DNA from: Rubripirellula amarantea
Lineage (GTDB): Bacteria > Planctomycetota > Planctomycetia > Pirellulales > Pirellulaceae
Direction of reading: 5' to 3'
Assembly: GCF_007859865.1 (NCBI RefSeq)
Contig: NZ_SJPI01000002.1
Coordinates: 452,651 to 516,650 of the forward strand
DNA length: 64,000 nt
Made by a program: the position numbers and the translations under genes. Of the stretch, positions 1 through 64,000 are shown in pieces; the first letter of the stretch is position 1, and each line of letters opens with the position of its first letter. Under the pieces are notes generated by a model. The model ran no database searches. It saw nothing but the letters and a program-made list of their open reading frames with translations, and was not told the DNA's origin.

Positions 1-1
1 C

Positions 2-643
2 ATCAGCCAGCTCGACGACAGTGTCGAAGTGAATGTCAAAGAGTTTCTCAAGCCTTATCCTGAGCTCGCTGACGAATTCCATGCTTATCTGCGCAACGCC
101 GAACTTGCGGATGTGATCGCGACGGAGCAGAGCCAACCCGAAGCGGAGGCTTCACAAGACACGACGCCGTCCATGGCGGTCGACGAAACACACGCCACCC
201 GTCCGAATCGACCCGAGTATGATGCTTCTCGCACATTGGATTCGAGCCATTCGGTCGCTGCGGAACTGGACGATCGACTTCCTCGCCCGTTCGGAAAGTA
301 CACGCTTGAGCGACTACTGGGACGCGGCGCAATGGGTTGTGTTTATCTGGCGGAAGATCCGGAACTGAAACGCAAGATTGCAATCAAAATTCCCAAGTTC
401 TCCGGCGACGCTGATTCCAGCACCATGTTGGAGCGTTTCGCTCGCGAGGCTCGTTCGGCCGCCGCGATCGAGCATCCTAACATCTGTCCGGTTTATGAAG
501 TTGGCCAACATGAAGGGCAATCCTTCATCGCCATGATGTTGGTCACCGGCAAACCGCTCGGTGAATTGATTCGAGGTACCAACGGACTGAGTCCTCGCGT
601 AGCGATCAACTTCATTCGCAAGATCACCTTGGCGTTGGCCTAA
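2..643 (+). pseudogene. Ser/Thr protein kinase, N-terminal part, ended by an in-frame TAA
   Basis: This is the 5' part of a planctomycete-type Ser/Thr kinase gene. The frame is open from base 2, so the true start lies before the window; the first possible start inside it is a GTG at 29. After about 90 low-complexity residues the kinase N-lobe begins: a glycine loop (LLGRGAMGCVYLAED), the VAIK-type lysine (IAIKIPK) and an alpha-C region (FAREARSAAAIEHPNI). The frame stops at TAA 641-643, just after ...KITLALA. The same frame continues directly with AHDRGIIHRDLKPSN, so only one codon (normally Glu or Gln in A-L-A-x-A-H) separates the two halves. As read, this product lacks the catalytic loop and would be inactive. 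A sequencing error or readthrough cannot be excluded. Confidence 0.8.
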
Positions 644-688
644 GCCCACGATCGCGGCATCATCCACCGCGACCTGAAGCCAAGCAAC

Positions 689-3600
689 GTGATGATCAAT
701 CAGCGGAATGAGCCGATTGTCATGGACTTTGGACTCGCTCGCGAAATCAATAACGACGGCGAAGAAAAGCTTACACAAGACGGAACGATCATCGGCACTC
801 CGACGTACATGTCACCCGAACAGGTCGACGGGGTGCAAAGCAAAGTCAAGGCCGCCAGCGATATCTATAGCCTCGGTGTTGTCTTTTACGAGCTGCTAAC
901 CGGCCAAATCCCTTTCCAGGGAACAATCCTCTCGGTCATGCACCAGATCGCAACCAAGCCACCACGCCGACCGACGACCATTCGCTCGGATCTTTCACCG
1001 GCGATTGAAGAAGTCTGTTTGAAGATGATGGCCAAGCAACCCGGCCAACGATACAAGTCCATGCACGAAGTGGCAGAAACGCTGGCGGCCTTGTTGCGAG
1101 GTGGTGACCAAACCGTTGTCACCACGACACCGCTCACTGGCGATCAACTCAAGGCGCAGGCCGACCAAGTTCACTCCTTGATCAAAGCATCGAATTGGCC
1201 TGCAGCTGAACAATTGCTTGTCCAGATGGAATCCAATGAATCACCGATCGCGGCCAACTACGCGGCATGGGCGACCGAGCAATTAGTCACGGTGCGTGAG
1301 ACATTGAACCAGAAGCGGATTCAAGGAAACGCGGCTTTCCAACAAGCCCAGTCTAGGATGAAGCGGCACGACTACGTTGGTGCAATGGAGCTAATTTCAA
1401 GCACACCGAAGTCAGTACGAACGCCTGCAGCAAATACGCTGCTGAAAAACGCGATTGAAGCTCAAACGCAAGTCGACGCTTTATTCAAGCAAATCTACCG
1501 TAACCTAAGCAACGGCCGGCTAAGTGAAACGCTTCCACATTTGCAGCGACTTCTCGAACTCAAGCCTGACGACCTGGTCGCCCAGCACTTGTTTCGCAAA
1601 TACAAATGGCAGTCGCGGTTCGGGGCACCCGCTGGTTGGCTCGCCGACGCCTTCGCTCCCACACAATTGCAAGTCACTCGCCCTACTTACGAAGAACCGT
1701 TCCTAAGAAAATGGATCGGGATCGCCACTCTCGTCTTTGGCCTCTTCGCGATCGCGACCGCCGCAGCCGTCACGATCTACATCAACCAAAACGGCAAGCA
1801 GAGAGTAGCGACCAGGGGGACTGATGAAAGGCTCGAAGGTGGCGACACCGAAACAGCAATGGAAAACGAATCTCCGTTGCCACGAGAGAAGTCACAGGCG
1901 ACTTCCCATGGTGCGTCCGAACCCCATGCTGAAATTGGAAAAGCGAAAAGCGCCCCTAGCCCCATCGTTTCTCCAGGTCTCCTCGCGGAGGATTCCGAAG
2001 CCAACGACTCCCGCAACCTTTCGTTCGATGACGCGCAATACTTGGGAGTGTTAAAAGGCCAGAATGGCCCCTTGTGGTCACCGGCCTTTAGCCACGATAG
2101 CAAGATGATCGTGGGTGTGAGTGAACCCAAACAAGAGATTTACGTTTGGGACACGCAGACTGGCGAACAGCTTCATGCCGTCCGTCTCGAGAATGCTCAA
2201 GCTGCAAGAACGGCGTTGTCGGCAAATAATCGGCTGTTCGTCCCTACACACGCGTCGTTAAAGATTATTGATCTTGCGACAATGAAAACCAGGGAGTCAT
2301 TAGAGTATCCGAGGACTTTTAATTGCAATGCTGCCGTTTCACCGGATGGACGCTACCTGGCAATGGTTTCAAGCAGACAGCCCGCCAGAATTTGGACGCA
2401 GAGAGCAGACGGCGCGTATCAATTGGCTCACATCATTCCCAGACAGAGTTATGGACACACCGTTGCCTACATTCACGATCCACCACGTTTTCTGATCGCC
2501 GGATCAGAAAAACCATTCGAGATTGTCTCGCTGGGCGAAAAAATCAAATCGGCAACGTTGCCTCACCCCGAGTTGTCGCAAAGCTTTTGTTTTAATCTTC
2601 GAATTTCATCCGATCATAAGAGTTTCCTCCAGCATCCGGGGGGAGAAAAATGGTACGTTCGATCCGTCAAGAGTGGTGACATCCTTCGCACCTTGCGAAT
2701 CGATGCAGAACGACTCGAGTTGCATCCAGACGAGAAGCACCTTCTTGGAGTTGTAGATGGACTGGGACTCGGCATCTTTAGCATTCAGAGTAGCGAGCTC
2801 GTCTCGCTTCTCCCGCTTCCTAAGGAAGCCGTCGGAATTACGCCACGCTGGCGGACAGCCGTATCCCCAAACGGCCGATACGCCGTCACCACCGGCATTG
2901 GATATGATGATCCAGATTCGCCAGAAAAGAAGTACATCAACGTTGATAGTTCGGTTCACTTGTGGGAGCTCCCAAGTGTGATGTGGCTAGAGGCAGAGGA
3001 GCGAGGAAGTGCCTCTGACATGAATGGCGATTCTACAAAACAACCCAGCGTTCCTCCGCTAAATGTCCCAAGTCTTGAATCGAGAGACACACAACCCTCA
3101 CCAGATCTGTGGCCGTTTGATGCGACTGAAGCGAAGCGACGACAGGAAGCTGCTGCTAAAGATCTTGGAATCCCTATTGAATACACCAATTCGATTGGGA
3201 TGAAGTTTCGGCTGATTCCGGCAGGTGAGTTCTTGATGGGATCGCCCGAATCGGAGGCCAATCGAAAAAGTGACGAGCAACAACATCATGTTCGAATCAC
3301 CAAACCATTTTACTTGGGTGTGACAGAAGTAACCCAGGGCCAATGGGTGGAAGTCATGTCGACCGCAAGTTGGAAGAGACGCTTGCTTGCTTCGGGGTTG
3401 ATGAACATTGCTGTAGGAACGATCTACAAAAACGACGCATTGACGTTTTGTAAGAAGCTAAGTCGTAAGGACGAGAGTTACCGTTTGCCGACCGAAGCAG
3501 AGTGGGAGTACGCGTGTCGCGCGGGAACAGCAACGGCTTATCATTTCGGGGACGACCCTGCGTTACTTAATCAGTACGGGCATGTAAAATCGACCGGGTA

Positions 3601-3991
3601 CAACAGCGACTACCGATACATCCACAGCTTTTCACACCCCGTTGGAACGAAGAAACCAAACCCCTTTGGCATCTTTGATATGTACGGGAACGCCCAAGAA
3701 TACTGCAGTGACCTCTACAGCAAGACTTACTACGTCGAGTCTGAATTGGTAAATCCTTCTGGCCCGAAAACAGGCGGCGTGGTTCTACGTGGAGGTGACC
3801 GAAAGAAAGACGCATCGACTTATCGATCCGCGGCTCGTTCGACACGCCCCCAAGCTGCTTCGAAGTTCTCCGGAGGATTCCCCTACATGCGCAACGGTGG
3901 CTATACCTCGGGTGACCAAAGGGGCTTTCGCCTTGTTCTTGAGGTCAAGAAGGTATCCGACGGCGTCGCGAGTCCCAAGGATCCAAAATAG
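689..3991 (+). pseudogene. Kinase C-lobe - transmembrane - WD40-like - FGE-like fusion, downstream part of the interrupted gene
   Basis: This is the continuation, in the same frame, of the kinase that stops at 643. Homologous coding resumes at 644 with the catalytic loop HRDLKPSN; the first ATG after the stop is at 689, beyond that loop. Then come DFG (VMDFGLAREI), the activation-segment motif GTPTYMSPEQ, and a tetratricopeptide-like helical stretch. One membrane segment lies near bases 1714-1785. WD40-like repeats follow (SPDGRYLA, SPNGRYAV). The C-terminus from about 3160 is a sulfatase-modifying-factor fold (SIGMKFRLIPAGEFLMGS, YRLPTEAEWEYACRAG, NPFGIFDMYGNAQEYC, RGFRLVLE). The usual catalytic cysteines of a true formylglycine-generating enzyme are not seen where expected (LRGGDRKKDASTYRSAAR), so this domain may only bind. 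Translation from 689 alone would give no functional kinase. Confidence 0.75.
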
Positions 3992-4050
3992 GGTTTAGGT
4001 TTTCCATCTGATTCCGAATCAATCGACCACTCGTGCAACAGCAACCCTAC

Positions 4051-5349
4051 ATGTTTCATCATTCCAACACTTCAATGGCTGGACTTATTGTCAGTCAGGG
4101 CCGTGATACGGGGCGCTGCATCTACGGCGGGTTTTCCAACTCCATCTCTCTTGGAAGATCGCCCGAATGCGATTTCCAACTTCACGATCCTGCCGTTTCG
4201 CGGGTGCACTGTCATTTGCAAACCATCGATGGCACCACCCTGCTTCGAGATGCCGATAGCCGTTGGGGGACGTTCGTCAATGGATTGCAGGTCGAAGAGC
4301 GGATGCTGGCCATCGGGGATCGAGTGCTTGTTGGTGAAACCGAATTGCTGGTCACCCACAGTGATACCGAGGCGAACAGGTCGACGGTCTTTCCCTTAGG
4401 GCGCAACCACACGGCGACACGGACGACGAATCACGTCGCGAAATCGCAAACCGCTTCAGAAGACGCCCTTCGTGATGACGAGCAAGTTCTTGCGCTACTG
4501 GGAAACTCGTATCTGAACTACGAACTGATTCGCCTCATCGCAACGTCAGCCACCGGAGCCACGTTTGAAGCTCTCGACACGGTGAGCAATCAAGTGGTTG
4601 CGTTAAAAATATTCTGGCCACAGCTACTCATTCGCCCGAACGAGCGAACACGCTTTGTACGAGCAATGAAATCAGCGATCGAGGTGAATCATCCCAAAGT
4701 CGTCCGTGTTCTCAATGCTGGCCGACACCGCGGTACTTGCTTCACAGCAAGCGAATTGGTCATCGGTGAATCGGTGTCGGCTCTGATCGGGCGGATAGGC
4801 ATCTGCGGCATGCTGGATTGGCGACGCGTGTTGCGGATTGGAATCGATGCGGCCGAAGCACTGACCGCCGCTCACGCCCATGGACTTCTACATCGCAATA
4901 TAACGCCCCGCAATTTGCTCATTCGCACACAAGACGACACCGTCAAACTGAACGATCTGGTCATTGCGAAAGCAGTCAACTCAACCCACGGAGAAAAACT
5001 CACGATAGCTGGCGAATTGCTAGGCGACCTGCTCTACATGTCGCCCGAACAGTTGACCAGTGAACGACCACTCGACGCACGCAGTGACATCTATAGTCTC
5101 GGTGCGTCACTGTACGCGATGCTGACCGGACGACCGCCTTTAGAAGGTCGCAACCGCAACGAAACGATGCAGTGGATCGAAGTCGAAAAACCACAACCGC
5201 CAACTACCCATCACCTGTCTGTTTCACCGCTCTTTGAGGGTGCAGTGATGCGAATGTTGGAGAAGCGCCCTGACGACCGGCACCCCAGCGCAGCCGAATT
5301 GCTTCGTGAATTTCAACGGGTGGCGCAATACGAGAACGTCTCGGTCTAG
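4051..5349 (+). CDS. FHA-domain protein with C-terminal pseudokinase
   Basis: The start is ATG 4051; an in-frame GTG at 4033 would add six residues. Numbering here is from the GTG. Residues about 16-108 form an FHA phosphothreonine-binding domain (LGRSPECDFQLHDPAVSRVHC, then SRWGTFVNG). Residues about 160-435 have a protein-kinase fold: the lysine of VALKIF (K192) and the SPEQ segment (337-340) are present. The glycine loop is degenerate (LIATSATGATFEA), HRD is HRN (287-289), the following lysine is Thr, and DFG reads D-L-V (308-310). Loss of the catalytic Asp makes an active kinase unlikely; a phosphopeptide-binding scaffold or allosteric partner fits better. It lies 59 bases after the broken kinase, on the same strand, and may have served the same signalling pathway. 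Confidence 0.85.
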   Translation: MFHHSNTSMAGLIVSQGRDTGRCIYGGFSNSISLGRSPECDFQLHDPAVSRVHCHLQTIDGTTLLRDADSRWGTFVNGLQVEERMLAIGDRVLVGETELLVTHSDTEANRSTVFPLGRNHTATRTTNHVAKSQTASEDALRDDEQVLALLGNSYLNYELIRLIATSATGATFEALDTVSNQVVALKIFWPQLLIRPNERTRFVRAMKSAIEVNHPKVVRVLNAGRHRGTCFTASELVIGESVSALIGRIGICGMLDWRRVLRIGIDAAEALTAAHAHGLLHRNITPRNLLIRTQDDTVKLNDLVIAKAVNSTHGEKLTIAGELLGDLLYMSPEQLTSERPLDARSDIYSLGASLYAMLTGRPPLEGRNRNETMQWIEVEKPQPPTTHHLSVSPLFEGAVMRMLEKRPDDRHPSAAELLREFQRVAQYENVSV

Positions 5350-5657
5350 CAAAGTGCTGCAGAGTCTGTAGCCGGTGTCAGGTTTTGGTCTTCGGTTTTC
5401 AGCTTCTCTCGTCTCGCATATTGCCGCGAGAACTGAAGATTGAGGGAGAGTTCGGGTAGGGCGAGTGCTCGTCACGCACGATCCACCTAATACCCACAAA
5501 CAAGCGTGGAGATGCGTGGTGAGCACGCACCGAACTTGTCTTTGGAACTCTATCAATGCGATTGGGTGTGTCACTCCGAACGCAGGTTAGAGCCGCCTTC
5601 GACCCGAGCTAACTGCTAGGACGTTGGCCCAATTAAAGGTGGCCCAATTAAAGGTGG

Positions 5658-6135
5658 CCGGTACCGTTTGTTCACCATCGTTTGATCAGGGGCGCTTGCG
5701 ATCTTGATTGACGCGTGTTCGCAATGGTCGCTGAACTGCGTCGCGGTGGTTAAGTGGACGTGGTTATGTGGCGGTGGTTATGTGGCGGTGGTTATGTGGC
5801 GGTGGTTATGTGGACGTGGTTATGTGGACGTAGTTAAGTGGAAGTGGAGTAATCGCTTGGATCGTTGTGACGTGAAATGCGGATGGTTGGCGGTTTGCTG
5901 TAGTGCCATTGCGGTGGGCACTCGCGTGCGCAAGATCTATGCAGTTGCCAAGGCGAGGGTGTCTGCTTCTAGCGGTTGAAGGAAATCCAGCGATTTTTTG
6001 CGACAAATATTCATCTTGATGGCTTCCTGGGTGCCGTCGGCACACTCATGGAATTCCCTGGGAATGATGACGATATTTGGTCGGAATGCCTCAAGTTGCG
6101 TTGGTGAGTGACCGCAACGAATCGCAATGGATTGG
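5658..6135 (+). repeat. Direct repeat copy 1 (478 bp)
   Basis: This block starts at CCGGTACCG and ends at CAATGGATTGG. It is nearly identical to 6191-6612. The only sizeable difference is the number of 14-bp units (seven here, three there), which accounts exactly for the 56-bp length difference. On the minus strand both copies keep a short open frame ending in LQPLEADTLALATA, possibly the remnant of a mobile or repeated gene. Confidence 0.85.
5744..5841 (+). repeat. 14-bp minisatellite, seven units
   Basis: Seven tandem units of the type CGGTGGTTATGTGG, with variants starting ACGTGG or containing TTAAGTGG, lie inside direct repeat copy 1. No spacers or conserved ends suggest CRISPR. Confidence 0.9.
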
Positions 6136-6190
6136 TGAAGAAAAGGTGTGGTGAAGAAAAGGTGTCCGGTACCGGGTGAAGAAAAGGTGT

Positions 6191-6612
6191 CCGGTACCGT
6201 TTGTTCACCATCGTTTGATGAGGGGCGCTCGCGATCTTGATTGACGCGTGTTCGCAATGGTCGCTGAACTGCGTCGCGGTGGTTAAGTGGCGGTGGTTAT
6301 GTGGACGTGGTTAAGTGGAGGTGGAGTAATCGCTTGGATCGTTGTGACGTGAAATGCGGATGGTTGGCGGTTTGCTGTAGTGCCATTGCGGTGGGCACTC
6401 GCGTGCGCAAGATCTATGCAGTTGCCAGGGCGAGGGTGTCTGCTTCTAGCGGTTGAAGGAAATCAATCGATTTTTTGCGACAGATATTCATCTTGATGGC
6501 TTCCTGGGTGCCGTCGGCACACTCATGGAATTCCCTGGGAATTATGACGATATTTGGTCGGAATGCCTCAAGTTGCGTTGGTGAGTGACCGCAACGAATC
6601 GCAATGGATTGG
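6191..6612 (+). repeat. Direct repeat copy 2 (422 bp) with a three-unit minisatellite
   Basis: Second copy of the 5658-6135 block. Its minisatellite occupies 6277-6318 with only three 14-bp units. The few scattered point differences elsewhere suggest a fairly recent tandem duplication. Confidence 0.85.
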
Positions 6613-6737
6613 ATCTTGCGTCGCTGGGTATCCGGGGACGGGCCCGACGTTTGCGTTTAAAGAAGGCTCCCGCACTCGGGGTCAACCTGAGCTGAGACTC
6701 GCTTGAGTTTGAAGCTGGTTCCCCGCCCATTTTCTAT

Positions 6738-6743
6738 CAGGAG
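6738..6743 (+). promoter_or_regulatory. Ribosome binding site of the glutamine synthetase gene
   Basis: CAGGAG lies six bases before the GTG at 6750. It supports that GTG as the start and is one of few clear Shine-Dalgarno sites in the window. Confidence 0.65.
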
Positions 6744-6749
6744 TCTCCC

Positions 6750-9008
6750 GTGAGTACGACACTTACTCCGCCGGCAAAGTCTGGCCAAGCATTCTCAGGT
6801 TCAGCGTCCGGCACCAACCATGCCAACGGTGCCGGGTCGCCTCGCCAATCCGCTCTGGCCGCCGCAATCAACTACGCGATTTCTTCGCCGCCGGTAGACT
6901 TTGAAGACGTTCCGCCGCAGGAATACTACGCGGCCAACGTGTTTACCAAGTCAGTGATGAAAGATCGGTTGCCCAAGTCGGTCTACAAGTCGTTGATGAT
7001 GACGATCGAATCAGGCGAGAAGCTTGACCCATCATCCGCTGACATTGTCGCTTCGGCGATGAAGGATTGGGCTGTCGAGAAAGGTGCCACTCACTACGCG
7101 CACATCTTTTACCCACTCACCGGATCAACCGCCGAAAAGCACGACAGCTTTCTGTCGCCGACAAGTGACGGCAGCACGCTGAGTGAATTCAGCGGCAAAC
7201 AACTCGTGCAGGGTGAACCGGACGGATCGAGTTTTCCAACCGGCGGAATTCGTGTGACGTCGCAAGCGCGTGGCTACACGATTTGGGACGTCACCAGTCC
7301 CGCCTACATTCTTGAAAATCCCAACGGGACGACGCTTTGTATTCCCACGGCGTTTGTTTCTTGGTCTGGCGAAGCGTTGGACAAGAAGACGCCGGTGCTT
7401 CGTTCGATGCAAGCACTTAACTTGCAAGCTCAGCGTGTATTGAAGCTGTTTGGTCACGCCGATGGTGCCTTCGTTGCCTCGACGGCTGGTCCCGAGCAGG
7501 AATACTTCCTGATCGATCGTCACTTCTACTTCGCTCGTACCGATCTGGTCACTGCCGGGCGAACCCTGTTTGGATGTAAGCCACCCAAGGGACAAGAGTT
7601 CGACGATCACTACTTTGGCCACATCCCTGAACGCGTGCTGGCTTTCATGTTGGATGCCGAACGGCAGTTGTTCAAGCTTGGGATTCCGGTCAAGACACGG
7701 CACAACGAAGTCGCGCCAGGGCAATTCGAAGTTGCGCCGGTGTTTGAATCCGCGAACTTGGCGGCCGATCACCAGCAGCAAATGATGAGCACGTTGACCA
7801 AGACGGCTGAGAAATACGGCATGGCTTGCTTGATGCATGAGAAGCCGTTTGCAGGCGTGAACGGATCTGGCAAACATGTCAATTGGTCGTTGGGCAGTAG
7901 TTCGCAAGGCAACATGCTCGACCCCGGAGAAACACCTCATGAGAATGCACAGTTTCTCGTTTTTTGTGCTGCCGTGATTCGAGCGGTCTATCGACATCAA
8001 GGATTGCTGCGAGCGGTCGTTGCGTCCGCTGGCAACGATCATCGACTCGGCGCCAACGAAGCTCCTCCGGCGATCATCTCTATTTTCTTGGGTGACCAGT
8101 TGACTGATGTGTTTAACCAGATCAAGAACGGGGGCGCAAGCTCGTCGATCAAATCGGGAACCTTGACCGTGGGAGTCGATGTACTGCCTCCATTGCCAAA
8201 GGATTCGGGAGATCGAAATCGCACTAGCCCGTTTGCGTTCACCGGAAACCGATTCGAGTTTCGCGCGGTCGGTTCCGAGCAATCCATCGCCGGTCCGTTG
8301 GTGGCGATGAACACCATCATCGCGGAGTCGGTGGATTACTGCGCAACGAAACTCGAAGAGGCGACGCAGGGAGATCCGGATGCTCTTAACGAAGCGATCC
8401 AGTCTCTGCTGACTGAGATCATCACCGAATGTTCAAGTGTTCTGTTTGATGGCGACGGGTATTCCCAAGAGTGGCACGAAGAGGCCGCTCGTCGCGGGTT
8501 GAAGAATCTGCCAACCGCTGCCGATGCGTTTCCCGAATTGGTGAAGCCAGTAGTCGAAGACTTGTTCGAGAAGTACGGCGTGTTGTCTAAGCGTGAATTG
8601 CATAGTCGCTTTGAGACGTATCAAGAACAGTACTGTTTAAAGGTGGACGTTGAAGCCAACCTGGTAATCAGCATGGCCAAACGCCAGATTTTCCCAGCGG
8701 CGATCCGTTACCAGTCGGAATTGGCGTCCACGTGTGCGAACCTGAAGTTGGTCGGGTACGAGTTTGATACCGACACCTTGGACTCGTTGACTTCGCTCGT
8801 CAAAGCGTTGCAAGACAGCGTAGCGGCGCTCGAGTACGCGGTAGCCGATGAGCAGGCTAGCACGATGGCCGACGAAGTACGTCATCGCTGTGACGTGGTG
8901 TTGCCGTCGATGCTGGCCGTTCGTCAGTGTGTCGATGCCTTGGAAGGCGTTGTGGCTGACGATTTGTGGCCGCTGCCGACTTACCAGGAAATGCTATTCA
9001 TCAAATAG
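6750..9008 (+). CDS. glnN: Glutamine synthetase type III
   Basis: A 752-residue type III (GSIII) glutamine synthetase, which makes glutamine from glutamate, ammonia and ATP in the cytoplasm. GSIII subunits are much longer than GSI, and this length fits. Visible signatures are the GSIII N-terminal segment ([15 protein letters not shown]), [10 protein letters not shown], the metal/substrate segment [16 protein letters not shown] ([15 protein letters not shown]), [25 protein letters not shown] and [17 protein letters not shown]. The start is a GTG, supported by CAGGAG six bases upstream. The first roughly 35 residues are low-complexity. The gene stands alone, with duplicated non-coding DNA upstream and a decayed PEP-CTERM gene on the opposite strand downstream. 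A 385-codon minus-strand frame inside it is a shadow. Confidence 0.95.
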
Positions 9009-9041
9009 CGTTCGCAAATTGGCCTGATGTGCACGACGGGC

Positions 9042-9494
9042 CTAATGTGCACGACTTGCTGCGGCGGCTTTTCGTCGTCGCACCTCAATCGCGAACAGTC
9101 CCATGCACCCGAGCAGTGCCAGCAAACTCGGTTCAGGCACTGCTGCTGCGTTAATGGTTCCGTTGAGCGTTAGGTCAGCGGTGCCATTGGTGCCGAATGC
9201 TTGGCCGATGCCGATGCGGGTCATGGGATTGGCACCGGAGTTGTGAACATAGATTCGGAATTCGGCGATGTCTCCTGCGGCAACGTTTTGCAGTCCGCTC
9301 GCGCCCGAGAAGTCAAAGGTGCCCGTTCCGGTGATCAATCCTGCAGCCGCCGCGGTACCGCTGATGCTGTCGATCACGTCAGTGCTGGTGAAACCGGTAA
9401 GGCTTGATAGAAGCGAAAACTCCGCCTTGGCGGGTTGAACGTTCGCTTGGATCAAGTACGGGCTAGCAACCATGAGGTAGCAACCAGGTGGCAA
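9042..9494 (-). pseudogene. PEP-CTERM protein, C-terminal remnant
   Basis: This minus-strand frame ends with a classic PEP-CTERM sorting tail: V-P-E-P-S, a hydrophobic segment (LLALLGCMGLFAI) and a basic end (EVRRRK). Such tails direct exported proteins to exosortase processing. The preceding residues look like a small beta-rich secreted domain. No signal peptide or convincing start is present: the first start codon is a TTG at 9494 and upstream codons look random. I take it as a protein that has lost its N-terminus, although an unrecognised start could exist. Confidence 0.6.
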
Positions 9495-9784
9495 CCGGTG
9501 AGCAAAACTGGGTGAGCAAACACGAATCGTCCAGAAGCGAACGCAAACGGATGAGGTGTGTACATCGTTTCAGCGGTGCGTTCGACTTGGAATCGCCCAA
9601 CGCCGGGACCGTCGAGTTCTACCCTTGAGACGCTCGATCAGGAGTTTTCTGATACGATTCTCACGTCGGCCGAACCGTTATCGGGAAAAGGCTAATCGCA
9701 AACCAAGAAACGGGGCCGGCGCTCGAAAGACCTACATTGATCAACATTATCAGTCTTCGATTTTGCTCCGAGAATGGCGTCCCG

Positions 9785-10735
9785 ATGAAAAAATCCTCTG
9801 TCTTTGCCCTCCACGTTGGCACCGTTTGGTTGGCATTAAGTTCGGTGGGATGTGGGCTGATAGCAAGCATGGTGGCTGAAACGGCGAAACGGACCGAGTC
9901 AATCGAAGTTCCGTTGCCCGAGTCTGGCAAGTGCGTCATCAAGACGGTCAACGGCGGAATTGAGTGCCTTTGGTCAGACGTCGATGCGATCGAGGTTCAG
10001 GCGGTGGTCCATGGTCGAGGCCGTACGATCGAAGCAGCCCAAGAGAATCTTGATCTGATTGAATTGCAAACGGGCGTCAACGACGGCGAAGCGTTCATTC
10101 GCGTTGCGGTTCCCATTGGGATTAGTGGCGGAGCGTCGTTGGTGGTCACGTTGCCTAAGTCGTTAGAGGTCGAGGCAACTTCGACCAATGGAGCGATCCG
10201 GACAGACGGAATCGTGGGGGGAATGACGGCCAAGACGAGCAACGGCAAGATCGAAATCAAGAATGCGAAAGGTGTCGTGCATGCCAACTCGTCCAACGGC
10301 AATATCACCGTTGACGGAGATCATTTGAAGGACCTGCAGGTTCAAACCAGCAATGGCAGGGTGGAGGTTTCGGGAAACCTCGAGCCTGGTGATCACTCGG
10401 TGAATACAAGCAATGGAGCGATTCATGTTAGACTGTTCGAAGGAGCGTCGCCGGAGGGGGCGACGAGTGTGACCGCAACGACGAGCAACGGTAAAGTTAT
10501 CGTTAACGGATCGAAAGTGAAATCGGGATCGAGCCATCAACTCGCAGAAGGCAAGACCGCTGCGACGCTGCGGCTCACCACCAGCAACGGTTCGATTGAT
10601 GTATCCTCGGTACCGAGCGAACTTGCAAACTCAGAAACCGCTGACAACGCTGACAACGCAGATCATTCGAAGTCGCTCGCCCCTGCTCCCGACGCTCCTG
10701 CGCCGCCGGCTACTCCTTCGGTTGTAGCGGAATAG
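9785..10735 (+). CDS. DUF4097-type beta-helix lipoprotein
   Basis: The ATG at 9785 begins a lipoprotein signal (MKKSSVFALHVGTVWLALSS, then the lipobox V-G-C-G), giving 316 residues; the frame is open further upstream to 9737 but without purpose. The mature part consists of short beta strands around a recurring [TS]-x-N-G motif, about seven times (TSTNGAI, KTSNGKI, NSSNGNI, QTSNGRV, NTSNGAI, TTSNGKV, TTSNGSI). This is typical of DUF4097/DUF4098 'putative adhesin' beta-solenoids. The tail is Pro/Ala-rich. It lies seven bases before an ABC transporter ATPase and is probably co-transcribed with the four ABC genes. DUF4097 proteins often sit beside membrane stress or transport genes; its exact role is unknown. 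Confidence 0.8.
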   Translation: MKKSSVFALHVGTVWLALSSVGCGLIASMVAETAKRTESIEVPLPESGKCVIKTVNGGIECLWSDVDAIEVQAVVHGRGRTIEAAQENLDLIELQTGVNDGEAFIRVAVPIGISGGASLVVTLPKSLEVEATSTNGAIRTDGIVGGMTAKTSNGKIEIKNAKGVVHANSSNGNITVDGDHLKDLQVQTSNGRVEVSGNLEPGDHSVNTSNGAIHVRLFEGASPEGATSVTATTSNGKVIVNGSKVKSGSSHQLAEGKTAATLRLTTSNGSIDVSSVPSELANSETADNADNADHSKSLAPAPDAPAPPATPSVVAE

Positions 10736-10742
10736 ATCAGCA

Positions 10743-11720
10743 TTGAGCGAATCCAGCGGAATTGTTGAGCTTCAAGGCGTCAGCAAACGATACGGCAACA
10801 TCGACGCGCTGCGTGATGTGTCGCTGAACATTCCCAAGGGAGTGACAGGGTTGCTTGGTCCCAACGGGTCGGGCAAGAGTACGTTGATCAAGTCGTTGCT
10901 GGGACTGTTGCACGTTCAAACAGGCCACGGTCGGGTGCTCGATTTTCAATGGCCTCGCGATGCCAGGATCATACGCGATCACATTGGCTATCTTCCCGAG
11001 GATGATTGCTACGTCGCGGGTCTCGTGGGGATTGAGTCGGTCACGCTGATGGCACGATTATCCGGGCTATCGTCGAAGGAAGGCCTACGGCGTTCGCACG
11101 AAATGATGGACTACTGCGGGTTTGGCGAAGAACGCTACCGCGAAGTGGAATCGTATTCGACCGGCATGCGGCAAAAATTGAAGTTTGCGCAGGCGTTGGT
11201 TCATGACCCGCCGCTGTTAATTCTGGATGAGCCGACGACGGGGCTCGATCCCGATCAACGTCTCGCAATGTTGCGTCGGATTCGAAACTTGGCGACCGAG
11301 CACTGCAAGTCCGTGATCCTGTCCACTCATATTTTGCCCGATGTTCGAAGTGTTTGTGATCACGTGGTCATCCTGGTCGGCGGAACGGTTCGCGTTGAAA
11401 GTTCGCTTGAACAGCTCAGTCGACCCGCGGAACCCACCATGCATGTTTCGACCGTCAACGATCCAACCGATCTCATCTCGCGATTGCAGACTGCGGGATA
11501 CACCGTTCATCAAGACACCGAAAGTTATGGATTGCGAGTGGAAGGCATTGAGCAGAAAAACGCCAGCAAGATTTGGGAACTGGCGGCTGAGACAAACACG
11601 GGCATTCGTCGGCTCGAACCAGCGGTCAATTCGCTCGACCAAATTTTCATGGACGTCGCGACCGGTAGTTCGGTGACGCCTGCGTCGATGGTTGCGGAGG
11701 CCGACGATGCCTGTTCATGA
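10743..11720 (+). CDS. ABC transporter ATP-binding protein (ABC-2 type, first pair)
   Basis: A 325-residue cytoplasmic ATPase starting with TTG at 10743, seven bases after the lipoprotein gene. It has Walker A (GPNGSGKST), the signature region (SYSTGMRQKLKFAQAL), Walker B with catalytic Glu (LLILDEPTTGLDP) and the switch His (STHILP). The 100-residue C-terminal extension resembles the regulatory tail of NatA/GldA-like drug or lipid exporters. The 3' end overlaps the next gene (permease, ATG 11707) by 14 bases, so the two are translationally coupled. The substrate is not deducible. Confidence 0.92.
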   Translation: MSESSGIVELQGVSKRYGNIDALRDVSLNIPKGVTGLLGPNGSGKSTLIKSLLGLLHVQTGHGRVLDFQWPRDARIIRDHIGYLPEDDCYVAGLVGIESVTLMARLSGLSSKEGLRRSHEMMDYCGFGEERYREVESYSTGMRQKLKFAQALVHDPPLLILDEPTTGLDPDQRLAMLRRIRNLATEHCKSVILSTHILPDVRSVCDHVVILVGGTVRVESSLEQLSRPAEPTMHVSTVNDPTDLISRLQTAGYTVHQDTESYGLRVEGIEQKNASKIWELAAETNTGIRRLEPAVNSLDQIFMDVATGSSVTPASMVAEADDACS

Positions 11721-12699
11721 TCTCGGTTATCGCCCGTGGCGAGGCCAGCGGATGGCTCGTTGGCTAAGGCCATGGGTGGTCGCTCGCAGCAGCATTTCAT
11801 TGGTTTGGCGACGTCGTTGGTTACGAACAATGTTGATGCTTGCTTGGCTGCCGGTGGTTTTTCCCGCGTTGGGAATTTTTGCGTTCGAGTATTCATCGAC
11901 AGATCCCGGCATGCAGCGTGCGATTTTCCAGATCGCCCGTGGTCCGCTCAATCAACCTGAGCTTGCTCAGCAGATCATCGAGAATCCTGAAGAGGCCAGG
12001 CACCAAGTTTGGTCGTCGTTGATCCTGACGTTTTTTCGGTATCCTCAATTGGTTGCGATGGTAGTGTTGATCGGGTTGATCGCACCGATGTTGGTTTCAT
12101 ACGATCTACGGACGAAAGCTTACTTGATGTACTTTTCGCGGCCGCTATCTCCGTCGCAATACATCCTTGGTAAGTCCGCGGTGATTTGGTTTCTGCTGGC
12201 AATGATTGCAACGTTGCCTGCGTTGTTGGTTTATGTGCTCGGAGTGCTGTTGTCGCCCGATCTTTCGGTCGTGATGCAGACATGGGACGTGCCGCTTCGC
12301 ATTCTTGGTGCGTCGGCGGTCTTGATGATTCCCACAACGGCGCTGGCGATCGCGTATTCGTCGTTGACATCGGAAAGCCGTTACGCCACGTTCGCTTGGT
12401 TCGCCACTTGGGCGATGGGGTTCGTTGCTTATCAGGTGCTGACTTCAACGACCGCCGTGGTAGCGTCGGCGGAGCAGAATCGAACGCGGGGAAGACGTCG
12501 GTGGGAAAACATAGAGTTCGACGCCGATCGTTACCGATTGCTATCTCCTTACCACACCTTGGGGAAGGTCGAATCTTGGGTGTTCGGTCTGGACACGTCT
12601 GCGGCGAGCGTCGTTCCGGCGGTCCTAGTGCTGGTAGCGATCACCGTGATCTCGTTTTGGATGGTCCGTCGTCGAGTCATCGCGAGGCTAAGTGTTTAG
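11707..12699 (+). CDS. ABC-2 type transporter permease (first pair)
   Basis: A 330-residue inner-membrane protein with a basic N-terminus (YRPWRGQRMARWLRPW) and about six hydrophobic segments: TMLMLAWLPVVFPALGIF, VAMVVLIGLIAPMLV, FLLAMIATLPALLVYVLG, LGASAVLMIPTTALAIAY, WFATWAMGFVAYQVL and VVPAVLVLVAITVISF. This is the usual layout of an ABC-2 permease half-transporter. ATG 11707 overlaps the ATPase gene; the next ATPase starts two bases after its stop. It should pair with the ATPase just upstream. Confidence 0.85.
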   Translation: MPVHDLGYRPWRGQRMARWLRPWVVARSSISLVWRRRWLRTMLMLAWLPVVFPALGIFAFEYSSTDPGMQRAIFQIARGPLNQPELAQQIIENPEEARHQVWSSLILTFFRYPQLVAMVVLIGLIAPMLVSYDLRTKAYLMYFSRPLSPSQYILGKSAVIWFLLAMIATLPALLVYVLGVLLSPDLSVVMQTWDVPLRILGASAVLMIPTTALAIAYSSLTSESRYATFAWFATWAMGFVAYQVLTSTTAVVASAEQNRTRGRRRWENIEFDADRYRLLSPYHTLGKVESWVFGLDTSAASVVPAVLVLVAITVISFWMVRRRVIARLSV

Positions 12700-12701
12700 T
12701 G

Positions 12702-13637
12702 ATGATTGAGTTGAACCATGTCAGCAAGATGTACGGAAACGTCGTCGGAGTTAACGACTTAACGCTCGAGATTCCAACGGGAGCGTTCGGATTGATTGGC
12801 CCGAACGGTTCGGGCAAAACGACGCTGATTAACCTACTAATTGGTCATTTCCGTCCGACCTTGGGAACCCTTCGCGTATTCGATTGCGATCCCGCCAGCG
12901 ATCGTCGTTTGCTCAGGCGGATCGGTCTGTGTCCGGCGTCCGATGTGCTGTACCCCAACGTCTCGGCAATCGAGTGGGTGACCTATCAAGTGAGGCTGCA
13001 TGGCATTGCCCGAACCGAAAGCCGATCGCTTGCCGAAACGGCTCTTGAAACTGTTGGTATGACGGACGCGATGCATCGACCGATGGGGACGTATTCGTTG
13101 GGCATGCGTCAACGAACGAAGATTGCCCAGGCGATCGCGCATGATCCCGATTTGCTGATTCTGGATGAGCCTTACAACGGGCTCGATCCGGTCGGTCGCA
13201 ACGACATGACACGGTTACTGAAGGAATGGACCGACAACGGACGCGGGTTAATCTTTGCCAGTCATGTGTTGCAAGAGATCGAATCGGTGACGTCGTCGTT
13301 CTTGCTGATCCACGGCGGTCGTCTACTCGCTTCGGGTACGGCTGATGAGATTGAATCGTTGCTGGCGGAGACTCCTCAAGAAATTTGCCTGGTCGGAAAC
13401 GACGTCGCTAAGTTGATACACCGCTTCGCCGACGTCGATTGGGTGGATGCGATGGATTGGAATCAAACCAAGGACGAATTGCGAGTATCGCTGCGAGAGC
13501 CCATGGAGTTCTACGATCGGATCGCAACGTGGATACGTGACGATAGGTTAACCATTTCCCAGTTGCGAACACCCAATGGAAACTTGGAAGCAGTCTTTGA
13601 GTCACTGTTGCGCCGACATCGGGGAGAGGCTCCATGA
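12702..13637 (+). CDS. ABC transporter ATP-binding protein (second pair)
   Basis: The ATPase begins MIELNHVSKMYG at ATG 12702. An in-frame GTG at 12699 overlaps the preceding stop, and a long open extension back to 12186 lies inside the permease gene and is rejected. Motifs are Walker A (GPNGSGKTT), signature (TYSLGMRQRTKIAQAI), Walker B (LLILDEPYNGLDP) and the switch His (ASHVLQE). It is paralogous to the ATPase at 10743 and ends in an ATGA overlap with the following permease gene. Confidence 0.92.
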   Translation: MIELNHVSKMYGNVVGVNDLTLEIPTGAFGLIGPNGSGKTTLINLLIGHFRPTLGTLRVFDCDPASDRRLLRRIGLCPASDVLYPNVSAIEWVTYQVRLHGIARTESRSLAETALETVGMTDAMHRPMGTYSLGMRQRTKIAQAIAHDPDLLILDEPYNGLDPVGRNDMTRLLKEWTDNGRGLIFASHVLQEIESVTSSFLLIHGGRLLASGTADEIESLLAETPQEICLVGNDVAKLIHRFADVDWVDAMDWNQTKDELRVSLREPMEFYDRIATWIRDDRLTISQLRTPNGNLEAVFESLLRRHRGEAP

Positions 13638-14428
13638 ATCGTTTGACGCTTCCTTTGGACATCATGCGGTTTGAGCTTCGTCGCTCGTTCACACCGGGAC
13701 GAATGGCGATGTGGTTGGTGCTTGTCGCTTTCCCGATCGCAATCGTTGCGGCGATGCGTGGGATCGCCAACGCAGCATTAGCGGACAGAGCCGACCCATC
13801 TGATTTCATAGAACCGTTTGGCTTTACGCTCTACTTTTTGGTTCCCGAAGTCACATGCTTGCTAGGGTTGCTACTGTGGGCAACTCCCGCGATCAGTACC
13901 GAGATTGAAGGCCAGACCTGGATTTATCTCGCCATGCGTCGGTCCGGCCGGCGAGTGGTCCTGTTTGGAAAGTATTTAACTGCGGTGGCTTGGACCCTGT
14001 CGGCGGCATTGATCGCCACGGCGGTCTGCGTCCTTATCATCGGCACGCCCGAGATGATGAAGATGTGGTGGGTGATGAGCGGATTGGTAGTGCTTTCTTG
14101 TTTCTCGCACGCCGCCATTTTTCTGCTGATCGGAACCTTCTTTTATCGACGCACAATGGTCAGCGCGGTGGTGTACACGATGGTAGTCGAGTACGGCTTG
14201 TCGTTCGTCCCCGCGCTGGTCAACAAGTTCACGATCAACTATCGCTTGCGAGGCTTATTGGCGAACGGAATGGAGTGGGACGATGTGCGTACCAACGCAG
14301 AGAACATCTTTGGAACTGAGCCTTCATCGACTCACTTGTTAGTGCTGGCCGCCTTCACGGTGACGATGCTCGGTCTTGCGCTCTATCGAGTCGAACATGC
14401 AGAGTATCCGACTCAGCAAGAAGGATGA
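13634..14428 (+). CDS. ABC-2 type transporter permease (second pair)
   Basis: A 264-residue membrane protein with about six hydrophobic segments, including MWLVLVAFPIAIVAAM, FLVPEVTCLLGLLLWA, LSAALIATAVCVLIIG and LLVLAAFTVTMLGLALY. Its ATG overlaps the stop of the preceding ATPase (ATGA), so the two form a unit. It ends the likely five-gene operon from 9785 to 14428: lipoprotein, ATPase, permease, ATPase, permease. Confidence 0.85.
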   Translation: MNRLTLPLDIMRFELRRSFTPGRMAMWLVLVAFPIAIVAAMRGIANAALADRADPSDFIEPFGFTLYFLVPEVTCLLGLLLWATPAISTEIEGQTWIYLAMRRSGRRVVLFGKYLTAVAWTLSAALIATAVCVLIIGTPEMMKMWWVMSGLVVLSCFSHAAIFLLIGTFFYRRTMVSAVVYTMVVEYGLSFVPALVNKFTINYRLRGLLANGMEWDDVRTNAENIFGTEPSSTHLLVLAAFTVTMLGLALYRVEHAEYPTQQEG

Positions 14429-14738
14429 CCGCTGAAACGCGAGCGAGTCATAGGCTGACAACTCGCAAACCGTTTAAGCGAGATGTAACACAGCCAGCGA
14501 ATCGAGCTCGAGCTACACGGCGGTTGGGACGGCGATCGTCGAACGTTCTTTCAAGAGCTCCTTTTGTTGGCAAGACTGCAGTTGCCAAAGTGGGAACCGG
14601 TGCGGGTGGACTAGGGTTGAAGCAATCCGCTCTTGTTTATGCTGACCCGCGGTGACCGACTTCGACGCTGCGTAGGATAGTTTTCGTTCCAAGGTCTCGG
14701 CAAGGACGACCAATCCATTCATCGCAACAATCGCCGCG
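14429..14738. other. 310-bp intergenic region, nothing recognised
   Basis: The stretch lies between the convergent ABC operon and the HNH-like gene. I see no credible ORF, RNA or strong hairpin in it. Confidence 0.5.
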
Positions 14739-15197
14739 TCAAGCTTTCAGGACGACGAGGTACTGGCCACCGCTCGACGTGATTTGGTGGGTCAAGCTTA
14801 GGTTGGGTGATAACCTTGAGATTCGATCAATCAACCATGCAGCCGTTTCTTCGGCGTCGGCTTTGGTCGGGCAGCGAGCCATGGTTTCGCGTCCGCCCTT
14901 GCGTTCGAGTCGGTCGGTAGCCGCGATGATGGACGCTGGGTCCACGACGATCAGGTGGTCAGGCCACTTCACGACCGGATCGCTTGTCCCTTTGCCCGTA
15001 TTGCAACTCTTGTGAGCGAGTCGATCAGGCGGCAAAGCAGACTTGTCTTGTTTCAATTTCTTGGCACGGGCCTTGGTGAGTCGCGAATCTACCGTGGCAC
15101 TGCGCGGATCATTCGTTGCCATGTCGCGGTCGACCGGTTCATCGCACAACCAACATCGCCACCCATCCGCTTCGCCTACTTCGTCGAGGTGTCCCAT
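14739..15197 (-). CDS. HNH-like zinc-binding protein
   Basis: A 152-residue protein starting at ATG 15197. Near the N-terminus is C-W-L-C (WRCWLCDEPVD), followed by DPRSATVDSRLTKARA and then AHKSCNTGKG. The spacing of the CxxC, the central Asp segment and the C-N-x-x-K ending matches the zinc-ribbon/HNH endonuclease layout. The central catalytic 'DH' is D-S here, so nuclease activity is doubtful. The second half (DHLIVVDPASI, RCPTKADAEETAAWLIDRI) is unfamiliar. It is cytoplasmic by composition and has no signal peptide. It is not in an operon with its neighbours. Confidence 0.6.
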   Translation of the reverse strand: MGHLDEVGEADGWRCWLCDEPVDRDMATNDPRSATVDSRLTKARAKKLKQDKSALPPDRLAHKSCNTGKGTSDPVVKWPDHLIVVDPASIIAATDRLERKGGRETMARCPTKADAEETAAWLIDRISRLSPNLSLTHQITSSGGQYLVVLKA

Positions 15198-15443
15198 CGG
15201 TGTTCCTTAGCGCTGTGAAATTCTGCCGCCCCGCGCAGGTGAGCCATGCGGTTGTTTGCGTGGAGCTAAATTCACTCTCGGTTGAGGTGATTCGCAGCAG
15301 TCTGGCACAGATTGGGAAAGGCGAGTATCCCGAGCTCAGAATATTGATCACGCAAAAGCGACGCAGCACGGACGGCTTGCGTGCGGGGGACGTCGGGGAT
15401 ATGCTGATGTAGAACATCACGAAGCCTTTACGGAAAACACGCT

Positions 15444-15887
15444 ATGCCATTCTTAATGATCAACCTCGACGACCTTGGCGATTGCCAACGCGGAGTCCGA
15501 CAATTACGCGAGCGACTGCGGCGTGCCGGTGTTGATCCACAGCCAGGGGACAAAGGCGGCAACAAAACATCTGCGGACAAGCAGGGACCGGCCGCGTTGC
15601 CACTAAACCAAAAATTGCATCGCATCAGTCAGCGCGGGGTCTGGCGGTTTATCTCTGGCATCGCCCGACTCGACGAATCCCCTCGTTCGCTCGCTGAACT
15701 CGACGAGGCGCTATCGCTGCAGCCCAACAAGATGCGGTCGACGAAAGCCATCTTCGCGAAGCTGGAGAACCGATTCGATATCCGGTTCCTGCGATTGGCT
15801 GAAGAAGCGGGCGATGACGAAGCAGGCAATCCTCGCTACATCATGCCCCCGCGGATTCGCAAAGCCGTACGCGAAATGGCGGGTTAG
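15444..15887 (+). CDS. Conserved unknown protein, winged-helix-like C-terminus
   Basis: A 147-residue protein from ATG 15444. I do not recognise a named family. The N-terminal 45 residues are basic and polar, with a probably helical RQLRERLRRAGVDP. The remaining 100 residues (RISQRGVWRFISGIARL, SLAELDEALSLQPNKMRSTK, LENRFDIRFLRLAEE, PRYIMPPRIRKAVREM) look like a small helical, possibly winged-helix DNA-binding fold. A partial second copy at 23249-23539 differs mostly at third codon positions, which shows the sequence has been under protein-level selection. The gene stands alone between the HNH-like gene and a sulfatase. Confidence 0.65.
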   Translation: MPFLMINLDDLGDCQRGVRQLRERLRRAGVDPQPGDKGGNKTSADKQGPAALPLNQKLHRISQRGVWRFISGIARLDESPRSLAELDEALSLQPNKMRSTKAIFAKLENRFDIRFLRLAEEAGDDEAGNPRYIMPPRIRKAVREMAG

Positions 15888-16161
15888 TTCAAAAGCGTTG
15901 TCGTTGAAGTTTGTTGCTGAAGATTGAGTACAGGTCGATCGCAGCATGGGCTACTAGCGACGGTGTATGATGTCCCAAGTGGATCCGACTGGCTCCTTGC
16001 GTCGCTAGCTAATAGTGCCGGTCGCTTCTATAGACAGTCGCTTACATATGCGCTCGCTCTCATAGACGCTCGCTCACAAAGACGGTCCGCCGCGTGAAGC
16101 AAATCGTTCTTCAAAGCCCTGGCGTGACCCGCCGCATTCATTTTGCATCACGGAACGAACG

Positions 16162-17772
16162 ATGAAATTTGCGTTGGTAGTGGTTGTCGGTTTAGGGTTG
16201 TCGGCATCTTTCGTAGGAAAGGTGCTTGCCGCTGAGGTTCCGCCGCCCAACGTTGTCGTGATCTACACGGACGATCAAGGTTACGGGGACATCAGTGCAA
16301 CCAATCCGCGATCCCGGTTTCAAACACCCCATCTTGATCGCTTGGCTGCGGAGGGGATGGTGTTCACCGACGGGCATAGTTCCGATACGGTTTGCACACC
16401 GTCGCGGTACTCTTTGCTAACGGGGCGTTACAGTTGGCGGACAACGCTGAAGCGAGGTGTCCTGGGTTCCGATGGTGATTGTTTGATCGCCGAAGATCGA
16501 ATGACCGTTGCTTCGCTATTTCAAGACAACGGCTACCAAACCGCGATGTTTGGTAAGTGGCACCTGCAGATGCAGTTTCCCGGAACCTTCGGCAAACGTG
16601 ATTGGACTCAGCCGATCACTGACGGGCCCAACGAGCACGGATTTGACCACTTCTTTGGTATTCCTGCTTCGATGAACTTCGGTGTTCTCGCCTTCGTCGA
16701 GAATAGTCATGTGGTTCAACCACCGTCACTTTGGACTCACAAGAAGTCATCGCGCGGGCGAGATACGTTTCGCTTCATGCCCCCGTACGACACGCACCGC
16801 CAAAGCAAAACGGACATCGAAGTCGCTCCGTCGTTTCGCGACGACATATGTTTGAAGGTATGCACTGAAAAGACAGTAGAGTTCATCGAAAGACAATCGG
16901 GCTCAGCCAAATCCGGTAGCCCGTTTTTTGTGTACTTTGCGTTGAACTCGCCACACTTACCTCACTGCACGTCGCCGGAGTTCATCGGCAAGAGCAAGGT
17001 GGGAGCGTACGGTGATTTCATGATGGAAACCGATCACCGAGTAGGCGAAGTGCTCGAAGCGTTGGACCAACATGGTTTGACTGATAACACGCTCGTATTT
17101 TTCAGCAGCGACAATGGTGCCGAAAACGGATATGACAAGCGGCTAAAACCTTACGGTCATTCCAGCAAAGGAAACTTCAGAGGTGGCAAGCGTGACATCT
17201 ACGAGGGAGGTCACCGTGTCCCGTTTTTGATGCGCTGGCCAACCGTGATCAAGGCAGGACGAACCTGCGACGAACCGGTTGGGCAAATTGATTTGTTAGC
17301 GACTTGCGCCGACTTACTAGGCGTTGAACTGCCTGATGATGCAGGCGAAGACAGTGTCAGCCTACTACCGGCGATGCGAAGCGACGACTATCCGAAACCA
17401 CTGCGTGGACCAATGATGCACCACTCGGGAAGCGGCCACTTCGCCATTCGCGAAGGGCGTTGGAAGCTAAATTTGTTTCGCGGTTCAGGCGGAAGTCTTA
17501 AGCCAGTTTTTGGTAAGACCAGCCCAGGGGAACAACCGTTTGAGTTGTACGACTTAGAAAAAGACGTCAGCGAAACGAACGACGTATGTGCGCAGCACCC
17601 TGACGTTGTTGCGCGACTAACATCAATAGCCACCCAGATTGTTGGGGACGGACGCAGCACACCGGGAAGCCCTCAACTCAACGACGGTCTCAAGCACTGG
17701 CCACAACTCACCTGGATTCCCCAGGCAACCGAACCCGCTCAAGTCAAGCAGCACTCGAAGAGGGCTGATTAG
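16162..17772 (+). CDS. Arylsulfatase family protein, exported
   Basis: A 536-residue type I sulfatase that would cleave sulfate esters outside the cytoplasm, probably from algal polysaccharides. A signal peptide is evident (LVVVVGLGLSASFVGKVLA-A). The metal-binding Asp pair lies in VVVIYTDDQGYGD (37-38). The CxPSR motif (C78-T-P-S-R, then LLTGRY) carries the cysteine that is converted to formylglycine. Other family signatures are MFGKWHLQ, FFSSDNGAENG and HRVPFLMRWP. Length is normal for the family. It is monocistronic. Maturation needs a formylglycine-generating enzyme; the FGE-like domain at 3160-3980 lacks the expected cysteines, so it is unlikely to be the maturase. Confidence 0.93.
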   Translation: MKFALVVVVGLGLSASFVGKVLAAEVPPPNVVVIYTDDQGYGDISATNPRSRFQTPHLDRLAAEGMVFTDGHSSDTVCTPSRYSLLTGRYSWRTTLKRGVLGSDGDCLIAEDRMTVASLFQDNGYQTAMFGKWHLQMQFPGTFGKRDWTQPITDGPNEHGFDHFFGIPASMNFGVLAFVENSHVVQPPSLWTHKKSSRGRDTFRFMPPYDTHRQSKTDIEVAPSFRDDICLKVCTEKTVEFIERQSGSAKSGSPFFVYFALNSPHLPHCTSPEFIGKSKVGAYGDFMMETDHRVGEVLEALDQHGLTDNTLVFFSSDNGAENGYDKRLKPYGHSSKGNFRGGKRDIYEGGHRVPFLMRWPTVIKAGRTCDEPVGQIDLLATCADLLGVELPDDAGEDSVSLLPAMRSDDYPKPLRGPMMHHSGSGHFAIREGRWKLNLFRGSGGSLKPVFGKTSPGEQPFELYDLEKDVSETNDVCAQHPDVVARLTSIATQIVGDGRSTPGSPQLNDGLKHWPQLTWIPQATEPAQVKQHSKRAD

Positions 17773-17983
17773 ATCCTGCATCGAAGCTCGTAGGTCATAA
17801 GGGGAAGATCGGCGAGGCTGCGCAAGCTGAGTGGAAGGCTATCGTTCAATCGAGGTCAGTTGAGCAACAATCGCTTGCCTTGAACGTAGTGGAGCGTTAG
17901 TATCCCCCTGCCAGGGTGAGTTGTTCGCGCCTACGTCGATGCGTGAGCTGGCTTCCAAATACTTTGTATACCGTAGGTGTGCC

Positions 17984-20900
17984 ATGAATAGTGCTCGCGA
18001 TCGAAGGTTTTCTCGCTCACTCCATTCATCGCGACGGTCGCGGCAATCACCGCGAATTCGTCTTGCAGCGTTCGAAACGCTTGAACCTCGGAGGCTTTTG
18101 GCTGCCGAGATTCTGGATTCCATTGCAGGCGAACCCTCGCTCGCCGCATTCGAAAGTGTTATCCCCGGATCTAATGATCGCTTAACGTATAGCGACGTTT
18201 CGTATCGAGGAGATCGAAAAGAACCGGCGCAAGCGGGAATAGAGATATTGGCGATTGTTCAACCCGACAGTGAGTTTCGACTCGTGGAGGTCAAGCATGG
18301 AATAGCCAGCAGTCACGCAAGGTTCGAACAAGTTGTTGATGGCATACCAGTGTACGGTTCGTTTGCGTCTGTGCACCTGGGGCGCGATGGAGAAGTGCAA
18401 ACTCTGCATGTTGATGCGCGGCCGGAGTTGGCGAGCCTGAAAGTAGAGACACCGAAGCTTGACATTGAAAATGCGACCGCGATCGCGATCAATAAGAACG
18501 GCGTAATCACCACTCGCTCACCAACTACCGGCAACTTGGTGTGGTATCCGGCAAAGGATGGCGGTGCGATGTTAGCGTGGGAAACTACAATCACGTCCAG
18601 TGTGCCGGTAGGCGATTTCCATACAGTGGTCAGCGCCGACACGGGTGAAGTGCTGTTTAAAGAGAATCGAGCTGTATTTGCAACGGGGACTGGAGACGTA
18701 TTCTTACCCAATCCGTATCAAACCCAAGGCAGTGGTAGCGGACTGGCAGACAATAGCGATGCGAATAGTGCAGCGTTGTCATCACAGCTTGTTTCCGTAA
18801 CGCTTGAAAGACTTGATGCCGGAACCGGATTGCTTAAAGGTGAATGGGTTGACCTATCGACGTTGAATAGTTCAACACTTGCCGATGTTGACGCCGACGA
18901 AGCGACGCGAGTTTACGAGTACGATCGGGATGATCCACGTTTCGAACAAGTGGTGATTTATCACGCGATTGATTCCATTCAAGCGTACATCCACTCGCTT
19001 GGGTTTGATGATGACGTCGGGACACCCAACGGCATCCGTGATTTTCCAACGTTGGCTAACGCTCATTGGGACAACGACGATCAATCGTTTTACTCCACAG
19101 CGGATGATGCAGTTCACTTTGGCGATGGAGGTGTTGACGATGGCGAGGATGCTGACATCATTGCGCATGAATATGGTCATGCAATTCAACACGACCAAAA
19201 CTCCAACTGGGGTGGCGGCGAAATGGGGGCGATGGGGGAAGGGTTCGGCGACTATCTAGCCGCAAGTTTTTATGCTGGTGCGGGGGATTCCAACTATCAG
19301 TCGAGTGATGAAGCCTGCGTGGGCGAGTGGGACGCGACTTCGTATAGTGGATCAAACCCTCCCTGCCTAAGACGCGTCGATGGCAACAAGATGTACCCCG
19401 ACGACTTGGTTGGCCAGGTCCACGCCGACGGTGAAATTTGGTCTGCTGCGCTTTGGGAAATCCGCGCTGCCCTTGGAGCGTTGATAACCGACCAGCTCGT
19501 GTTGGAGCACCACTTTGCTTTACCCGCAGGTGCCACGATGCCGATTGCTGCGCAGGCGATGCTAACAGCCGACGCCAACTTGAACGGCGGCGTCAACCAA
19601 GCGGTGATTCGACAGGTGTTTTTATCACGCGGGATACTGCAAGCCACGCCAGCCGGGATTGTAAGCTTGGATCGTGACACCTATGACGTCGGCGATACGT
19701 TAACGATCGAAGTCGCAGATACGGATCTAAGCGGCAGCGGAACCGTCAACGTGGTCGTGACAACCGACGCGGGCGATTCAGAAACGATAACTCTGACGGA
19801 ATCCGGCGGCACATTTATTGGAACAATAGCTTCGACGTCTGGTGCAATCGTCCAGGACAATGGAAGTTTGGAAGCAGCGGGTGAAGATGTAGTCACGGTC
19901 ACCTATTCGGATGCCGACGACGGCACTGGCAACCCTGCGGTGGTTGACGATAGCGCTACCTTCTTGGAGTTCGACGTTGTTTTCAACGCTGACTTCTCCA
20001 ATGAGATTGGAGATCCTGATGACGAAGGATTTGCAATCTCGGGTAGTGCAAACCAGTGGGAGCTTTCGACCGGCCGTGGATCGGACACGGGGCACAGTAG
20101 CGACGACAGCTTTTACTTCGGATCTGGCGAAGGTGCGACCGGAGGAGGTTCCTACGCCAATGACCAAGACGGCACTATTACATCGCCCCTAATCGACCTG
20201 ACCCAAGCAACGATAGCCGAGTTGAGCTTCAATCACTTCCTGGAATCGGAAGCCGGCTATGACTTTGCCTCCGTCAGCATTGTCCAAGCCGGGACGGAGC
20301 ACCTGATCGCTAAGTCGGGTGATGGGACACTTCCGATAGCCACTTCGGGTTTTGAGAGCCTTTCGCTTGACATATCCGCGTACGTTGGCGAAACAATTCA
20401 GGTTGCCTTTCGGTTCACCTCCGACTTCAGCATCACAAACGAGGGTTGGTATGTGGACGACGTCGTTGTCCGGGCTGACGTTCCCGTCACTGAGAACGAC
20501 TTTGGCGATGCACCTAATGTTTATCCAACGACTCTTCAAGACAACGGTGCTCATCACCTAGCCATCGGCCCCCTTTTGGGACCTAGTCGCGACGTCGAAG
20601 CGAATGGTCAACCAACGCTCGCGGCCGACGGTGATGGTGCGGACGAAGACGGAGTGAGCTTTGGGTTGCTACGCATTGGCAATGTGGATGCGGAAGTCGA
20701 CATCGACTTGCAAGGCGAGCCGAACGCAATGCTGGATGCTTGGATCGATTTTGATTCCAACGGAACCTGGGATGCCTCAGAACAAATTTTTGACAGCACG
20801 CAGATTTCTAACGGATTACAAACGCTCACTTTCGCGGTTCCCGAAACGGCGCTGATCGGTGATACGTACGCTCGCGTGCGAGTGAGTTCAGCGGGTGACT

Positions 20901-22669
20901 TAGAACCCACCGGATTCGCCCCCGATGGCGAGGTTGAAGACTATCTGGTCACGATCGCGGATTTCTTCGCTAAGGATGACGTGGCCACGACTATCGAAAC
21001 AGCGCCCGTGGAAATTTCAGCACTGGCGAATGACCAACCTTCGGATCAGCTGCAGATTGTGGCGGCGACTTCACCCACGAACGGAACTTTGATTCAAAAC
21101 GGCGATGGCACTTTTACATACCAAGCCAATCCGGGCTTCGTTGGTACAGATTCGTTCGAATACACGGTTGCGTTTACCAATGCCGAACTGATCAACCCTA
21201 CGCCCAACGGCGGTGACCGCTACGGCTATTCGGTCGGTATCGACGGAGATTACGCCATCGTGGGAGCGTATTACGATGACCCGAATGGATTGTCGAATGC
21301 GGGCACTGCGTTCGTCTACCATCGCACAAGCAACTCGGACTGGACTCAGATGGCGCAGCTCAATGGAGACTTGAATTCCGATGATGAACAGAGTTACTTC
21401 GGTTGGAGTGTCGCGATCAGTGGCGACACCGTAGTCGTCGGTGCTCAAGGCGATGGCGACAAGGGGTTTCGCTCGGGCGCCGCTTACATCTTTGACCGGA
21501 ACGAGGGTGGGACGGACAATTGGGGAAGAGTCGCTAAAGTTTATGGCGACGATACCGACAAGAGCGACTTCTTTGGTCGGTCCATCGACATCGATAGTGA
21601 CACGGTTGTTGTTGGCGCTAGCATCGCATCACCATTGGGCGCGGCCTCTGGTTCAGCCTACGTGTTTGATCGCAATCAAGGTGGATCTAATGCGTGGGGA
21701 CAGACCAAGCAACTGCTCGGTAGCACGCAAGCCGCAGGTGACCGATTCGGTCAATCGGTATCCATTGACCATGATCGCGTCGCAGTCGGTGCATTCCGGC
21801 ATGATGGGGCTGGAACAGATAGCGGGGCGGCCTACGTATTCGTTCGCAACCGCTACGGTGCAGACAATTGGGGTGAACTTTCTGCCATCGAAGCTCCCGA
21901 TGCAGCGGCTGCGGACAACTTTGGATACAGCGTCTCGATCAAGGGAGGGAGCCTCGCGGTCGGTGCGCCGCTTGATGATGAAGGTGGTCAAAATCAAGTC
22001 GGCTCTGTCTACATGCTGGGACAGAATACGGGCGGCAGCAACAACTGGGGCCAAGTTACCAAACTTCTCGCGAGCGATGCTACGGCCGGCGATCGCCTGG
22101 GCTGGTCCGTCGACTTTGATGGGACGCGGGTGATAACGGGCGCTCCGCTGGCTGACGTGTTTGGCGACTCGTCCGGAAGAGCGTATTTGTTTAGCAAGAT
22201 CAATGGCGTGTGGTCTCAGTCACGAATACTGAGCAGTGACGAAGTCAGCTTGCGGGATCAATACGGAATTGGCGTTGCGCTCGATGGCAACATCGCCCTG
22301 GTCGGTTCCTGGCTCGACAACCGCCCCCACAACAACTCCGGCGGTGCGTACTCCTTTGACCTACGCACCGACACGGCAAGAGTGTGGGTTAACGTAGATG
22401 CCGCGTCCGTGAAGTTCAATTTTTCTAATATTGTATTGGCGAAGGATGAGAGCGAACGGAACGTGGCGCCCGAATTGGTTGTGCAATCAAAGGATGCCTG
22501 GGAACCATGGAGCGATCGGAAGCGAAGAGGTTCAGCTCTCAATTCTCATAGCGTCGACGAAGTATTCACAAAGTTCGTTCAAAGAAGTGGTAGGGCAGAT
22601 CCAAACGTTCTGTTGGATGAGGACAACATAAATGCCGAAGCGTTGCGAGATCTGGGCATCGCGAATTAG
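17984..22669 (+). CDS. Giant LEPR-type exported protein: M36-like metalloprotease with GEVED, Ig-like and FG-GAP propeller domains
   Basis: About 1560 residues from ATG 17984; the frame is open from 17921. The basic N-terminus leads to the planctomycete motif LEPRRLLAAE. A propeptide-like region (FTP/PepSY) follows. The zinc protease centre is HEYGH (residues 395-399) with EGFGDYLAAS and GQVHADGEIWSAALWEIR, as in fungalysin-type M36 peptidases. Next come an Ig/MAM-like segment, a GEVED domain (DFGDAPNVYPT ... GEVEDYLVTI), a cadherin-like repeat (NGDGTFTYQANPGFVGTDSF) and seven FG-GAP blades (GDRYGYSV, QSYFGWSV, KSDFFGRS, GDRFGQSV, ADNFGYSV, GDRLGWSV, RDQYGIGV). The last roughly 80 residues are almost identical to the end of the protein at 23907. 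It is probably a cell-surface or secreted protease. Confidence 0.85.
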   Translation: MNSARDRRFSRSLHSSRRSRQSPRIRLAAFETLEPRRLLAAEILDSIAGEPSLAAFESVIPGSNDRLTYSDVSYRGDRKEPAQAGIEILAIVQPDSEFRLVEVKHGIASSHARFEQVVDGIPVYGSFASVHLGRDGEVQTLHVDARPELASLKVETPKLDIENATAIAINKNGVITTRSPTTGNLVWYPAKDGGAMLAWETTITSSVPVGDFHTVVSADTGEVLFKENRAVFATGTGDVFLPNPYQTQGSGSGLADNSDANSAALSSQLVSVTLERLDAGTGLLKGEWVDLSTLNSSTLADVDADEATRVYEYDRDDPRFEQVVIYHAIDSIQAYIHSLGFDDDVGTPNGIRDFPTLANAHWDNDDQSFYSTADDAVHFGDGGVDDGEDADIIAHEYGHAIQHDQNSNWGGGEMGAMGEGFGDYLAASFYAGAGDSNYQSSDEACVGEWDATSYSGSNPPCLRRVDGNKMYPDDLVGQVHADGEIWSAALWEIRAALGALITDQLVLEHHFALPAGATMPIAAQAMLTADANLNGGVNQAVIRQVFLSRGILQATPAGIVSLDRDTYDVGDTLTIEVADTDLSGSGTVNVVVTTDAGDSETITLTESGGTFIGTIASTSGAIVQDNGSLEAAGEDVVTVTYSDADDGTGNPAVVDDSATFLEFDVVFNADFSNEIGDPDDEGFAISGSANQWELSTGRGSDTGHSSDDSFYFGSGEGATGGGSYANDQDGTITSPLIDLTQATIAELSFNHFLESEAGYDFASVSIVQAGTEHLIAKSGDGTLPIATSGFESLSLDISAYVGETIQVAFRFTSDFSITNEGWYVDDVVVRADVPVTENDFGDAPNVYPTTLQDNGAHHLAIGPLLGPSRDVEANGQPTLAADGDGADEDGVSFGLLRIGNVDAEVDIDLQGEPNAMLDAWIDFDSNGTWDASEQIFDSTQISNGLQTLTFAVPETALIGDTYARVRVSSAGDLEPTGFAPDGEVEDYLVTIADFFAKDDVATTIETAPVEISALANDQPSDQLQIVAATSPTNGTLIQNGDGTFTYQANPGFVGTDSFEYTVAFTNAELINPTPNGGDRYGYSVGIDGDYAIVGAYYDDPNGLSNAGTAFVYHRTSNSDWTQMAQLNGDLNSDDEQSYFGWSVAISGDTVVVGAQGDGDKGFRSGAAYIFDRNEGGTDNWGRVAKVYGDDTDKSDFFGRSIDIDSDTVVVGASIASPLGAASGSAYVFDRNQGGSNAWGQTKQLLGSTQAAGDRFGQSVSIDHDRVAVGAFRHDGAGTDSGAAYVFVRNRYGADNWGELSAIEAPDAAAADNFGYSVSIKGGSLAVGAPLDDEGGQNQVGSVYMLGQNTGGSNNWGQVTKLLASDATAGDRLGWSVDFDGTRVITGAPLADVFGDSSGRAYLFSKINGVWSQSRILSSDEVSLRDQYGIGVALDGNIALVGSWLDNRPHNNSGGAYSFDLRTDTARVWVNVDAASVKFNFSNIVLAKDESERNVAPELVVQSKDAWEPWSDRKRRGSALNSHSVDEVFTKFVQRSGRADPNVLLDEDNINAEALRDLGIAN

Positions 22670-23204
22670 ACAGTCGATCAGTGCGAACAGTTTGGCGGGA
22701 ATTGTCGGTCGAACCACGTTGTCGGAATACTCGTTTAGGCCTTTGAGGGATTCTTTGCGGGAAGGTGTTCGCAAACGAGAAAAATGTTTCGTCGGCCATT
22801 GATTCGGCGAACGCCAGCGATAGAGTGGATGACGTAACGAATCGAAGTTGTAGTTTAACTTGTTTCGGCTACCTCCTATCTTGAACACTTCTCCTCCGCG
22901 TTGATGCCAAACAGCTGGTAGGCAAGGTCCATCTTAGGTTGCGTTCTTTGCGTTTCCTATTTTTCCAAGGCCTTTCCATGTCGATCGTATCCGCGCTGCG
23001 CAATTCTTGCTCGAAAAAAGTTTTGGTTCCGTTAGCAAGTCTCAAGGCAGGTCACTGGTTCCCGCCAAGCTTAGCAAGCGCATCAAGCGATTGATGATTA
23101 TCGAAACGTTGGAATCTCGTGAGCTTTTAACGGCCGCGACAGGAGACCACCGGTTTTTTGGTGCGATCGCGAATCCTGGTCAAACCGACACATTTGAGTT
23201 TTCG
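22390..23204 (+). repeat. 0.8-kb direct repeat, copy 1 (gene tail + intergenic + next gene head)
   Basis: This block is close to identical with 30164-30976. It holds the last 90 codons or so of one LEPR gene, the whole intergenic region (sharing GTTGTAGTTTAACTTGTTTC) and the first roughly 75 codons of the next LEPR gene. The matching unit shows that the gene array grew by duplication of gene-plus-junction segments. Confidence 0.85.
22978..23204 (+). pseudogene. N-terminal fragment of a lost LEPR giant gene
   Basis: This is the counterpart of the start of the gene at 30754. The ATG at 22978 opens MSIVSALRNSCSK, but the reading frame shifts in the run of As after it (AAAAAAG where the intact copy has AAAAGAG). 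The LESRELLTAATGDHRFFG part is therefore in another frame (from 23007). Similarity ends at about 23204 inside FEFSLA, where DNA from the 15.5-kb family begins. The rest of the giant gene is missing. Confidence 0.8.
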
Positions 23205-23205
23205 T

Positions 23206-23539
23206 TGGCGGCAACAAAACATCTGCGGACAAGCAGGGACCGGCCGCGTTGCCGCTGAACAAAAAATTGCATCGCATCAGTCAGCGCGGGGTTTGGCGGT
23301 TCATCTCAGGCATCGCCCGACTCGACGAGACGCCTCGTTCACTTGCTGAACTTGATGAAGCACTGTCACTGCAGCCGAACAAAATGCGATCCACCAAGGC
23401 GATCTTTGCAAAGCTAGAAAACCGCTTCGACATCCGCTTCCTGCGCTTGGCCGAAGAAGGCGGCGACGATCAAGCAGGTAACCCACGCTACATCATGCCC
23501 CCAAGAATCCGCAAAGCCGTCCGCGAAATGGTCGGCTAA
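23206..23539 (+). pseudogene. 3' part of a paralogue of the 15444-15887 gene, joined to the LEPR fragment
   Basis: From the shared GGCGGCAACAAAAC onward this matches the 3' two-thirds of 15444-15887. The first 46 bases are identical, then mostly third-position differences follow. The protein frame (MPLNKKLHRISQRG ... RKAVREMVG) is open from a TTG at 23249 and has no disabling change over 96 codons, but its natural N-terminal 50 codons are lost and the upstream frame is incompatible. A shortened protein could still be made if the TTG is used. Confidence 0.7.
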
Positions 23540-23906
23540 CTTGCCGAAATCGTCGGGTAAGTTGCAACGAAGAGACTTCTTGGTTTACTGCCGAGAGATA
23601 GGCCGACAAGCAAACTTCCTCGTTGGCTGGTCTCACAGTTTGCATGGCCGAAGTGAAAGTTTGAAAGTTCGAGCGACAAAACGCTTTGACTGCATGCTGC
23701 TTTCACGCGGATTTTACTTGCCATGCGATCTTCGAATCCGCGAGCACTCGCTCGTGAAAACGTCTTGAACAGCTGTCGTACGCGCTTCGCGTTTCTGCCT
23801 CCCACAGGGGTACATTGCTAGCGGAGGGGGGGTATAGTGTACGGGCTTTAAGCTGTAGTTCGGGTTTACGGGCAAAACCTTTTCAAGACACGTTGGGATC
23901 TCTGGG
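23540..23906. other. Intergenic region before the matrixin-like giant gene
   Basis: No gene recognised. A run of Gs followed by TATAGTGT lies near 23822-23840 and could belong to the promoter region of the gene at 23907, but I cannot support a defined -35/-10 pair. Confidence 0.4.
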
Positions 23907-26900
23907 ATGGCACCTCGGTCAATCAAACTAGTTCGGCGTCAACGATATCGCCGCGCACTGATAGCTCGTCACGCACTGCCATTTCGGCGCGCACTGAAAT
24001 GTGAATTGCTGGAGCGTCGAGATCTCTTAGCAGGATCGCTCGAGTCGTTTTGCCCCGATTCCGATCACGGCGAAACCTTCGTTGTATCCGCCGTCGAGTC
24101 TCAATACTTTGCCGCGGACTCAGCCTCGTTGAACGCCGGTATTCAGCTGATGATTGATTCGTCCGACGAGGATGATCTCTACTTTGAAGGCCACCCTGAT
24201 TCTCACCATCACGATGAACACCATCACGAAGAGTTCGGTGATCTAGAGGCCGTGGCGTTGTCCGACGGCATCGAGTTCTACCGAGCCAACGGTCGTTTTA
24301 CGACCACGGCAACTGACGGAAGCGGGCTAACCTTCGGCGACCCGGCGACATTGACGTGGGGATTCGTCAATGACGGGACTAGCATTCCCGGGGGGGCTGT
24401 TCCAGGCGAGGTCACGGCTCCGAGTGACCTGATTGCATTTCTCGGCGGGATCTATGGAGTTACCACGAACGATACGAACTATCAGGATGAGCCATGGTTT
24501 CCACTGATTGAGTCGACCTTTGATCGTTGGGAAGAACTTTCCGGGGTGACCTACGTTTACGAACCGAACGATGATGGTGCGTCGTTCCCTGGTTCACCAG
24601 GAGTGCTAGGCGTTCGTCCCGATATTCGTCTCTCTGGCCATGCGTTGGACGGCAATTCCAATGTGCTTGCCTACAACAGCAGTCCGAATCTCGGTGACAT
24701 GGTCATCGACACCACTGATTCGGTCTACAGCAATACGTCGTTGAACTCACGGCGGCTAAGAACGATTGTTGCCCATGAGCACGGCCACGGACTTGGGCTC
24801 AGTCACGTCGTTTCGAATAACGCGTCGTTTCTGATGGAGCCATCTTTGAATGTTGGATTTGATGGTCCGCAGCTTGATGACATCTACGGCATCCAACGTC
24901 TTTATGGCGATGCGCTCGAACCAAATGATTCGCTATCGGATGCCACCGACCTCGGAGTGATAGCGACGGGCGGTTCCATCGATCTTGGGGGTGATGCCAC
25001 CGATACGGTGGTCGATATTTCTGATACGGGATTCTTAACGGTCGACGACCAATCCGATCTCGACATGTATGCTTTCACGATTGATGCAGCGTCTGATGTG
25101 ACCGTGACAGTCACGCCAGTCGGACCGACGTACAACGAAGGCCCGCAGGGCGGTGTTCAGGCACCCTACGATTTGCTCACTCGTGCAGATCTTATTCTCG
25201 ATTTGCTCGACGCCAGCGGAAACGTGATCTCGAGTAGTGACATCAGCGGTCTCGGAGGGGCTGAGTCGATCAATTCAATCTTGCCTCAGGCAGGAACCTA
25301 TCATGCTGCGATTTCTACCGAGACCGCGCTGGCTCAGTTCTATGAACTATCGATCGACGTAGTGACGACACCGGCAGTCAACGTTCGACCTGACGTCGCG
25401 GGATCGAATTTGCGCGAGGGCGGGGCCGTGGAGTCGTATCAACTATTCTTAGGCACGACTCCGAACGGCGAAGTGGAAGTGACCGCGACGGCGGATGATC
25501 AGCTCGAGATCAGCCTGGACGCGATCGAGTTCTCGCAATCATTGACGGTGATTGCGAACGATGAAACACCCATCGATATCTTCGTTCGTGCCGTCGATGA
25601 CAACATTTTTGAAGGAAGCCACACCGGAACCATCCAGCATCAAATCACTTCCACTTTCGATGAAACGGACTATCCGCTTTCACTTAGTGTCGCGCCGCTG
25701 CAAGTGAGCATCGACGATAACGAACTGGGCAGTTGGCAACCGGTAGCGCCAGACGCGGGGCAAATTCTCAAGAGCGTTGGCAATGAAGGTTCGCTTTCAG
25801 ATGCAACTGACGTTCGTTTTTTCAATTTTGAACTCAACGCGGGGGAAACTCTCGCAGTGACGGCTCAACCGGACACCAACGAAACGCTCATTGTAGAGTG
25901 GCTGGGAGTATCACCGCCGGTTAGTTCGCCTGCACCAGGATCCGACGTCGTCATGACTTCGACGGTGGCGCTATCGACGGGGGTGCAGCAACTCAAGGTG
26001 ACTGGAAGTGGCGCGACCGATTTCACTCTGGATGCTTGGCGGAATGCTGTTTTAGAAGACCTGCATAGTGATTCAAGTATGGCCACCCCTTTGCCTCTTG
26101 TGGCTGGCTTAGGTGTGGTCGATGTGAACCCGAACAATGCGGCGGTCTATGGGGTCATTGGCAAATCAGAGGCAGCGCCGGGAACGACCGTTGAGTTAGT
26201 CCAAAGAAGCGCGCCAACCGAGTTTGTTGACCTGTCGTTGCTGCCCGCGTCCAACACGTTCATGCTTAACAACAACTCATCGTTGTCGACTTCGATTTCA
26301 GTGGGTAACGAGGTCTTCCCTGCGGGAGTGTGGAAGATGTATGACAATGGCAGTTTGATTCCGACAACCGACTTAACGATCCCGTTGTTTCAGGACAACA
26401 CCGCGATTCCGAACTCAGGGATCGACACTGCCATGATCCCGTTTTGGGACGATCTCGATGCAAGCCTTATTTACTACGACGAGATCGTAATCGACGGAAT
26501 TCCTGCGTTTGTGGTTCAATGGCAGGATCGTCCGCATCGCAGTTTCGGTGGCGCGGTAACGTTCCAAGTTCAGGTCTTTGATAGCGGTCCCCTCTTGGCT
26601 AAGTATGCCTATCAAGACGTGTTCTTTGGGAATGCAAGTGTTGATCAAGGAGCTTCGGCTACGGTGGGCTTTCAGTCTGATAGCACGACAGCCGTCTCAG
26701 TTAGTACAAACTCTGCGTCGCTTAATGACGGAGACGTCGTGGACGTTCAGTTCGCGCTAGAACCAGATGTGGATGCGTACTCTATTGATTGGACTGGCAA
26801 GGTGGGGACGACAGTCGATGTCGTCTTGGAAGCACTTGGCACCGAGAGTTACGCAGGCGCCGAGTTGCAGATCATTGGTCCCGATGGCACGACCGTATTG

Positions 26901-29900
26901 GCCTCGGGTGTGAGCGACGGTTTGAGCGCCGGCGTTTCGACGGATCATGACTTGGCAATTTTCGACTTTGTTGTTCCCGCCGATGGTGTTTATTACGTTC
27001 GGCTTAGTGCGGCGTTGCAATCGGAGTATTCGATTACGGTTGCCGAGTCCGTGGTGGTCGATACCGAGCCTAATGACGCAGTGTCTGCACTCCGAACCGT
27101 ACCGAGTGATGGACATGCGATGGGATCGCTTAGTGCAAGCACCGATGCAGAAGACCGGTATTCTGTTTCGCTCGCTGCGAATGAGACGCTGCTCGTTCGG
27201 ACAGCAACGCCACTTGATCAGTTCGAGTCGGTTGGCAATTCGCTGGATCCGAGACTGACGATCATCGCGCCGGATCAAGCCACCGTGGTCGCTGATGATG
27301 CTGATACGGTGGACGGCAGAAATGCCGAAGTTGTTTTCACCGCCGTCACGGCGGGTGTTTATACGATTGTCGTGCAAGCAGAAGGGGGTGACGGGGATTA
27401 TCAGTTGCTTTCGCAATCAAATCCTGTGTTGCCAGGTGAAGTAACCGTCAATCTTCCAAGCGGCAGTAGCAACGACGTTACCGTAACACTCAACGGCAGC
27501 GACGTTGAGATCCTTGACAATTCAAATGGGGGCAGCGTGCTTGATTCAGTCGCACTTGCATCTGCCCACTCCCTGGTGATCAACGGTGGCAACCAAGACG
27601 ATACTCTTACCTTCGACTTTTCGTCTGGCTTCTTTCGCTTTCGTGATGGAATAGCGTTCAACGATCCAAGTGGAACGGATGAACTGGTCGTTGTGGGAAC
27701 CGGTGCGTCGGGGGCAACCTACCAATCGGCGGGCAGCACGCTTGGCAACGCGAGTTTGGTGTTGCAGAACGGGGCCCAGCAATCACTGATCGCGTTCACT
27801 GGCATCGAGCCAATCGAGGTGTCCAATGTGCAGTCCTTTGAGGTCACCGGAACTCTCGATGTTGGATCGGACTCACTCGTTGTCAGTTCAGCGACATCGC
27901 TAAACCTTTCGGGGCTAACGACGATTGACGCGGGCGGAACGCTAAGTGCGACTTCCTTATCGTTAGAATCCGGCGAAACGATCACGGCAAATGGAGGCAT
28001 GATATCTGCCAGGTTCGAAGGCGCCGCTGGGTCGCAGTTGAATGTCACCGACGATGCTTTCATCGGAGACGCGGCTTCGCCGAATGGTTTTGAGATGCTG
28101 GGGGAATTGGTGGTCGCGGGAAACACGACCCTTGAGCTTCTGGATTCCAATGCTGTCGAACTCGGGATGCAAACAACGCTGGGAGGCGGAGGGAATAGTG
28201 CAACCGTGGTCGCAGCCAACGGTTTCGCGTTGTTAGCCGGACAATCGGTCAGTGGATACGGAACTCTTGATTCCCCGGATCAGATTGGTCAACGCATACG
28301 CAACAATGGTTCCATCGTAGGGAACAGTCTTGCCGAGCCTGTGACTATTTCCGGCTTCCTGGACGGTATCGGTTCACTAAGCAATGTGCGGTTAACAGGC
28401 ACGTACAGCCCCGGCGCTAGTCCAGCGCAGGTTAGCAATGGTAGCGTCGAATACACGGCAACCAGCAACACGTTGATGGAGGTCGGTGGTTTAGTACCAG
28501 GCGTCGATCACGATCAGGTCAATCACAACGGCAGCGTCACGTTGAGCGGCAATCTGTCCGTTTCTTTGATTGACCAATACGTACCAAATGTGGGTGACTC
28601 ATTCACTTTGATGACCGCAACCTCAGGATTTTCAGGATCCTTTAATTCCGTCGATCTTCCCTTCGCAGAAGCAGGACAAACATGGGCCCTGGTCGTCGAA
28701 GGCAATCAGCTTGACTTGCACCTCGAGCTCGATCTGCCAATCGCAGTGGATGACCTGGCGATCACGACGGAAGCGAATCCTGTTGTCGTTTCAGTGTTAT
28801 CAAACGACGAACCCGCGGGCGATCTAGAGATCATCGAGTACACAACACCGGGAAATGGTGCGGTAGTGAGCAATGGCGATGGCACCTTCACCTACACACC
28901 GGACGTCGGCTTTACTGGCACTGACTCGTTCGACTATACGATCGCGATGAATGACGTTGAGTTGATCGGATCGGAGGCAAGTAGCGGTGATCGGTTTGGA
29001 TTCTCTGTCGATATTGATGGAGACTATGCTGTTGTCGGCGCTTACCTGGACGATCCCAATGGCTTAGCCAACGCCGGTTCTGCTTTCGTTTACCAGCGAA
29101 CCGGTGATGCCAGTTGGACGCAGGTTGCGCAGCTAAACGGCGACCTGGATTCCACCGACGCTCAATCACAGTTTGGTTGGAGTGTCGCGATCGATGGAGA
29201 TGTCGTCGTTGTCGCGGCCCAAGCGGATCGCGACATCGGGTTCCGCTCCGGCGCCGCTTATATCTTTGGACGCGATATCGGCGGTGCCGACAATTGGGGC
29301 CGCATCACAAAGATTGTTGGCAGCGATACCGCCAAACGTGACCTGTTTGGTCGATCGGTCGACGTCTCTGGCAATACCGTCGTCGTCGGGGCAAGCGTCG
29401 CCGATCCCGTCGGTATCTCCTCTGGAGCGGCCTATGTGTTTGAGCGTGATCATGGCGGCACGGACAATTGGGGAGAGGTCAAAAAGCTGATCGGAAGTAC
29501 CCAATTGGCCGGCGATCGGTTTGGTCAATCGGTTTCGATCGACGCTGACCGAATCGCGGTTGGGGCATTCCGCCATAACGGATCGGCGAGCGATACCGGT
29601 GCTGTCTATGTCTTTGATCGCGACCAGGGCGGAACTGAAAACTGGGGTGAGGTCGCAGCCCTTGAAGCGGGTGACGGATCAGCAAACGACCAATTTGGCT
29701 TCAGTGTCAGCGTCGATGGAACTTTGGTTGCGGTGGGCGCGCCCTTGGACGATACCGGTGGCTCGAATCAACTCGGTAGCGTTTACGTGTTTTCGCGGGA
29801 TGAAGGTGGTGCCAACAATTGGGGCCAAACCACCAAATTGCTCGCCAGCGACGGTGCGGCAGGCGACCGTTTGGGAATGTCAGTCGCCATTGACGGTTCA

Positions 29901-30443
29901 CGGATTGTCTCCGGTGCGATCCAAGCCGACATCGGTGGCGATCGTTCGGGCAGCGCTTACCTGTTTGAAAACGCGGCCAACACCTGGACGCAAACCCGTG
30001 TACTGACGAACGAACAAGTCACCAAGGCCGACGAGTACGGTGTCAGCATCGCCATCGACGGCGATGTGGCAGTGATTGGATCATGGCTAGATAATCGACC
30101 CGGCAATAATACTGGCGGCGCCTATGCGTTTGACCTACGCACCGACACGGCAACAGTGTGGGTGGAAGTTGATACCGCGCTCGTGAAGTTCAATTTTTCT
30201 AATATTGTATTGGCGAAGGATGAGAGCGAACGGAACGTGGCGCCCGAATTGGTTGTGCAATCAAAGGATGCCTGGGAACCATGGAGCGATCGGAAGCGAA
30301 GAGGTTCAGCTCTCAATTCTCATAGCGTCGACGAAGTATTCACAAAGTTCGTTCAAAGAAGTGGTAGCGCAGATCCAAACGTTCTGTTGGATGCGGACAA
30401 CATAAATGCCGAAGCGTTGCGAGATCTGGGCATCGCGAATTGA
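23907..30443 (+). CDS. Giant LEPR-type exported protein: matrixin-like metalloprotease with FG-GAP propeller
   Basis: A 2178-residue protein. The basic N-terminus ends in LERRDLLAG, a variant of the LEPR motif. A His/Asp-rich stretch (HHHDEHHHEE) precedes a metzincin-type protease centre HEHGHGLGLSH (residues 290-300), with the Met-turn in FLMEPSLN and the matrixin-like ending LDDIYGIQRLYG. Then follow pre-peptidase-like beta domains (EPNDSLSDATDLG ... DLDMYAFTID), a Calx-beta-like region, large beta-rich repeats with autotransporter-like character, a cadherin-like repeat (GDGTFTYTPDVGFTGTDSFDY) and seven FG-GAP blades. The C-terminal roughly 80 residues nearly equal those of the M36-like protein. 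It is probably a cell-surface or secreted protease that processes proteins or biofilm material; the substrate is unknown. Confidence 0.85.
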   Translation: MAPRSIKLVRRQRYRRALIARHALPFRRALKCELLERRDLLAGSLESFCPDSDHGETFVVSAVESQYFAADSASLNAGIQLMIDSSDEDDLYFEGHPDSHHHDEHHHEEFGDLEAVALSDGIEFYRANGRFTTTATDGSGLTFGDPATLTWGFVNDGTSIPGGAVPGEVTAPSDLIAFLGGIYGVTTNDTNYQDEPWFPLIESTFDRWEELSGVTYVYEPNDDGASFPGSPGVLGVRPDIRLSGHALDGNSNVLAYNSSPNLGDMVIDTTDSVYSNTSLNSRRLRTIVAHEHGHGLGLSHVVSNNASFLMEPSLNVGFDGPQLDDIYGIQRLYGDALEPNDSLSDATDLGVIATGGSIDLGGDATDTVVDISDTGFLTVDDQSDLDMYAFTIDAASDVTVTVTPVGPTYNEGPQGGVQAPYDLLTRADLILDLLDASGNVISSSDISGLGGAESINSILPQAGTYHAAISTETALAQFYELSIDVVTTPAVNVRPDVAGSNLREGGAVESYQLFLGTTPNGEVEVTATADDQLEISLDAIEFSQSLTVIANDETPIDIFVRAVDDNIFEGSHTGTIQHQITSTFDETDYPLSLSVAPLQVSIDDNELGSWQPVAPDAGQILKSVGNEGSLSDATDVRFFNFELNAGETLAVTAQPDTNETLIVEWLGVSPPVSSPAPGSDVVMTSTVALSTGVQQLKVTGSGATDFTLDAWRNAVLEDLHSDSSMATPLPLVAGLGVVDVNPNNAAVYGVIGKSEAAPGTTVELVQRSAPTEFVDLSLLPASNTFMLNNNSSLSTSISVGNEVFPAGVWKMYDNGSLIPTTDLTIPLFQDNTAIPNSGIDTAMIPFWDDLDASLIYYDEIVIDGIPAFVVQWQDRPHRSFGGAVTFQVQVFDSGPLLAKYAYQDVFFGNASVDQGASATVGFQSDSTTAVSVSTNSASLNDGDVVDVQFALEPDVDAYSIDWTGKVGTTVDVVLEALGTESYAGAELQIIGPDGTTVLASGVSDGLSAGVSTDHDLAIFDFVVPADGVYYVRLSAALQSEYSITVAESVVVDTEPNDAVSALRTVPSDGHAMGSLSASTDAEDRYSVSLAANETLLVRTATPLDQFESVGNSLDPRLTIIAPDQATVVADDADTVDGRNAEVVFTAVTAGVYTIVVQAEGGDGDYQLLSQSNPVLPGEVTVNLPSGSSNDVTVTLNGSDVEILDNSNGGSVLDSVALASAHSLVINGGNQDDTLTFDFSSGFFRFRDGIAFNDPSGTDELVVVGTGASGATYQSAGSTLGNASLVLQNGAQQSLIAFTGIEPIEVSNVQSFEVTGTLDVGSDSLVVSSATSLNLSGLTTIDAGGTLSATSLSLESGETITANGGMISARFEGAAGSQLNVTDDAFIGDAASPNGFEMLGELVVAGNTTLELLDSNAVELGMQTTLGGGGNSATVVAANGFALLAGQSVSGYGTLDSPDQIGQRIRNNGSIVGNSLAEPVTISGFLDGIGSLSNVRLTGTYSPGASPAQVSNGSVEYTATSNTLMEVGGLVPGVDHDQVNHNGSVTLSGNLSVSLIDQYVPNVGDSFTLMTATSGFSGSFNSVDLPFAEAGQTWALVVEGNQLDLHLELDLPIAVDDLAITTEANPVVVSVLSNDEPAGDLEIIEYTTPGNGAVVSNGDGTFTYTPDVGFTGTDSFDYTIAMNDVELIGSEASSGDRFGFSVDIDGDYAVVGAYLDDPNGLANAGSAFVYQRTGDASWTQVAQLNGDLDSTDAQSQFGWSVAIDGDVVVVAAQADRDIGFRSGAAYIFGRDIGGADNWGRITKIVGSDTAKRDLFGRSVDVSGNTVVVGASVADPVGISSGAAYVFERDHGGTDNWGEVKKLIGSTQLAGDRFGQSVSIDADRIAVGAFRHNGSASDTGAVYVFDRDQGGTENWGEVAALEAGDGSANDQFGFSVSVDGTLVAVGAPLDDTGGSNQLGSVYVFSRDEGGANNWGQTTKLLASDGAAGDRLGMSVAIDGSRIVSGAIQADIGGDRSGSAYLFENAANTWTQTRVLTNEQVTKADEYGVSIAIDGDVAVIGSWLDNRPGNNTGGAYAFDLRTDTATVWVEVDTALVKFNFSNIVLAKDESERNVAPELVVQSKDAWEPWSDRKRRGSALNSHSVDEVFTKFVQRSGSADPNVLLDADNINAEALRDLGIAN

Positions 30444-30976
30444 GGCGGTCGATCAGTGCGAATAGTTTGGCGGGAATTGTCGGTCTGACCACGTTGGCCG
30501 GGATACTCGTTTATGCATTTGAAGGATTCTGTGTGGGAAAGCATTCGCAAACGAGAAAAATGTTTCGTCGGCCATTGATTCGGCGAACGCCAGCGATAGA
30601 GTGGATGACGTAACGAATCGAAGTTGTAGTTTAACTTGTTTCGGCTACCTCCTATCTTGAACACTTCTCCTCCGCGTTGATGCCAAACAGCTGGTAGGCA
30701 AGGTCCATCTTAGGTTGCGTTTTTTGCGTTTCCTATTTTTCCAAGGCCTTTCCATGTCGATCGTATCCGCGCTGCGCAATTCTTGCTCGAAAAGAGATTT
30801 CTGTTCCGTTAGCAAGTCACTGGTTCCGATCAAACCTATCAAACGCATCAAGCGATTGATGATTATCGAAATGTTGGAATCTCGTGAGCTTTTAACGGCC
30901 GCGACAGGAGACCACCGATTTTTTGGTGCAATCGCGAATCCTGGTCAAACGGACACGTTTGAGTTTTCGTTGGCCG
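30164..30976 (+). repeat. 0.8-kb direct repeat, copy 2
   Basis: Intact counterpart of 22390-23204: tail of the gene ending at 30443, the intergenic 310 bases (no separate gene seen) and the head of the gene at 30754. Here the downstream gene remains whole. Confidence 0.85.
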
Positions 30977-33900
30977 CGCCGCAACAGTTGTGGTTTGATA
31001 CGCTCACCAATGACGCAAACATCTCATGGTCCATGGAAGGTGGGCAAGGGGCAGTTGCATCGTATGCGTTCTCGAATGACGACCAGGTCTTTGGCACTCA
31101 ACCAGCAGGCGATTACACGGTCACCGTTTCGGGCAACGCTGACTACACCGGTTCTTATGCGTTTTGTGTTCTGGAAATGTCAACCTTAGCGACTTCGATC
31201 GCCGTGGATACAACGATCAATGGAGTCGTCGACCCAACCATCACCGCTAATCTTTACAGTTTTGCTGGGACGGCCGGGACCAGTGTTTACGTCGAATCGC
31301 TGAGCAACACGACTACTGATCTCAATGGCTATACGGCATCATGGTACGTTTACGATCACTATGGTACTCAGTTGGCTTCCAACTATTACTTCGCGAATGA
31401 CCTCGGTCGCATCGACTTGCCAATTACGGGGACGTACACGATTGCCATTCAAGGCAATATCAATGCGACAGGGGGAACCGAAACTTACGCGTTGAAAGTT
31501 TATTCTGTCGCTGACACAACGACGGCGTTTACGCTTGGCACCGCCGTAGCGGGCAACACGACGGCTCCCGGCCAAGCGAATGAGTACACGTTCACTCTCG
31601 CCTCACCCACCAGTCTGTACTTCGACAGCCAAACCAATGACGGCAGCCTTCACTGGAGTCTGAAGGGGCCACAAGGAAACGTGGTGAGTCCAACTTCGTT
31701 TAACTACGACGACAATGTGATCGGCCTGATGCCAGCGGGCACTTACACGCTGACCGTCAATCGCAACGACGCAACCACGGGCGGCTACGCATTCAATCTG
31801 ATCGACCTGGCAAATGCGACCGCGATTACGACCGGAAGCGTAGGCACCCCGGCCGGTCCGACGGTCACGGGAACACTGAGCCCCGCTGAATCGGCCAAGG
31901 CTTACAAGTTCACGGGTATCGCTGGCAATCGCTTGTTGTTCAACAACATCAACACCTCGGGCGACAGTGCACACTGGATACTGCTCGATCCATACAACAA
32001 CGTCGTGTTCGATGACTACACGAGCACCGATCAAAGCAACGTTGTGATCTCGGCCAGTGGCACGTACACGTTGGTGATGGCGGGATACCTTGGCAACACG
32101 GTTGCGCCGTCGTTTGATTTCCAAATCAACTATCAATCGAACACCACGCCACCAACCATTCCCGGAACGGTCATCACACTCGGAACCGTCAAAAATGGAA
32201 CCATTCCTGCTGGTGGCATTAGTTTTTATAAGTTCACGCTAGCCAGTCCCACGCAGTTGTACTTTGATGCTCGAACCGACAACACCAGTCTCGGCTGGAC
32301 CTTGATCGGGCCGCAAGGAACCGTGATCAACTCTTACCCATTAGGTGCCTATTACGAAAACACCGGCGATGTTTTCATCGGGCTGATGCCCGCAGGCACC
32401 TATGCGCTGCAAATCGCTGGACCCGCTTCGACTGCTTTTTCATTCAACATGCTCGATGTGGGCGTGGCAACGAGCGTCACCCTTGATACTCCAGTGAGTA
32501 GTTCGGTATCGGCACGCGCAACCAAGCTCTATCGATTTGCGGGCACTGCTGGCACCGCCGTTTATGTTGATGTAACAACAAGTTCAAACAATCTCGAATG
32601 GAGGTTGTACGACCCGTTTGGAAATGTGGTTCCGATTGAGGGACCGGCAACCTCGGTGGGGCGTTTTGAGTTACTCGCAACTGGTGACTACACGCTTGCC
32701 GCGGTAAGCGATCTTTACGCGACAGGATCATCAAACTTTACCTTCAACGTTGAGAACGTCGTTGACACAACAACGGCGTTAACCTTGGGTGTTCCCGTGA
32801 CCGGCACTATTTCAGTGCCTTCCCAAGTGAAGGACTATAGCTTTACGTTAACGCAGCCCACGCGATTGTGGTTTGATATTCAGTCGGTAGACAGCTTTGA
32901 AAATTATTGGCAGTTGATCGGACCGCTGGGCAACGTTGTCGCTGGCACATGGTTTGCCTATGACGACACAGACATCGGTCTTCAACCAGCGGGCGACTAC
33001 ACGTTGCAGTTAACGAGATCGTACAACACGACCGGCAGCTTTAGCTTCAATCTGCTTGACGTCGCTACAGCATCCAGTCTTACGATTGGAACGCAGCAGA
33101 ACGACACTCTGGTTGGTCCCGTCACCAAGCTCTACAAGTTCACGGGAACAGCGGGGACGAGTCTGTATGTTGATTCCGTCAGTGATTCGACAAATGATCC
33201 CAACGGATACGCGGCGTCATGGTGTTTGTACGATCCCTATGGAACTCAGTTAGTCACAAATGCGTTTATCTATGACCTTGGACGCTTTGATCTTGAAACC
33301 AGCGGGCCGTACACACTTGCGGTGATCGGGCATCTGAATTCCATCGGCACCGAGTCGATTGCATTTAAGGTCTCAAGCACCGCCGACACAACCACGGCGC
33401 TGACTTTGGGAACACCGGTCACAGGAAACATTGCAACGCCTGGTCAGATCGACAAATACACGTTCACGCTCGGCGCTCCGGCTCAGCTTTGGTTCGATAG
33501 TCAGTCGGGTACTGCCTATCAAACCAATTGGCAGTTGGTCGGGCCGCAAGGCAACGTGGTAAGTAGCACCTACTTCAATTACGACGATCACATCATCGGC
33601 CTCATACCGGCGGGTGACTACACGCTGGAAGTGAATGAATCAGGCGGAGCCACTGGGACTTACGCATTCAATTTGTTGGACTACGCCGCTGCGATGAACC
33701 TAACGCTGGGTACCCCCGTCAGCGACACCCTCGTTGGTCCGGCGACGAAGCTTTATCAGTTTGCTGGCACGGCTGGTACGAGCGTGTTTGGCAACTCAAT
33801 TAGCGATACGACTGACGATCCCAATGGATACACTGCTGGCTGGAAAGTCTACGATCAGTACGGAACGCTTGTCGGACAAGCATCGTATCTAGCCAACGAC

Positions 33901-36900
33901 ATCGGCCGCATCGACCTGCCAACGACGGGAACGTACACGGTGGTCATCCAGGGCAACTACAATTCCACGGGAACCGAAACTTTCACGTTCAATGTCTCAT
34001 CGATCACCGACTCGACGACGCCCCTGACACTGGGCAGCGCTGCGACTGGCAATACAGCGATGCCAGGGCAAGTGAACAAGTACACGTTTACCCTCGGTGC
34101 CCCCACCTCGCTCTACTTTGACGTCCAGACGTACGACACCAGTCTTTATTGGAGTTTGACCGGACCACAAGGACAAGTTGTCAATCAAACATGGTTCTAC
34201 TACGACGATCAAGTGATCGGATTAGTGCCTGCTGGCAACTACACGTTGACGCTGGAGCGATCCGACGACAGCACCGGAAATTATGCCTTCAACATGCTTG
34301 ACTTCGCCAATGCAACCGCGATTACCACCGGCACCTCGGGCACTCCGGCTGGACCCACGGTATCGGGTTCGTTGAATCCTGCGGAATCGGCCAAGGCTTA
34401 CAAATTTACTGGCGTCGCAGGCAATCGCTTGTTGTTCAACAACATCACCAACTCGGGCAATCCGGCCAACTGGATTTTGCTGGATCCGTACAACAATGTT
34501 GTCTTCAACGACAGTATTGCTAACGATCAAAGCACGGTGATCATGACCGCTAGTGGCACCTACACGTTGGTCATGACTGGCCAACTGGGCAACACGATTT
34601 CGCCAGCGTTCAGTTTCCAAATCAACTACGAATCCAACGTCACCCCACCCGCCATTCCAGGCACGACGATTACGTTGGGAACCGCCAGAACCGGTACGAT
34701 TCCGGCTGGTTTGACTAGCTTTTTTAAGTTCACGGTTGCGAGTCCGACTCGGCTGTTCTTTGATAGTCGGACCGCTGACAACAATCTGACTTGGAATTTG
34801 ATTGGTCCCCAAGGTACCGTGGTCAATTCCTACTACTTTGGCCCCTACAACGAAAGCACAGGTGATTTATCGATCGGCTTGATGCCGGCTGGTACTTATG
34901 CATTGCAAGTCTCTGGACCCTCCGGCACCCCATTCGCATTCAACATGCTCGATGTCGGTGCGGCGACCAGCGTGACGCTTGGCGCGACCACCAGCAGTTC
35001 GGTAGCAGTTCGTACGGCGAAGCTATACAAGTTCGGCGGCACCGAAGGAGACAACGTCTACCTCAGTTCCACCACGAATTCGACTACGACCGAGTGGGCT
35101 TTGTTTGATCCTTATGGCAATCAATTGTCAAACGCGACGATGCCCAACGCCCTTGGCCGTTTTGAACTTCCGTCGACAGGTGACTACACCGTTGCCATCC
35201 AAAGCAATGGCTATGCGACAAGCACGGCGAACTTCGCCTTCAAAGTTCAACCGGTGACGGACCAGACGTCACCGTTGACGTTGGGCACTCCCGTCACGGG
35301 TAGCATTACCGAGCCTGCTCAGGTCAGCCGATACACGTTCACGCTCTCGACGCCGAAGCAGCTCTGGTTTGATAGCCGAACGGACGATGCCAGCCAAATC
35401 GTTTGGAGCCTTAAGGGACCGCAAGGAACCGTCGTCGCAGTTAACTACTTTAGCTACGATGACCAGGTCATCGGATTGATGCCAGCAGGTGACTACGTGT
35501 TAGAAGTCTCGAGGCCCGACGACAGCCTTGGAGCGTTCGCGTTTAACTTGCTGGATCATGCCGCAGCAACGAACCTGACCTTAGGGCTGCCCGTCACCGA
35601 TAGCATAGTCGGTCCCGTGACCAAACTATATCAGTTCGCGGGAACCGCCGGAACGAGCGTATTTGTTGATTCGATTAGCGACACTACGAATGATCCCAAT
35701 GGCTACACCGCATCGTGGATCGTGGTGGACAAATTCGGTGCCGTTGTGGCGTCGAACAGCTACTTGAGCAACGATCTTAGTCGCATCAACATGAATTCGA
35801 CGGGCATGTACACGTTGGTGGTTCAGGGAAGCCTCTTTTCGACGGGCACCGAGAGCTTCTCGTTCAATGTTCGCAGCGTCAGCGATGACGATCGTCAACT
35901 TTGGGGAACCCCTGGAAGCGATTCGATGGTGGTTGAGTACCTCGGTGCTACGACACGTGATGTCTATCTGAACGGCTATCTGGCCGGAACGCTGTACGGT
36001 GTCGAACCGTTGACGCTTGATGGCAAGGCTGACACGGATTCGCTTAGCGTGATCGGAACCAGCGCCGCGGATGCTTTCGCAATCACGCCGACGGAAGTCA
36101 ACCTGGGCTCGGTTTCCAACTTGGTGGCGGACATCGAAAGCCGCAGCGTTAACGGTGGATCCGGGGCAGATACGTTTAGCTACTCAGGCAGCAACCCCGA
36201 TCTAACGCTGTTGGGTGGCGCAGGTCTTGATACGTTTAGTCCTGGCAACGCAGCGACAGTCTACAGCATCGACGGCGGCGCAAACGGTGCCACCATCAAC
36301 TACTCCGCAAGTACTGTCGGAGTGGTGGTGGATCTTGCCGGTAGCATCCTCACGGGCGTCACACAGTTTTCCAACGTCACCGGTGTAGTGGGAAGTCCGC
36401 AAAGTGATGCGCCGATCGGTGCCTCGTTTGGCAAAACGGCACTCGAAGACACTGCCTATACGTTCACAGTCGCCGACTTTGCCTTCACCGACCCGGGCGA
36501 CGTTCCCGCTCACGCATTGCAAGCCGTCAAGATAGCGACGCTGCCTGCCGCAGGCGTATTGACCAACAACTCCGTTGCCGCTGTCGCTGGAGACAGTGTC
36601 TCGGCGGCCGACATTGTGGCTGGCAATTTTAAGTTCACTAGCGCAATCAATGCGAGTGGCCCGACGTACGCCAGCTTTACGTTCCGAATTCAAGATAACG
36701 GGGGAACAGCAAGCGGCGGACTAGACTTGGACCCAACGGCTCGAACGGTGTCCATCGCGGTCGCACCCGTCAATGATCCACCGGTACAAACCGCTGGTAC
36801 GGTATCGCCGTTAAGTGTGCTTGAAGATTCCCCGATCACGACCTTTGGACTGACTGGATTGACGTTTGGGGCTGGTGGCGGTAGCGATGAATCGACTCAA

Positions 36901-39555
36901 ACGCTGACTTACAAAGTAACGGAAATTCCCGCGTCGATCGGTGGCGTCTACTTGAGCGACAACACCACGGCGGTGGTGCTCAATAGCACCTATAGCATCT
37001 CGCAAATTCAAGGCATGAAGTTCCTGCCACTTTCCAATGCAAACGGTGCGGACAATTTCGTGGTTTCCGTTGCAGACAACGGCGGCACGACCAATGGCGG
37101 TGTCGATACACTGTTGGTCACGATTCCGGTCACCGTGACATCGGTCAACGATGCACCCATGGGCGTCGCAACCTCCGTTTTATTGCCTGAGGACACGAGC
37201 TACACCTTCAGTCTCAGCGACTTCACCTTTGCCGAAGCGTCGGACAATCCTGCCAACGCTCTGCTCGCGGTAAAGTTGACAACGATCCCGGCTGTGGGAA
37301 GCATTACCAACGACAACGTTCCTGTCGTGGCGGGTAATAATGTATCAGTTAGCGACATCGTATCCGGTAAACTCAAGTTCACTCCGGTGCCAAACGCCAA
37401 TGGAACGTCCTACGCAGGCTTCACGTTCCAAGTGCAAGACGACGGTGGAACGGCCAACGGAGGAATCGACTTGGATTCAACGCCTAAAGCGTTTTCGTTG
37501 AACGTCACGTCAGTCAATGACGCACCGCTGGGAACATCAAACGTCATCAACCTGTCGGCTACTGGCGTTTATACGTTCGTCGCCAACGACTTTGGGTTCA
37601 GCGATCCCAACGATTCGCCGGCTGACTCGTTCTTGGCGGTCAAGATCACAACGCTTCCGAGCTCAGGAGCCTTGACCAACAACGACGTTGCGGTCACACC
37701 TGGGACTAGTGTCTTGGTCAGCGACATCGCTACCGGGAAATTCAAGTTCACCTCGATAGGATCGAGTTCAGCGACCTTTATGTTCCAGGTTCAAGATGAT
37801 GGTGGAGTGACCAACGGCGGCGCGGATACTGATTCGAACGCAAAGTCAATCTCACTGGTGTCTGCTTTTGTTGCTGTCAATGACTCTGAATTTGCTGGCA
37901 CCGCACTTCCAGCCTACGTGTCGGTACTCGACAATGATATCCCAAGTGGTGTGCTGCAAGTGATCGGTGCTACCAACGCTGCCAATGGTTCAGTCACGGT
38001 CGTTGGCAGCGATGTCGTATACACATCCAACCCAGGCTTTACTGGAACTGATTCGTTTGACTACACGATGGCTTTGCAGGACGCTGAACTTGTCAGTTCG
38101 GCTGCCAGCAGTGGAGATCGGTTTGGGTATTCCGTCGACGTTGATGGCGACTACGCAGTCGTGGGAGCCTACCTTGACGATCCGAGCGGGCGAACCAACG
38201 CGGGCTCGGTGTTCATCTACCGTCGCACCGGTCCCACCACTTGGACTCAAGTCAAACTGCTCAACGGCGACCTGAACGTAGATGACGCCCAAAGCTATTT
38301 CGGTTGGAGTGTTGCGATCAGTGGCGACACGGTGGTCGTTGGTGCGCAAGCGGACCGAGACAATGGCTTCAAAGCGGGTGCGGTTTACGTGTTTGATCGC
38401 AACGAAGGCGGGGCAGACAACTGGGGCCGTGTTGCCAAGATTTATGGTAGTGACACAGACAAAAACGACTACTTCGGTCGATCCATCGACATCAGCGGCG
38501 ATACCATCGTCGTCGGTGCAAGTATCTGTGGTTCGTTGGGTGCAGCCGCTGGCGCTGCGTATGTGTTCCAACGTAATCAAGGCGGTACGAATGCTTGGGG
38601 CCAGACAAAGAAACTGGTCGGCAGCACTCAAGCCGCTGGCGATCGCTTTGGTCAATCAGTTTCGATCGACAACAACACGATCGTCGTGGGAGCATTCCAA
38701 AATGACGTTGTCGCCAACAACGCGGGCGCCGTGTTTGTGTTTGACCGGGATACTGGCGGCGCGAATAACTGGGGTGAGCAAAAGGCGGTTTACGCAGTTG
38801 ATGCAAGCGCAGTCGACTACTTCGGCTATTCGGTAGCCGTGTCAAACGGCGTGATAGCTATCGGAACCCCGCTCGATGACGAACCTGGCAAGAACCAAAC
38901 CGGATCGGTCTATGTGATCAGTCAAAACCAAGGCGGAACCAACAACTGGGGACAAACGGCACGGCTATTGACGGCCAACCCAGTCGCCGGTGATCGCTTG
39001 GGATGGTCCGTCGCCATTGACGGTAATCGGATCGTCTCGGGCGCCATTCAAGCCGACATCGGTGGCGACCGTTCGGGTAGCGCCTACCTGTTTGAAAACG
39101 TCGCTAGCACATGGTCGCAAACGCGAGTGCTGGTCAACGACAAAGTCACGACCGCCGACGAGTACGGTGTCAGCATCGCTCTAGACGGCGACATGGCGAT
39201 CGTCGGATCGTGGCTAGACAATCGACCGGTCAACAATTCTGGTGGCGCTTACGCGTTTGACCTTCGCACCGACACCGCGACCGTCACGGTTGACGTCTCT
39301 TCACCTCCGTCTGAGGTGCCATCAGTCGTATCGTCGAATTTGGCTGGTGGCGAAAGCGATGATCTGGTGATGTCGGTCTTGTCCGATGCGCAGGCGTCGC
39401 CAGTCGCGACTAACCAGCCATTGAGGCATCAAGCCATGAAACCTCTTGAAGCAGAACAGGTCGACTTCCTATTCACGTCGGATGCAATTGACACCCGAGA
39501 AGAAAATGTCGTCCTTCTTAGTGCCGTTGCGCTAGGATTAGAGTTTTTTTGGTAA
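30754..39555 (+). CDS. Giant LEPR-type repeat protein (adhesin-like) with FG-GAP propeller
   Basis: About 2930 residues from ATG 30754. The N-terminus holds MLESRELLTA, a LEPR-like variant. Residues about 50-1710 are eight alternating pairs of PPC-like beta domains. Type A is like TFTLxxPTxLYFDxxT ... FNYDD.VIGLMPAGTYTL; type B is like TKLYKFTGTAGTSVYVDS ... DLGRIDLPTTGTYT. Pairs 1-4 and 5-8 match in order, so a 2.5-kb segment was duplicated. Next comes a haemolysin-like stretch, then about four cadherin-like repeats (LEDTAYTFTVADF, LPEDTSYTFSLSDF, AVKITTLP), then seven FG-GAP blades. No protease centre is seen. The end (VALGLEFFW) differs from the tail of the other two proteins. A surface adhesin or matrix role is inferred. 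Confidence 0.85.
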   Translation: MSIVSALRNSCSKRDFCSVSKSLVPIKPIKRIKRLMIIEMLESRELLTAATGDHRFFGAIANPGQTDTFEFSLAAPQQLWFDTLTNDANISWSMEGGQGAVASYAFSNDDQVFGTQPAGDYTVTVSGNADYTGSYAFCVLEMSTLATSIAVDTTINGVVDPTITANLYSFAGTAGTSVYVESLSNTTTDLNGYTASWYVYDHYGTQLASNYYFANDLGRIDLPITGTYTIAIQGNINATGGTETYALKVYSVADTTTAFTLGTAVAGNTTAPGQANEYTFTLASPTSLYFDSQTNDGSLHWSLKGPQGNVVSPTSFNYDDNVIGLMPAGTYTLTVNRNDATTGGYAFNLIDLANATAITTGSVGTPAGPTVTGTLSPAESAKAYKFTGIAGNRLLFNNINTSGDSAHWILLDPYNNVVFDDYTSTDQSNVVISASGTYTLVMAGYLGNTVAPSFDFQINYQSNTTPPTIPGTVITLGTVKNGTIPAGGISFYKFTLASPTQLYFDARTDNTSLGWTLIGPQGTVINSYPLGAYYENTGDVFIGLMPAGTYALQIAGPASTAFSFNMLDVGVATSVTLDTPVSSSVSARATKLYRFAGTAGTAVYVDVTTSSNNLEWRLYDPFGNVVPIEGPATSVGRFELLATGDYTLAAVSDLYATGSSNFTFNVENVVDTTTALTLGVPVTGTISVPSQVKDYSFTLTQPTRLWFDIQSVDSFENYWQLIGPLGNVVAGTWFAYDDTDIGLQPAGDYTLQLTRSYNTTGSFSFNLLDVATASSLTIGTQQNDTLVGPVTKLYKFTGTAGTSLYVDSVSDSTNDPNGYAASWCLYDPYGTQLVTNAFIYDLGRFDLETSGPYTLAVIGHLNSIGTESIAFKVSSTADTTTALTLGTPVTGNIATPGQIDKYTFTLGAPAQLWFDSQSGTAYQTNWQLVGPQGNVVSSTYFNYDDHIIGLIPAGDYTLEVNESGGATGTYAFNLLDYAAAMNLTLGTPVSDTLVGPATKLYQFAGTAGTSVFGNSISDTTDDPNGYTAGWKVYDQYGTLVGQASYLANDIGRIDLPTTGTYTVVIQGNYNSTGTETFTFNVSSITDSTTPLTLGSAATGNTAMPGQVNKYTFTLGAPTSLYFDVQTYDTSLYWSLTGPQGQVVNQTWFYYDDQVIGLVPAGNYTLTLERSDDSTGNYAFNMLDFANATAITTGTSGTPAGPTVSGSLNPAESAKAYKFTGVAGNRLLFNNITNSGNPANWILLDPYNNVVFNDSIANDQSTVIMTASGTYTLVMTGQLGNTISPAFSFQINYESNVTPPAIPGTTITLGTARTGTIPAGLTSFFKFTVASPTRLFFDSRTADNNLTWNLIGPQGTVVNSYYFGPYNESTGDLSIGLMPAGTYALQVSGPSGTPFAFNMLDVGAATSVTLGATTSSSVAVRTAKLYKFGGTEGDNVYLSSTTNSTTTEWALFDPYGNQLSNATMPNALGRFELPSTGDYTVAIQSNGYATSTANFAFKVQPVTDQTSPLTLGTPVTGSITEPAQVSRYTFTLSTPKQLWFDSRTDDASQIVWSLKGPQGTVVAVNYFSYDDQVIGLMPAGDYVLEVSRPDDSLGAFAFNLLDHAAATNLTLGLPVTDSIVGPVTKLYQFAGTAGTSVFVDSISDTTNDPNGYTASWIVVDKFGAVVASNSYLSNDLSRINMNSTGMYTLVVQGSLFSTGTESFSFNVRSVSDDDRQLWGTPGSDSMVVEYLGATTRDVYLNGYLAGTLYGVEPLTLDGKADTDSLSVIGTSAADAFAITPTEVNLGSVSNLVADIESRSVNGGSGADTFSYSGSNPDLTLLGGAGLDTFSPGNAATVYSIDGGANGATINYSASTVGVVVDLAGSILTGVTQFSNVTGVVGSPQSDAPIGASFGKTALEDTAYTFTVADFAFTDPGDVPAHALQAVKIATLPAAGVLTNNSVAAVAGDSVSAADIVAGNFKFTSAINASGPTYASFTFRIQDNGGTASGGLDLDPTARTVSIAVAPVNDPPVQTAGTVSPLSVLEDSPITTFGLTGLTFGAGGGSDESTQTLTYKVTEIPASIGGVYLSDNTTAVVLNSTYSISQIQGMKFLPLSNANGADNFVVSVADNGGTTNGGVDTLLVTIPVTVTSVNDAPMGVATSVLLPEDTSYTFSLSDFTFAEASDNPANALLAVKLTTIPAVGSITNDNVPVVAGNNVSVSDIVSGKLKFTPVPNANGTSYAGFTFQVQDDGGTANGGIDLDSTPKAFSLNVTSVNDAPLGTSNVINLSATGVYTFVANDFGFSDPNDSPADSFLAVKITTLPSSGALTNNDVAVTPGTSVLVSDIATGKFKFTSIGSSSATFMFQVQDDGGVTNGGADTDSNAKSISLVSAFVAVNDSEFAGTALPAYVSVLDNDIPSGVLQVIGATNAANGSVTVVGSDVVYTSNPGFTGTDSFDYTMALQDAELVSSAASSGDRFGYSVDVDGDYAVVGAYLDDPSGRTNAGSVFIYRRTGPTTWTQVKLLNGDLNVDDAQSYFGWSVAISGDTVVVGAQADRDNGFKAGAVYVFDRNEGGADNWGRVAKIYGSDTDKNDYFGRSIDISGDTIVVGASICGSLGAAAGAAYVFQRNQGGTNAWGQTKKLVGSTQAAGDRFGQSVSIDNNTIVVGAFQNDVVANNAGAVFVFDRDTGGANNWGEQKAVYAVDASAVDYFGYSVAVSNGVIAIGTPLDDEPGKNQTGSVYVISQNQGGTNNWGQTARLLTANPVAGDRLGWSVAIDGNRIVSGAIQADIGGDRSGSAYLFENVASTWSQTRVLVNDKVTTADEYGVSIALDGDMAIVGSWLDNRPVNNSGGAYAFDLRTDTATVTVDVSSPPSEVPSVVSSNLAGGESDDLVMSVLSDAQASPVATNQPLRHQAMKPLEAEQVDFLFTSDAIDTREENVVLLSAVALGLEFFW

Positions 39556-39770
39556 AGTCAATTCTAATACAAATTAAATAGGCCGATTGAGCGTTTGTTA
39601 TCTCGCAACGTCTGATCAATTCGTGTCTCTATGTCGCCAGTGCTCGTACCCAACCTGGGTGACTGGTGCGTTTGGCTATCGGGGCAACAAAGTCCCCAAT
39701 CACTTCAGATAAGTCAAGTTCGCTACAATGGCTTCTGCGATATTTGCTTTCGTATTCCTGGGTGAAATGC
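39556..39770. other. Intergenic region
   Basis: AT-rich for the window just after the giant gene. No gene or clear terminator hairpin is seen. Confidence 0.4.
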
Positions 39771-41276
39771 ATGAGACGTTCTTTGAGTTGTTTGGTGGTT
39801 TGGTTGGTTGTGGTGGGTGTCGCTAATGCGATGAGTCCTTTGAAGTCTGGATTTGCGGAGCGTGATATTACGCCGGAGATTGGGATGGAATGTCCCGGCG
39901 GCTATGGCAAAGCATTTCATCGGGTTTTGCATGATCCTTGCAAGGTTCGTGCCGCAGTGTTTGATGACGGCGAGAAACGAGTCGCCATCGTTTGCGTCGA
40001 TGCGTTGGTAATTCATCGTGTGCTAGTGCATGCTGCTCGTGAGCGAATTCAAACGAGGTGCGGAATCGAAGCAGGAGCGATTCTGATCCATGCAACTCAT
40101 TCGCATTCGTCGGGACCAACGGGGATGATTTACCCGGGCGAATATGATCATGCATCGCCGATGGTCCAAGATCTGGCATATCGTCAATCGTCCACCGCAA
40201 ACTTGGACTACGTTCAGCATGTCGAAAACCAAATCGTCGACTGTGTCGTCGATGCGGATGCAAATCGCGAAGAATGCACCTACAGCATTGGTCGCGGTCA
40301 TGAAGAACAAGTGGCATTTAATCGTCGCTTTTTCATGGCCAACGGGATCACTCAAACGCACCCGAGGCCGGGTAACCCAGACATTCTTGGCGTCGCTGGT
40401 CCGACTGACCCCGAAGTGGGAGTAATCGGCGTGTGGGACCGCGAAGGCAATCTCGAGGGTTGTATTGTCAATTTCGTCTGCCATGCAACGACCAGTCCCC
40501 CGGGAATATCCGCGAACTACATCTACTTCGTTGAAAAGGTAATTCGCGGCACCTTTGGCGATGATTGCGTGCTCGTGTTCCTGGCTGGTGCCTCAGGCGA
40601 TGTCACTCAGGTTGACAACATGGCCACGCAGGTGGCGCGTGATCCCGCGGATTCGTCTCGCTTTGTCGGCGGCAGTGTCGGTGCCGAAGCGGTTAAGGTG
40701 CTGCTTCGCGAACCTCGTGGCGATAACGCGAACTTGGCGTTCCAATCGAAGTTGCTGATTATAAAGCGTCGCCCGCCAAGTGCCGAACGAGTGGCTCGTA
40801 GTCACGAACTTGTTTCGCAAGAACCCAGTGCGGTTGGAAAGACAGTTTGGACGTTTGCAAAAGAGATCGTGCTGCTCGATGCGAAGCTCAAGAAGGAACC
40901 GGAAGTCGAGGTTGAAGTGCAGGCGATTCAAATCGGCCCAGCGGTGTTTTTGACGGACCCGGCGGAGTTCTTTTGTCAGTTTGGGTTGGATATCAAAGCT
41001 CGCAGTCACTTTCCGTTTACATTTCCCGTTTCGCTTGCCAACGGCTGCGTAGGCTATGTGCCGACTCAAGAGGCCTTTGGCAAACGGGGCGGAGGCTACG
41101 AAACTCGCTTGACCAGCTACAGCAATTTGGAAATCACCGCAGGTAGTCAAATGGTGGATGCCGCGATCGAGCTGGCGTCGGCTTTATCGCCCGGCGAAAT
41201 TCCCAAACGCAGTCCTGCCCCACCCTTTCGCAGCAGCGCTTGGGACTATGGCTCGGTTTCACCAGAGCTGGATTGA
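39771..41276 (+). CDS. Neutral/alkaline ceramidase-family exported hydrolase
   Basis: ATG 39771 gives a signal peptide (RRSLSCLVVWLVVVGVANA) and a roughly 500-residue protein; the longer frame from 39666 is unlikely. The mature N-terminus SGFAERDITPEIG and the segments CVDALVI, ILIHATHSHSSGPTG, VNFVCHATT and FLAGASGDVTQVDN match the neutral/alkaline non-lysosomal ceramidase superfamily (zinc amidase; His in THSHSSGP and NFVCHAT). Planctomycetes have many such proteins with unknown substrates, so amide hydrolysis of a lipid is only the family reading. The gene lies between the adhesin and a small membrane protein. Confidence 0.85.
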   Translation: MRRSLSCLVVWLVVVGVANAMSPLKSGFAERDITPEIGMECPGGYGKAFHRVLHDPCKVRAAVFDDGEKRVAIVCVDALVIHRVLVHAARERIQTRCGIEAGAILIHATHSHSSGPTGMIYPGEYDHASPMVQDLAYRQSSTANLDYVQHVENQIVDCVVDADANREECTYSIGRGHEEQVAFNRRFFMANGITQTHPRPGNPDILGVAGPTDPEVGVIGVWDREGNLEGCIVNFVCHATTSPPGISANYIYFVEKVIRGTFGDDCVLVFLAGASGDVTQVDNMATQVARDPADSSRFVGGSVGAEAVKVLLREPRGDNANLAFQSKLLIIKRRPPSAERVARSHELVSQEPSAVGKTVWTFAKEIVLLDAKLKKEPEVEVEVQAIQIGPAVFLTDPAEFFCQFGLDIKARSHFPFTFPVSLANGCVGYVPTQEAFGKRGGGYETRLTSYSNLEITAGSQMVDAAIELASALSPGEIPKRSPAPPFRSSAWDYGSVSPELD

Positions 41277-41354
41277 GTTCACGCCAATCGTGTGGTTTGA
41301 TCGCGTCATTCACGGCGCCTCGTATGTGTCTTGGGACACGAAATCTCAATCTGG

Positions 41355-41570
41355 CTAGTCAACGGGTTCGCCGACGGCTTTGTTGATCAGTAATGATGAG
41401 AACGCGATGGCGACGAACAATGGAAAGGTATGAGCGAGCATGCGAAGGAAGTTGGCGCGACCTTCGGTGATGCTGTCGGTGATCAGCGGCAAAACAAATG
41501 AGGCAAGCATGGCAGCGGTCAAAAGAGCTGCGTTGGATGCAATCAGTGTGCTTTTCTTTGCGCGGTTCAT
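41355..41570 (-). CDS. Small membrane protein, two predicted helices
   Basis: A 71-residue protein from ATG 41570 with a basic start (MNRAKKSTLIASNAALLTAA) and two hydrophobic stretches (LLTAAMLASFVLPLIT and HTFPLFVAIAFSSLLI). No family is recognised. The composition looks like a real small inner-membrane protein rather than a chance frame, but short length keeps the call moderate. It is divergent from the sulfatase gene at 41769. Confidence 0.5.
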   Translation of the reverse strand: MNRAKKSTLIASNAALLTAAMLASFVLPLITDSITEGRANFLRMLAHTFPLFVAIAFSSLLINKAVGEPVD

Positions 41571-41768
41571 GGGGTTGATCCGGAGGTGCGGGCGAGTCTT
41601 CAGAAATCATAGCCACTCACGCTGACGGATGCGAACCGAAGAGACGAGCCGCTCATCGGGGCCAACGTAGTGGCAAACGTGAGTTAGAATGAGCGAGCGT
41701 TGCCAGTATTGGTGGTCGCAGTCGAACGCGTCTTTTGCAGTCTTTCTACTCTTTCGAGTCAGTACATC

Positions 41769-43232
41769 ATGCTAACTCTTCACCGATTTATCCTTGTCGC
41801 GTTAGCATTTGCCGCACTTTCGCCTGTATTGAATGCGGCGGAGCGTCCTCACATCGTTTTCTTATTGGCGGACGATCAGAATACATTGTCGGCGGGGTGC
41901 TACGGCAATCCGGAAGTTCAAACTCCACAGATGGATCGGTTGGCAAAAGATGGCGTTGTGTTTGATCGGCACTACAACACAACATCCATCTGCATGGCCA
42001 GCCGCGCAAGTATTTTCACCGGGATGTACGAGTACAAGACGGGAACGAACTTTCTCCATGGCGACATGAAGCAGGAAGTTTGGGAACGTTCCTATCCGGT
42101 GCTGTTGAAAGAGGCAGGCTACCTAACCGCTTTCGCGGGCAAGTTTGGGATCGAAGTCGAAGGTCGTGGTCTTTGCGAAGTTGACTTTGATCTGTGGGGC
42201 GGAGCACCCGGGCAATCGTCGTACGTCACCAAGAAGAATGAATCGATGGCGAAGTACGCGAAAGAGTATCCTCATTCGACGCTTTCCTACGGAGCGTTCG
42301 GGCAAGATGCGATTAAAGAAGCGATCAAGCAAGAAAAACCGCTATGCCTGTCGATCAGCTTCAAGGCTCCTCACAAACCAGCCACCCCCGACCCACGGTT
42401 TGATCACGTTTACGCCGGCAAGTCGTTCACCAAGCCCGCGAACTTCGGCCGCGAAGCAGGCGAACACCTTGCTGCACAAAGCAAGTTGGGGCGTGAGTTC
42501 CGTCAGTTCACTGAATGGAAATACGACACGGACTACGATGGTGAAATGGCGAAGTACTTTCAACAGGTTTACGCCATTGATGTGGCCGTGGGGATGATTC
42601 GCGATGAGTTGGACCGGCAAGGCATCGCTGACAACACCGTTATTATTTACACCAGCGACAACGGGTACATTTGCGGGTCGCACGGATACGCATCCAAGGA
42701 ATTGCCGATGGAGGAGTCTTCGCGTGTGCCACTGATCGTTTTTGATCCTCGCAGTCCCACCTCGGGGAAAGAACAGCGATGTGCCGCACTGACTGGGAAC
42801 ATCGACTTCGCACCAACGATACTGGAACTTGCTGGATTGCCAGTCCCCGAAAATATGGACGGTGTCAGTCTATTGCCGCTACTGAAGGACACGACTGCGG
42901 ACGTTCGAGAACAGTTGGCGTTCATTAACGTTTTTGATCTAAAGACAAGTTGCTTGAGCGTTTTTACCAAGCAGATGAAGTACACGTATTGGTGGTATTC
43001 GGAACCGCAGATGCCCCCGTCGGAGGAACTGTTTAGCTCTGATGCTGATCCTTACGAGATGGTTAATCTCGCCGGCAGTTCGGGGGCAGAGATCTCACTT
43101 CGTGACATGCGAGCTCGCTATGACGTTGAACTTGAAAAGTGGAAACGCAACGCGGTTCCGTACAACGATTACCAACGGTATGGAGTGTTGTTCGACCGGA
43201 CACTACCGCCGGCTGATAAGGTAATTGAGTAG
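41769..43232 (+). CDS. Sulfatase family protein, exported
   Basis: About 487 residues from ATG 41769; the frame is open from 41700. The signal peptide is [19 protein letters not shown]. The sulfatase metal site is [11 protein letters not shown] (Asp 35-36) and the formylglycine motif is C75-M-A-S-R followed by ASIFTG, the CxASR form of the type I motif. Later motifs are [27 protein letters not shown] and [10 protein letters not shown]. It resembles N-sulfoglucosamine or iduronate-type sulfatases of planctomycetes, although the substrate cannot be assigned. It ends 115 bases before the convergent polyferredoxin gene. Confidence 0.92.
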
Positions 43233-43346
43233 TCGAGAAGGTCGTTGTCGCGATGAGTGATTCGAGTTTGTTCGCTGCTCACGATGGTCGCAATCGACAC
43301 GCGTCGCCACCTAATTTCATCGTAGCGAGCGTAATTGAGTGAGTGA

Positions 43347-45704
43347 TCACTTCATTTGACGGTCTTCTTTGCCCTCACCCGCTTCGACCACGATGGCGGA
43401 ATGTTCGAGTAGCTTCTCGGCCTTCACGTTAACGGCGTAGCAACGTGTTTGGCAAAGGCCGCACCCGACGCAAGCATCCTCTAGGACGATGGGAGCTAGA
43501 AATCCGGTGCCTTCGATGGGCAGACCATTTTCGTCGGTCTGCGTTCCCACCTGGGTGTACTCAATGGCGTGGTAGCCTGCGGCGTTGCACTCCTGGACAC
43601 ACAAATCGCAATCACCGGTGCCGGCATAGGGCAAGCAGGTGGCTTCGTTGACGATCGCTAGCCCCATTCGCGTGACCTTCTTTTCCTCGATGGGAAGAGG
43701 CCGAATGGCGCCGGTTGGACAAACTTGACCGCACGCATTGCAGCTCGATTCACAACCAGCCCAGTCAGCGTTCACCAACGGTGCCCACAACCCTTCAAGT
43801 CCCTGCTCGAATCCCTCGGGCTGCAGCACGTTGTTGGGGCAGGCCTTGAAACACTCGCCGCAACGAATGCACATCTCCAAGAACTCTTTTTCTGGAACGC
43901 TACCCGGCGGTCGAACTGGACGCACCGAATCAGGATCGTCGAGACTTGCGCCAAACGCTTTGGCCGTTGCAGCAATCGTGATGCCTCCGACCGATGCGGC
44001 CGTGCCGCCTGCGGCCAACGAAAGAAATCCGCGACGACCCAGCGCGGTTTCATGAGTGGGGGGATCATCTTCGATCTTCAGTTCCACCACGTTCCATCGC
44101 TCAACAAACTTGATCGCATGGGTGGGGCAAACGCCGCCGCAGGATTGGCACATCGTGCAGTCCGACGTCCGAGTCGTGAAGTCGGGCTTGATCGCATCAA
44201 AGGGACATATCTCAACGCACTTGTTGCAGTTGATGCATGACGATTCCACCTTTCGTTCGGTCACGCGAAACAAATTGCCTAGTGAAAAAACGGCTCCGCT
44301 TGGACACACGTACTTGCACCAAAATCGGGGACGAAGGAAACCGAGGCCTAACACGGCGGCAAACATCACCAAGGACAGGACCTGGCCCCAACCGATCGCA
44401 GGCACCAAGTGCCAACCACGCGTCGATCCACTGACCAACGGGTCCACCGCGAACAGCATTGCCCGAGTGATTACGGGAATCGCAGAGAACAAACCCGACA
44501 CTAAAACACCGCAAACGGCCGCCACCAGCGTGCCCGCGAGCAAGTAGTACTTGATGTGAACCCACCAGCCATCGCCGGGAACTCGAAACCGTTTCGTTCG
44601 ACTACCGATTGCCCAGTCAAACAAATCAATGGTCGTTCCGAGCGGACACAGGTAGCCACAGAATCCTCGCGGGATCAAGACGCAAACGATAAGGATCACC
44701 GCAGCAAACGCCAACGACCAAACCCAACTGCGTGACGCGATCGCAGTCGAGATGCTGACCAGCGGATCGATGATCAAGAACGTTTCCGCGTGGACGATCT
44801 CTTTGTCGGCGAGATTATTGGCGTAGTGAGACGGCCACGCTTGAGGTTCTCGTTCGTAAAGGCGAAACGATCCTGATCCGGTGAAGAACGCGTCCATGAC
44901 TTCAGGTGTCAGTTCACCCTGTAAGTTCAACCACACCTGTTCTCGTCCGCCGCCGACCTTCTCGAACGCAGCGATGCACGTCACGTCTTCATCGCGAGAT
45001 GCAGCCCGTGCGATTGCTTCATCGGCGACGTAAAGCGTTCCTTTTCGATCGTTAACCCAATCGTCGGTCACGCTTGAGCTTTCCTCGGACGATTCGATAT
45101 CGTCTGATGCGTTGTTGGATTCAGGCGACCGTGCCAGAACGAAATATCCAGTGTCCTCGTCAATCGTTTCGAATGCCCAGTTCGACGACGTGAGCGGCGG
45201 GGGCGCGGGTTTGGCGCTGTAGGGCCAGCAAACATAAAAGAACAGCGCTAAGAAAGTGACCAAGCAAACGCTTTGGCAAACTCGGCGCACGGGTGATGCC
45301 AACCAAGATCGTCCCAAACGGCGCAAAGTTTTTCGAAGCAGACCTCGACGTTTAGTTACATGTTCGGATTGAACCCATCGCGGAGTAATCATCCGCAGAA
45401 CTCGACCGGGAAGTGTCCATGAAAGTGCCAGGTTGCTCTTGCGTTTCCGCATGGTCGGAACAAACCATTCCATCCGCAACAGTGCTCGCGAACGGCCAAA
45501 TTCAAACGTCGTCAGGAAGATCAGAACGGCCGAAAAGATAAGCACGCCGGCGATCGAGAATGCAATTTCAATTCGATCACCAAAGACTTTGTGAAAAGCG
45601 TCATGCTTCGTCAAAGCGGCTGCAACGATTACCGATCCGAGCAAGCACATAGCAAAGGCCAGCACGCGGTATCGGGCACGTCGAAGAGTTCGGGAGTTGA
45701 GCAT
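43347..45704 (-). CDS. Membrane polyferredoxin, NapH/NapG-like fusion
   Basis: About 785 residues from ATG 45704, two bases after the stop of the GH62 gene. There are roughly six membrane helices, in two sets of three. Between and after them are the NapH/NosR-type motifs CGYLCPLGT and CKYVCPSGA, then two 4Fe-4S ferredoxin clusters (CINCNKCVEICP, CTMCQSCGGVCP). A Tat-like motif (GRRGFLSLAAGG) and hydrophobic stretch follow. After that are further Cys clusters: CIRCGECFKACP, CNACGQVCPTGAI, CDLCVQEC and CVGCGLCQTRC. The first part equals NapH and the second resembles NapG, so this looks like a fusion of two proteins usually made separately. It probably carries electrons between the quinone pool and periplasmic partners such as the FMN protein of the same operon. 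Confidence 0.85.
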   Translation of the reverse strand: MLNSRTLRRARYRVLAFAMCLLGSVIVAAALTKHDAFHKVFGDRIEIAFSIAGVLIFSAVLIFLTTFEFGRSRALLRMEWFVPTMRKRKSNLALSWTLPGRVLRMITPRWVQSEHVTKRRGLLRKTLRRLGRSWLASPVRRVCQSVCLVTFLALFFYVCWPYSAKPAPPPLTSSNWAFETIDEDTGYFVLARSPESNNASDDIESSEESSSVTDDWVNDRKGTLYVADEAIARAASRDEDVTCIAAFEKVGGGREQVWLNLQGELTPEVMDAFFTGSGSFRLYEREPQAWPSHYANNLADKEIVHAETFLIIDPLVSISTAIASRSWVWSLAFAAVILIVCVLIPRGFCGYLCPLGTTIDLFDWAIGSRTKRFRVPGDGWWVHIKYYLLAGTLVAAVCGVLVSGLFSAIPVITRAMLFAVDPLVSGSTRGWHLVPAIGWGQVLSLVMFAAVLGLGFLRPRFWCKYVCPSGAVFSLGNLFRVTERKVESSCINCNKCVEICPFDAIKPDFTTRTSDCTMCQSCGGVCPTHAIKFVERWNVVELKIEDDPPTHETALGRRGFLSLAAGGTAASVGGITIAATAKAFGASLDDPDSVRPVRPPGSVPEKEFLEMCIRCGECFKACPNNVLQPEGFEQGLEGLWAPLVNADWAGCESSCNACGQVCPTGAIRPLPIEEKKVTRMGLAIVNEATCLPYAGTGDCDLCVQECNAAGYHAIEYTQVGTQTDENGLPIEGTGFLAPIVLEDACVGCGLCQTRCYAVNVKAEKLLEHSAIVVEAGEGKEDRQMK

Positions 45705-45706
45705 CG

Positions 45707-46768
45707 TTAGCTTCCTTGCAACATAAGTCGACCCAACCGCCACCGAATTTGGCCGTAGTCAGGCTGTCGATATTCCTGGTCGTTAGCACCTTGGAATAGA
45801 AGCTCTAAACCGTTGGGATCGACTTCAAGATGCTCGTTGATACCCATTCGGATGAACTCACCGTGGCTGTAGGAAGTCGACCACGAATCGCTTTGATTCA
45901 CAACGTTCTTGGGCGAAACCAAAGGATGTTTCGGCGTAGCAGCCAACGGTTTCCAAGGACCATCAAGCGAGTCGGCAAGAAATCCTTTGAAGTAGCGACG
46001 TTGATCGCCTTGAGCTTCGACCACGGTCAAGAATTGGTTTCGACCGTGTAGCGAATACGTGTGGCTTGCTTCGAACAGGTCAGCTTTTAGAGCGACCGTG
46101 GGATCTGTCCACGGACCACTCGGAAAGCGATCAATGGCGGTTCGTGATCGCCACATGTGTCCGTCGAGTGTGGTGAAGAATAAATAAGCGTTTGCGTCAT
46201 CGCATATTACCCAATAATCGAGCCCGGCCCTGGCCCCTTCCTTCACGACGTACAAAGGCTCGGGCAAGGTCCAGCCGGCGGGGTTCGTGATGTCGGGATT
46301 GGTTGAATAACACGGTCCGTACTTCAATTCGCGAGTCGAGTCTTCCGCTTGATAGACAAGGTACCACGTTTGGTGCGGTTCAAAAAAGAAGATCTGGGGA
46401 GCTCCATGGTATCCCATGGTCAGATCAAGCACGCTCCAATCGGCATCGACAGCGTCGTCCCAATCCTCAAAGGACAGGTAGCCAATACGAATGCGACCGT
46501 CGCCTTCAATCTGCTTACGCAGCGTACAAAACAGATGCCATCGGCCGTCGTGCCGGACAATGCTGGGGTCTTTGATCGCTAGCCAAGGGTGATCTTCCGA
46601 AGGCGGAAAGCGTTGGGCATTTACCGATAGAAACGGTCGAGTGACGGTCCAGCGAAAGTCGCCCGTTTGAAACGGGTCGGCTGACCATGACGGGCAAGCC
46701 ATCCCCATGACGGCACCCATCAACACCCAAGTTCGCAACCAAGCCATCTCAGTTCGCAACCAAGCCAT
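45707..46768 (-). CDS. GH62-type alpha-L-arabinofuranosidase, exported
   Basis: A protein of 353 residues from ATG 46768, or 346 from ATG 46747; a 21-base duplication gives both starts. The signal peptide is VLMGAVMGMACPSWSA. GH62 features are KDPSIVRHDGRWHLF (base Asp), IFFFEPHQTWYLVYQ, GPCYSTNPDI, YWVICDDANAYLFFTTLDG and SYSHGEFIRMG (acid Glu) followed by LEVDPNGLELLFQG. The enzyme should remove arabinofuranosyl side chains from xylan-like polymers outside the cytoplasm. It is embedded, with one- to two-base spacings, between the FMN-binding gene and the polyferredoxin gene. That placement is odd for a glycosidase and could reflect co-regulation or chance operon capture. Confidence 0.85.
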   Translation of the reverse strand: MAWLRTEMAWLRTWVLMGAVMGMACPSWSADPFQTGDFRWTVTRPFLSVNAQRFPPSEDHPWLAIKDPSIVRHDGRWHLFCTLRKQIEGDGRIRIGYLSFEDWDDAVDADWSVLDLTMGYHGAPQIFFFEPHQTWYLVYQAEDSTRELKYGPCYSTNPDITNPAGWTLPEPLYVVKEGARAGLDYWVICDDANAYLFFTTLDGHMWRSRTAIDRFPSGPWTDPTVALKADLFEASHTYSLHGRNQFLTVVEAQGDQRRYFKGFLADSLDGPWKPLAATPKHPLVSPKNVVNQSDSWSTSYSHGEFIRMGINEHLEVDPNGLELLFQGANDQEYRQPDYGQIRWRLGRLMLQGS

Positions 46769-46773
46769 CTCAG
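46732..46773 (-). repeat. 21-bp tandem duplication over the GH62 start codon
   Basis: Two exact copies of TTCGCAACCAAGCCATCTCA plus G follow each other. They duplicate the start region, giving M-A-W-L-R-T-E followed by M-A-W-L-R-T-W. Confidence 0.9.
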
Positions 46774-48080
46774 TTCGCTCCCCGAGCTAGTGCTTTCGCG
46801 GTGGATGCGATGATAGCTTGGGAGGTGATTGTCGCGCCGCTGGTGCCATCGACATCCTGAACGCCCTGTTGAGCAAGGATTTGTTTGGGAGTGTCGCTAA
46901 GTGCGGCGTAGAATTGCTTTTCTCGATGGTTGGTCACTCGAACTTGAGTGATCTTGTGTGATGCGACCTGAACTTCCACTTCGAGTTGACCGTTGTAACC
47001 CATGCTTGACGCGGTGTAGGATCCATCCGCAACCCGCTGCACGTCTGCCTTTTCGGACAACTCAATTGCTTCGATAGCGTCTTGGGCCCGCCCCTTGTAC
47101 CGGGCTAAGTACTCAGCATTTCGAGCTTGGTTGCGGTCAATGATTTGTTGGTAGTAGTTGACCGCTTGGTCCATTTGTCCGGCGCCTCGAAGCGCGTCGC
47201 CCATATTCAAGAACGCTTCGTTGAACACGCTCGACTTGCTGTAGGTTCTCGTCAGGCTTGTTGCCCGTTTTAGTTCGCCCATGTCACCAAACAATTTGAT
47301 CGCACTGAAGTGCAGTGACTTTCCACGCAATTGAGACATCGCCATCGGCTTGCACCCGAGTCGCCAATAGCATTCGGCCAAGAATATGCCTGGCGGGCCT
47401 GTGGCGGACACATTCGCCTTTTGAAGCCAGTACGCGGCGCGGGGATAGTCTTGAAACAGAGTGAAATACATATCGCCCAACTTTTCCATGTCGCGACGAA
47501 GCAACTTTGAATCATTTTCGTGCAGCTTCATGCATTCGTAAATCAGTTTAACCCCCGGTTTCCAACGCGACTCGTTCGGATTCACTCGTCCCCAGATGTA
47601 CTGGCCCACGTTCTTAGATTCGTTCCAGGGGCCTTCTGCCTTCATGGGCCAAGCAAGTTCAAGCGACTTCGGATGATTGAGCTGCGTCGAGGCTAGCCAA
47701 TCTGGATCGGTGCTGCCGACGGACTCAATGAAGGCGAGAACTTCCTCTTTCGTGCGAGTGACCTCGCCATCCGACCCGGTCGCAGAGTCGTCGGCATTGG
47801 AGCCGCCCGCCTCGTTCAACACAAATCGTTTTCCGTTGTAAGTAACGGCTTGAACCTTGTCGTAGCTGTAAGTGCGTTTGAAAGTCTTTCCACCGATTGT
47901 CGAAGAGAAATCAAACTCGCGATCGGATTTGCGAATCTCGAGGATTTCTCCCTTCATGACCGAACCATTGGCGAACTCGATGGTGTCCTGAGCGAAGGCT
48001 TGGACAAAAGAGGTCAAGCCACAGATGGCAACGATGGCGGCTACGCGAAAAGATAAAGACGACGCGGAAAGGCATAGCAT
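46770..48080 (-). CDS. Exported TPR-like protein with C-terminal FMN-binding domain
   Basis: A 436-residue protein from ATG 48080 with a signal peptide (VAAIVAICGLTSFVQAFA). The N-terminal part (DTIEFANGSVMKGEILEI) is a small beta domain seen in many planctomycete proteins. The middle (150-330) holds TPR-like helices (FLNMGDALRGAGQMDQAVNYYQQII). The C-terminal 90 residues are an FMN_bind domain (DGSYTASSMGYNGQLEVEV ... VTNHREKQF) with the flavinylation motif S414-G-A-T417 in DGTSGATITS. In RnfG, NqrC and NosR, ApbE attaches FMN to the Thr of this motif. It lies first in the operon with the GH62 and polyferredoxin genes, matching an extracytosolic electron-transfer role. No apbE is visible in the window. 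Confidence 0.8.
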   Translation of the reverse strand: MLCLSASSLSFRVAAIVAICGLTSFVQAFAQDTIEFANGSVMKGEILEIRKSDREFDFSSTIGGKTFKRTYSYDKVQAVTYNGKRFVLNEAGGSNADDSATGSDGEVTRTKEEVLAFIESVGSTDPDWLASTQLNHPKSLELAWPMKAEGPWNESKNVGQYIWGRVNPNESRWKPGVKLIYECMKLHENDSKLLRRDMEKLGDMYFTLFQDYPRAAYWLQKANVSATGPPGIFLAECYWRLGCKPMAMSQLRGKSLHFSAIKLFGDMGELKRATSLTRTYSKSSVFNEAFLNMGDALRGAGQMDQAVNYYQQIIDRNQARNAEYLARYKGRAQDAIEAIELSEKADVQRVADGSYTASSMGYNGQLEVEVQVASHKITQVRVTNHREKQFYAALSDTPKQILAQQGVQDVDGTSGATITSQAIIASTAKALARGAN

Positions 48081-48444
48081 GGAACGGTTCCCATGGAGAG
48101 AAGTTTGATAGTTCCCAAAGATTGTATGCGATCAAACCTATCTCGTAGGACGCGGGGCACCGTTTTCGTTGCGAGTCGTCACAGACTTAAGACGCGAAGC
48201 GGATTGCAGTGTGATGTCGATTATTGAACCGGTTGCAACCAGTCGTTTTCCAGGATTCCCAAGCACGTTGGTCAGGGGTGTCGCCCTGCAAAATAGCGTG
48301 CTGCTGGTTCGCGAGAAGGCTCGCAGAATGTATAAACCCGCGGAGATGCAGACGGACGGTTTCACCGCCTCGATTTCGATTCTTGAATGGAAACGATCGA
48401 TAGCCGCTTTCAACCACAAGCCTCGCTTTTCAGATGGATAAATT
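48081..48444. other. Intergenic region between divergent transcription units
   Basis: It holds the promoters of the minus-strand FMN operon and the plus-strand ABC ATPase. Two overlapping frames, 48169-48441 (+) and 48138-48581 (-), have no recognisable features and I do not call them. Confidence 0.45.
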
Positions 48445-49284
48445 TTGACTTTGAAAAATGACGACGCACCGCTGTTATTGGACCTCCAGGAGGTCACGGT
48501 TTGGCGCGAATCGACTTGTATTCTCGATAGCATCTCGCTCAACGTACCGACGGGCCGACATACAGCCGTGTTAGGTCCCAACGGATCAGGAAAAACGTCG
48601 CTGTTGAAGCTATTGCTGCGGCAGTTCTATCCGTCGATCACCAAAGATGGCCACCAAGGACGCGTATTCATTCTTGGCCAAGAAGTTTGGCACGTTGATG
48701 AACTGCGTCGAAAGATGGGCGTGGTGTCGTCGGCGTTGGACCAGAACTTTTTGCATGGTCGAACCGGACGAATGACGGTCACGCAAGCAATCGCCAGCGG
48801 GTTTACGGCAAACGAACTTTCTCATTTCGGTCCGCGAATGACACTTGAAGTCATTCAGGCGGTTGATCAGGCGGCCGAAAGTCTGGGAATCGCGTCACTG
48901 CAGAAGCGTCAATTGCACACACTTTCCACGGGTGAACGTCGGCGAGCGTTGATCGCCCGAGCGATGGTTCATCGACCTTCCATCTTGGTGCTAGATGAGC
49001 CAACCAGCGGATTGGACATCGCGGCTCAACATTTATTGCTGGACCAATTACGCCAGTTGGCGTCGGAGTCCGATTTAACGATGTTGTTGGTCACCCACCA
49101 CATCGAAGAGTTATTGCCAGAAATCAACCACGTGGTTTGGTTGAAGTCGGGGCGAGTGGTGTTCGATGGAAACAAGCGCGAAGCAATCACCGAGGCGCGA
49201 CTTAGCGGTGTGTTCGACGTTCCCATCGAGGTCAACCATTCGGACAGCGGATGGTATTCGGCGAGTATCGCTTCGAGCAGGTGA
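48445..49284 (+). CDS. ABC transporter ATP-binding protein, ModF/iron-type
   Basis: A 279-residue ATPase beginning with TTG at 48445. It has Walker A (LGPNGSGKTS), the signature (LSTGERRRALIARAM), Walker B (ILVLDEPTSGLDIAAQ) and the switch His (LLVTHHIEELLPEINHV). The sequence resembles FepC-like or ModF-like single ATPases. No permease or binding protein lies beside it, so it may act with a distant partner. The following gene runs in the opposite direction. Confidence 0.85.
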   Translation: MTLKNDDAPLLLDLQEVTVWRESTCILDSISLNVPTGRHTAVLGPNGSGKTSLLKLLLRQFYPSITKDGHQGRVFILGQEVWHVDELRRKMGVVSSALDQNFLHGRTGRMTVTQAIASGFTANELSHFGPRMTLEVIQAVDQAAESLGIASLQKRQLHTLSTGERRRALIARAMVHRPSILVLDEPTSGLDIAAQHLLLDQLRQLASESDLTMLLVTHHIEELLPEINHVVWLKSGRVVFDGNKREAITEARLSGVFDVPIEVNHSDSGWYSASIASSR

Positions 49285-49337
49285 ACGGGTTTTGAAGTTC
49301 AGCGTTATGAGGAAACGCAATGGCAACTTAGGCGGTG

Positions 49338-50651
49338 CTAACCGCCCAACGGTTGGCCTTGCAATACCGATTCGATGATGCGTTGTTCGACTTTCGCCTG
49401 TTCGAAAGCTCCACTTTGCAACATGTATCGCAGCAACGCTTGGCGTGGTGCAAGATGACCGGGATTGACTGCCATAGCTTTGGCGTACCATTCCGGACCG
49501 CCTTGCCATTGGTACCGATAGTACTTTTCCGCGATATCCATTAGCTGAGCAAAATCCATTCTCGATTCTGCTGCGAAGCTTTGGAACCGCAGCAGATCCA
49601 GCATTCCGTTGGCTTCCATGAACGCTGCCATCGCATTGGCGTGACGTTTGTCATCGCCTTGTCGCGCATACGCGACGGCGAGTTGGTAGTTCAACGGGCC
49701 GTTTTCGGGAAAGTGTTTCATCATTGGCTCTACGAACTCGATGATTCCTTCGGCATCGCCAGTGCGAACGCCCTGCTCGCCGATCAGGTAGCCAGCTCGA
49801 TAGATTGACGGGTCTGCTTTGGCAATTGGTTTAAGAGCTTCGACCGCATCATCGCGACGGTTGAGCACCCAAAGCGTCTCACCCAAAGCCAAGCGAACAT
49901 CAACACGCTCTGGCAATTGCAAATGAATCGTGCGATAGGTTTCGTACGCTTCTTGATTTCTGCCGAGTTCTTTCAGGAGTGAAGCGGAGGCAAAATGCGA
50001 TTCAATGAACCGCGGTTCTAGAGCGGTAGCTTGAGCGAAATGATCCAGAGCAACTTCGCGTTTGCCGGTTTGTTGAGCAGCGATACCTCGATAGAAAGAC
50101 GATCGCGGGTCAGAAGGATCGATTGATTGCCAGCGGGCGGCGATTTGATCCGCCTTTTCCGGCATTCCCGCAGCAAGGTAGCCGATCGCGAACGCGTCGA
50201 AGCTTGCTGAGGCATCGTCGGGAGCATCGCTGATATACTGGTACAACAGATCAGGAAATTGGGGAGCGGCACCACCTTGCGCTAGCACCAGTTTTCGTTC
50301 GCGGTCAATTAACGCGGGGTCGCATCCCATCCCCAAGGCTTGTCCTAGCAACCGATTCGCTTCGACCCAGTTGCCACTCATTCGAGCGATTCGGCCTCGC
50401 ATGAAAAACGCGTGTTTGATTTGAGGTCCCCACCAGGGATAGCTCTCGACGTGCACCGTCGCTTCCTCAAAGCGTCTTGACCTGATCGCTGTTTCCGCCG
50501 CGCGAATGCTTCGCTGAGGTATGAGCCACCAAGCAGCAAACACCACCAGCACGATCAGGCTGGCGACAGCAGCAACGAACGTCCATCGCTTGCGATCAAG
50601 TTTTGTCGGCGTGGTGGGGTCGTGATGGACGCGGGGGGCAGGCTTAGGCAT
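49338..50651 (-). CDS. Membrane-anchored TPR protein
   Basis: About 437 residues from ATG 50651 (a TTG at 50654 is in frame). A single N-terminal membrane helix (TFVAAVASLIVLVVFAAWWL) is followed by a long array of tetratricopeptide helices (AIGYLAAGMPEKADQIAAR, FYRGIAAQQTGKREVALDHF, LLKELGRNQEAYETYRTI, LGETLWVLNRRDDAVEAL), so most of it faces the periplasm. It lies downstream of the haem c and FG-GAP gene on the same strand; planctomycetes often pair such TPR proteins with FG-GAP/ASPIC proteins. It probably acts as a protein-interaction scaffold. Confidence 0.75.
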   Translation of the reverse strand: MPKPAPRVHHDPTTPTKLDRKRWTFVAAVASLIVLVVFAAWWLIPQRSIRAAETAIRSRRFEEATVHVESYPWWGPQIKHAFFMRGRIARMSGNWVEANRLLGQALGMGCDPALIDRERKLVLAQGGAAPQFPDLLYQYISDAPDDASASFDAFAIGYLAAGMPEKADQIAARWQSIDPSDPRSSFYRGIAAQQTGKREVALDHFAQATALEPRFIESHFASASLLKELGRNQEAYETYRTIHLQLPERVDVRLALGETLWVLNRRDDAVEALKPIAKADPSIYRAGYLIGEQGVRTGDAEGIIEFVEPMMKHFPENGPLNYQLAVAYARQGDDKRHANAMAAFMEANGMLDLLRFQSFAAESRMDFAQLMDIAEKYYRYQWQGGPEWYAKAMAVNPGHLAPRQALLRYMLQSGAFEQAKVEQRIIESVLQGQPLGG

Positions 50652-50782
50652 CAATCCGGGTGATTCGAGAAAGCTGGGAGAGCGTAGAGGCGACGCCGCA
50701 TCCGCAGACGATGTTCTGACGGTTGCAGCGGATAAAGACGGCCGAAATCGCGTCGCCGCGAATTCTATAGATTACGTCTGAG

Positions 50783-50852
50783 TTTGATTTCGGCTTCGTT
50801 ACCTACGGCTTCGTTACTTACGGCTTCGTTTGGTTACGGCTTTGTTTGGTTA
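50783..50852. repeat. Short imperfect tandem repeat
   Basis: Four units of the type GGCTTCGTTACTTAC or GGCTTCGTTTGGTTAC lie at the 3' end of the FG-GAP gene and in the gap that follows. The gene's stop codon falls within the repeat. Confidence 0.7.
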
Positions 50853-52402
50853 CGGTGCACCGTGATAGGACGAGTGATTTGTGAATCACTAGGGAAATGT
50901 CCCGAGATGAGATCCAAGTCACCGTCGTCGTCTACATCATTCAACACGCAAGATCCCCAATCGCATCGGTCAGATTCGATGATATGTTTGGAAAACTTTC
51001 CGGCGTCTTGTTCCAACCAAACGATGCCATCAAATTGCACGTCCGGACAAGTGTCCATGAACGGTTGGCTTAGCAATGCTACCGCAGCGATATCCATGTC
51101 GCCGTCCAAGTCAATATCGCCGGCGACAGCACGATACACGCCCGGCATGTTCATGATCGAATGATGTTTGAACGGGTATTCACCAGTGTTTTCGAGCCAA
51201 TGAATCCCGTGGAATGGTTTGCCCAGCGCATCGTCCATCGTGTCGCCATTGGTATACAGGATGTCTAAGTCACCGTCGCCGTCCATGTCCGCGATGTCGA
51301 TTCCGCTGGATCCATAGGAAGGATCGGGCGCTTGGTAGATCTGCTTGCGCACCATCGTTGAGTCACCGGAATTCAGGTGAACTTCAATGGCCTCGTGTTC
51401 TTGAGCAACCAGAGTCACGATGTCGGGTTTGCCGTCTTGGTTGATGTCGACTACGGGAACGTGAACAGCACCATTTCGATCATCGATAACCTTCCAATCG
51501 AACTGAGGGACGCCGTTTTTCAAGCCCTGGTTTGTCAGCAAGTGAATCGAGCCAACGAAGCGAAAGCCAAACTCGGCCACGACGAGGTCCTGGTCACCAT
51601 CGCCGTCGTAATCGAGCGGACGAACATCACACACTCTGGACATTCCCAATCGCAGTGCTATTCGTTGCCAACCCGTAGGCGTTTCGTGGAACCACCACAA
51701 CGACCCGCGAAACGTTTCCGCTGGATTGAAACTTCCCAAGTCGGCAACCACGTAGTCGACCTTGCCATCGCCATCCAAGTCGGTAGGTTCCGCGTGAGCC
51801 GGGTCAGCAGCCTCGCCAATCACTTCACGTTGAAAGTTTTTTCCGTCGAACGAAGTCTTCCACACGAGACCCATCAGCGTATCCGTTTTCAGGAAATTCG
51901 CTGGCGCAAGTGAGCGAATATGAGTGACGCATCCGAATACATTGGAAGGCTCCGGTGCCATCTTAATTTGCTTGAAGAGACGATCAGGCTGCGAAGGCAT
52001 CGCGGTACCAGAGAAATCGTAGTCCGGTTTCGCATGGCGTTCGAACCACGCCACAGTTGCTTCGACATCGGAAGGCACTAAGTCGTTGCGGCCCGAGTCA
52101 CCATAGATACGAAAGCCCTGTTCGACCTCATCTCGCCATCTCGAGACTGGGAAACTTTCGGGTTGAGGGAAGACGTGGCACGCTCCGCAGAACGTCGTAA
52201 TCGCAACATCGGAAGTCGGAGCCCTCGTATCCAACGCAGCAGAGTTGGCTTCGACTGCCGCCACGGTTGAATGTGATTGAATTCCAAGGAGCAGTGCGAT
52301 AAACAGGAGCGGCGCGATAAAAACGTGCAGTGCGAGAAACAGCGATGCGAAATGAGAGCGATCAATCTTATGGATTGACGCCCTTGCGAAAAAAATTTCC
52401 AA
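50834..52402 (-). CDS. Exported mono-haem cytochrome with FG-GAP/VCBS repeats
   Basis: A 522-residue protein starting with TTG at 52402; no ATG alternative precedes the hydrophobic segment (FLALHVFIAPLLFIALLLG), which serves as signal or anchor. The sequence ITTFCGACHVFPQPESFP holds one CxxCH haem c motif. The rest consists of FG-GAP/VCBS repeats with calcium-binding cores: DLDGDGKVDYVV, DYDGDGDQDLVV, DINQDGKPDIV, DMDGDGDLDILY, DIDLDGDMDIAA and DVDDDGDLDLIS, about six in all, suggesting a beta-propeller. Planctomycete proteins with this layout are common but uncharacterised. It may be an extracellular redox or binding protein, working with the TPR gene downstream. Confidence 0.8.
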   Translation of the reverse strand: MEIFFARASIHKIDRSHFASLFLALHVFIAPLLFIALLLGIQSHSTVAAVEANSAALDTRAPTSDVAITTFCGACHVFPQPESFPVSRWRDEVEQGFRIYGDSGRNDLVPSDVEATVAWFERHAKPDYDFSGTAMPSQPDRLFKQIKMAPEPSNVFGCVTHIRSLAPANFLKTDTLMGLVWKTSFDGKNFQREVIGEAADPAHAEPTDLDGDGKVDYVVADLGSFNPAETFRGSLWWFHETPTGWQRIALRLGMSRVCDVRPLDYDGDGDQDLVVAEFGFRFVGSIHLLTNQGLKNGVPQFDWKVIDDRNGAVHVPVVDINQDGKPDIVTLVAQEHEAIEVHLNSGDSTMVRKQIYQAPDPSYGSSGIDIADMDGDGDLDILYTNGDTMDDALGKPFHGIHWLENTGEYPFKHHSIMNMPGVYRAVAGDIDLDGDMDIAAVALLSQPFMDTCPDVQFDGIVWLEQDAGKFSKHIIESDRCDWGSCVLNDVDDDGDLDLISGHFPSDSQITRPITVHRNQTKP

Positions 52403-52797
52403 GTAAGTCGCCTGTGCGTTGATGGGACGTCGGAATCCGGTCGAAGTCTAGCGACAATCACAGAACCCGCAACGGTCGAAAAATCTTGTCCAATGATGGA
52501 CTAACCACAGGAACCACTAAATGTTCTGCTGTAAAAAAATGTTTCGTCGCTCAAGACAGCATCACCGCCCGCGTGAGGTCGGCATCCATCTCCGCCCCGC
52601 GCTAACATTTCGAAGACTTGCGTCTCTCGGGTGCAAGCAAGTGCACGGTGCGTAAAAGAGGGCGAAGGTTTGGCACTTCACGCTTTGCTCACTGGTGATG
52701 AATAACGCTAAATAGCAGTGGTAATTTTGAGTTTGCTGGAAAGCAGTTGCCTTGGAACCATGGCCGTAGCACGGCTGCTAGTGGTTGACTGCCCTTG
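52403..52797. other. 395-bp intergenic region, nothing recognised
   Basis: No gene recognised between the FG-GAP gene and the pseudouridine synthase gene. It should hold the upstream region of the former. Confidence 0.45.
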
Positions 52798-53649
52798 CTA
52801 GATGTCCATGCCGGCTGGCAAGGGTGCCGTGAAGGACATGCGTTGATTCGTTTTGGGATGCTTCAGCGTCAGGCTCGATGCGTGTAAGCAAAGTCGCTCG
52901 ATCGGATTGGTTGTCGCGCCGTACTTGGCGTCGCCTGCGATCGGGTGTCCGATCGCTGACATTTGTGCGCGAATTTGATTCTTCTTGCCTGTCTTGAGCT
53001 GAATGCGAAGCAGTGTATGAGCGTCATGCTGCTTAACAGTTTCGTAGGAAAGCGTTGCCTTGACCCCGCCGCTGTTTTGGGAATCGGAAGCGTGAACGAG
53101 CAATCGTTCGTCTTCGCTAAGGAAGTGCGTTAGCGTGGCATGGGGTGGATCGGGAATGCCTTCCACTAACGCGTGATAGAACTTTTCCGAGGCGCCCCAA
53201 TTATCTTTGATCTTCTTTTGCGCGGCTTCCGTTTTAGCTAGCAGTAACACGCCGGAAGTATACAGATCGAGTCGCTGAACGATGAAGCATCGCTGCCGAT
53301 GTTCCGATAAGGCTTGATTGACGATGGATTCCACCGTGCGATTCTTTTCTCGCTTGTGGCCGACGGTGAGCAATCCGTTGGGTTTGTTGAGCACAAAGAT
53401 GCTCGCGTCTTCAAAGAGGACCTCGAACGGGAGGTCTCGCACGGCCGGTGCTCGTTCGTTGCGAATTTCTACTGCATCGTCCGGCCCGACCTGAGTGTCG
53501 TGCTGGGTTGTGGAGACACCGTTGACATGAACGAGACCGCTCCGCAGAACCTCTTTGACTCGCGTTCGCTTGGTGTCGCTTTGCACCGCGATCAAATGAA
53601 CAAGCAAACCGGTCGGTTGGCTGGGACTGGGCAACCGTCGTGCGGCCAT
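52798..53649 (-). CDS. RluA-family pseudouridine synthase
   Basis: About 283 residues from ATG 53649 (a TTG at 53667 would add six). An N-terminal S4 RNA-binding domain (KRTRVKEVLRSGLVHVNG) is followed by the RluA catalytic domain. Signatures are FEVLFEDASIFVLNKPNGLLTVG and the catalytic-Asp motif VQRLDLYTSGVLLLAK (usually HRLDxxTSG), then LKTGKKNQIRAQMSAIGHPIAGDAKYG. The enzyme isomerises uridines in rRNA or tRNA. The HRLD His is Gln here, which occurs in some members. It forms a single-gene unit. Confidence 0.88.
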   Translation of the reverse strand: MAARRLPSPSQPTGLLVHLIAVQSDTKRTRVKEVLRSGLVHVNGVSTTQHDTQVGPDDAVEIRNERAPAVRDLPFEVLFEDASIFVLNKPNGLLTVGHKREKNRTVESIVNQALSEHRQRCFIVQRLDLYTSGVLLLAKTEAAQKKIKDNWGASEKFYHALVEGIPDPPHATLTHFLSEDERLLVHASDSQNSGGVKATLSYETVKQHDAHTLLRIQLKTGKKNQIRAQMSAIGHPIAGDAKYGATTNPIERLCLHASSLTLKHPKTNQRMSFTAPLPAGMDI

Positions 53650-54046
53650 GGATGACTCGTTGAGCAATCAATAGGAACTAGGAAAATCAAAACCGTCAGT
53701 CGTAGTCTGACTCGACCGGTTCGCGAACAGTACTTCGCTTAGAACCGCAGAGCAACCACTGGCCAAAGGAAGCCGAGCCATTGCCGCAGAAGCCGATCGT
53801 TTCGCCATTTGTGTTGAATTACCAAGATTCACCAAAAACAGTTAAGGCATTGAGGTCGAGTTCTCGCAGGTGCCGGTGAAGCCATTGTTCACGCTCAATT
53901 TTGCCAGATTGATGTGCATATGTGCATGGCATGGCGTTTTCCATGGCTTTCAAGCTCTGTTTCGTTGGCGGCCCGCCGTTTAGCAAAGTAGGTTTAAAGG
54001 CGCGCCTATTGAAAATGTGCCCCGTTCCACTTCTCTGGTACCAGCA
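53650..54046. other. Divergent intergenic region upstream of the graspetide locus
   Basis: It should contain the promoters of the pseudouridine synthase and graspetide genes. An 80-codon minus-strand frame (53819-54061) overlaps the precursor start and has no recognisable features. I do not call it. Confidence 0.45.
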
Positions 54047-54997
54047 ATGAACGTTCCTCAATCCTCTCAGTCAGAACCATCAACCCCGATTGACGGTCTG
54101 GTCGAAGAGTTACGTAGCGGCAACTTAGAGCGTCGTGACTTCCTTCGCCGCGCGGTAGCAACAGGCGTTTCGTCGGCGATGGCTTACTCGTTGCTTGGGC
54201 AAACCAGCGCGTCAGCTCAGAACATGACCACCCAGGCGTTGGGTGAGGAAACGGCGTCGCCGCCTCATTCCTCGATGCCGCAACCCTCCCTGCCGCATAC
54301 TTCGCCTTCGCCTTCACCACCACATTCTCATCCGACGACGATGGCTGTGGGCGAAGAAGACAGGCCGATTCCGCCGAGCAACGTAACCACGCGAGCTCTG
54401 GGGGAAGAATCCACCACCGGACCTCCTGCGACAACGGCGCGCGTGGGTGAGGAAACGTCCGCGACCTACACGTATGGCGAAGGGCCACCAACCGCGACGA
54501 CTCGTGCGATTGGTGAAGAAGGGAATCCGCCGACCACCTACGCGGTAGGTGAAGAGGAAATCACGACAACAACCCGCGCGATCGGCGAAGAAGCACCTCC
54601 GACAGCAACAACGTACGCGGTTGGCGAAGAACAGCCGCCTGTCTATACGACCCAGGCATACGGCGAAGAACAACCGCCGCAACCTTACTGCGAACGCAAT
54701 CCAACGACGCAGGCCTACGGCGAAGAATCGCAACGGCCAGTGACGACTCAGGCTCATGGTGAAGAGCATTCAGCAACGACCTTAGCCTACGGTGAAGAAG
54801 GCCAAACGCTTCCTCCCCCAGCACATCATGATGATCACGGACATCACGATGATCACGGGCATCACGATGATCATCGTTCAGGAGGAAACGGTTCAGGAGG
54901 AAACGGTTCGGGACGCACGATCAACCCTGGTCGGCGAATCGAATCGACAATTCGGAACCAGATTCCCAAAGTGTGGAAAAGCTTCCGTCGGTGGTAG
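54047..54997 (+). CDS. Putative graspetide precursor: Tat-signal protein with twelve TTxxxxEE motifs
   Basis: A 316-residue protein from ATG 54047. Residues 1-58 form a leader with a Tat-type motif (L-E-R-R-D-F-L-R-R, 27-35), a hydrophobic stretch and a likely cleavage site (ASAQ). Residues 61-251 carry twelve exact TTxxxxEE motifs, mostly TT-x-A-x-G-E-E: 61-68, 97-104, 114-121, 129-136, 151-158, 163-170, 175-182, 188-195, 201-208, 220-227, 233-240 and 244-251, with one degenerate copy near 139-146. TTxxxxEE is the plesiocin-type (group 2) graspetide core, where an ATP-grasp ligase makes ester bonds between Thr hydroxyls and Glu carboxyls. The tail has three HHDDH-type repeats, a Gly/Ser linker and a cationic end (KVWKSFRRW). 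An ATP-grasp gene follows after 47 bp. The product is predicted only. Confidence 0.85.
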   Translation: MNVPQSSQSEPSTPIDGLVEELRSGNLERRDFLRRAVATGVSSAMAYSLLGQTSASAQNMTTQALGEETASPPHSSMPQPSLPHTSPSPSPPHSHPTTMAVGEEDRPIPPSNVTTRALGEESTTGPPATTARVGEETSATYTYGEGPPTATTRAIGEEGNPPTTYAVGEEEITTTTRAIGEEAPPTATTYAVGEEQPPVYTTQAYGEEQPPQPYCERNPTTQAYGEESQRPVTTQAHGEEHSATTLAYGEEGQTLPPPAHHDDHGHHDDHGHHDDHRSGGNGSGGNGSGRTINPGRRIESTIRNQIPKVWKSFRRW

Positions 54998-55044
54998 GCC
55001 TGGGGCTACTACCGTGAATCCTGATCATTGGGCAATGTGAATTG

Positions 55045-55908
55045 ATGTCTCAGTCGCTGTTATTAATCGTGGGTGGTGAATCCGATCCCAATACGCAGCG
55101 TGTCGTCGATCAGGCTCACCTGCGAGAGGTTTCGTATTCGTTTTGGAATACGGATCGCGACGATGCGCATCGAATCGCTTGGGATTACCAATCGTCGCGT
55201 TTGGACCTGGGGGATCAAACGATTGACCCGACGTCAGTCTTCCTTCGATATAACGTGTTCGAAGGTGATCCCAAACGGAACATTGCAGCATTTGAAATGA
55301 TCCAGGCGTACGTATTGGCGTGGCGATCGATCAAAGTGCTCAATCGAAGAACGATGACCGACGGCAATAACAAATCCAAGAACCTGAGGTTGGCTTTGGA
55401 TCTGGGGTTCCAGATTCCCGAGACAGTGGTGATGGGTGATCTAACGCCATTGTCGAGCATCCCCGAACCAGATCGTCGTGCGATGAAGCCATTGAGCGGT
55501 GGAGCTCACACGGTCAGTGTTGGCGACGTTCATCAAGACGTCGAGAAGCTGGCTGGCTACGGGCCAATGTTTGTTCAGGAGAAGCTTGCCGGTGAGAACT
55601 TGCGGGTCTTTTCGATTGGCGGAGAATTGTTTTGCTTCCACTTGCAAACTCAATCGCTTGATTATCGCGACGATGCGAGCGTGGGAGTCGTGCAGGTGGA
55701 CGTTCCCGAGGAAATACGTGTGCTTTCGGGTGAACTAGCAAAACAGATCGGCTTTGATTACTGCGCGCTTGATTTTCGATGTCGAAGCGGCATGGACGAT
55801 CCCGTCTTCTTAGAAGTGAACTCGTTTCCGATGTTCGTTCGGTTTGATGACGCCGGTCAGAATTGTCTGGCTGACGCTATGTTGAAGTTTTTGTGCTTCG
55901 GAGCGTAA
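55045..55908 (+). CDS. ATP-grasp ligase, RimK/MvdD-like, putative graspetide macrocyclase
   Basis: A 287-residue protein from ATG 55045; a TTG precedes it directly. The N-terminal domain (SLLLIVGGESDPNTQ, VFLRYNVFEGD) matches the graspetide-ligase layout. Catalytic-fold features are K148 (AMKPLSGG), the hinge VQEKLAGENLRVF (E179-K180, R187), R208 and the magnesium site D243 with E257 and N259 (LDFRC ... VFLEVNSFP). Length fits PsnB/MvdD-type enzymes. Such ligases activate a Glu/Asp carboxylate as acyl phosphate and join it to a Ser, Thr or Lys side chain. The neighbouring TTxxxxEE protein is the obvious substrate. A generic glutathione synthetase-like role is less likely given the pairing. 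Confidence 0.88.
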   Translation: MSQSLLLIVGGESDPNTQRVVDQAHLREVSYSFWNTDRDDAHRIAWDYQSSRLDLGDQTIDPTSVFLRYNVFEGDPKRNIAAFEMIQAYVLAWRSIKVLNRRTMTDGNNKSKNLRLALDLGFQIPETVVMGDLTPLSSIPEPDRRAMKPLSGGAHTVSVGDVHQDVEKLAGYGPMFVQEKLAGENLRVFSIGGELFCFHLQTQSLDYRDDASVGVVQVDVPEEIRVLSGELAKQIGFDYCALDFRCRSGMDDPVFLEVNSFPMFVRFDDAGQNCLADAMLKFLCFGA

Positions 55909-56044
55909 CAACGCGAGATCTGGACGATAGGTATTGCGTGCCAGTCGTCGGACGCTTGAAGTCATCTTCAGACTTTAGGTGCCAGCGATAAGGTGTCAGC
56001 GCTCAAGCGGCATTTCGCTGTCGCATTACGATACCGCTAGCGAA

Positions 56045-56674
56045 TCAAGGTACGGTGATCGTGCAGACGACTTCGGTGTTGTAAGTCCCCGCTGGAACAA
56101 CGTCGAGCGATGATTCGACAAAGCTAAGGTCTAGCCCTATGACCGCGCTACCTGTGCCGTCGGACATCGCCTGTACGAAGGCATGTTCGTTGTTCTCTCG
56201 TACCGACGCCGTCGCGTTGGCTTGTGTGATTTCCCAGTTCGCGAGCCCTGTTGTGGCGGGAATTGAGATACCGATTTGGGCGTCCACGTTGACATCGGCA
56301 AGGGTTTGATGCGTGAACGCTCCCACGAGAGCGAAATCAACGATCACTCCATCGTCGGCGTTGCTGTGCACGTTCCAAAGCTGGGTTGGAAAGGCGTTCG
56401 ATCCAGCAACGAGTTCGAGGTTGACGATGTCCGTAGCGGGAGTCGTCGTCGCGACGCTCTCGGGAACGTGAACGGTGAACTTCTGCAATGCCGTGTCGGC
56501 GTAGCCATGGCAGGTTGCCATGCCGATCGTGATCGCCGCAGCAATCCGCGATAGTTTTGCGAAAGAAAGGAGGCGGGACCGAGATCCGAGTCCAACGCCA
56601 ACGATAAGATTCTGCCCATTCATGATTCCCAGGATGATCGGGCGAGAGCCTATGCTCAATCTGAACCTGTTCAT
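56045..56674 (-). CDS. Secreted protein of unknown function
   Basis: A 209-residue protein from ATG 56674 (ATG 56623 is an alternative). A signal region (FAKLSRIAAAITIGMATCHGYA) precedes a mature part of beta-strand character: VHVPESVATTTPATDIVNLE, LWNVHSNADDGVIVDFALVG and TYNTEVVCTITVP. The end resembles fimbrial or CS1-pilus-like strands, but no family is assigned. It is convergent with the ATP-grasp gene and may be unrelated to it. Confidence 0.65.
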   Translation of the reverse strand: MNRFRLSIGSRPIILGIMNGQNLIVGVGLGSRSRLLSFAKLSRIAAAITIGMATCHGYADTALQKFTVHVPESVATTTPATDIVNLELVAGSNAFPTQLWNVHSNADDGVIVDFALVGAFTHQTLADVNVDAQIGISIPATTGLANWEITQANATASVRENNEHAFVQAMSDGTGSAVIGLDLSFVESSLDVVPAGTYNTEVVCTITVP

Positions 56675-56850
56675 ATTTCATCGTAGATCCTTGACGCGAT
56701 CCAATCGAACCGGTTGTGCGGGCTGTTCGGCCAGGGAATCTGTTGAGCGGCACTCGTTTCGCTACCACTGGCCCATTGGCTGCCTGAGTCAGGCTTCAAA
56801 ATTACGCGCGATGCTTAGCGCGCCGCTCGAAAATCGCTAGGTTTGAGCTC

Positions 56851-58389
56851 ATGAATACTGACCAACTCAAAAACATTGACCAACAGAAGTTCGACCGGGT
56901 CTGCACGATCGCGCGTGAAGCGATGATGATTCAGACTTCGGCAGATACCCTCGAATGGGACGAACGAACTCGGATGCCTGCAGCGGCAGGCGACTATCGA
57001 GCGTCACAGGTTTCGCTGCTGCGAGCTGAAACGCACAAACGACGCACCGACGTTGAGTTTGGCGGATTGGTCGAAGAACTTTATGAAACTCTAGATGACA
57101 AGGACGCGCACGATGACGTGACTGCGACCATCCGAGGCCTGCATCGAGACTTCATGCGAGACCGCTGTTTGCCAACGGAACTGGTGCGTGCAACTTCGGA
57201 AGCGACGGTGCGCGGACAACAAGCTTGGGATGCTGCTCGCAAAGCAGATGACTTTTCGTTGTTCCGAGATTCGCTGCAACGAGTCGTCGATCTCAAAAGA
57301 GAGAGTGGCAATTTGATTGGCGCAGCAACGCAAAGGTCTTGCTACGAAGCGTTGTTGGACGAATACGAGCCTGATGCGAAAGTTGACCAATTGCAGGCGA
57401 CCTTCGATTCGCTGCGAGGACCCCTCGTTGAATTAATCGCCGCGATCGCCGATGCACCTCGCCAGCCTGATGTCTCGCTATTGGAAAGATCCTACGACAT
57501 TGATGCTCAGCGGGCTTTTGGTACTCGAGTGTCTTCGGCAATTGGGTTCGACTACCAACGCGGCCGCCTCGATGAAACCTCGCACCCGTTTTGTACCACG
57601 CTGGGGCCGCGCGATATTCGAATCCTGACCCGCTATGAATCGAATTGGTTGCCGAGTGGATTGTTCGGCACGCTCCACGAAGCAGGACACGGGATGTACG
57701 AACAAGGGTTGCGTGATGATTGGTTTGGATTGCCACCGGGTTCGTACGTATCGCTGGGAATGCACGAGTCACAGTCTCGGTTGTGGGAAAACCAAGTGGG
57801 GCGAAGCAAGGCGTTCTGGAGCTGGCTGTACGCGGATGCTCAGAAAACGTTTGCGTCGAACTTAAGTGACGTGCCTTTAGATGATTTCTATTTCGCGATC
57901 AACACGATCCGCCCCAGCCTGATCCGAGTTGAAGCCGACGAAGCGACCTACAACTTACACATTTTGATTCGATTCGATTTAGAGCGTCAGCTAATCGAGG
58001 GTGGACTTAGCGTTGACGAATTGCCGGAAGCTTGGAACGCTCGCTACCAAAACGATCTCGGCGTCACGCCACCATCAGACGCCAACGGAGTGCTGCAAGA
58101 CGTTCATTGGTCGGCGGGACTGATTGGTTATTTTCCGACTTATACGCTGGGCAACCTAGCATCGGCTCAGTTGTACGATGCGGCGGAAGCGTCGTTGGGG
58201 GATTTGTCGAAGATGTTCGAAAGAGGCGAATTCGCGCCGCTTGCCGGTTGGCTAAATGAACACGTCTATCGTCACGGGCGGTGCTTCTCGGGGTTGGAAT
58301 TGGTCGAAAACGCCACCGGTAAACCACTGTCGGCAGAGCCCTTGATTGCGTACCTGCGTGGAAAGCTCGCACCTCTCTACGGGATCTAG
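56851..58389 (+). CDS. Metallocarboxypeptidase, family M32
   Basis: A 512-residue cytoplasmic enzyme from ATG 56851, the usual length of thermostable (Taq-type) carboxypeptidases. The zinc centre is H276-E-A-G-H280, following SGLFGTLHEAGHGMYEQGL. Other M32 signatures are WDERTRMPAAAG, SHPFCTTLGPRDIRILTRY and SLGMHESQSRLWENQVGRS. It removes C-terminal residues from peptides, with a broad preference. Its start lies 177 bases from the divergent secreted-protein gene. Confidence 0.93.
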   Translation: MNTDQLKNIDQQKFDRVCTIAREAMMIQTSADTLEWDERTRMPAAAGDYRASQVSLLRAETHKRRTDVEFGGLVEELYETLDDKDAHDDVTATIRGLHRDFMRDRCLPTELVRATSEATVRGQQAWDAARKADDFSLFRDSLQRVVDLKRESGNLIGAATQRSCYEALLDEYEPDAKVDQLQATFDSLRGPLVELIAAIADAPRQPDVSLLERSYDIDAQRAFGTRVSSAIGFDYQRGRLDETSHPFCTTLGPRDIRILTRYESNWLPSGLFGTLHEAGHGMYEQGLRDDWFGLPPGSYVSLGMHESQSRLWENQVGRSKAFWSWLYADAQKTFASNLSDVPLDDFYFAINTIRPSLIRVEADEATYNLHILIRFDLERQLIEGGLSVDELPEAWNARYQNDLGVTPPSDANGVLQDVHWSAGLIGYFPTYTLGNLASAQLYDAAEASLGDLSKMFERGEFAPLAGWLNEHVYRHGRCFSGLELVENATGKPLSAEPLIAYLRGKLAPLYGI

Positions 58390-58530
58390 AATCCCTAGCG
58401 GGGGGAGGAGGCTGCGGGGATGATATTGCGACGATGTAAGTGATGGGGGCAAGGGTGGTATGCGGGACGCCAAAGCCGCGTTTTCGATTACAATCGCGGC
58501 AGACGTTTTTTCCCAGTCCAAAGCAAGTTC

Positions 58531-60447
58531 ATGAACGCGATTCCCTGCCCACGATGTGGCGACCCTGTCCGAGTTCCCCCGGTTGAGATTCCTGATGACG
58601 CAATGCTGCGATGCACTTGGTGTCAAGAAACCTTTGCCGTAGCGGAGCTGAACGAAAAGTTGCCACCGATGCTAGACGTCCTGGCGTCTGATGGTTCTGT
58701 CCTTCCGCTAGAGCAATTGGCGGCCGCGGCGACCGGCATAGCGGCCGCGGGAGCGGTCGCTGCATCGAAGTTGAAGAATGGGCTGAGCGGTGCGCCGGGC
58801 GATGACTTGGGCGGAATCGCAGACTTGGAATCAACTCCGCCGTATTCAGCGGACGACGAAGGTCAACTCGATTTGGACGTTTCCGGTGATGATCTGGCTG
58901 GCGGCAATCCAGCCGGTGGCAATATCGCGGTCGGACATTTGCCCGGTGATGAGATCGAGGATCCTTTCGAGATTGCTCACGAAACCTTGGTCGAAGACAC
59001 GTGGCAAGAAGGTGAAACGCCTGCAGAAACCGATTCGTTGGATCCGGCTCAGGCAAACGATTCGAGCGCGGCGGCGGTTCAAGAGGACGCCGATGGTCAG
59101 CTTGAGATGGTGGAAGAGTTTGATGTCTTCACCGACGATGCCACGATCGCCGCCGATGCTGTTTCGGATGATTGGCCCATCGAGGTACAGGCCGCACCGA
59201 CGAATGACTTTGGAGCGTCGGAAGTCGCACCCATGAAAGTCAAATCGCGAGGTCCACGTCCGCAAAAGAAAGGCGACTCGCCCATCGCTATGGTTGCCAA
59301 GGTGATTGGTGGTGGATTGATCGCGGTTCCGATTGGTGCTGCGATACTGACGTCGGTCGGAAAGCCGTTGCCAATTGATTTAGGTTTTTGGCCGTTCGTA
59401 GGTGATTCCCAGACTAGCTCGATTGGCGGTGGCAATCGTGCGGCATTGCCTTCGCCCATTCAGGACCGACCAAGACCTCAGCCATCTCAATCGCAACGAC
59501 CGGGACCTCAGACGCTTGAATTGCCCGCCGAAGTGGCTGCCATCAATGCCGAGATGGATCAAGCTGGCGAGCCCGCGGACAATTCAATTAGTGGACTTGG
59601 ATCGCCCTCGGCCAACGAACTTGAACTTAGTGGCGATTTGGCAACCGATTCGTTGGACGTACCCGACTCGGGAACGTCGGGGTTTGAGGCTGCCGCAGAA
59701 GCAGGCAGTGAAAACGCAGCGATGGAGATTCCAGATCTGGCGGGCTCCGATATCTCTGATCCGCTCGAATCAACTCCCCAAGAGATGGAGTTGGCCGAGG
59801 ATGGTGAAGACTTTCCCACGTTAGGTCTCGACAATCCTGCTGACGAATCAGTGGCTGCGGCAGACAAAATGCCGGCAGGTGACGAACTATCGGGCGATGA
59901 TCTAAACGGCGATGACCCAAACGGCGATGACGCTTTCGCGAACGATGATGTGTTGGGGGACGCTCCGCCGAAACCTTCGTCAACGAACTCGTCGCTTTCT
60001 GCTTCGTCCATCGAGGCACTTCAATCGGCAACGCAACAGCTAGACGCCGCCTTGTCTGTTCCCGATTCTAAGAAGCAGCGATATGCTCTTGCCGAGGCGT
60101 ACAAGAAAATCGCGGAGGTCGCCAGCGACTTGCCACTCGTTCCGTCAGGAAACGAACAGGTTGGCGAATTGTTTGCCAAGATTTTGAATTCTGATGCGAA
60201 GGGTCTTTACGCGAAGAATGCTGGCGCGTGGATTCGTGCTAAAGTTCGCAAAACTGACGGTATTCTGCTGCTTGGAAAATCGGGGGCCAACAGTCAAGGC
60301 AAGACCATTGTGTTTGATTCGGGAAGCATCGTGTCGATCCAGGGCGATACAGTGTTACCCGAAGGACGCGTGATCGCGTTGGGCAAAATCGTTGACGTGA
60401 GCGAAACACCTCGCGTCGAAATCCTAGCTGTGGAGTCGGCTGAGTGA
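58531..60447 (+). CDS. Zinc-ribbon membrane protein with acidic linker, unknown function
   Basis: A 638-residue protein from ATG 58531. The start holds a zinc ribbon (C-P-R-C ... C-T-W-C). Long acidic, Asp/Gly-rich, low-complexity stretches follow (58800-59200 and 59540-60000). Between them is one membrane helix (AMVAKVIGGGLIAVPIGAAIL). The C-terminal 150 residues form a compact region (YALAEAYKKIAEVASDLPLV, GLYAKNAGAWIRAKVRK, GDTVLPEGRVIALGKIVDV). I do not recognise a family; similar zinc-ribbon proteins are typical of planctomycetes. It overlaps the next gene by four bases (GTGA), so the two probably act together. Confidence 0.7.
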   Translation: MNAIPCPRCGDPVRVPPVEIPDDAMLRCTWCQETFAVAELNEKLPPMLDVLASDGSVLPLEQLAAAATGIAAAGAVAASKLKNGLSGAPGDDLGGIADLESTPPYSADDEGQLDLDVSGDDLAGGNPAGGNIAVGHLPGDEIEDPFEIAHETLVEDTWQEGETPAETDSLDPAQANDSSAAAVQEDADGQLEMVEEFDVFTDDATIAADAVSDDWPIEVQAAPTNDFGASEVAPMKVKSRGPRPQKKGDSPIAMVAKVIGGGLIAVPIGAAILTSVGKPLPIDLGFWPFVGDSQTSSIGGGNRAALPSPIQDRPRPQPSQSQRPGPQTLELPAEVAAINAEMDQAGEPADNSISGLGSPSANELELSGDLATDSLDVPDSGTSGFEAAAEAGSENAAMEIPDLAGSDISDPLESTPQEMELAEDGEDFPTLGLDNPADESVAAADKMPAGDELSGDDLNGDDPNGDDAFANDDVLGDAPPKPSSTNSSLSASSIEALQSATQQLDAALSVPDSKKQRYALAEAYKKIAEVASDLPLVPSGNEQVGELFAKILNSDAKGLYAKNAGAWIRAKVRKTDGILLLGKSGANSQGKTIVFDSGSIVSIQGDTVLPEGRVIALGKIVDVSETPRVEILAVESAE

Positions 60448-61577
60448 GTGAAGAAATCGGGGGAGAACTAGATGCAGAACATCATTCGCAACCGCAAGCT
60501 AGTTTGCAACCGCAAGCTGATTCGCAAGCGGATCGAGAATCGACTGGGTCTTTGATCGACACACTTCTTTATGGGATGTCGATTCCCGAACGAACCGTAC
60601 GCAGCACGTCGGCGATCGTTGGCGGAATCGTCGGTGAGTCGGCGGCGAGATTGATTCCTGCTGCCTTTCGCTCGTCGAAGAGTTACGACGTCTTCATCCA
60701 ACAAGCGCTTGACGTGATGATTCACGACGTAGGCGGAGTCGCCAAGCCGGGCGTCGCCAAGTCGGGTGACGGCTCTAACGGGCATTCCACCTCTACACCC
60801 GAACAAACCACAGACGCAACCAAAGCCGATGCGGCCCAGGAATCGCAACTTGCTCGAAAAGCGATTGGAAGTCTGCTTGACGTTGCTGGGGGAGCGACGC
60901 TTCACTTATCACCGATGACCGTCTTGGCGGTTTTCAACGACGTGGCGTACGGTTCGAGCGTGTACCTGAACAAACTGACCGCGGAACTAAAACGGGAAGG
61001 GGTGATCGACGAGTCATCGACGATTCACCATGCCGCGGACTTGATCGAAGCGATGCGGTCGTCCAGCACGCGGGCTAGCGGAGCACTTGAGGCGCCGCCG
61101 ATCAGCATCGACGCGATGCAACAAACCATTGCCGAAATCAGACAGGAAGTCGCGAAAGTGGATCCGCGAACGTTGCTGCCTCAAGGAGAAATAGAACGAA
61201 TGTGGCTGGAAATGGAATCTGCCGCCACCGCGTCGGACGCGAGTTTGTGGGACGTTAGCGCCACGATGACAATGTTCGCCATGAACCGTGTCACACTCAC
61301 CACCCGCGGTGCGTTGTCGAGTGTACGGGTGGCGGGGAACCTGCTCGACGAGCACTTGGTCCAGCATTACTTCGACGCGTTGTCGGAAATCCGCGAACAA
61401 GGGCTCTACGAAACTCTGTCCAATGCATCCGCTCCTTACGTCGAAGCGGTGTGGCAGAATTTTGAAGCGGAGCGAGAAACTTGGACCGTGGAAATCCTTA
61501 CCGGACGAGTGTTCGGCAAGGCGTGGAGCCAAGTACGCGAGTGGTGGTCAAGCGACGGTGAAGAACCAAAGAATTGA
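60444..61577 (+). CDS. Unknown protein coupled to the zinc-ribbon gene
   Basis: A 377-residue protein starting with GTG at 60444, inside the stop of the upstream gene. After a Gln-rich start it has a largely helical body: TLLYGMSIPERTVRSTSAIVGG, GSLLDVAGGATLHLSPMTVLAVF, VYLNKLTAELKREGVIDES and MQQTIAEIRQEVAKVDPRTLLP. No signal peptide or clear membrane span is seen. No family is recognised. The overlap suggests translational coupling with the membrane protein. Confidence 0.7.
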   Translation: MSEEIGGELDAEHHSQPQASLQPQADSQADRESTGSLIDTLLYGMSIPERTVRSTSAIVGGIVGESAARLIPAAFRSSKSYDVFIQQALDVMIHDVGGVAKPGVAKSGDGSNGHSTSTPEQTTDATKADAAQESQLARKAIGSLLDVAGGATLHLSPMTVLAVFNDVAYGSSVYLNKLTAELKREGVIDESSTIHHAADLIEAMRSSSTRASGALEAPPISIDAMQQTIAEIRQEVAKVDPRTLLPQGEIERMWLEMESAATASDASLWDVSATMTMFAMNRVTLTTRGALSSVRVAGNLLDEHLVQHYFDALSEIREQGLYETLSNASAPYVEAVWQNFEAERETWTVEILTGRVFGKAWSQVREWWSSDGEEPKN

Positions 61578-61589
61578 TGCTCCGACGTC

Positions 61590-61629
61590 GTTCCCGCGTC
61601 GCGTTTCTCGTTCCCGCGTCGCGTTTCTA
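61590..61629. repeat. 20-bp tandem repeat between convergent genes
   Basis: The unit TCGTTCCCGCGTCGCGTTTC occurs twice in a row between the stops of the two convergent genes; the stop of the DUF1573 gene overlaps its end. Confidence 0.8.
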
Positions 61630-62637
61630 GTTGCCGCGGATGTCGGCGGTGATCAAGCCTTTGGCCGTGACGGACTGTTCGCCAGTCGTTTTGATCACCA
61701 ATGAAGCCTTTTGCGGACCGCCTTGATTGCCGGTGTAGGTCAATCGAGGTTCAATCACGTGCATCTTCTTCGGCTCAGTCGAAGGATCAAAATCCACGTC
61801 CCAACCTTCGGCGGTAATGGAGTCGATCTCGAAAGCGGTCTTTCCGATCAACACGAACCGTGCCGAGACTTGTTCGCCTGGCTTGAGCGAACCGAGGGCA
61901 AGCGCCACCGGCGAAATTGTTAACGCGCTCTCGACATTGCCAGTGACCCGAAGCGGTACTTCGGGCATGTTGCGATCGTTCGTAACAACGACCAATTCGT
62001 CTTGGAACGGGCCGGTCGGTGCGTCTTCACGAACGTCGACGGTGATCTCGTAATTGACCGTCCCGCCACGGCGTACCGTTTCTTTCAAAGTCGGCATGAG
62101 CCAAGGGCGATTGCTGCGGATGTCAACGATTTGCCAATCGGAACGCCCGGCGTACAGGACCTTGGACGATTTAGTGGCAACGTCACCCTGGGAAACCTGG
62201 CCGAAGTCAATGGATCCGGGGTGAAACACCATATCGCTGCGAATGTAGCCGTCCACCTTCAGGCGAATCTCGCTGTAAAACGGCTGGTCCATCACTAGCG
62301 TCAGCGTCGCCCCTTTCTTGCCACGGAAGGTGTCCGTGTTGAACTTGGCTTTAATGAACCCCGTTTGACCTGGTTCCAGGTAGTCGTTCAAGATCGTGGG
62401 AGTGGTGCATCCACATGACGCGCGAATCGACTGGAAGTGCATCGTCGACGAAAGCGTGTTGGTTACCGGAAACATGAACTCCGTCTTCGCACCCACCGCG
62501 ACCGTTCCGAAGTCATGATGCTGGGTAGGGAAAGCCGCGTCGTACCAGTTTTGGCCGCTGGCAACGATCGGATTGACGACAAACGTAAGGGCGCAGACGA
62601 CAAAGGGCAGCAAGGCAACGCCGATGCGGTTCAACAT
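61627..62637 (-). CDS. DUF1573 protein, exported
   Basis: About 336 residues from ATG 62637; the frame is open to 62664. The signal peptide is VALLPFVVCALTFVVNPIVASG. A DUF1573 motif follows (HHDFGTVAVGAKTEFMFPVTN ... IRASCGCTTPTI), which marks ASH-like/HYDIN-type immunoglobulin beta-sandwich proteins common in Planctomycetes and Bacteroidetes. Later repeats (GSIDFGQVSQGDVATKSSKV, ISPVALALGSLKPGEQVSARF) suggest two or three such sandwiches. The role is unknown, probably surface or periplasmic binding. Confidence 0.82.
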   Translation of the reverse strand: MLNRIGVALLPFVVCALTFVVNPIVASGQNWYDAAFPTQHHDFGTVAVGAKTEFMFPVTNTLSSTMHFQSIRASCGCTTPTILNDYLEPGQTGFIKAKFNTDTFRGKKGATLTLVMDQPFYSEIRLKVDGYIRSDMVFHPGSIDFGQVSQGDVATKSSKVLYAGRSDWQIVDIRSNRPWLMPTLKETVRRGGTVNYEITVDVREDAPTGPFQDELVVVTNDRNMPEVPLRVTGNVESALTISPVALALGSLKPGEQVSARFVLIGKTAFEIDSITAEGWDVDFDPSTEPKKMHVIEPRLTYTGNQGGPQKASLVIKTTGEQSVTAKGLITADIRGN

Positions 62638-63103
62638 GGGGATTCCCGGTGGGAAGGGAGGCAACTTTGAGAGAAGATGGGAAGACGCTATCTCCTATGA
62701 TAGCAAAGCAGGCAAGATTGCTAAGTAATTATCGCAGCGGGCTACTTTTTCTCCCAGATTCAAAGTTACCAATTCTTTTAATGCGAACAACCGTAAAAAC
62801 CGCAAACTTGGGGGGGAAAGTCAGTGACAACGGTCGGGTATTGCGAGGCCGCCGCGAGGGGGCGTAAGTGTTACCGACTTAGCTTTGGTCGTAGAACCCG
62901 CCGGTTTTGGACCAAACTGACAGCGGAGCTGCGCATGATTCTTACCGCATTGATATCGGTACAACTTCACCCGCCCCACAACTGCACGTTGCTCCCCGCT
63001 TCTTTGACCAAATTCGCTTCTTTGACCAAATTCATCGTACCTCGCTTCTAACCCGCCTCCATTTACACCCAAGTTACTTGGTTCGCAATCGATGGACAGG
63101 TGA
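62638..63103. other. 466-bp region without a called gene
   Basis: It holds the upstream region of the DUF1573 gene and decayed DNA further on. The 112-codon minus-strand frame at 62821-63159 has no recognisable features. Confidence 0.45.
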
Positions 63104-63491
63104 TTGAAGCAGATTTTCCAATCAGAGCAAAAGCGTGATGGGACCCTCGTGCTGCTCAAATGCCCCCCGTGTCCCTACTGCAAACGCACAGGTACTCTCA
63201 ATAGCCATGGCTAACTTCGCAGTTACGACGAACAGAATTACAAAACCAAAGCCGTTCGTGCCGTTAGGGGATTCTGCAATAACCGAGGTCGTGCGGCGGG
63301 GGTGCGTCAAAACGTTCAGCCTTTGGGTCGCCACCAAAGTCAAGCGACTCTTCCTGGATACCCAAGCCCTCAGGCGGTCTCTCCACCTTGCGGCCACCAA
63401 TGTCAGCAAGTCCAAGGCGTTTGCGTCGCTTGAATGCTCCTTGAGCGATTCCGCGACCTTTCGGATTTGGAAACGCTTTGTCATTGCGTAA
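63104..63491 (+). pseudogene. Zinc-ribbon, transposase-like protein, broken by a stop and a frameshift
   Basis: From TTG 63104 one frame reads MKQIFQSEQKRDGTLVLLK, then the zinc ribbon C-P-P-C-P-Y-C-K-R-T-G-T-L-N-S-H-G, then TAA at 63212-63214. The same frame continues LRSYDEQNYKTKAVRAVRG, FCNNRGRA. Around 63290-63303, in a G run, the sense moves to the next frame: RRGCVKTFSLWVATKVKRL, FLDTQALRR ... IWKRFVIA, ending at 63491. The joined reading resembles the zinc-ribbon plus helical body of transposase-associated planctomycete proteins. The minus-strand frame over the same bases (63122-63535) is its shadow. Confidence 0.55.
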
Positions 63492-63729
63492 TCGACCATC
63501 CGACGCGAGTGGTGTTTCGCCGCCTCCCCGTTCACTCGCTGAGGCTCGTTCGCAGTCGCTACCGTACTCTATGAGCGGATGACGGCATCGTGCCTACGTC
63601 GCCCGTTCGGTCGCTCCGGTGCGTGCAAGTGTGCGCGGTCGGTTGCGTTTGGCGGCATCGTGCCGAAGTTTGCGACGACTTCGTGTCGTCGCCGGGCAGT
63701 CCTTTTCGATTGAAAACCGAAAACCTAGC
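63492..63729. other. 238-bp region, nothing recognised
   Basis: GC-rich DNA with short CGTGC-type repeats but no gene. Confidence 0.4.
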
Positions 63730-63842
63730 CTGACCCTCGCGAAGCGTTTTGCTCGCGAAGCGTTTTGACCCTCGCGAAGCGTTTCCCTGACCCTCGCGAA
63801 GCGTTTCCTGACGCTAGCCTGACCCTTGCGAAGCGTTTCCTC
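63730..63842. repeat. Short tandem repeat with core GCGAAGCGTTT
   Basis: About five imperfect units contain CTCGCGAAGCGTTT, separated by TTG, CCCTGAC or CCTGAC. This AT-ended repeat lies in decayed DNA next to the cytidylyltransferase fragment. Confidence 0.75.
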
Positions 63843-64000
63843 CCTGGAGTGCGGGGTGCGTGAATGCGGAATGACGAGTACAAGAGTTCGGAGTGGGGAA
63901 TACGCTGAGCTCGAAAGGCCAGCGGGCGTACATCTTCATGATGTGCCACAGAATCGGTCGGCCGCCAATTTCAACCATCGGTTTGGGCCGGTACTCCGTC
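63814..64000 (-). pseudogene. rfbF: 5' fragment of a glucose-1-phosphate cytidylyltransferase gene
   Basis: Read on the minus strand from base 63999, the frame gives [20 protein letters not shown] followed by MKMYA. This is the sugar-nucleotidyltransferase signature of RfbF/DdhA, which makes CDP-glucose from glucose-1-phosphate and CTP for 3,6-dideoxyhexose sugars. The match stops at base 63925; the family would continue with H-Y-G-F, but the frame runs into unrelated sequence ([10 protein letters not shown]) and ends at a TAG at 63814-63816. The gene starts outside the window. It appears to be a truncated gene, unless a frameshift or assembly join lies at this point. Confidence 0.65.

What the first reader, a model, noticed from the sequence alone, without database searches (positions are those of the whole stretch)
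54047..55908. Candidate plesiocin-type graspetide locus in a planctomycete, with a twelve-core precursor
The precursor holds twelve exact TTxxxxEE motifs, mostly TT-x-A-x-G-E-E, between residues 61 and 251. A RimK/MvdD-like ATP-grasp gene follows 47 bp later in the same direction. TTxxxxEE is the known core of group 2 graspetides (plesiocin), whose ligase forms Thr-Glu omega-ester bonds. Known plesiocin-type precursors as I recall carry few cores, so twelve in one chain would be an unusually long ester-braced fibre-like protein. That the pair acts together is inferred from the motif match and adjacency.
Basis: partly seen in the sequence, partly recalled or inferred. Interest (0 to 1): 0.95.

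Follow-up and report, generated by a model that had tools for sequence, protein, structure and literature searches.

The report
Secreted chain of twelve ester hairpins
A planctomycete carries two adjacent genes, one for a protein with twelve copies of a short motif and one for an enzyme related to known peptide cross-linkers, that would likely make a chain of ester-braced loops, predicted to be exported already folded and possibly to block proteases; 18 of 241 genomes of its family, its own included, carry the same pair, so the idea can be tested directly.

Summary
Window 54047-54997 encodes 316 aa with twelve exact TTxxxxEE motifs (shuffles: mean 0.1, maximum 3), and an ATP-grasp gene starts 47 bp later. 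The ligase is of graspetide type: its closest solved sequence is PsnB (E 7e-11), the 30 best Foldseek rows are graspetide ligases, and a tree splits it from RimK-like ligases (100/100). The pair is inherited together: 18 of 241 family genomes have a close ligase, all 18 have a multi-core gene beside it, and clusters of the repeat were found in no other.

(1) The precursor begins with a Tat-like signal (RRDFLRR...ASA|Q), so Tat export of the braced chain is likely. (2) It ends in a near-invariant W-x-x-F-x-R-W tail. (3) In 13 relatives the pair lies within 5 kb of a conserved secreted protein, often in an operon-like row with an ECF sigma factor; here that row is intact on another contig, without the pair.

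Twelve cores is the most among members examined (others 3-11); TTxAxGEE proteins with other N-termini reach 16. What the ligase recognises is open: a fused AlphaFold2 model is confident in the Tat-like leader and not in the tail. No ester is shown. Verdict: a new, likely Tat-exported variant of plesiocin-type graspetides.

The parts
54047..54997 (+). Precursor gene, 316 aa: Tat-like leader, twelve cores, His/Asp-rich stretch, basic aromatic tail
   Evidence: homologues
54047..54217 (+). Tat-like leader, residues 1-57, ending ASA before Q58 (predicted signal peptidase cut)
   Evidence: R29 R30 invariant in 47 of 47 aligned members; AxAQ in 32 of 45
54131..54151 (+). Twin-arginine motif RRDFLRR (residues 29-35)
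   Evidence: aligns to a 28-residue CueO chain, 9e04_H, E 2 (that this is CueO's Tat signal is recalled)
54227..54250 (+). Core 1 TTQALGEE
54335..54358 (+). Core 2 TTMAVGEE
54386..54409 (+). Core 3 TTRALGEE
54431..54454 (+). Core 4 TTARVGEE
54464..54484 (+). Degenerate core TYTYGEG
54497..54520 (+). Core 5 TTRAIGEE
54533..54556 (+). Core 6 TTYAVGEE
54569..54592 (+). Core 7 TTRAIGEE
54608..54631 (+). Core 8 TTYAVGEE
54647..54670 (+). Core 9 TTQAYGEE
54704..54727 (+). Core 10 TTQAYGEE
54743..54766 (+). Core 11 TTQAHGEE
54776..54799 (+). Core 12 TTLAYGEE
54824..54874 (+). His/Asp-rich stretch HHDDHGHHDDHGHHDDH; not in the 16 other genome-derived precursors printed
   Evidence: sequence
54962..54994 (+). 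C-terminal tail IPKVWKSFRRW; W310, R315 and W316 nearly invariant in the family
55045..55908 (+). ATP-grasp ligase, 287 aa, PsnB-like (alternative TTG start 55042)

Best explanation
The pair is most likely a plesiocin-type graspetide system in which the ATP-grasp ligase would join the two Thr and two Glu of each of the twelve TTxxxxEE cores by two side-chain esters, after which the braced chain is predicted to leave the cell through the Tat pathway and probably to act as a multivalent protease inhibitor. Steps. (1) Shown: one ORF with twelve cores, one adjacent PsnB-like ligase, and the two found together in every close relative examined. (2) Inferred from PsnB homology: the ligase uses ATP to activate Glu and makes up to 24 esters (loss of about 432 Da). 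(3) Inferred: esters form in the cytoplasm, where ATP is. The N-terminal RRDFLRR signal then hands the folded chain to Tat and signal peptidase cuts after ASA, which would release 259 residues that begin three residues before the first core. The neighbouring genes tested with Pfam include no transporter; the only peptidase among them is an M32 carboxypeptidase 0.9 kb downstream, probably unrelated. (4) Inferred, weakest: the first loop residue, hypervariable while the rest of the core is nearly fixed, sets protease specificity, as in a set of inhibitor heads on one string. (5) Open: whether the ligase recognises the Tat-like leader or the C-terminal W-x-x-F-x-R-W tail.
For: Ligase: best PDB sequence hit 7drm, E 7e-11, named PsnB. 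NCBIfam ranks graspetide maturases first (TIGR04187 42.8 bits, MvdC 37.4, MvdD 28.8) over RimK (27.1). The AlphaFold2 model has pLDDT 95.0 and pTM 0.91; Foldseek rows 1-30 are all PsnB, AMdnB, CdnC, MdnC, PruB or MdnB, with LysX from row 31. The tree puts it on PsnB's side, split 100/100 from eleven RimK-like relatives (three of the eleven were typed as RimK/MptN). Linkage: 18 of 18 close ligases have a multi-core ORF directly upstream. Clusters of the TTxAxGEE DNA pattern lie in the same 18 of 241 genomes and in no other. Five of seven remote ligases elsewhere in the phylum also have TTxAxGEE repeats beside them. Core: in 398 cores picked by the pattern [TS]T....EE, the fourth loop residue is Gly in 397 and the second is Ala in 317, while the first has entropy 3.44 bits (L, Q, Y, R, M, F, K). 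Export: RR invariant in 47 of 47; AxAQ in 32 of 45; TatC present in this genome. Inhibitor role by analogy: PMC8939145 (passage) says that all characterized graspetides so far are protease inhibitors; PMC13097080 (passage) says plesiocin potency rises with the number of motifs.
Confidence: 0.7

Rival explanations
1. The ligase is recruited by the C-terminal tail, not by an N-terminal leader: the precursor is a natural 'follower' graspetide, its N-terminus being taken up by the Tat signal. Same chemistry, reversed recognition.
For: W-7 in 45 of 47, R-2 and W-1 in 46 of 47 members. Among the other TTxAxGEE proteins, four N-terminal clusters that do not match each other by BLASTP share the C-terminal ending PFGx[FY] (59 proteins), and nine proteins instead start with HPF; 112 of 120 proteins carry one of these three end motifs by strict pattern. 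RPFG is proposed as the key recognition sequence of the fuscimiditide leader, and that leader works when moved to the C-terminus (PMC13003496, passages).
Against: In the fused precursor-ligase AlphaFold2 model the tail is a low-confidence helix (pLDDT 34-38) while the Tat-like leader is confident (83, 95, 92, 85 for residues 1-40). The window tail has V, not P, before the W. The tail's conservation could serve export or surface attachment.
Confidence: 0.3
2. The cross-linked chain is a structural or adhesive surface protein, not an inhibitor; the esters brace a long extended string in the cell envelope.
For: In relatives the pair lies beside secreted-looking glycine-rich repeat proteins, in the fullest loci with a TPR protein upstream and an ECF sigma factor downstream; protein A is present in 16 of the 18 pair genomes and within 5 kb of the ligase in 13. 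Linkers between cores are short and 9 of 11 contain Pro.
Against: The first loop residue is hypervariable, which a purely structural brace does not need; characterized graspetides are inhibitors (PMC8939145). Protein A also occurs in 18 genomes without the pair (34 hold it in all).
Confidence: 0.3
3. The ligase is a RimK-like enzyme that adds amino acids (for example Glu) to the neighbour protein or to another substrate; the repeats are not cross-linked.
For: VIA-align ties RimK and LysX with PsnB; sub-cut-off NCBIfam hits include RimK (27.1 bits).
Against: Tree, Foldseek order, PDB sequence search and NCBIfam order all favour graspetide ligases. Of the 12 scanned weak-match loci four were typed: L031, L035 and L040 score 160 bits or more to RimK, L036 is itself graspetide-maturase-like; none of the 12 has two or more TTxxxxEE in one frame within its flanks of about 1.5 kb.
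Confidence: 0.06

Closest known systems
Plesiocin (PsnA2/PsnB), group 2 graspetide
   Same: Single PsnB-like ligase; tandem cores with two adjacent Thr and two adjacent Glu; plesiocin is tetravalent with two adjacent esters per repeat (PMC12291112, passages; the group number is recalled).
   Different: Twelve cores instead of four; 316-aa precursor with a Tat-like signal; Pro-rich linkers; conserved basic aromatic C-terminal tail; ligase about 22% identical to PsnB.
AMdnA/AMdnC tri-core microviridin (PMC5934393, passages)
   Same: One ATP-grasp ligase processes several cores in one chain, distributively.
   Different: Microviridin core and leader; three cores; no Tat signal mentioned in the passages seen.
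Fuscimiditide ThfA/ThfB with repositioned leader (PMC13003496, passages)
   Same: Shows that a graspetide ligase can accept its recognition element at the C-terminus.
   Different: Engineered, not natural; different core; here the C-terminal role is only a candidate.
Tat substrates bound by proofreading chaperones (TorD type, recalled)
   Same: Maturation in the cytoplasm before export of a folded chain; signal possibly bound by the maturation enzyme.
   Different: No cofactor; maturation would be ester cross-linking; binding of the signal by the ligase is only suggested by a model.

Membership tests
Graspetides (class) | ATP-grasp ligase of the graspetide-synthetase branch | tested here: met
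   order of NCBIfam hits. The VIA-align tie with RimK is noted.
Graspetides (class) | Precursor gene next to the ligase, conserved | tested here: met
   18 of 18 close ligases; pattern clusters in the same 18 of 241 genomes.
Graspetides (class) | Core with Thr/Ser before Glu/Asp in fixed spacing | tested here: met
   Twelve exact TTxxxxEE; 398 such cores in 46 proteins.
Graspetides (class) | Ester or amide cross-links by side chains | not testable with these tools
   Needs mass spectrometry.
Graspetides (class) | Leader motif Phhx(1,2)h in the first 30 residues (reported in about half of precursors, PMC8939145 section 5; not universal) | tested here: not met
   4 of 47 members match; the window leader has no P followed by two hydrophobic residues (and sequence). 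Typical, not defining.
Plesiocin group (group 2) | TTxxxxEE core (motif recalled, not in any held paper) | tested here: met
   one search found no paper that spells the motif.
Plesiocin group (group 2) | PsnB as closest solved ligase | tested here: met
   In the tree PsnB's exact neighbour is unresolved.
NCBIfam TIGR04187 / MvdC / MvdD families | Score above the curated cut-off | tested here: not met
   42.8, 37.4 and 28.8 bits against 350, 425 and 475: not filed under these.
Tat substrates | Twin-arginine motif RRxFLK-like, weakly hydrophobic stretch, AxA site | tested here: met
   RR 47 of 47; AxAQ 32 of 45, and a loose AxA/G/S pattern 44 of 45.
Tat substrates | Score above the TIGR01409 cut-off | tested here: not met
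   12.0 against 16.7 bits.
Tat substrates | Export by TatABC | not testable with these tools
   TatC is present.

The most novel reading that the evidence does not exclude
The Tat signal peptide itself is the graspetide leader: the ligase binds residues 1-45 (n-region helix and RRDFLRR helix), cross-links up to twelve cores while it masks the signal, and lets go only when the chain is braced, so the cross-linking enzyme doubles as a Tat proofreading chaperone. To my knowledge it would be the first RiPP whose leader is a Tat signal.
Probability: 0.28. Interest if true: 0.88.

Novelty: new variant of a known kind. Interest (0 to 1): 0.62.

Why it matters
The characterized multi-core graspetides in the passages I saw (plesiocin, thuringinin, AMdnA) have three or four cores. 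This family suggests protein-sized graspetides, up to 24 esters in one chain, made in the cytoplasm and sent out by the Tat route, in planctomycetes of which several are named strains (Rubripirellula obstinata, Stieleria, Rhodopirellula). It makes three questions testable with one small gene pair: how many esters one ligase can install, whether a Tat signal can double as a RiPP leader, and whether graspetide recognition can sit at the C-terminus in nature. The related TTxAxGEE tails on other proteins, a tyrosinase included, suggest that ester hairpins are a general add-on module.

Tried and rejected
1. Follower idea. After seeing the invariant C-terminal tail I expected the tail to dock on the ligase. 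The fused model did not bear that out: leader confident, tail a low-confidence helix. It is kept as a rival, not as the main reading.

2. Alignment A7 of fusion plus separate precursors was discarded: MAFFT laid the precursors over the ligase. A8, with seven in-frame fusions, was used instead.

3. Fold as a discriminator: Foldseek prefers PsnB, VIA-align ties it with RimK, so I rest on sequence, tree and linkage. In the tree two long rows (L036 and the CdnC fragment) join and the program warns that the join may be false.

4. Leader elsewhere in the genome: no significant second match, uninformative. PDB search with the precursor: 16 rows, none significant; with P0170: none.

5. Literature: two held papers have both 'graspetide' and 'planctomycet'; PMC11118758 was looked at in passages and says only that Planctomycetota are RiPP-rich, PMC11888242 was seen in the listing only. 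None holds TTxxxxEE. None of the 15 papers shown of 735 for Tat and graspetide terms holds 'graspetide', nor do the 12 shown of 26 for planctomycete and RiPP terms. PMC10787088 had none of the terms sought. Lee 2020 was not looked up; Ramesh 2021 and the Choi and Link review are not held. So 'not in print' is not claimed.

6. Weak ligase matches: 12 of 25 weak rows had loci fetched and were scanned; the other 13 were not.

Full report
What is there. The ORF at 54047-54997 (+) codes for 316 aa with twelve exact TTxxxxEE blocks between residues 61 and 251; the motif occurs in no other frame of the 64-kb window, and shuffled versions of the repeat region hold 0.1 on average and never more than 3. 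Codons at the fixed residues agree in only 48% of pairwise comparisons between blocks, so selection holds the protein motif rather than a young DNA repeat. Linkers of 3 to 28 residues, 9 of 11 with Pro, separate the blocks. The ATP-grasp ORF starts 47 bp downstream.

Linkage. Searching 241 genomes of the family gave 39 with any match and 18 with E below 1e-130. All 18 loci hold a multi-core ORF directly upstream on the same strand; one of them (L030) is cut by a contig end, so its leader cannot be seen. None of the 12 scanned weak-match loci (of 25 weak rows) has one. Independently, the DNA pattern for TTxAxGEE occurs three or more times in 19 of 241 genomes; 18 are the same genomes, and the 19th (G001) has three single hits on three contigs. 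The control, the pattern read backwards, reaches three or more in 4 of 241 genomes (G029, G050, G086, G163), so the two pair genomes with only three hits (G129, G133) stand out by place, just before the ligase, not by number (whose list of places was cut short; the counts were not). Presence of cluster and ligase agree in all 241 (Fisher 1.6e-27; related genomes, so not independent). In named genomes the carriers include Rubripirellula obstinata and Stieleria, Roseiconus and Rhodopirellula strains. In the protein database 26 precursor-ligase pairs share a contig length and five have neighbouring locus tags, by eye from the listed parts. In the window's own genus group two of 22 genomes have the pair (some of the 22 are incomplete), so it is lost or moved often. 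Across 392 genomes drawn from the phylum, seven more remote ligases turned up at E 1e-15 or better; five of the seven have a TTxAxGEE repeat ORF beside them, two of those five on the opposite strand.

The precursor's two ends. The leader reads n-region, RRDFLRR, a weakly hydrophobic stretch and ASA|Q, the layout of a Tat signal. RR is invariant in 47 of 47 aligned members, and AxAQ is present in 32 of 45. It aligns to a 28-residue CueO chain in the PDB, its Tat signal as I recall (E 2, not significant by itself). Profile scores are below cut-off. TatC is in the genome. The last residues are also near invariant: W at -7 in 45 of 47, R at -2 and W at -1 in 46 of 47. Of the 120 proteins listed (of 144), 44 end in W..[FW].RW, 59 end in PFGx[FY], 9 start with HPF, and 8 fit none of the three strictly; one of the 8 is a variant of the first (FEGFRRW), one is cut short at PF, one ends PFGRR, two have odd ends and three have nothing like it. 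The PFGx[FY] ending is shared by four N-terminal clusters that do not match each other by BLASTP at 1e-4, among them a tyrosinase and PrcB_C-like proteins. In fuscimiditide the RPFG motif of the leader is proposed as the recognition element, and the leader works from the C-terminus (PMC13003496, passages), so a C-terminal recognition element is plausible in those proteins.

Which end does the ligase read? I folded one chain made of precursor, intergenic linker and ligase from strain K23_9 (L002), using seven in-frame fusions plus 42 ligases as the alignment. Residues 1-40 came out at pLDDT 83, 95, 92 and 85 per decade with helices at 3-18 and 24-33; the core region averaged 29-44 per decade; the tail is drawn as a helix at 34-38. 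This speaks for the Tat-like leader and against the tail, but single helices can score high alone and the control was not run. The leader is well conserved beyond the twin-arginine core (Y at +18 in 42 of 46), though common descent could explain that. I put 0.28 on the leader being both Tat signal and ligase leader.

Function. In 398 cores picked by [TS]T....EE the Gly before EE is present in 397 and the Ala in 317, while the first loop residue ranges over L, Q, Y, R, M, F and K. That pattern is what inhibitor loops show (inference), and characterized graspetides are protease inhibitors (PMC8939145, passage); plesiocin potency rises with core number (PMC13097080, passage). The rival is a surface role. 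Protein A is in 16 of the 18 pair genomes and within 5 kb of the ligase in 13. The fullest loci (L003, L006, L012) read TPR protein, A, PDZ-like protein, B, precursor, ligase, ECF sigma; an ECF gene follows the ligase in 8 of the 12 named loci. 'Secreted' and 'PDZ-like' are my reading of the sequences; Pfam gave no family for the A, B and PDZ-like proteins scanned. In the window's genome this row, with a 1315-aa TPR-containing ORF, is intact on another contig with no pair between B and the ECF gene, and the pair stands alone in the window. G170, same genus and without the pair, has the same row. So the pair behaves as a two-gene cassette.

Neighbours in the window. Six nearby ORFs were typed with Pfam: TPR, FG-GAP, pseudouridine synthase, one without a family, an M32 carboxypeptidase 0.9 kb downstream, and one with a weak zinc ribbon. 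None is a transporter; the M32 gene is not part of the relatives' row.

Verdict. A plesiocin-type system by core and ligase, new in its Tat-like leader, protein-sized precursor and conserved tail. The chemistry is inferred. Twelve cores is the most among the members examined rather than an outlier (others 3-11).

Noticed in passing
P0135, P0147, P0157, P0170 and relatives: TTxAxGEE repeats occur as C-terminal tails on other N-terminal domains (tyrosinase PF00264, PrcB_C PF14343, two families without a Pfam name), ending in PFGx[FY] in 59 proteins.
   Followed up: partly
P0189, P0192, P0210, P0229, P0231 and others; L044: Another group starts with HPF[DSAG] followed by a Tat-like signal and has TTxAxGEE cores but no aromatic C-terminal tail; in L044, whose repeat ORF resembles P0229, the ligase is adjacent.
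   Followed up: partly
L053 (G000 contig C1, 2838000-2853000): Row of a 1315-aa TPR-containing ORF, glycine-rich protein A, PDZ-like protein, repeat protein B and an ECF sigma factor, without the graspetide pair; in relatives the same row carries the pair between B and the ECF gene.
   Followed up: partly
window 54824-54874: His/Asp-rich stretch HHDDHGHHDDHGHHDDH only in this precursor among the 17 printed; possible metal binding.
   Followed up: no
L036 (G110 contig C100): A different graspetide maturase, 254.6 bits to TIGR04187 (cut-off 350), in a family member that lacks the pair; its precursor was sought only as TTxxxxEE.
   Followed up: no
L011 5176-5937: Stieleria tagensis precursor carries four near-perfect 29-residue repeats, each with one core, which looks like a recent internal expansion of core number (by eye).
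   Followed up: no
window 56851-58389: Peptidase M32 carboxypeptidase gene 0.9 kb downstream on the same strand; one search did not report it in three or more of the relatives' loci, so probably unrelated to the pair.
   Followed up: partly
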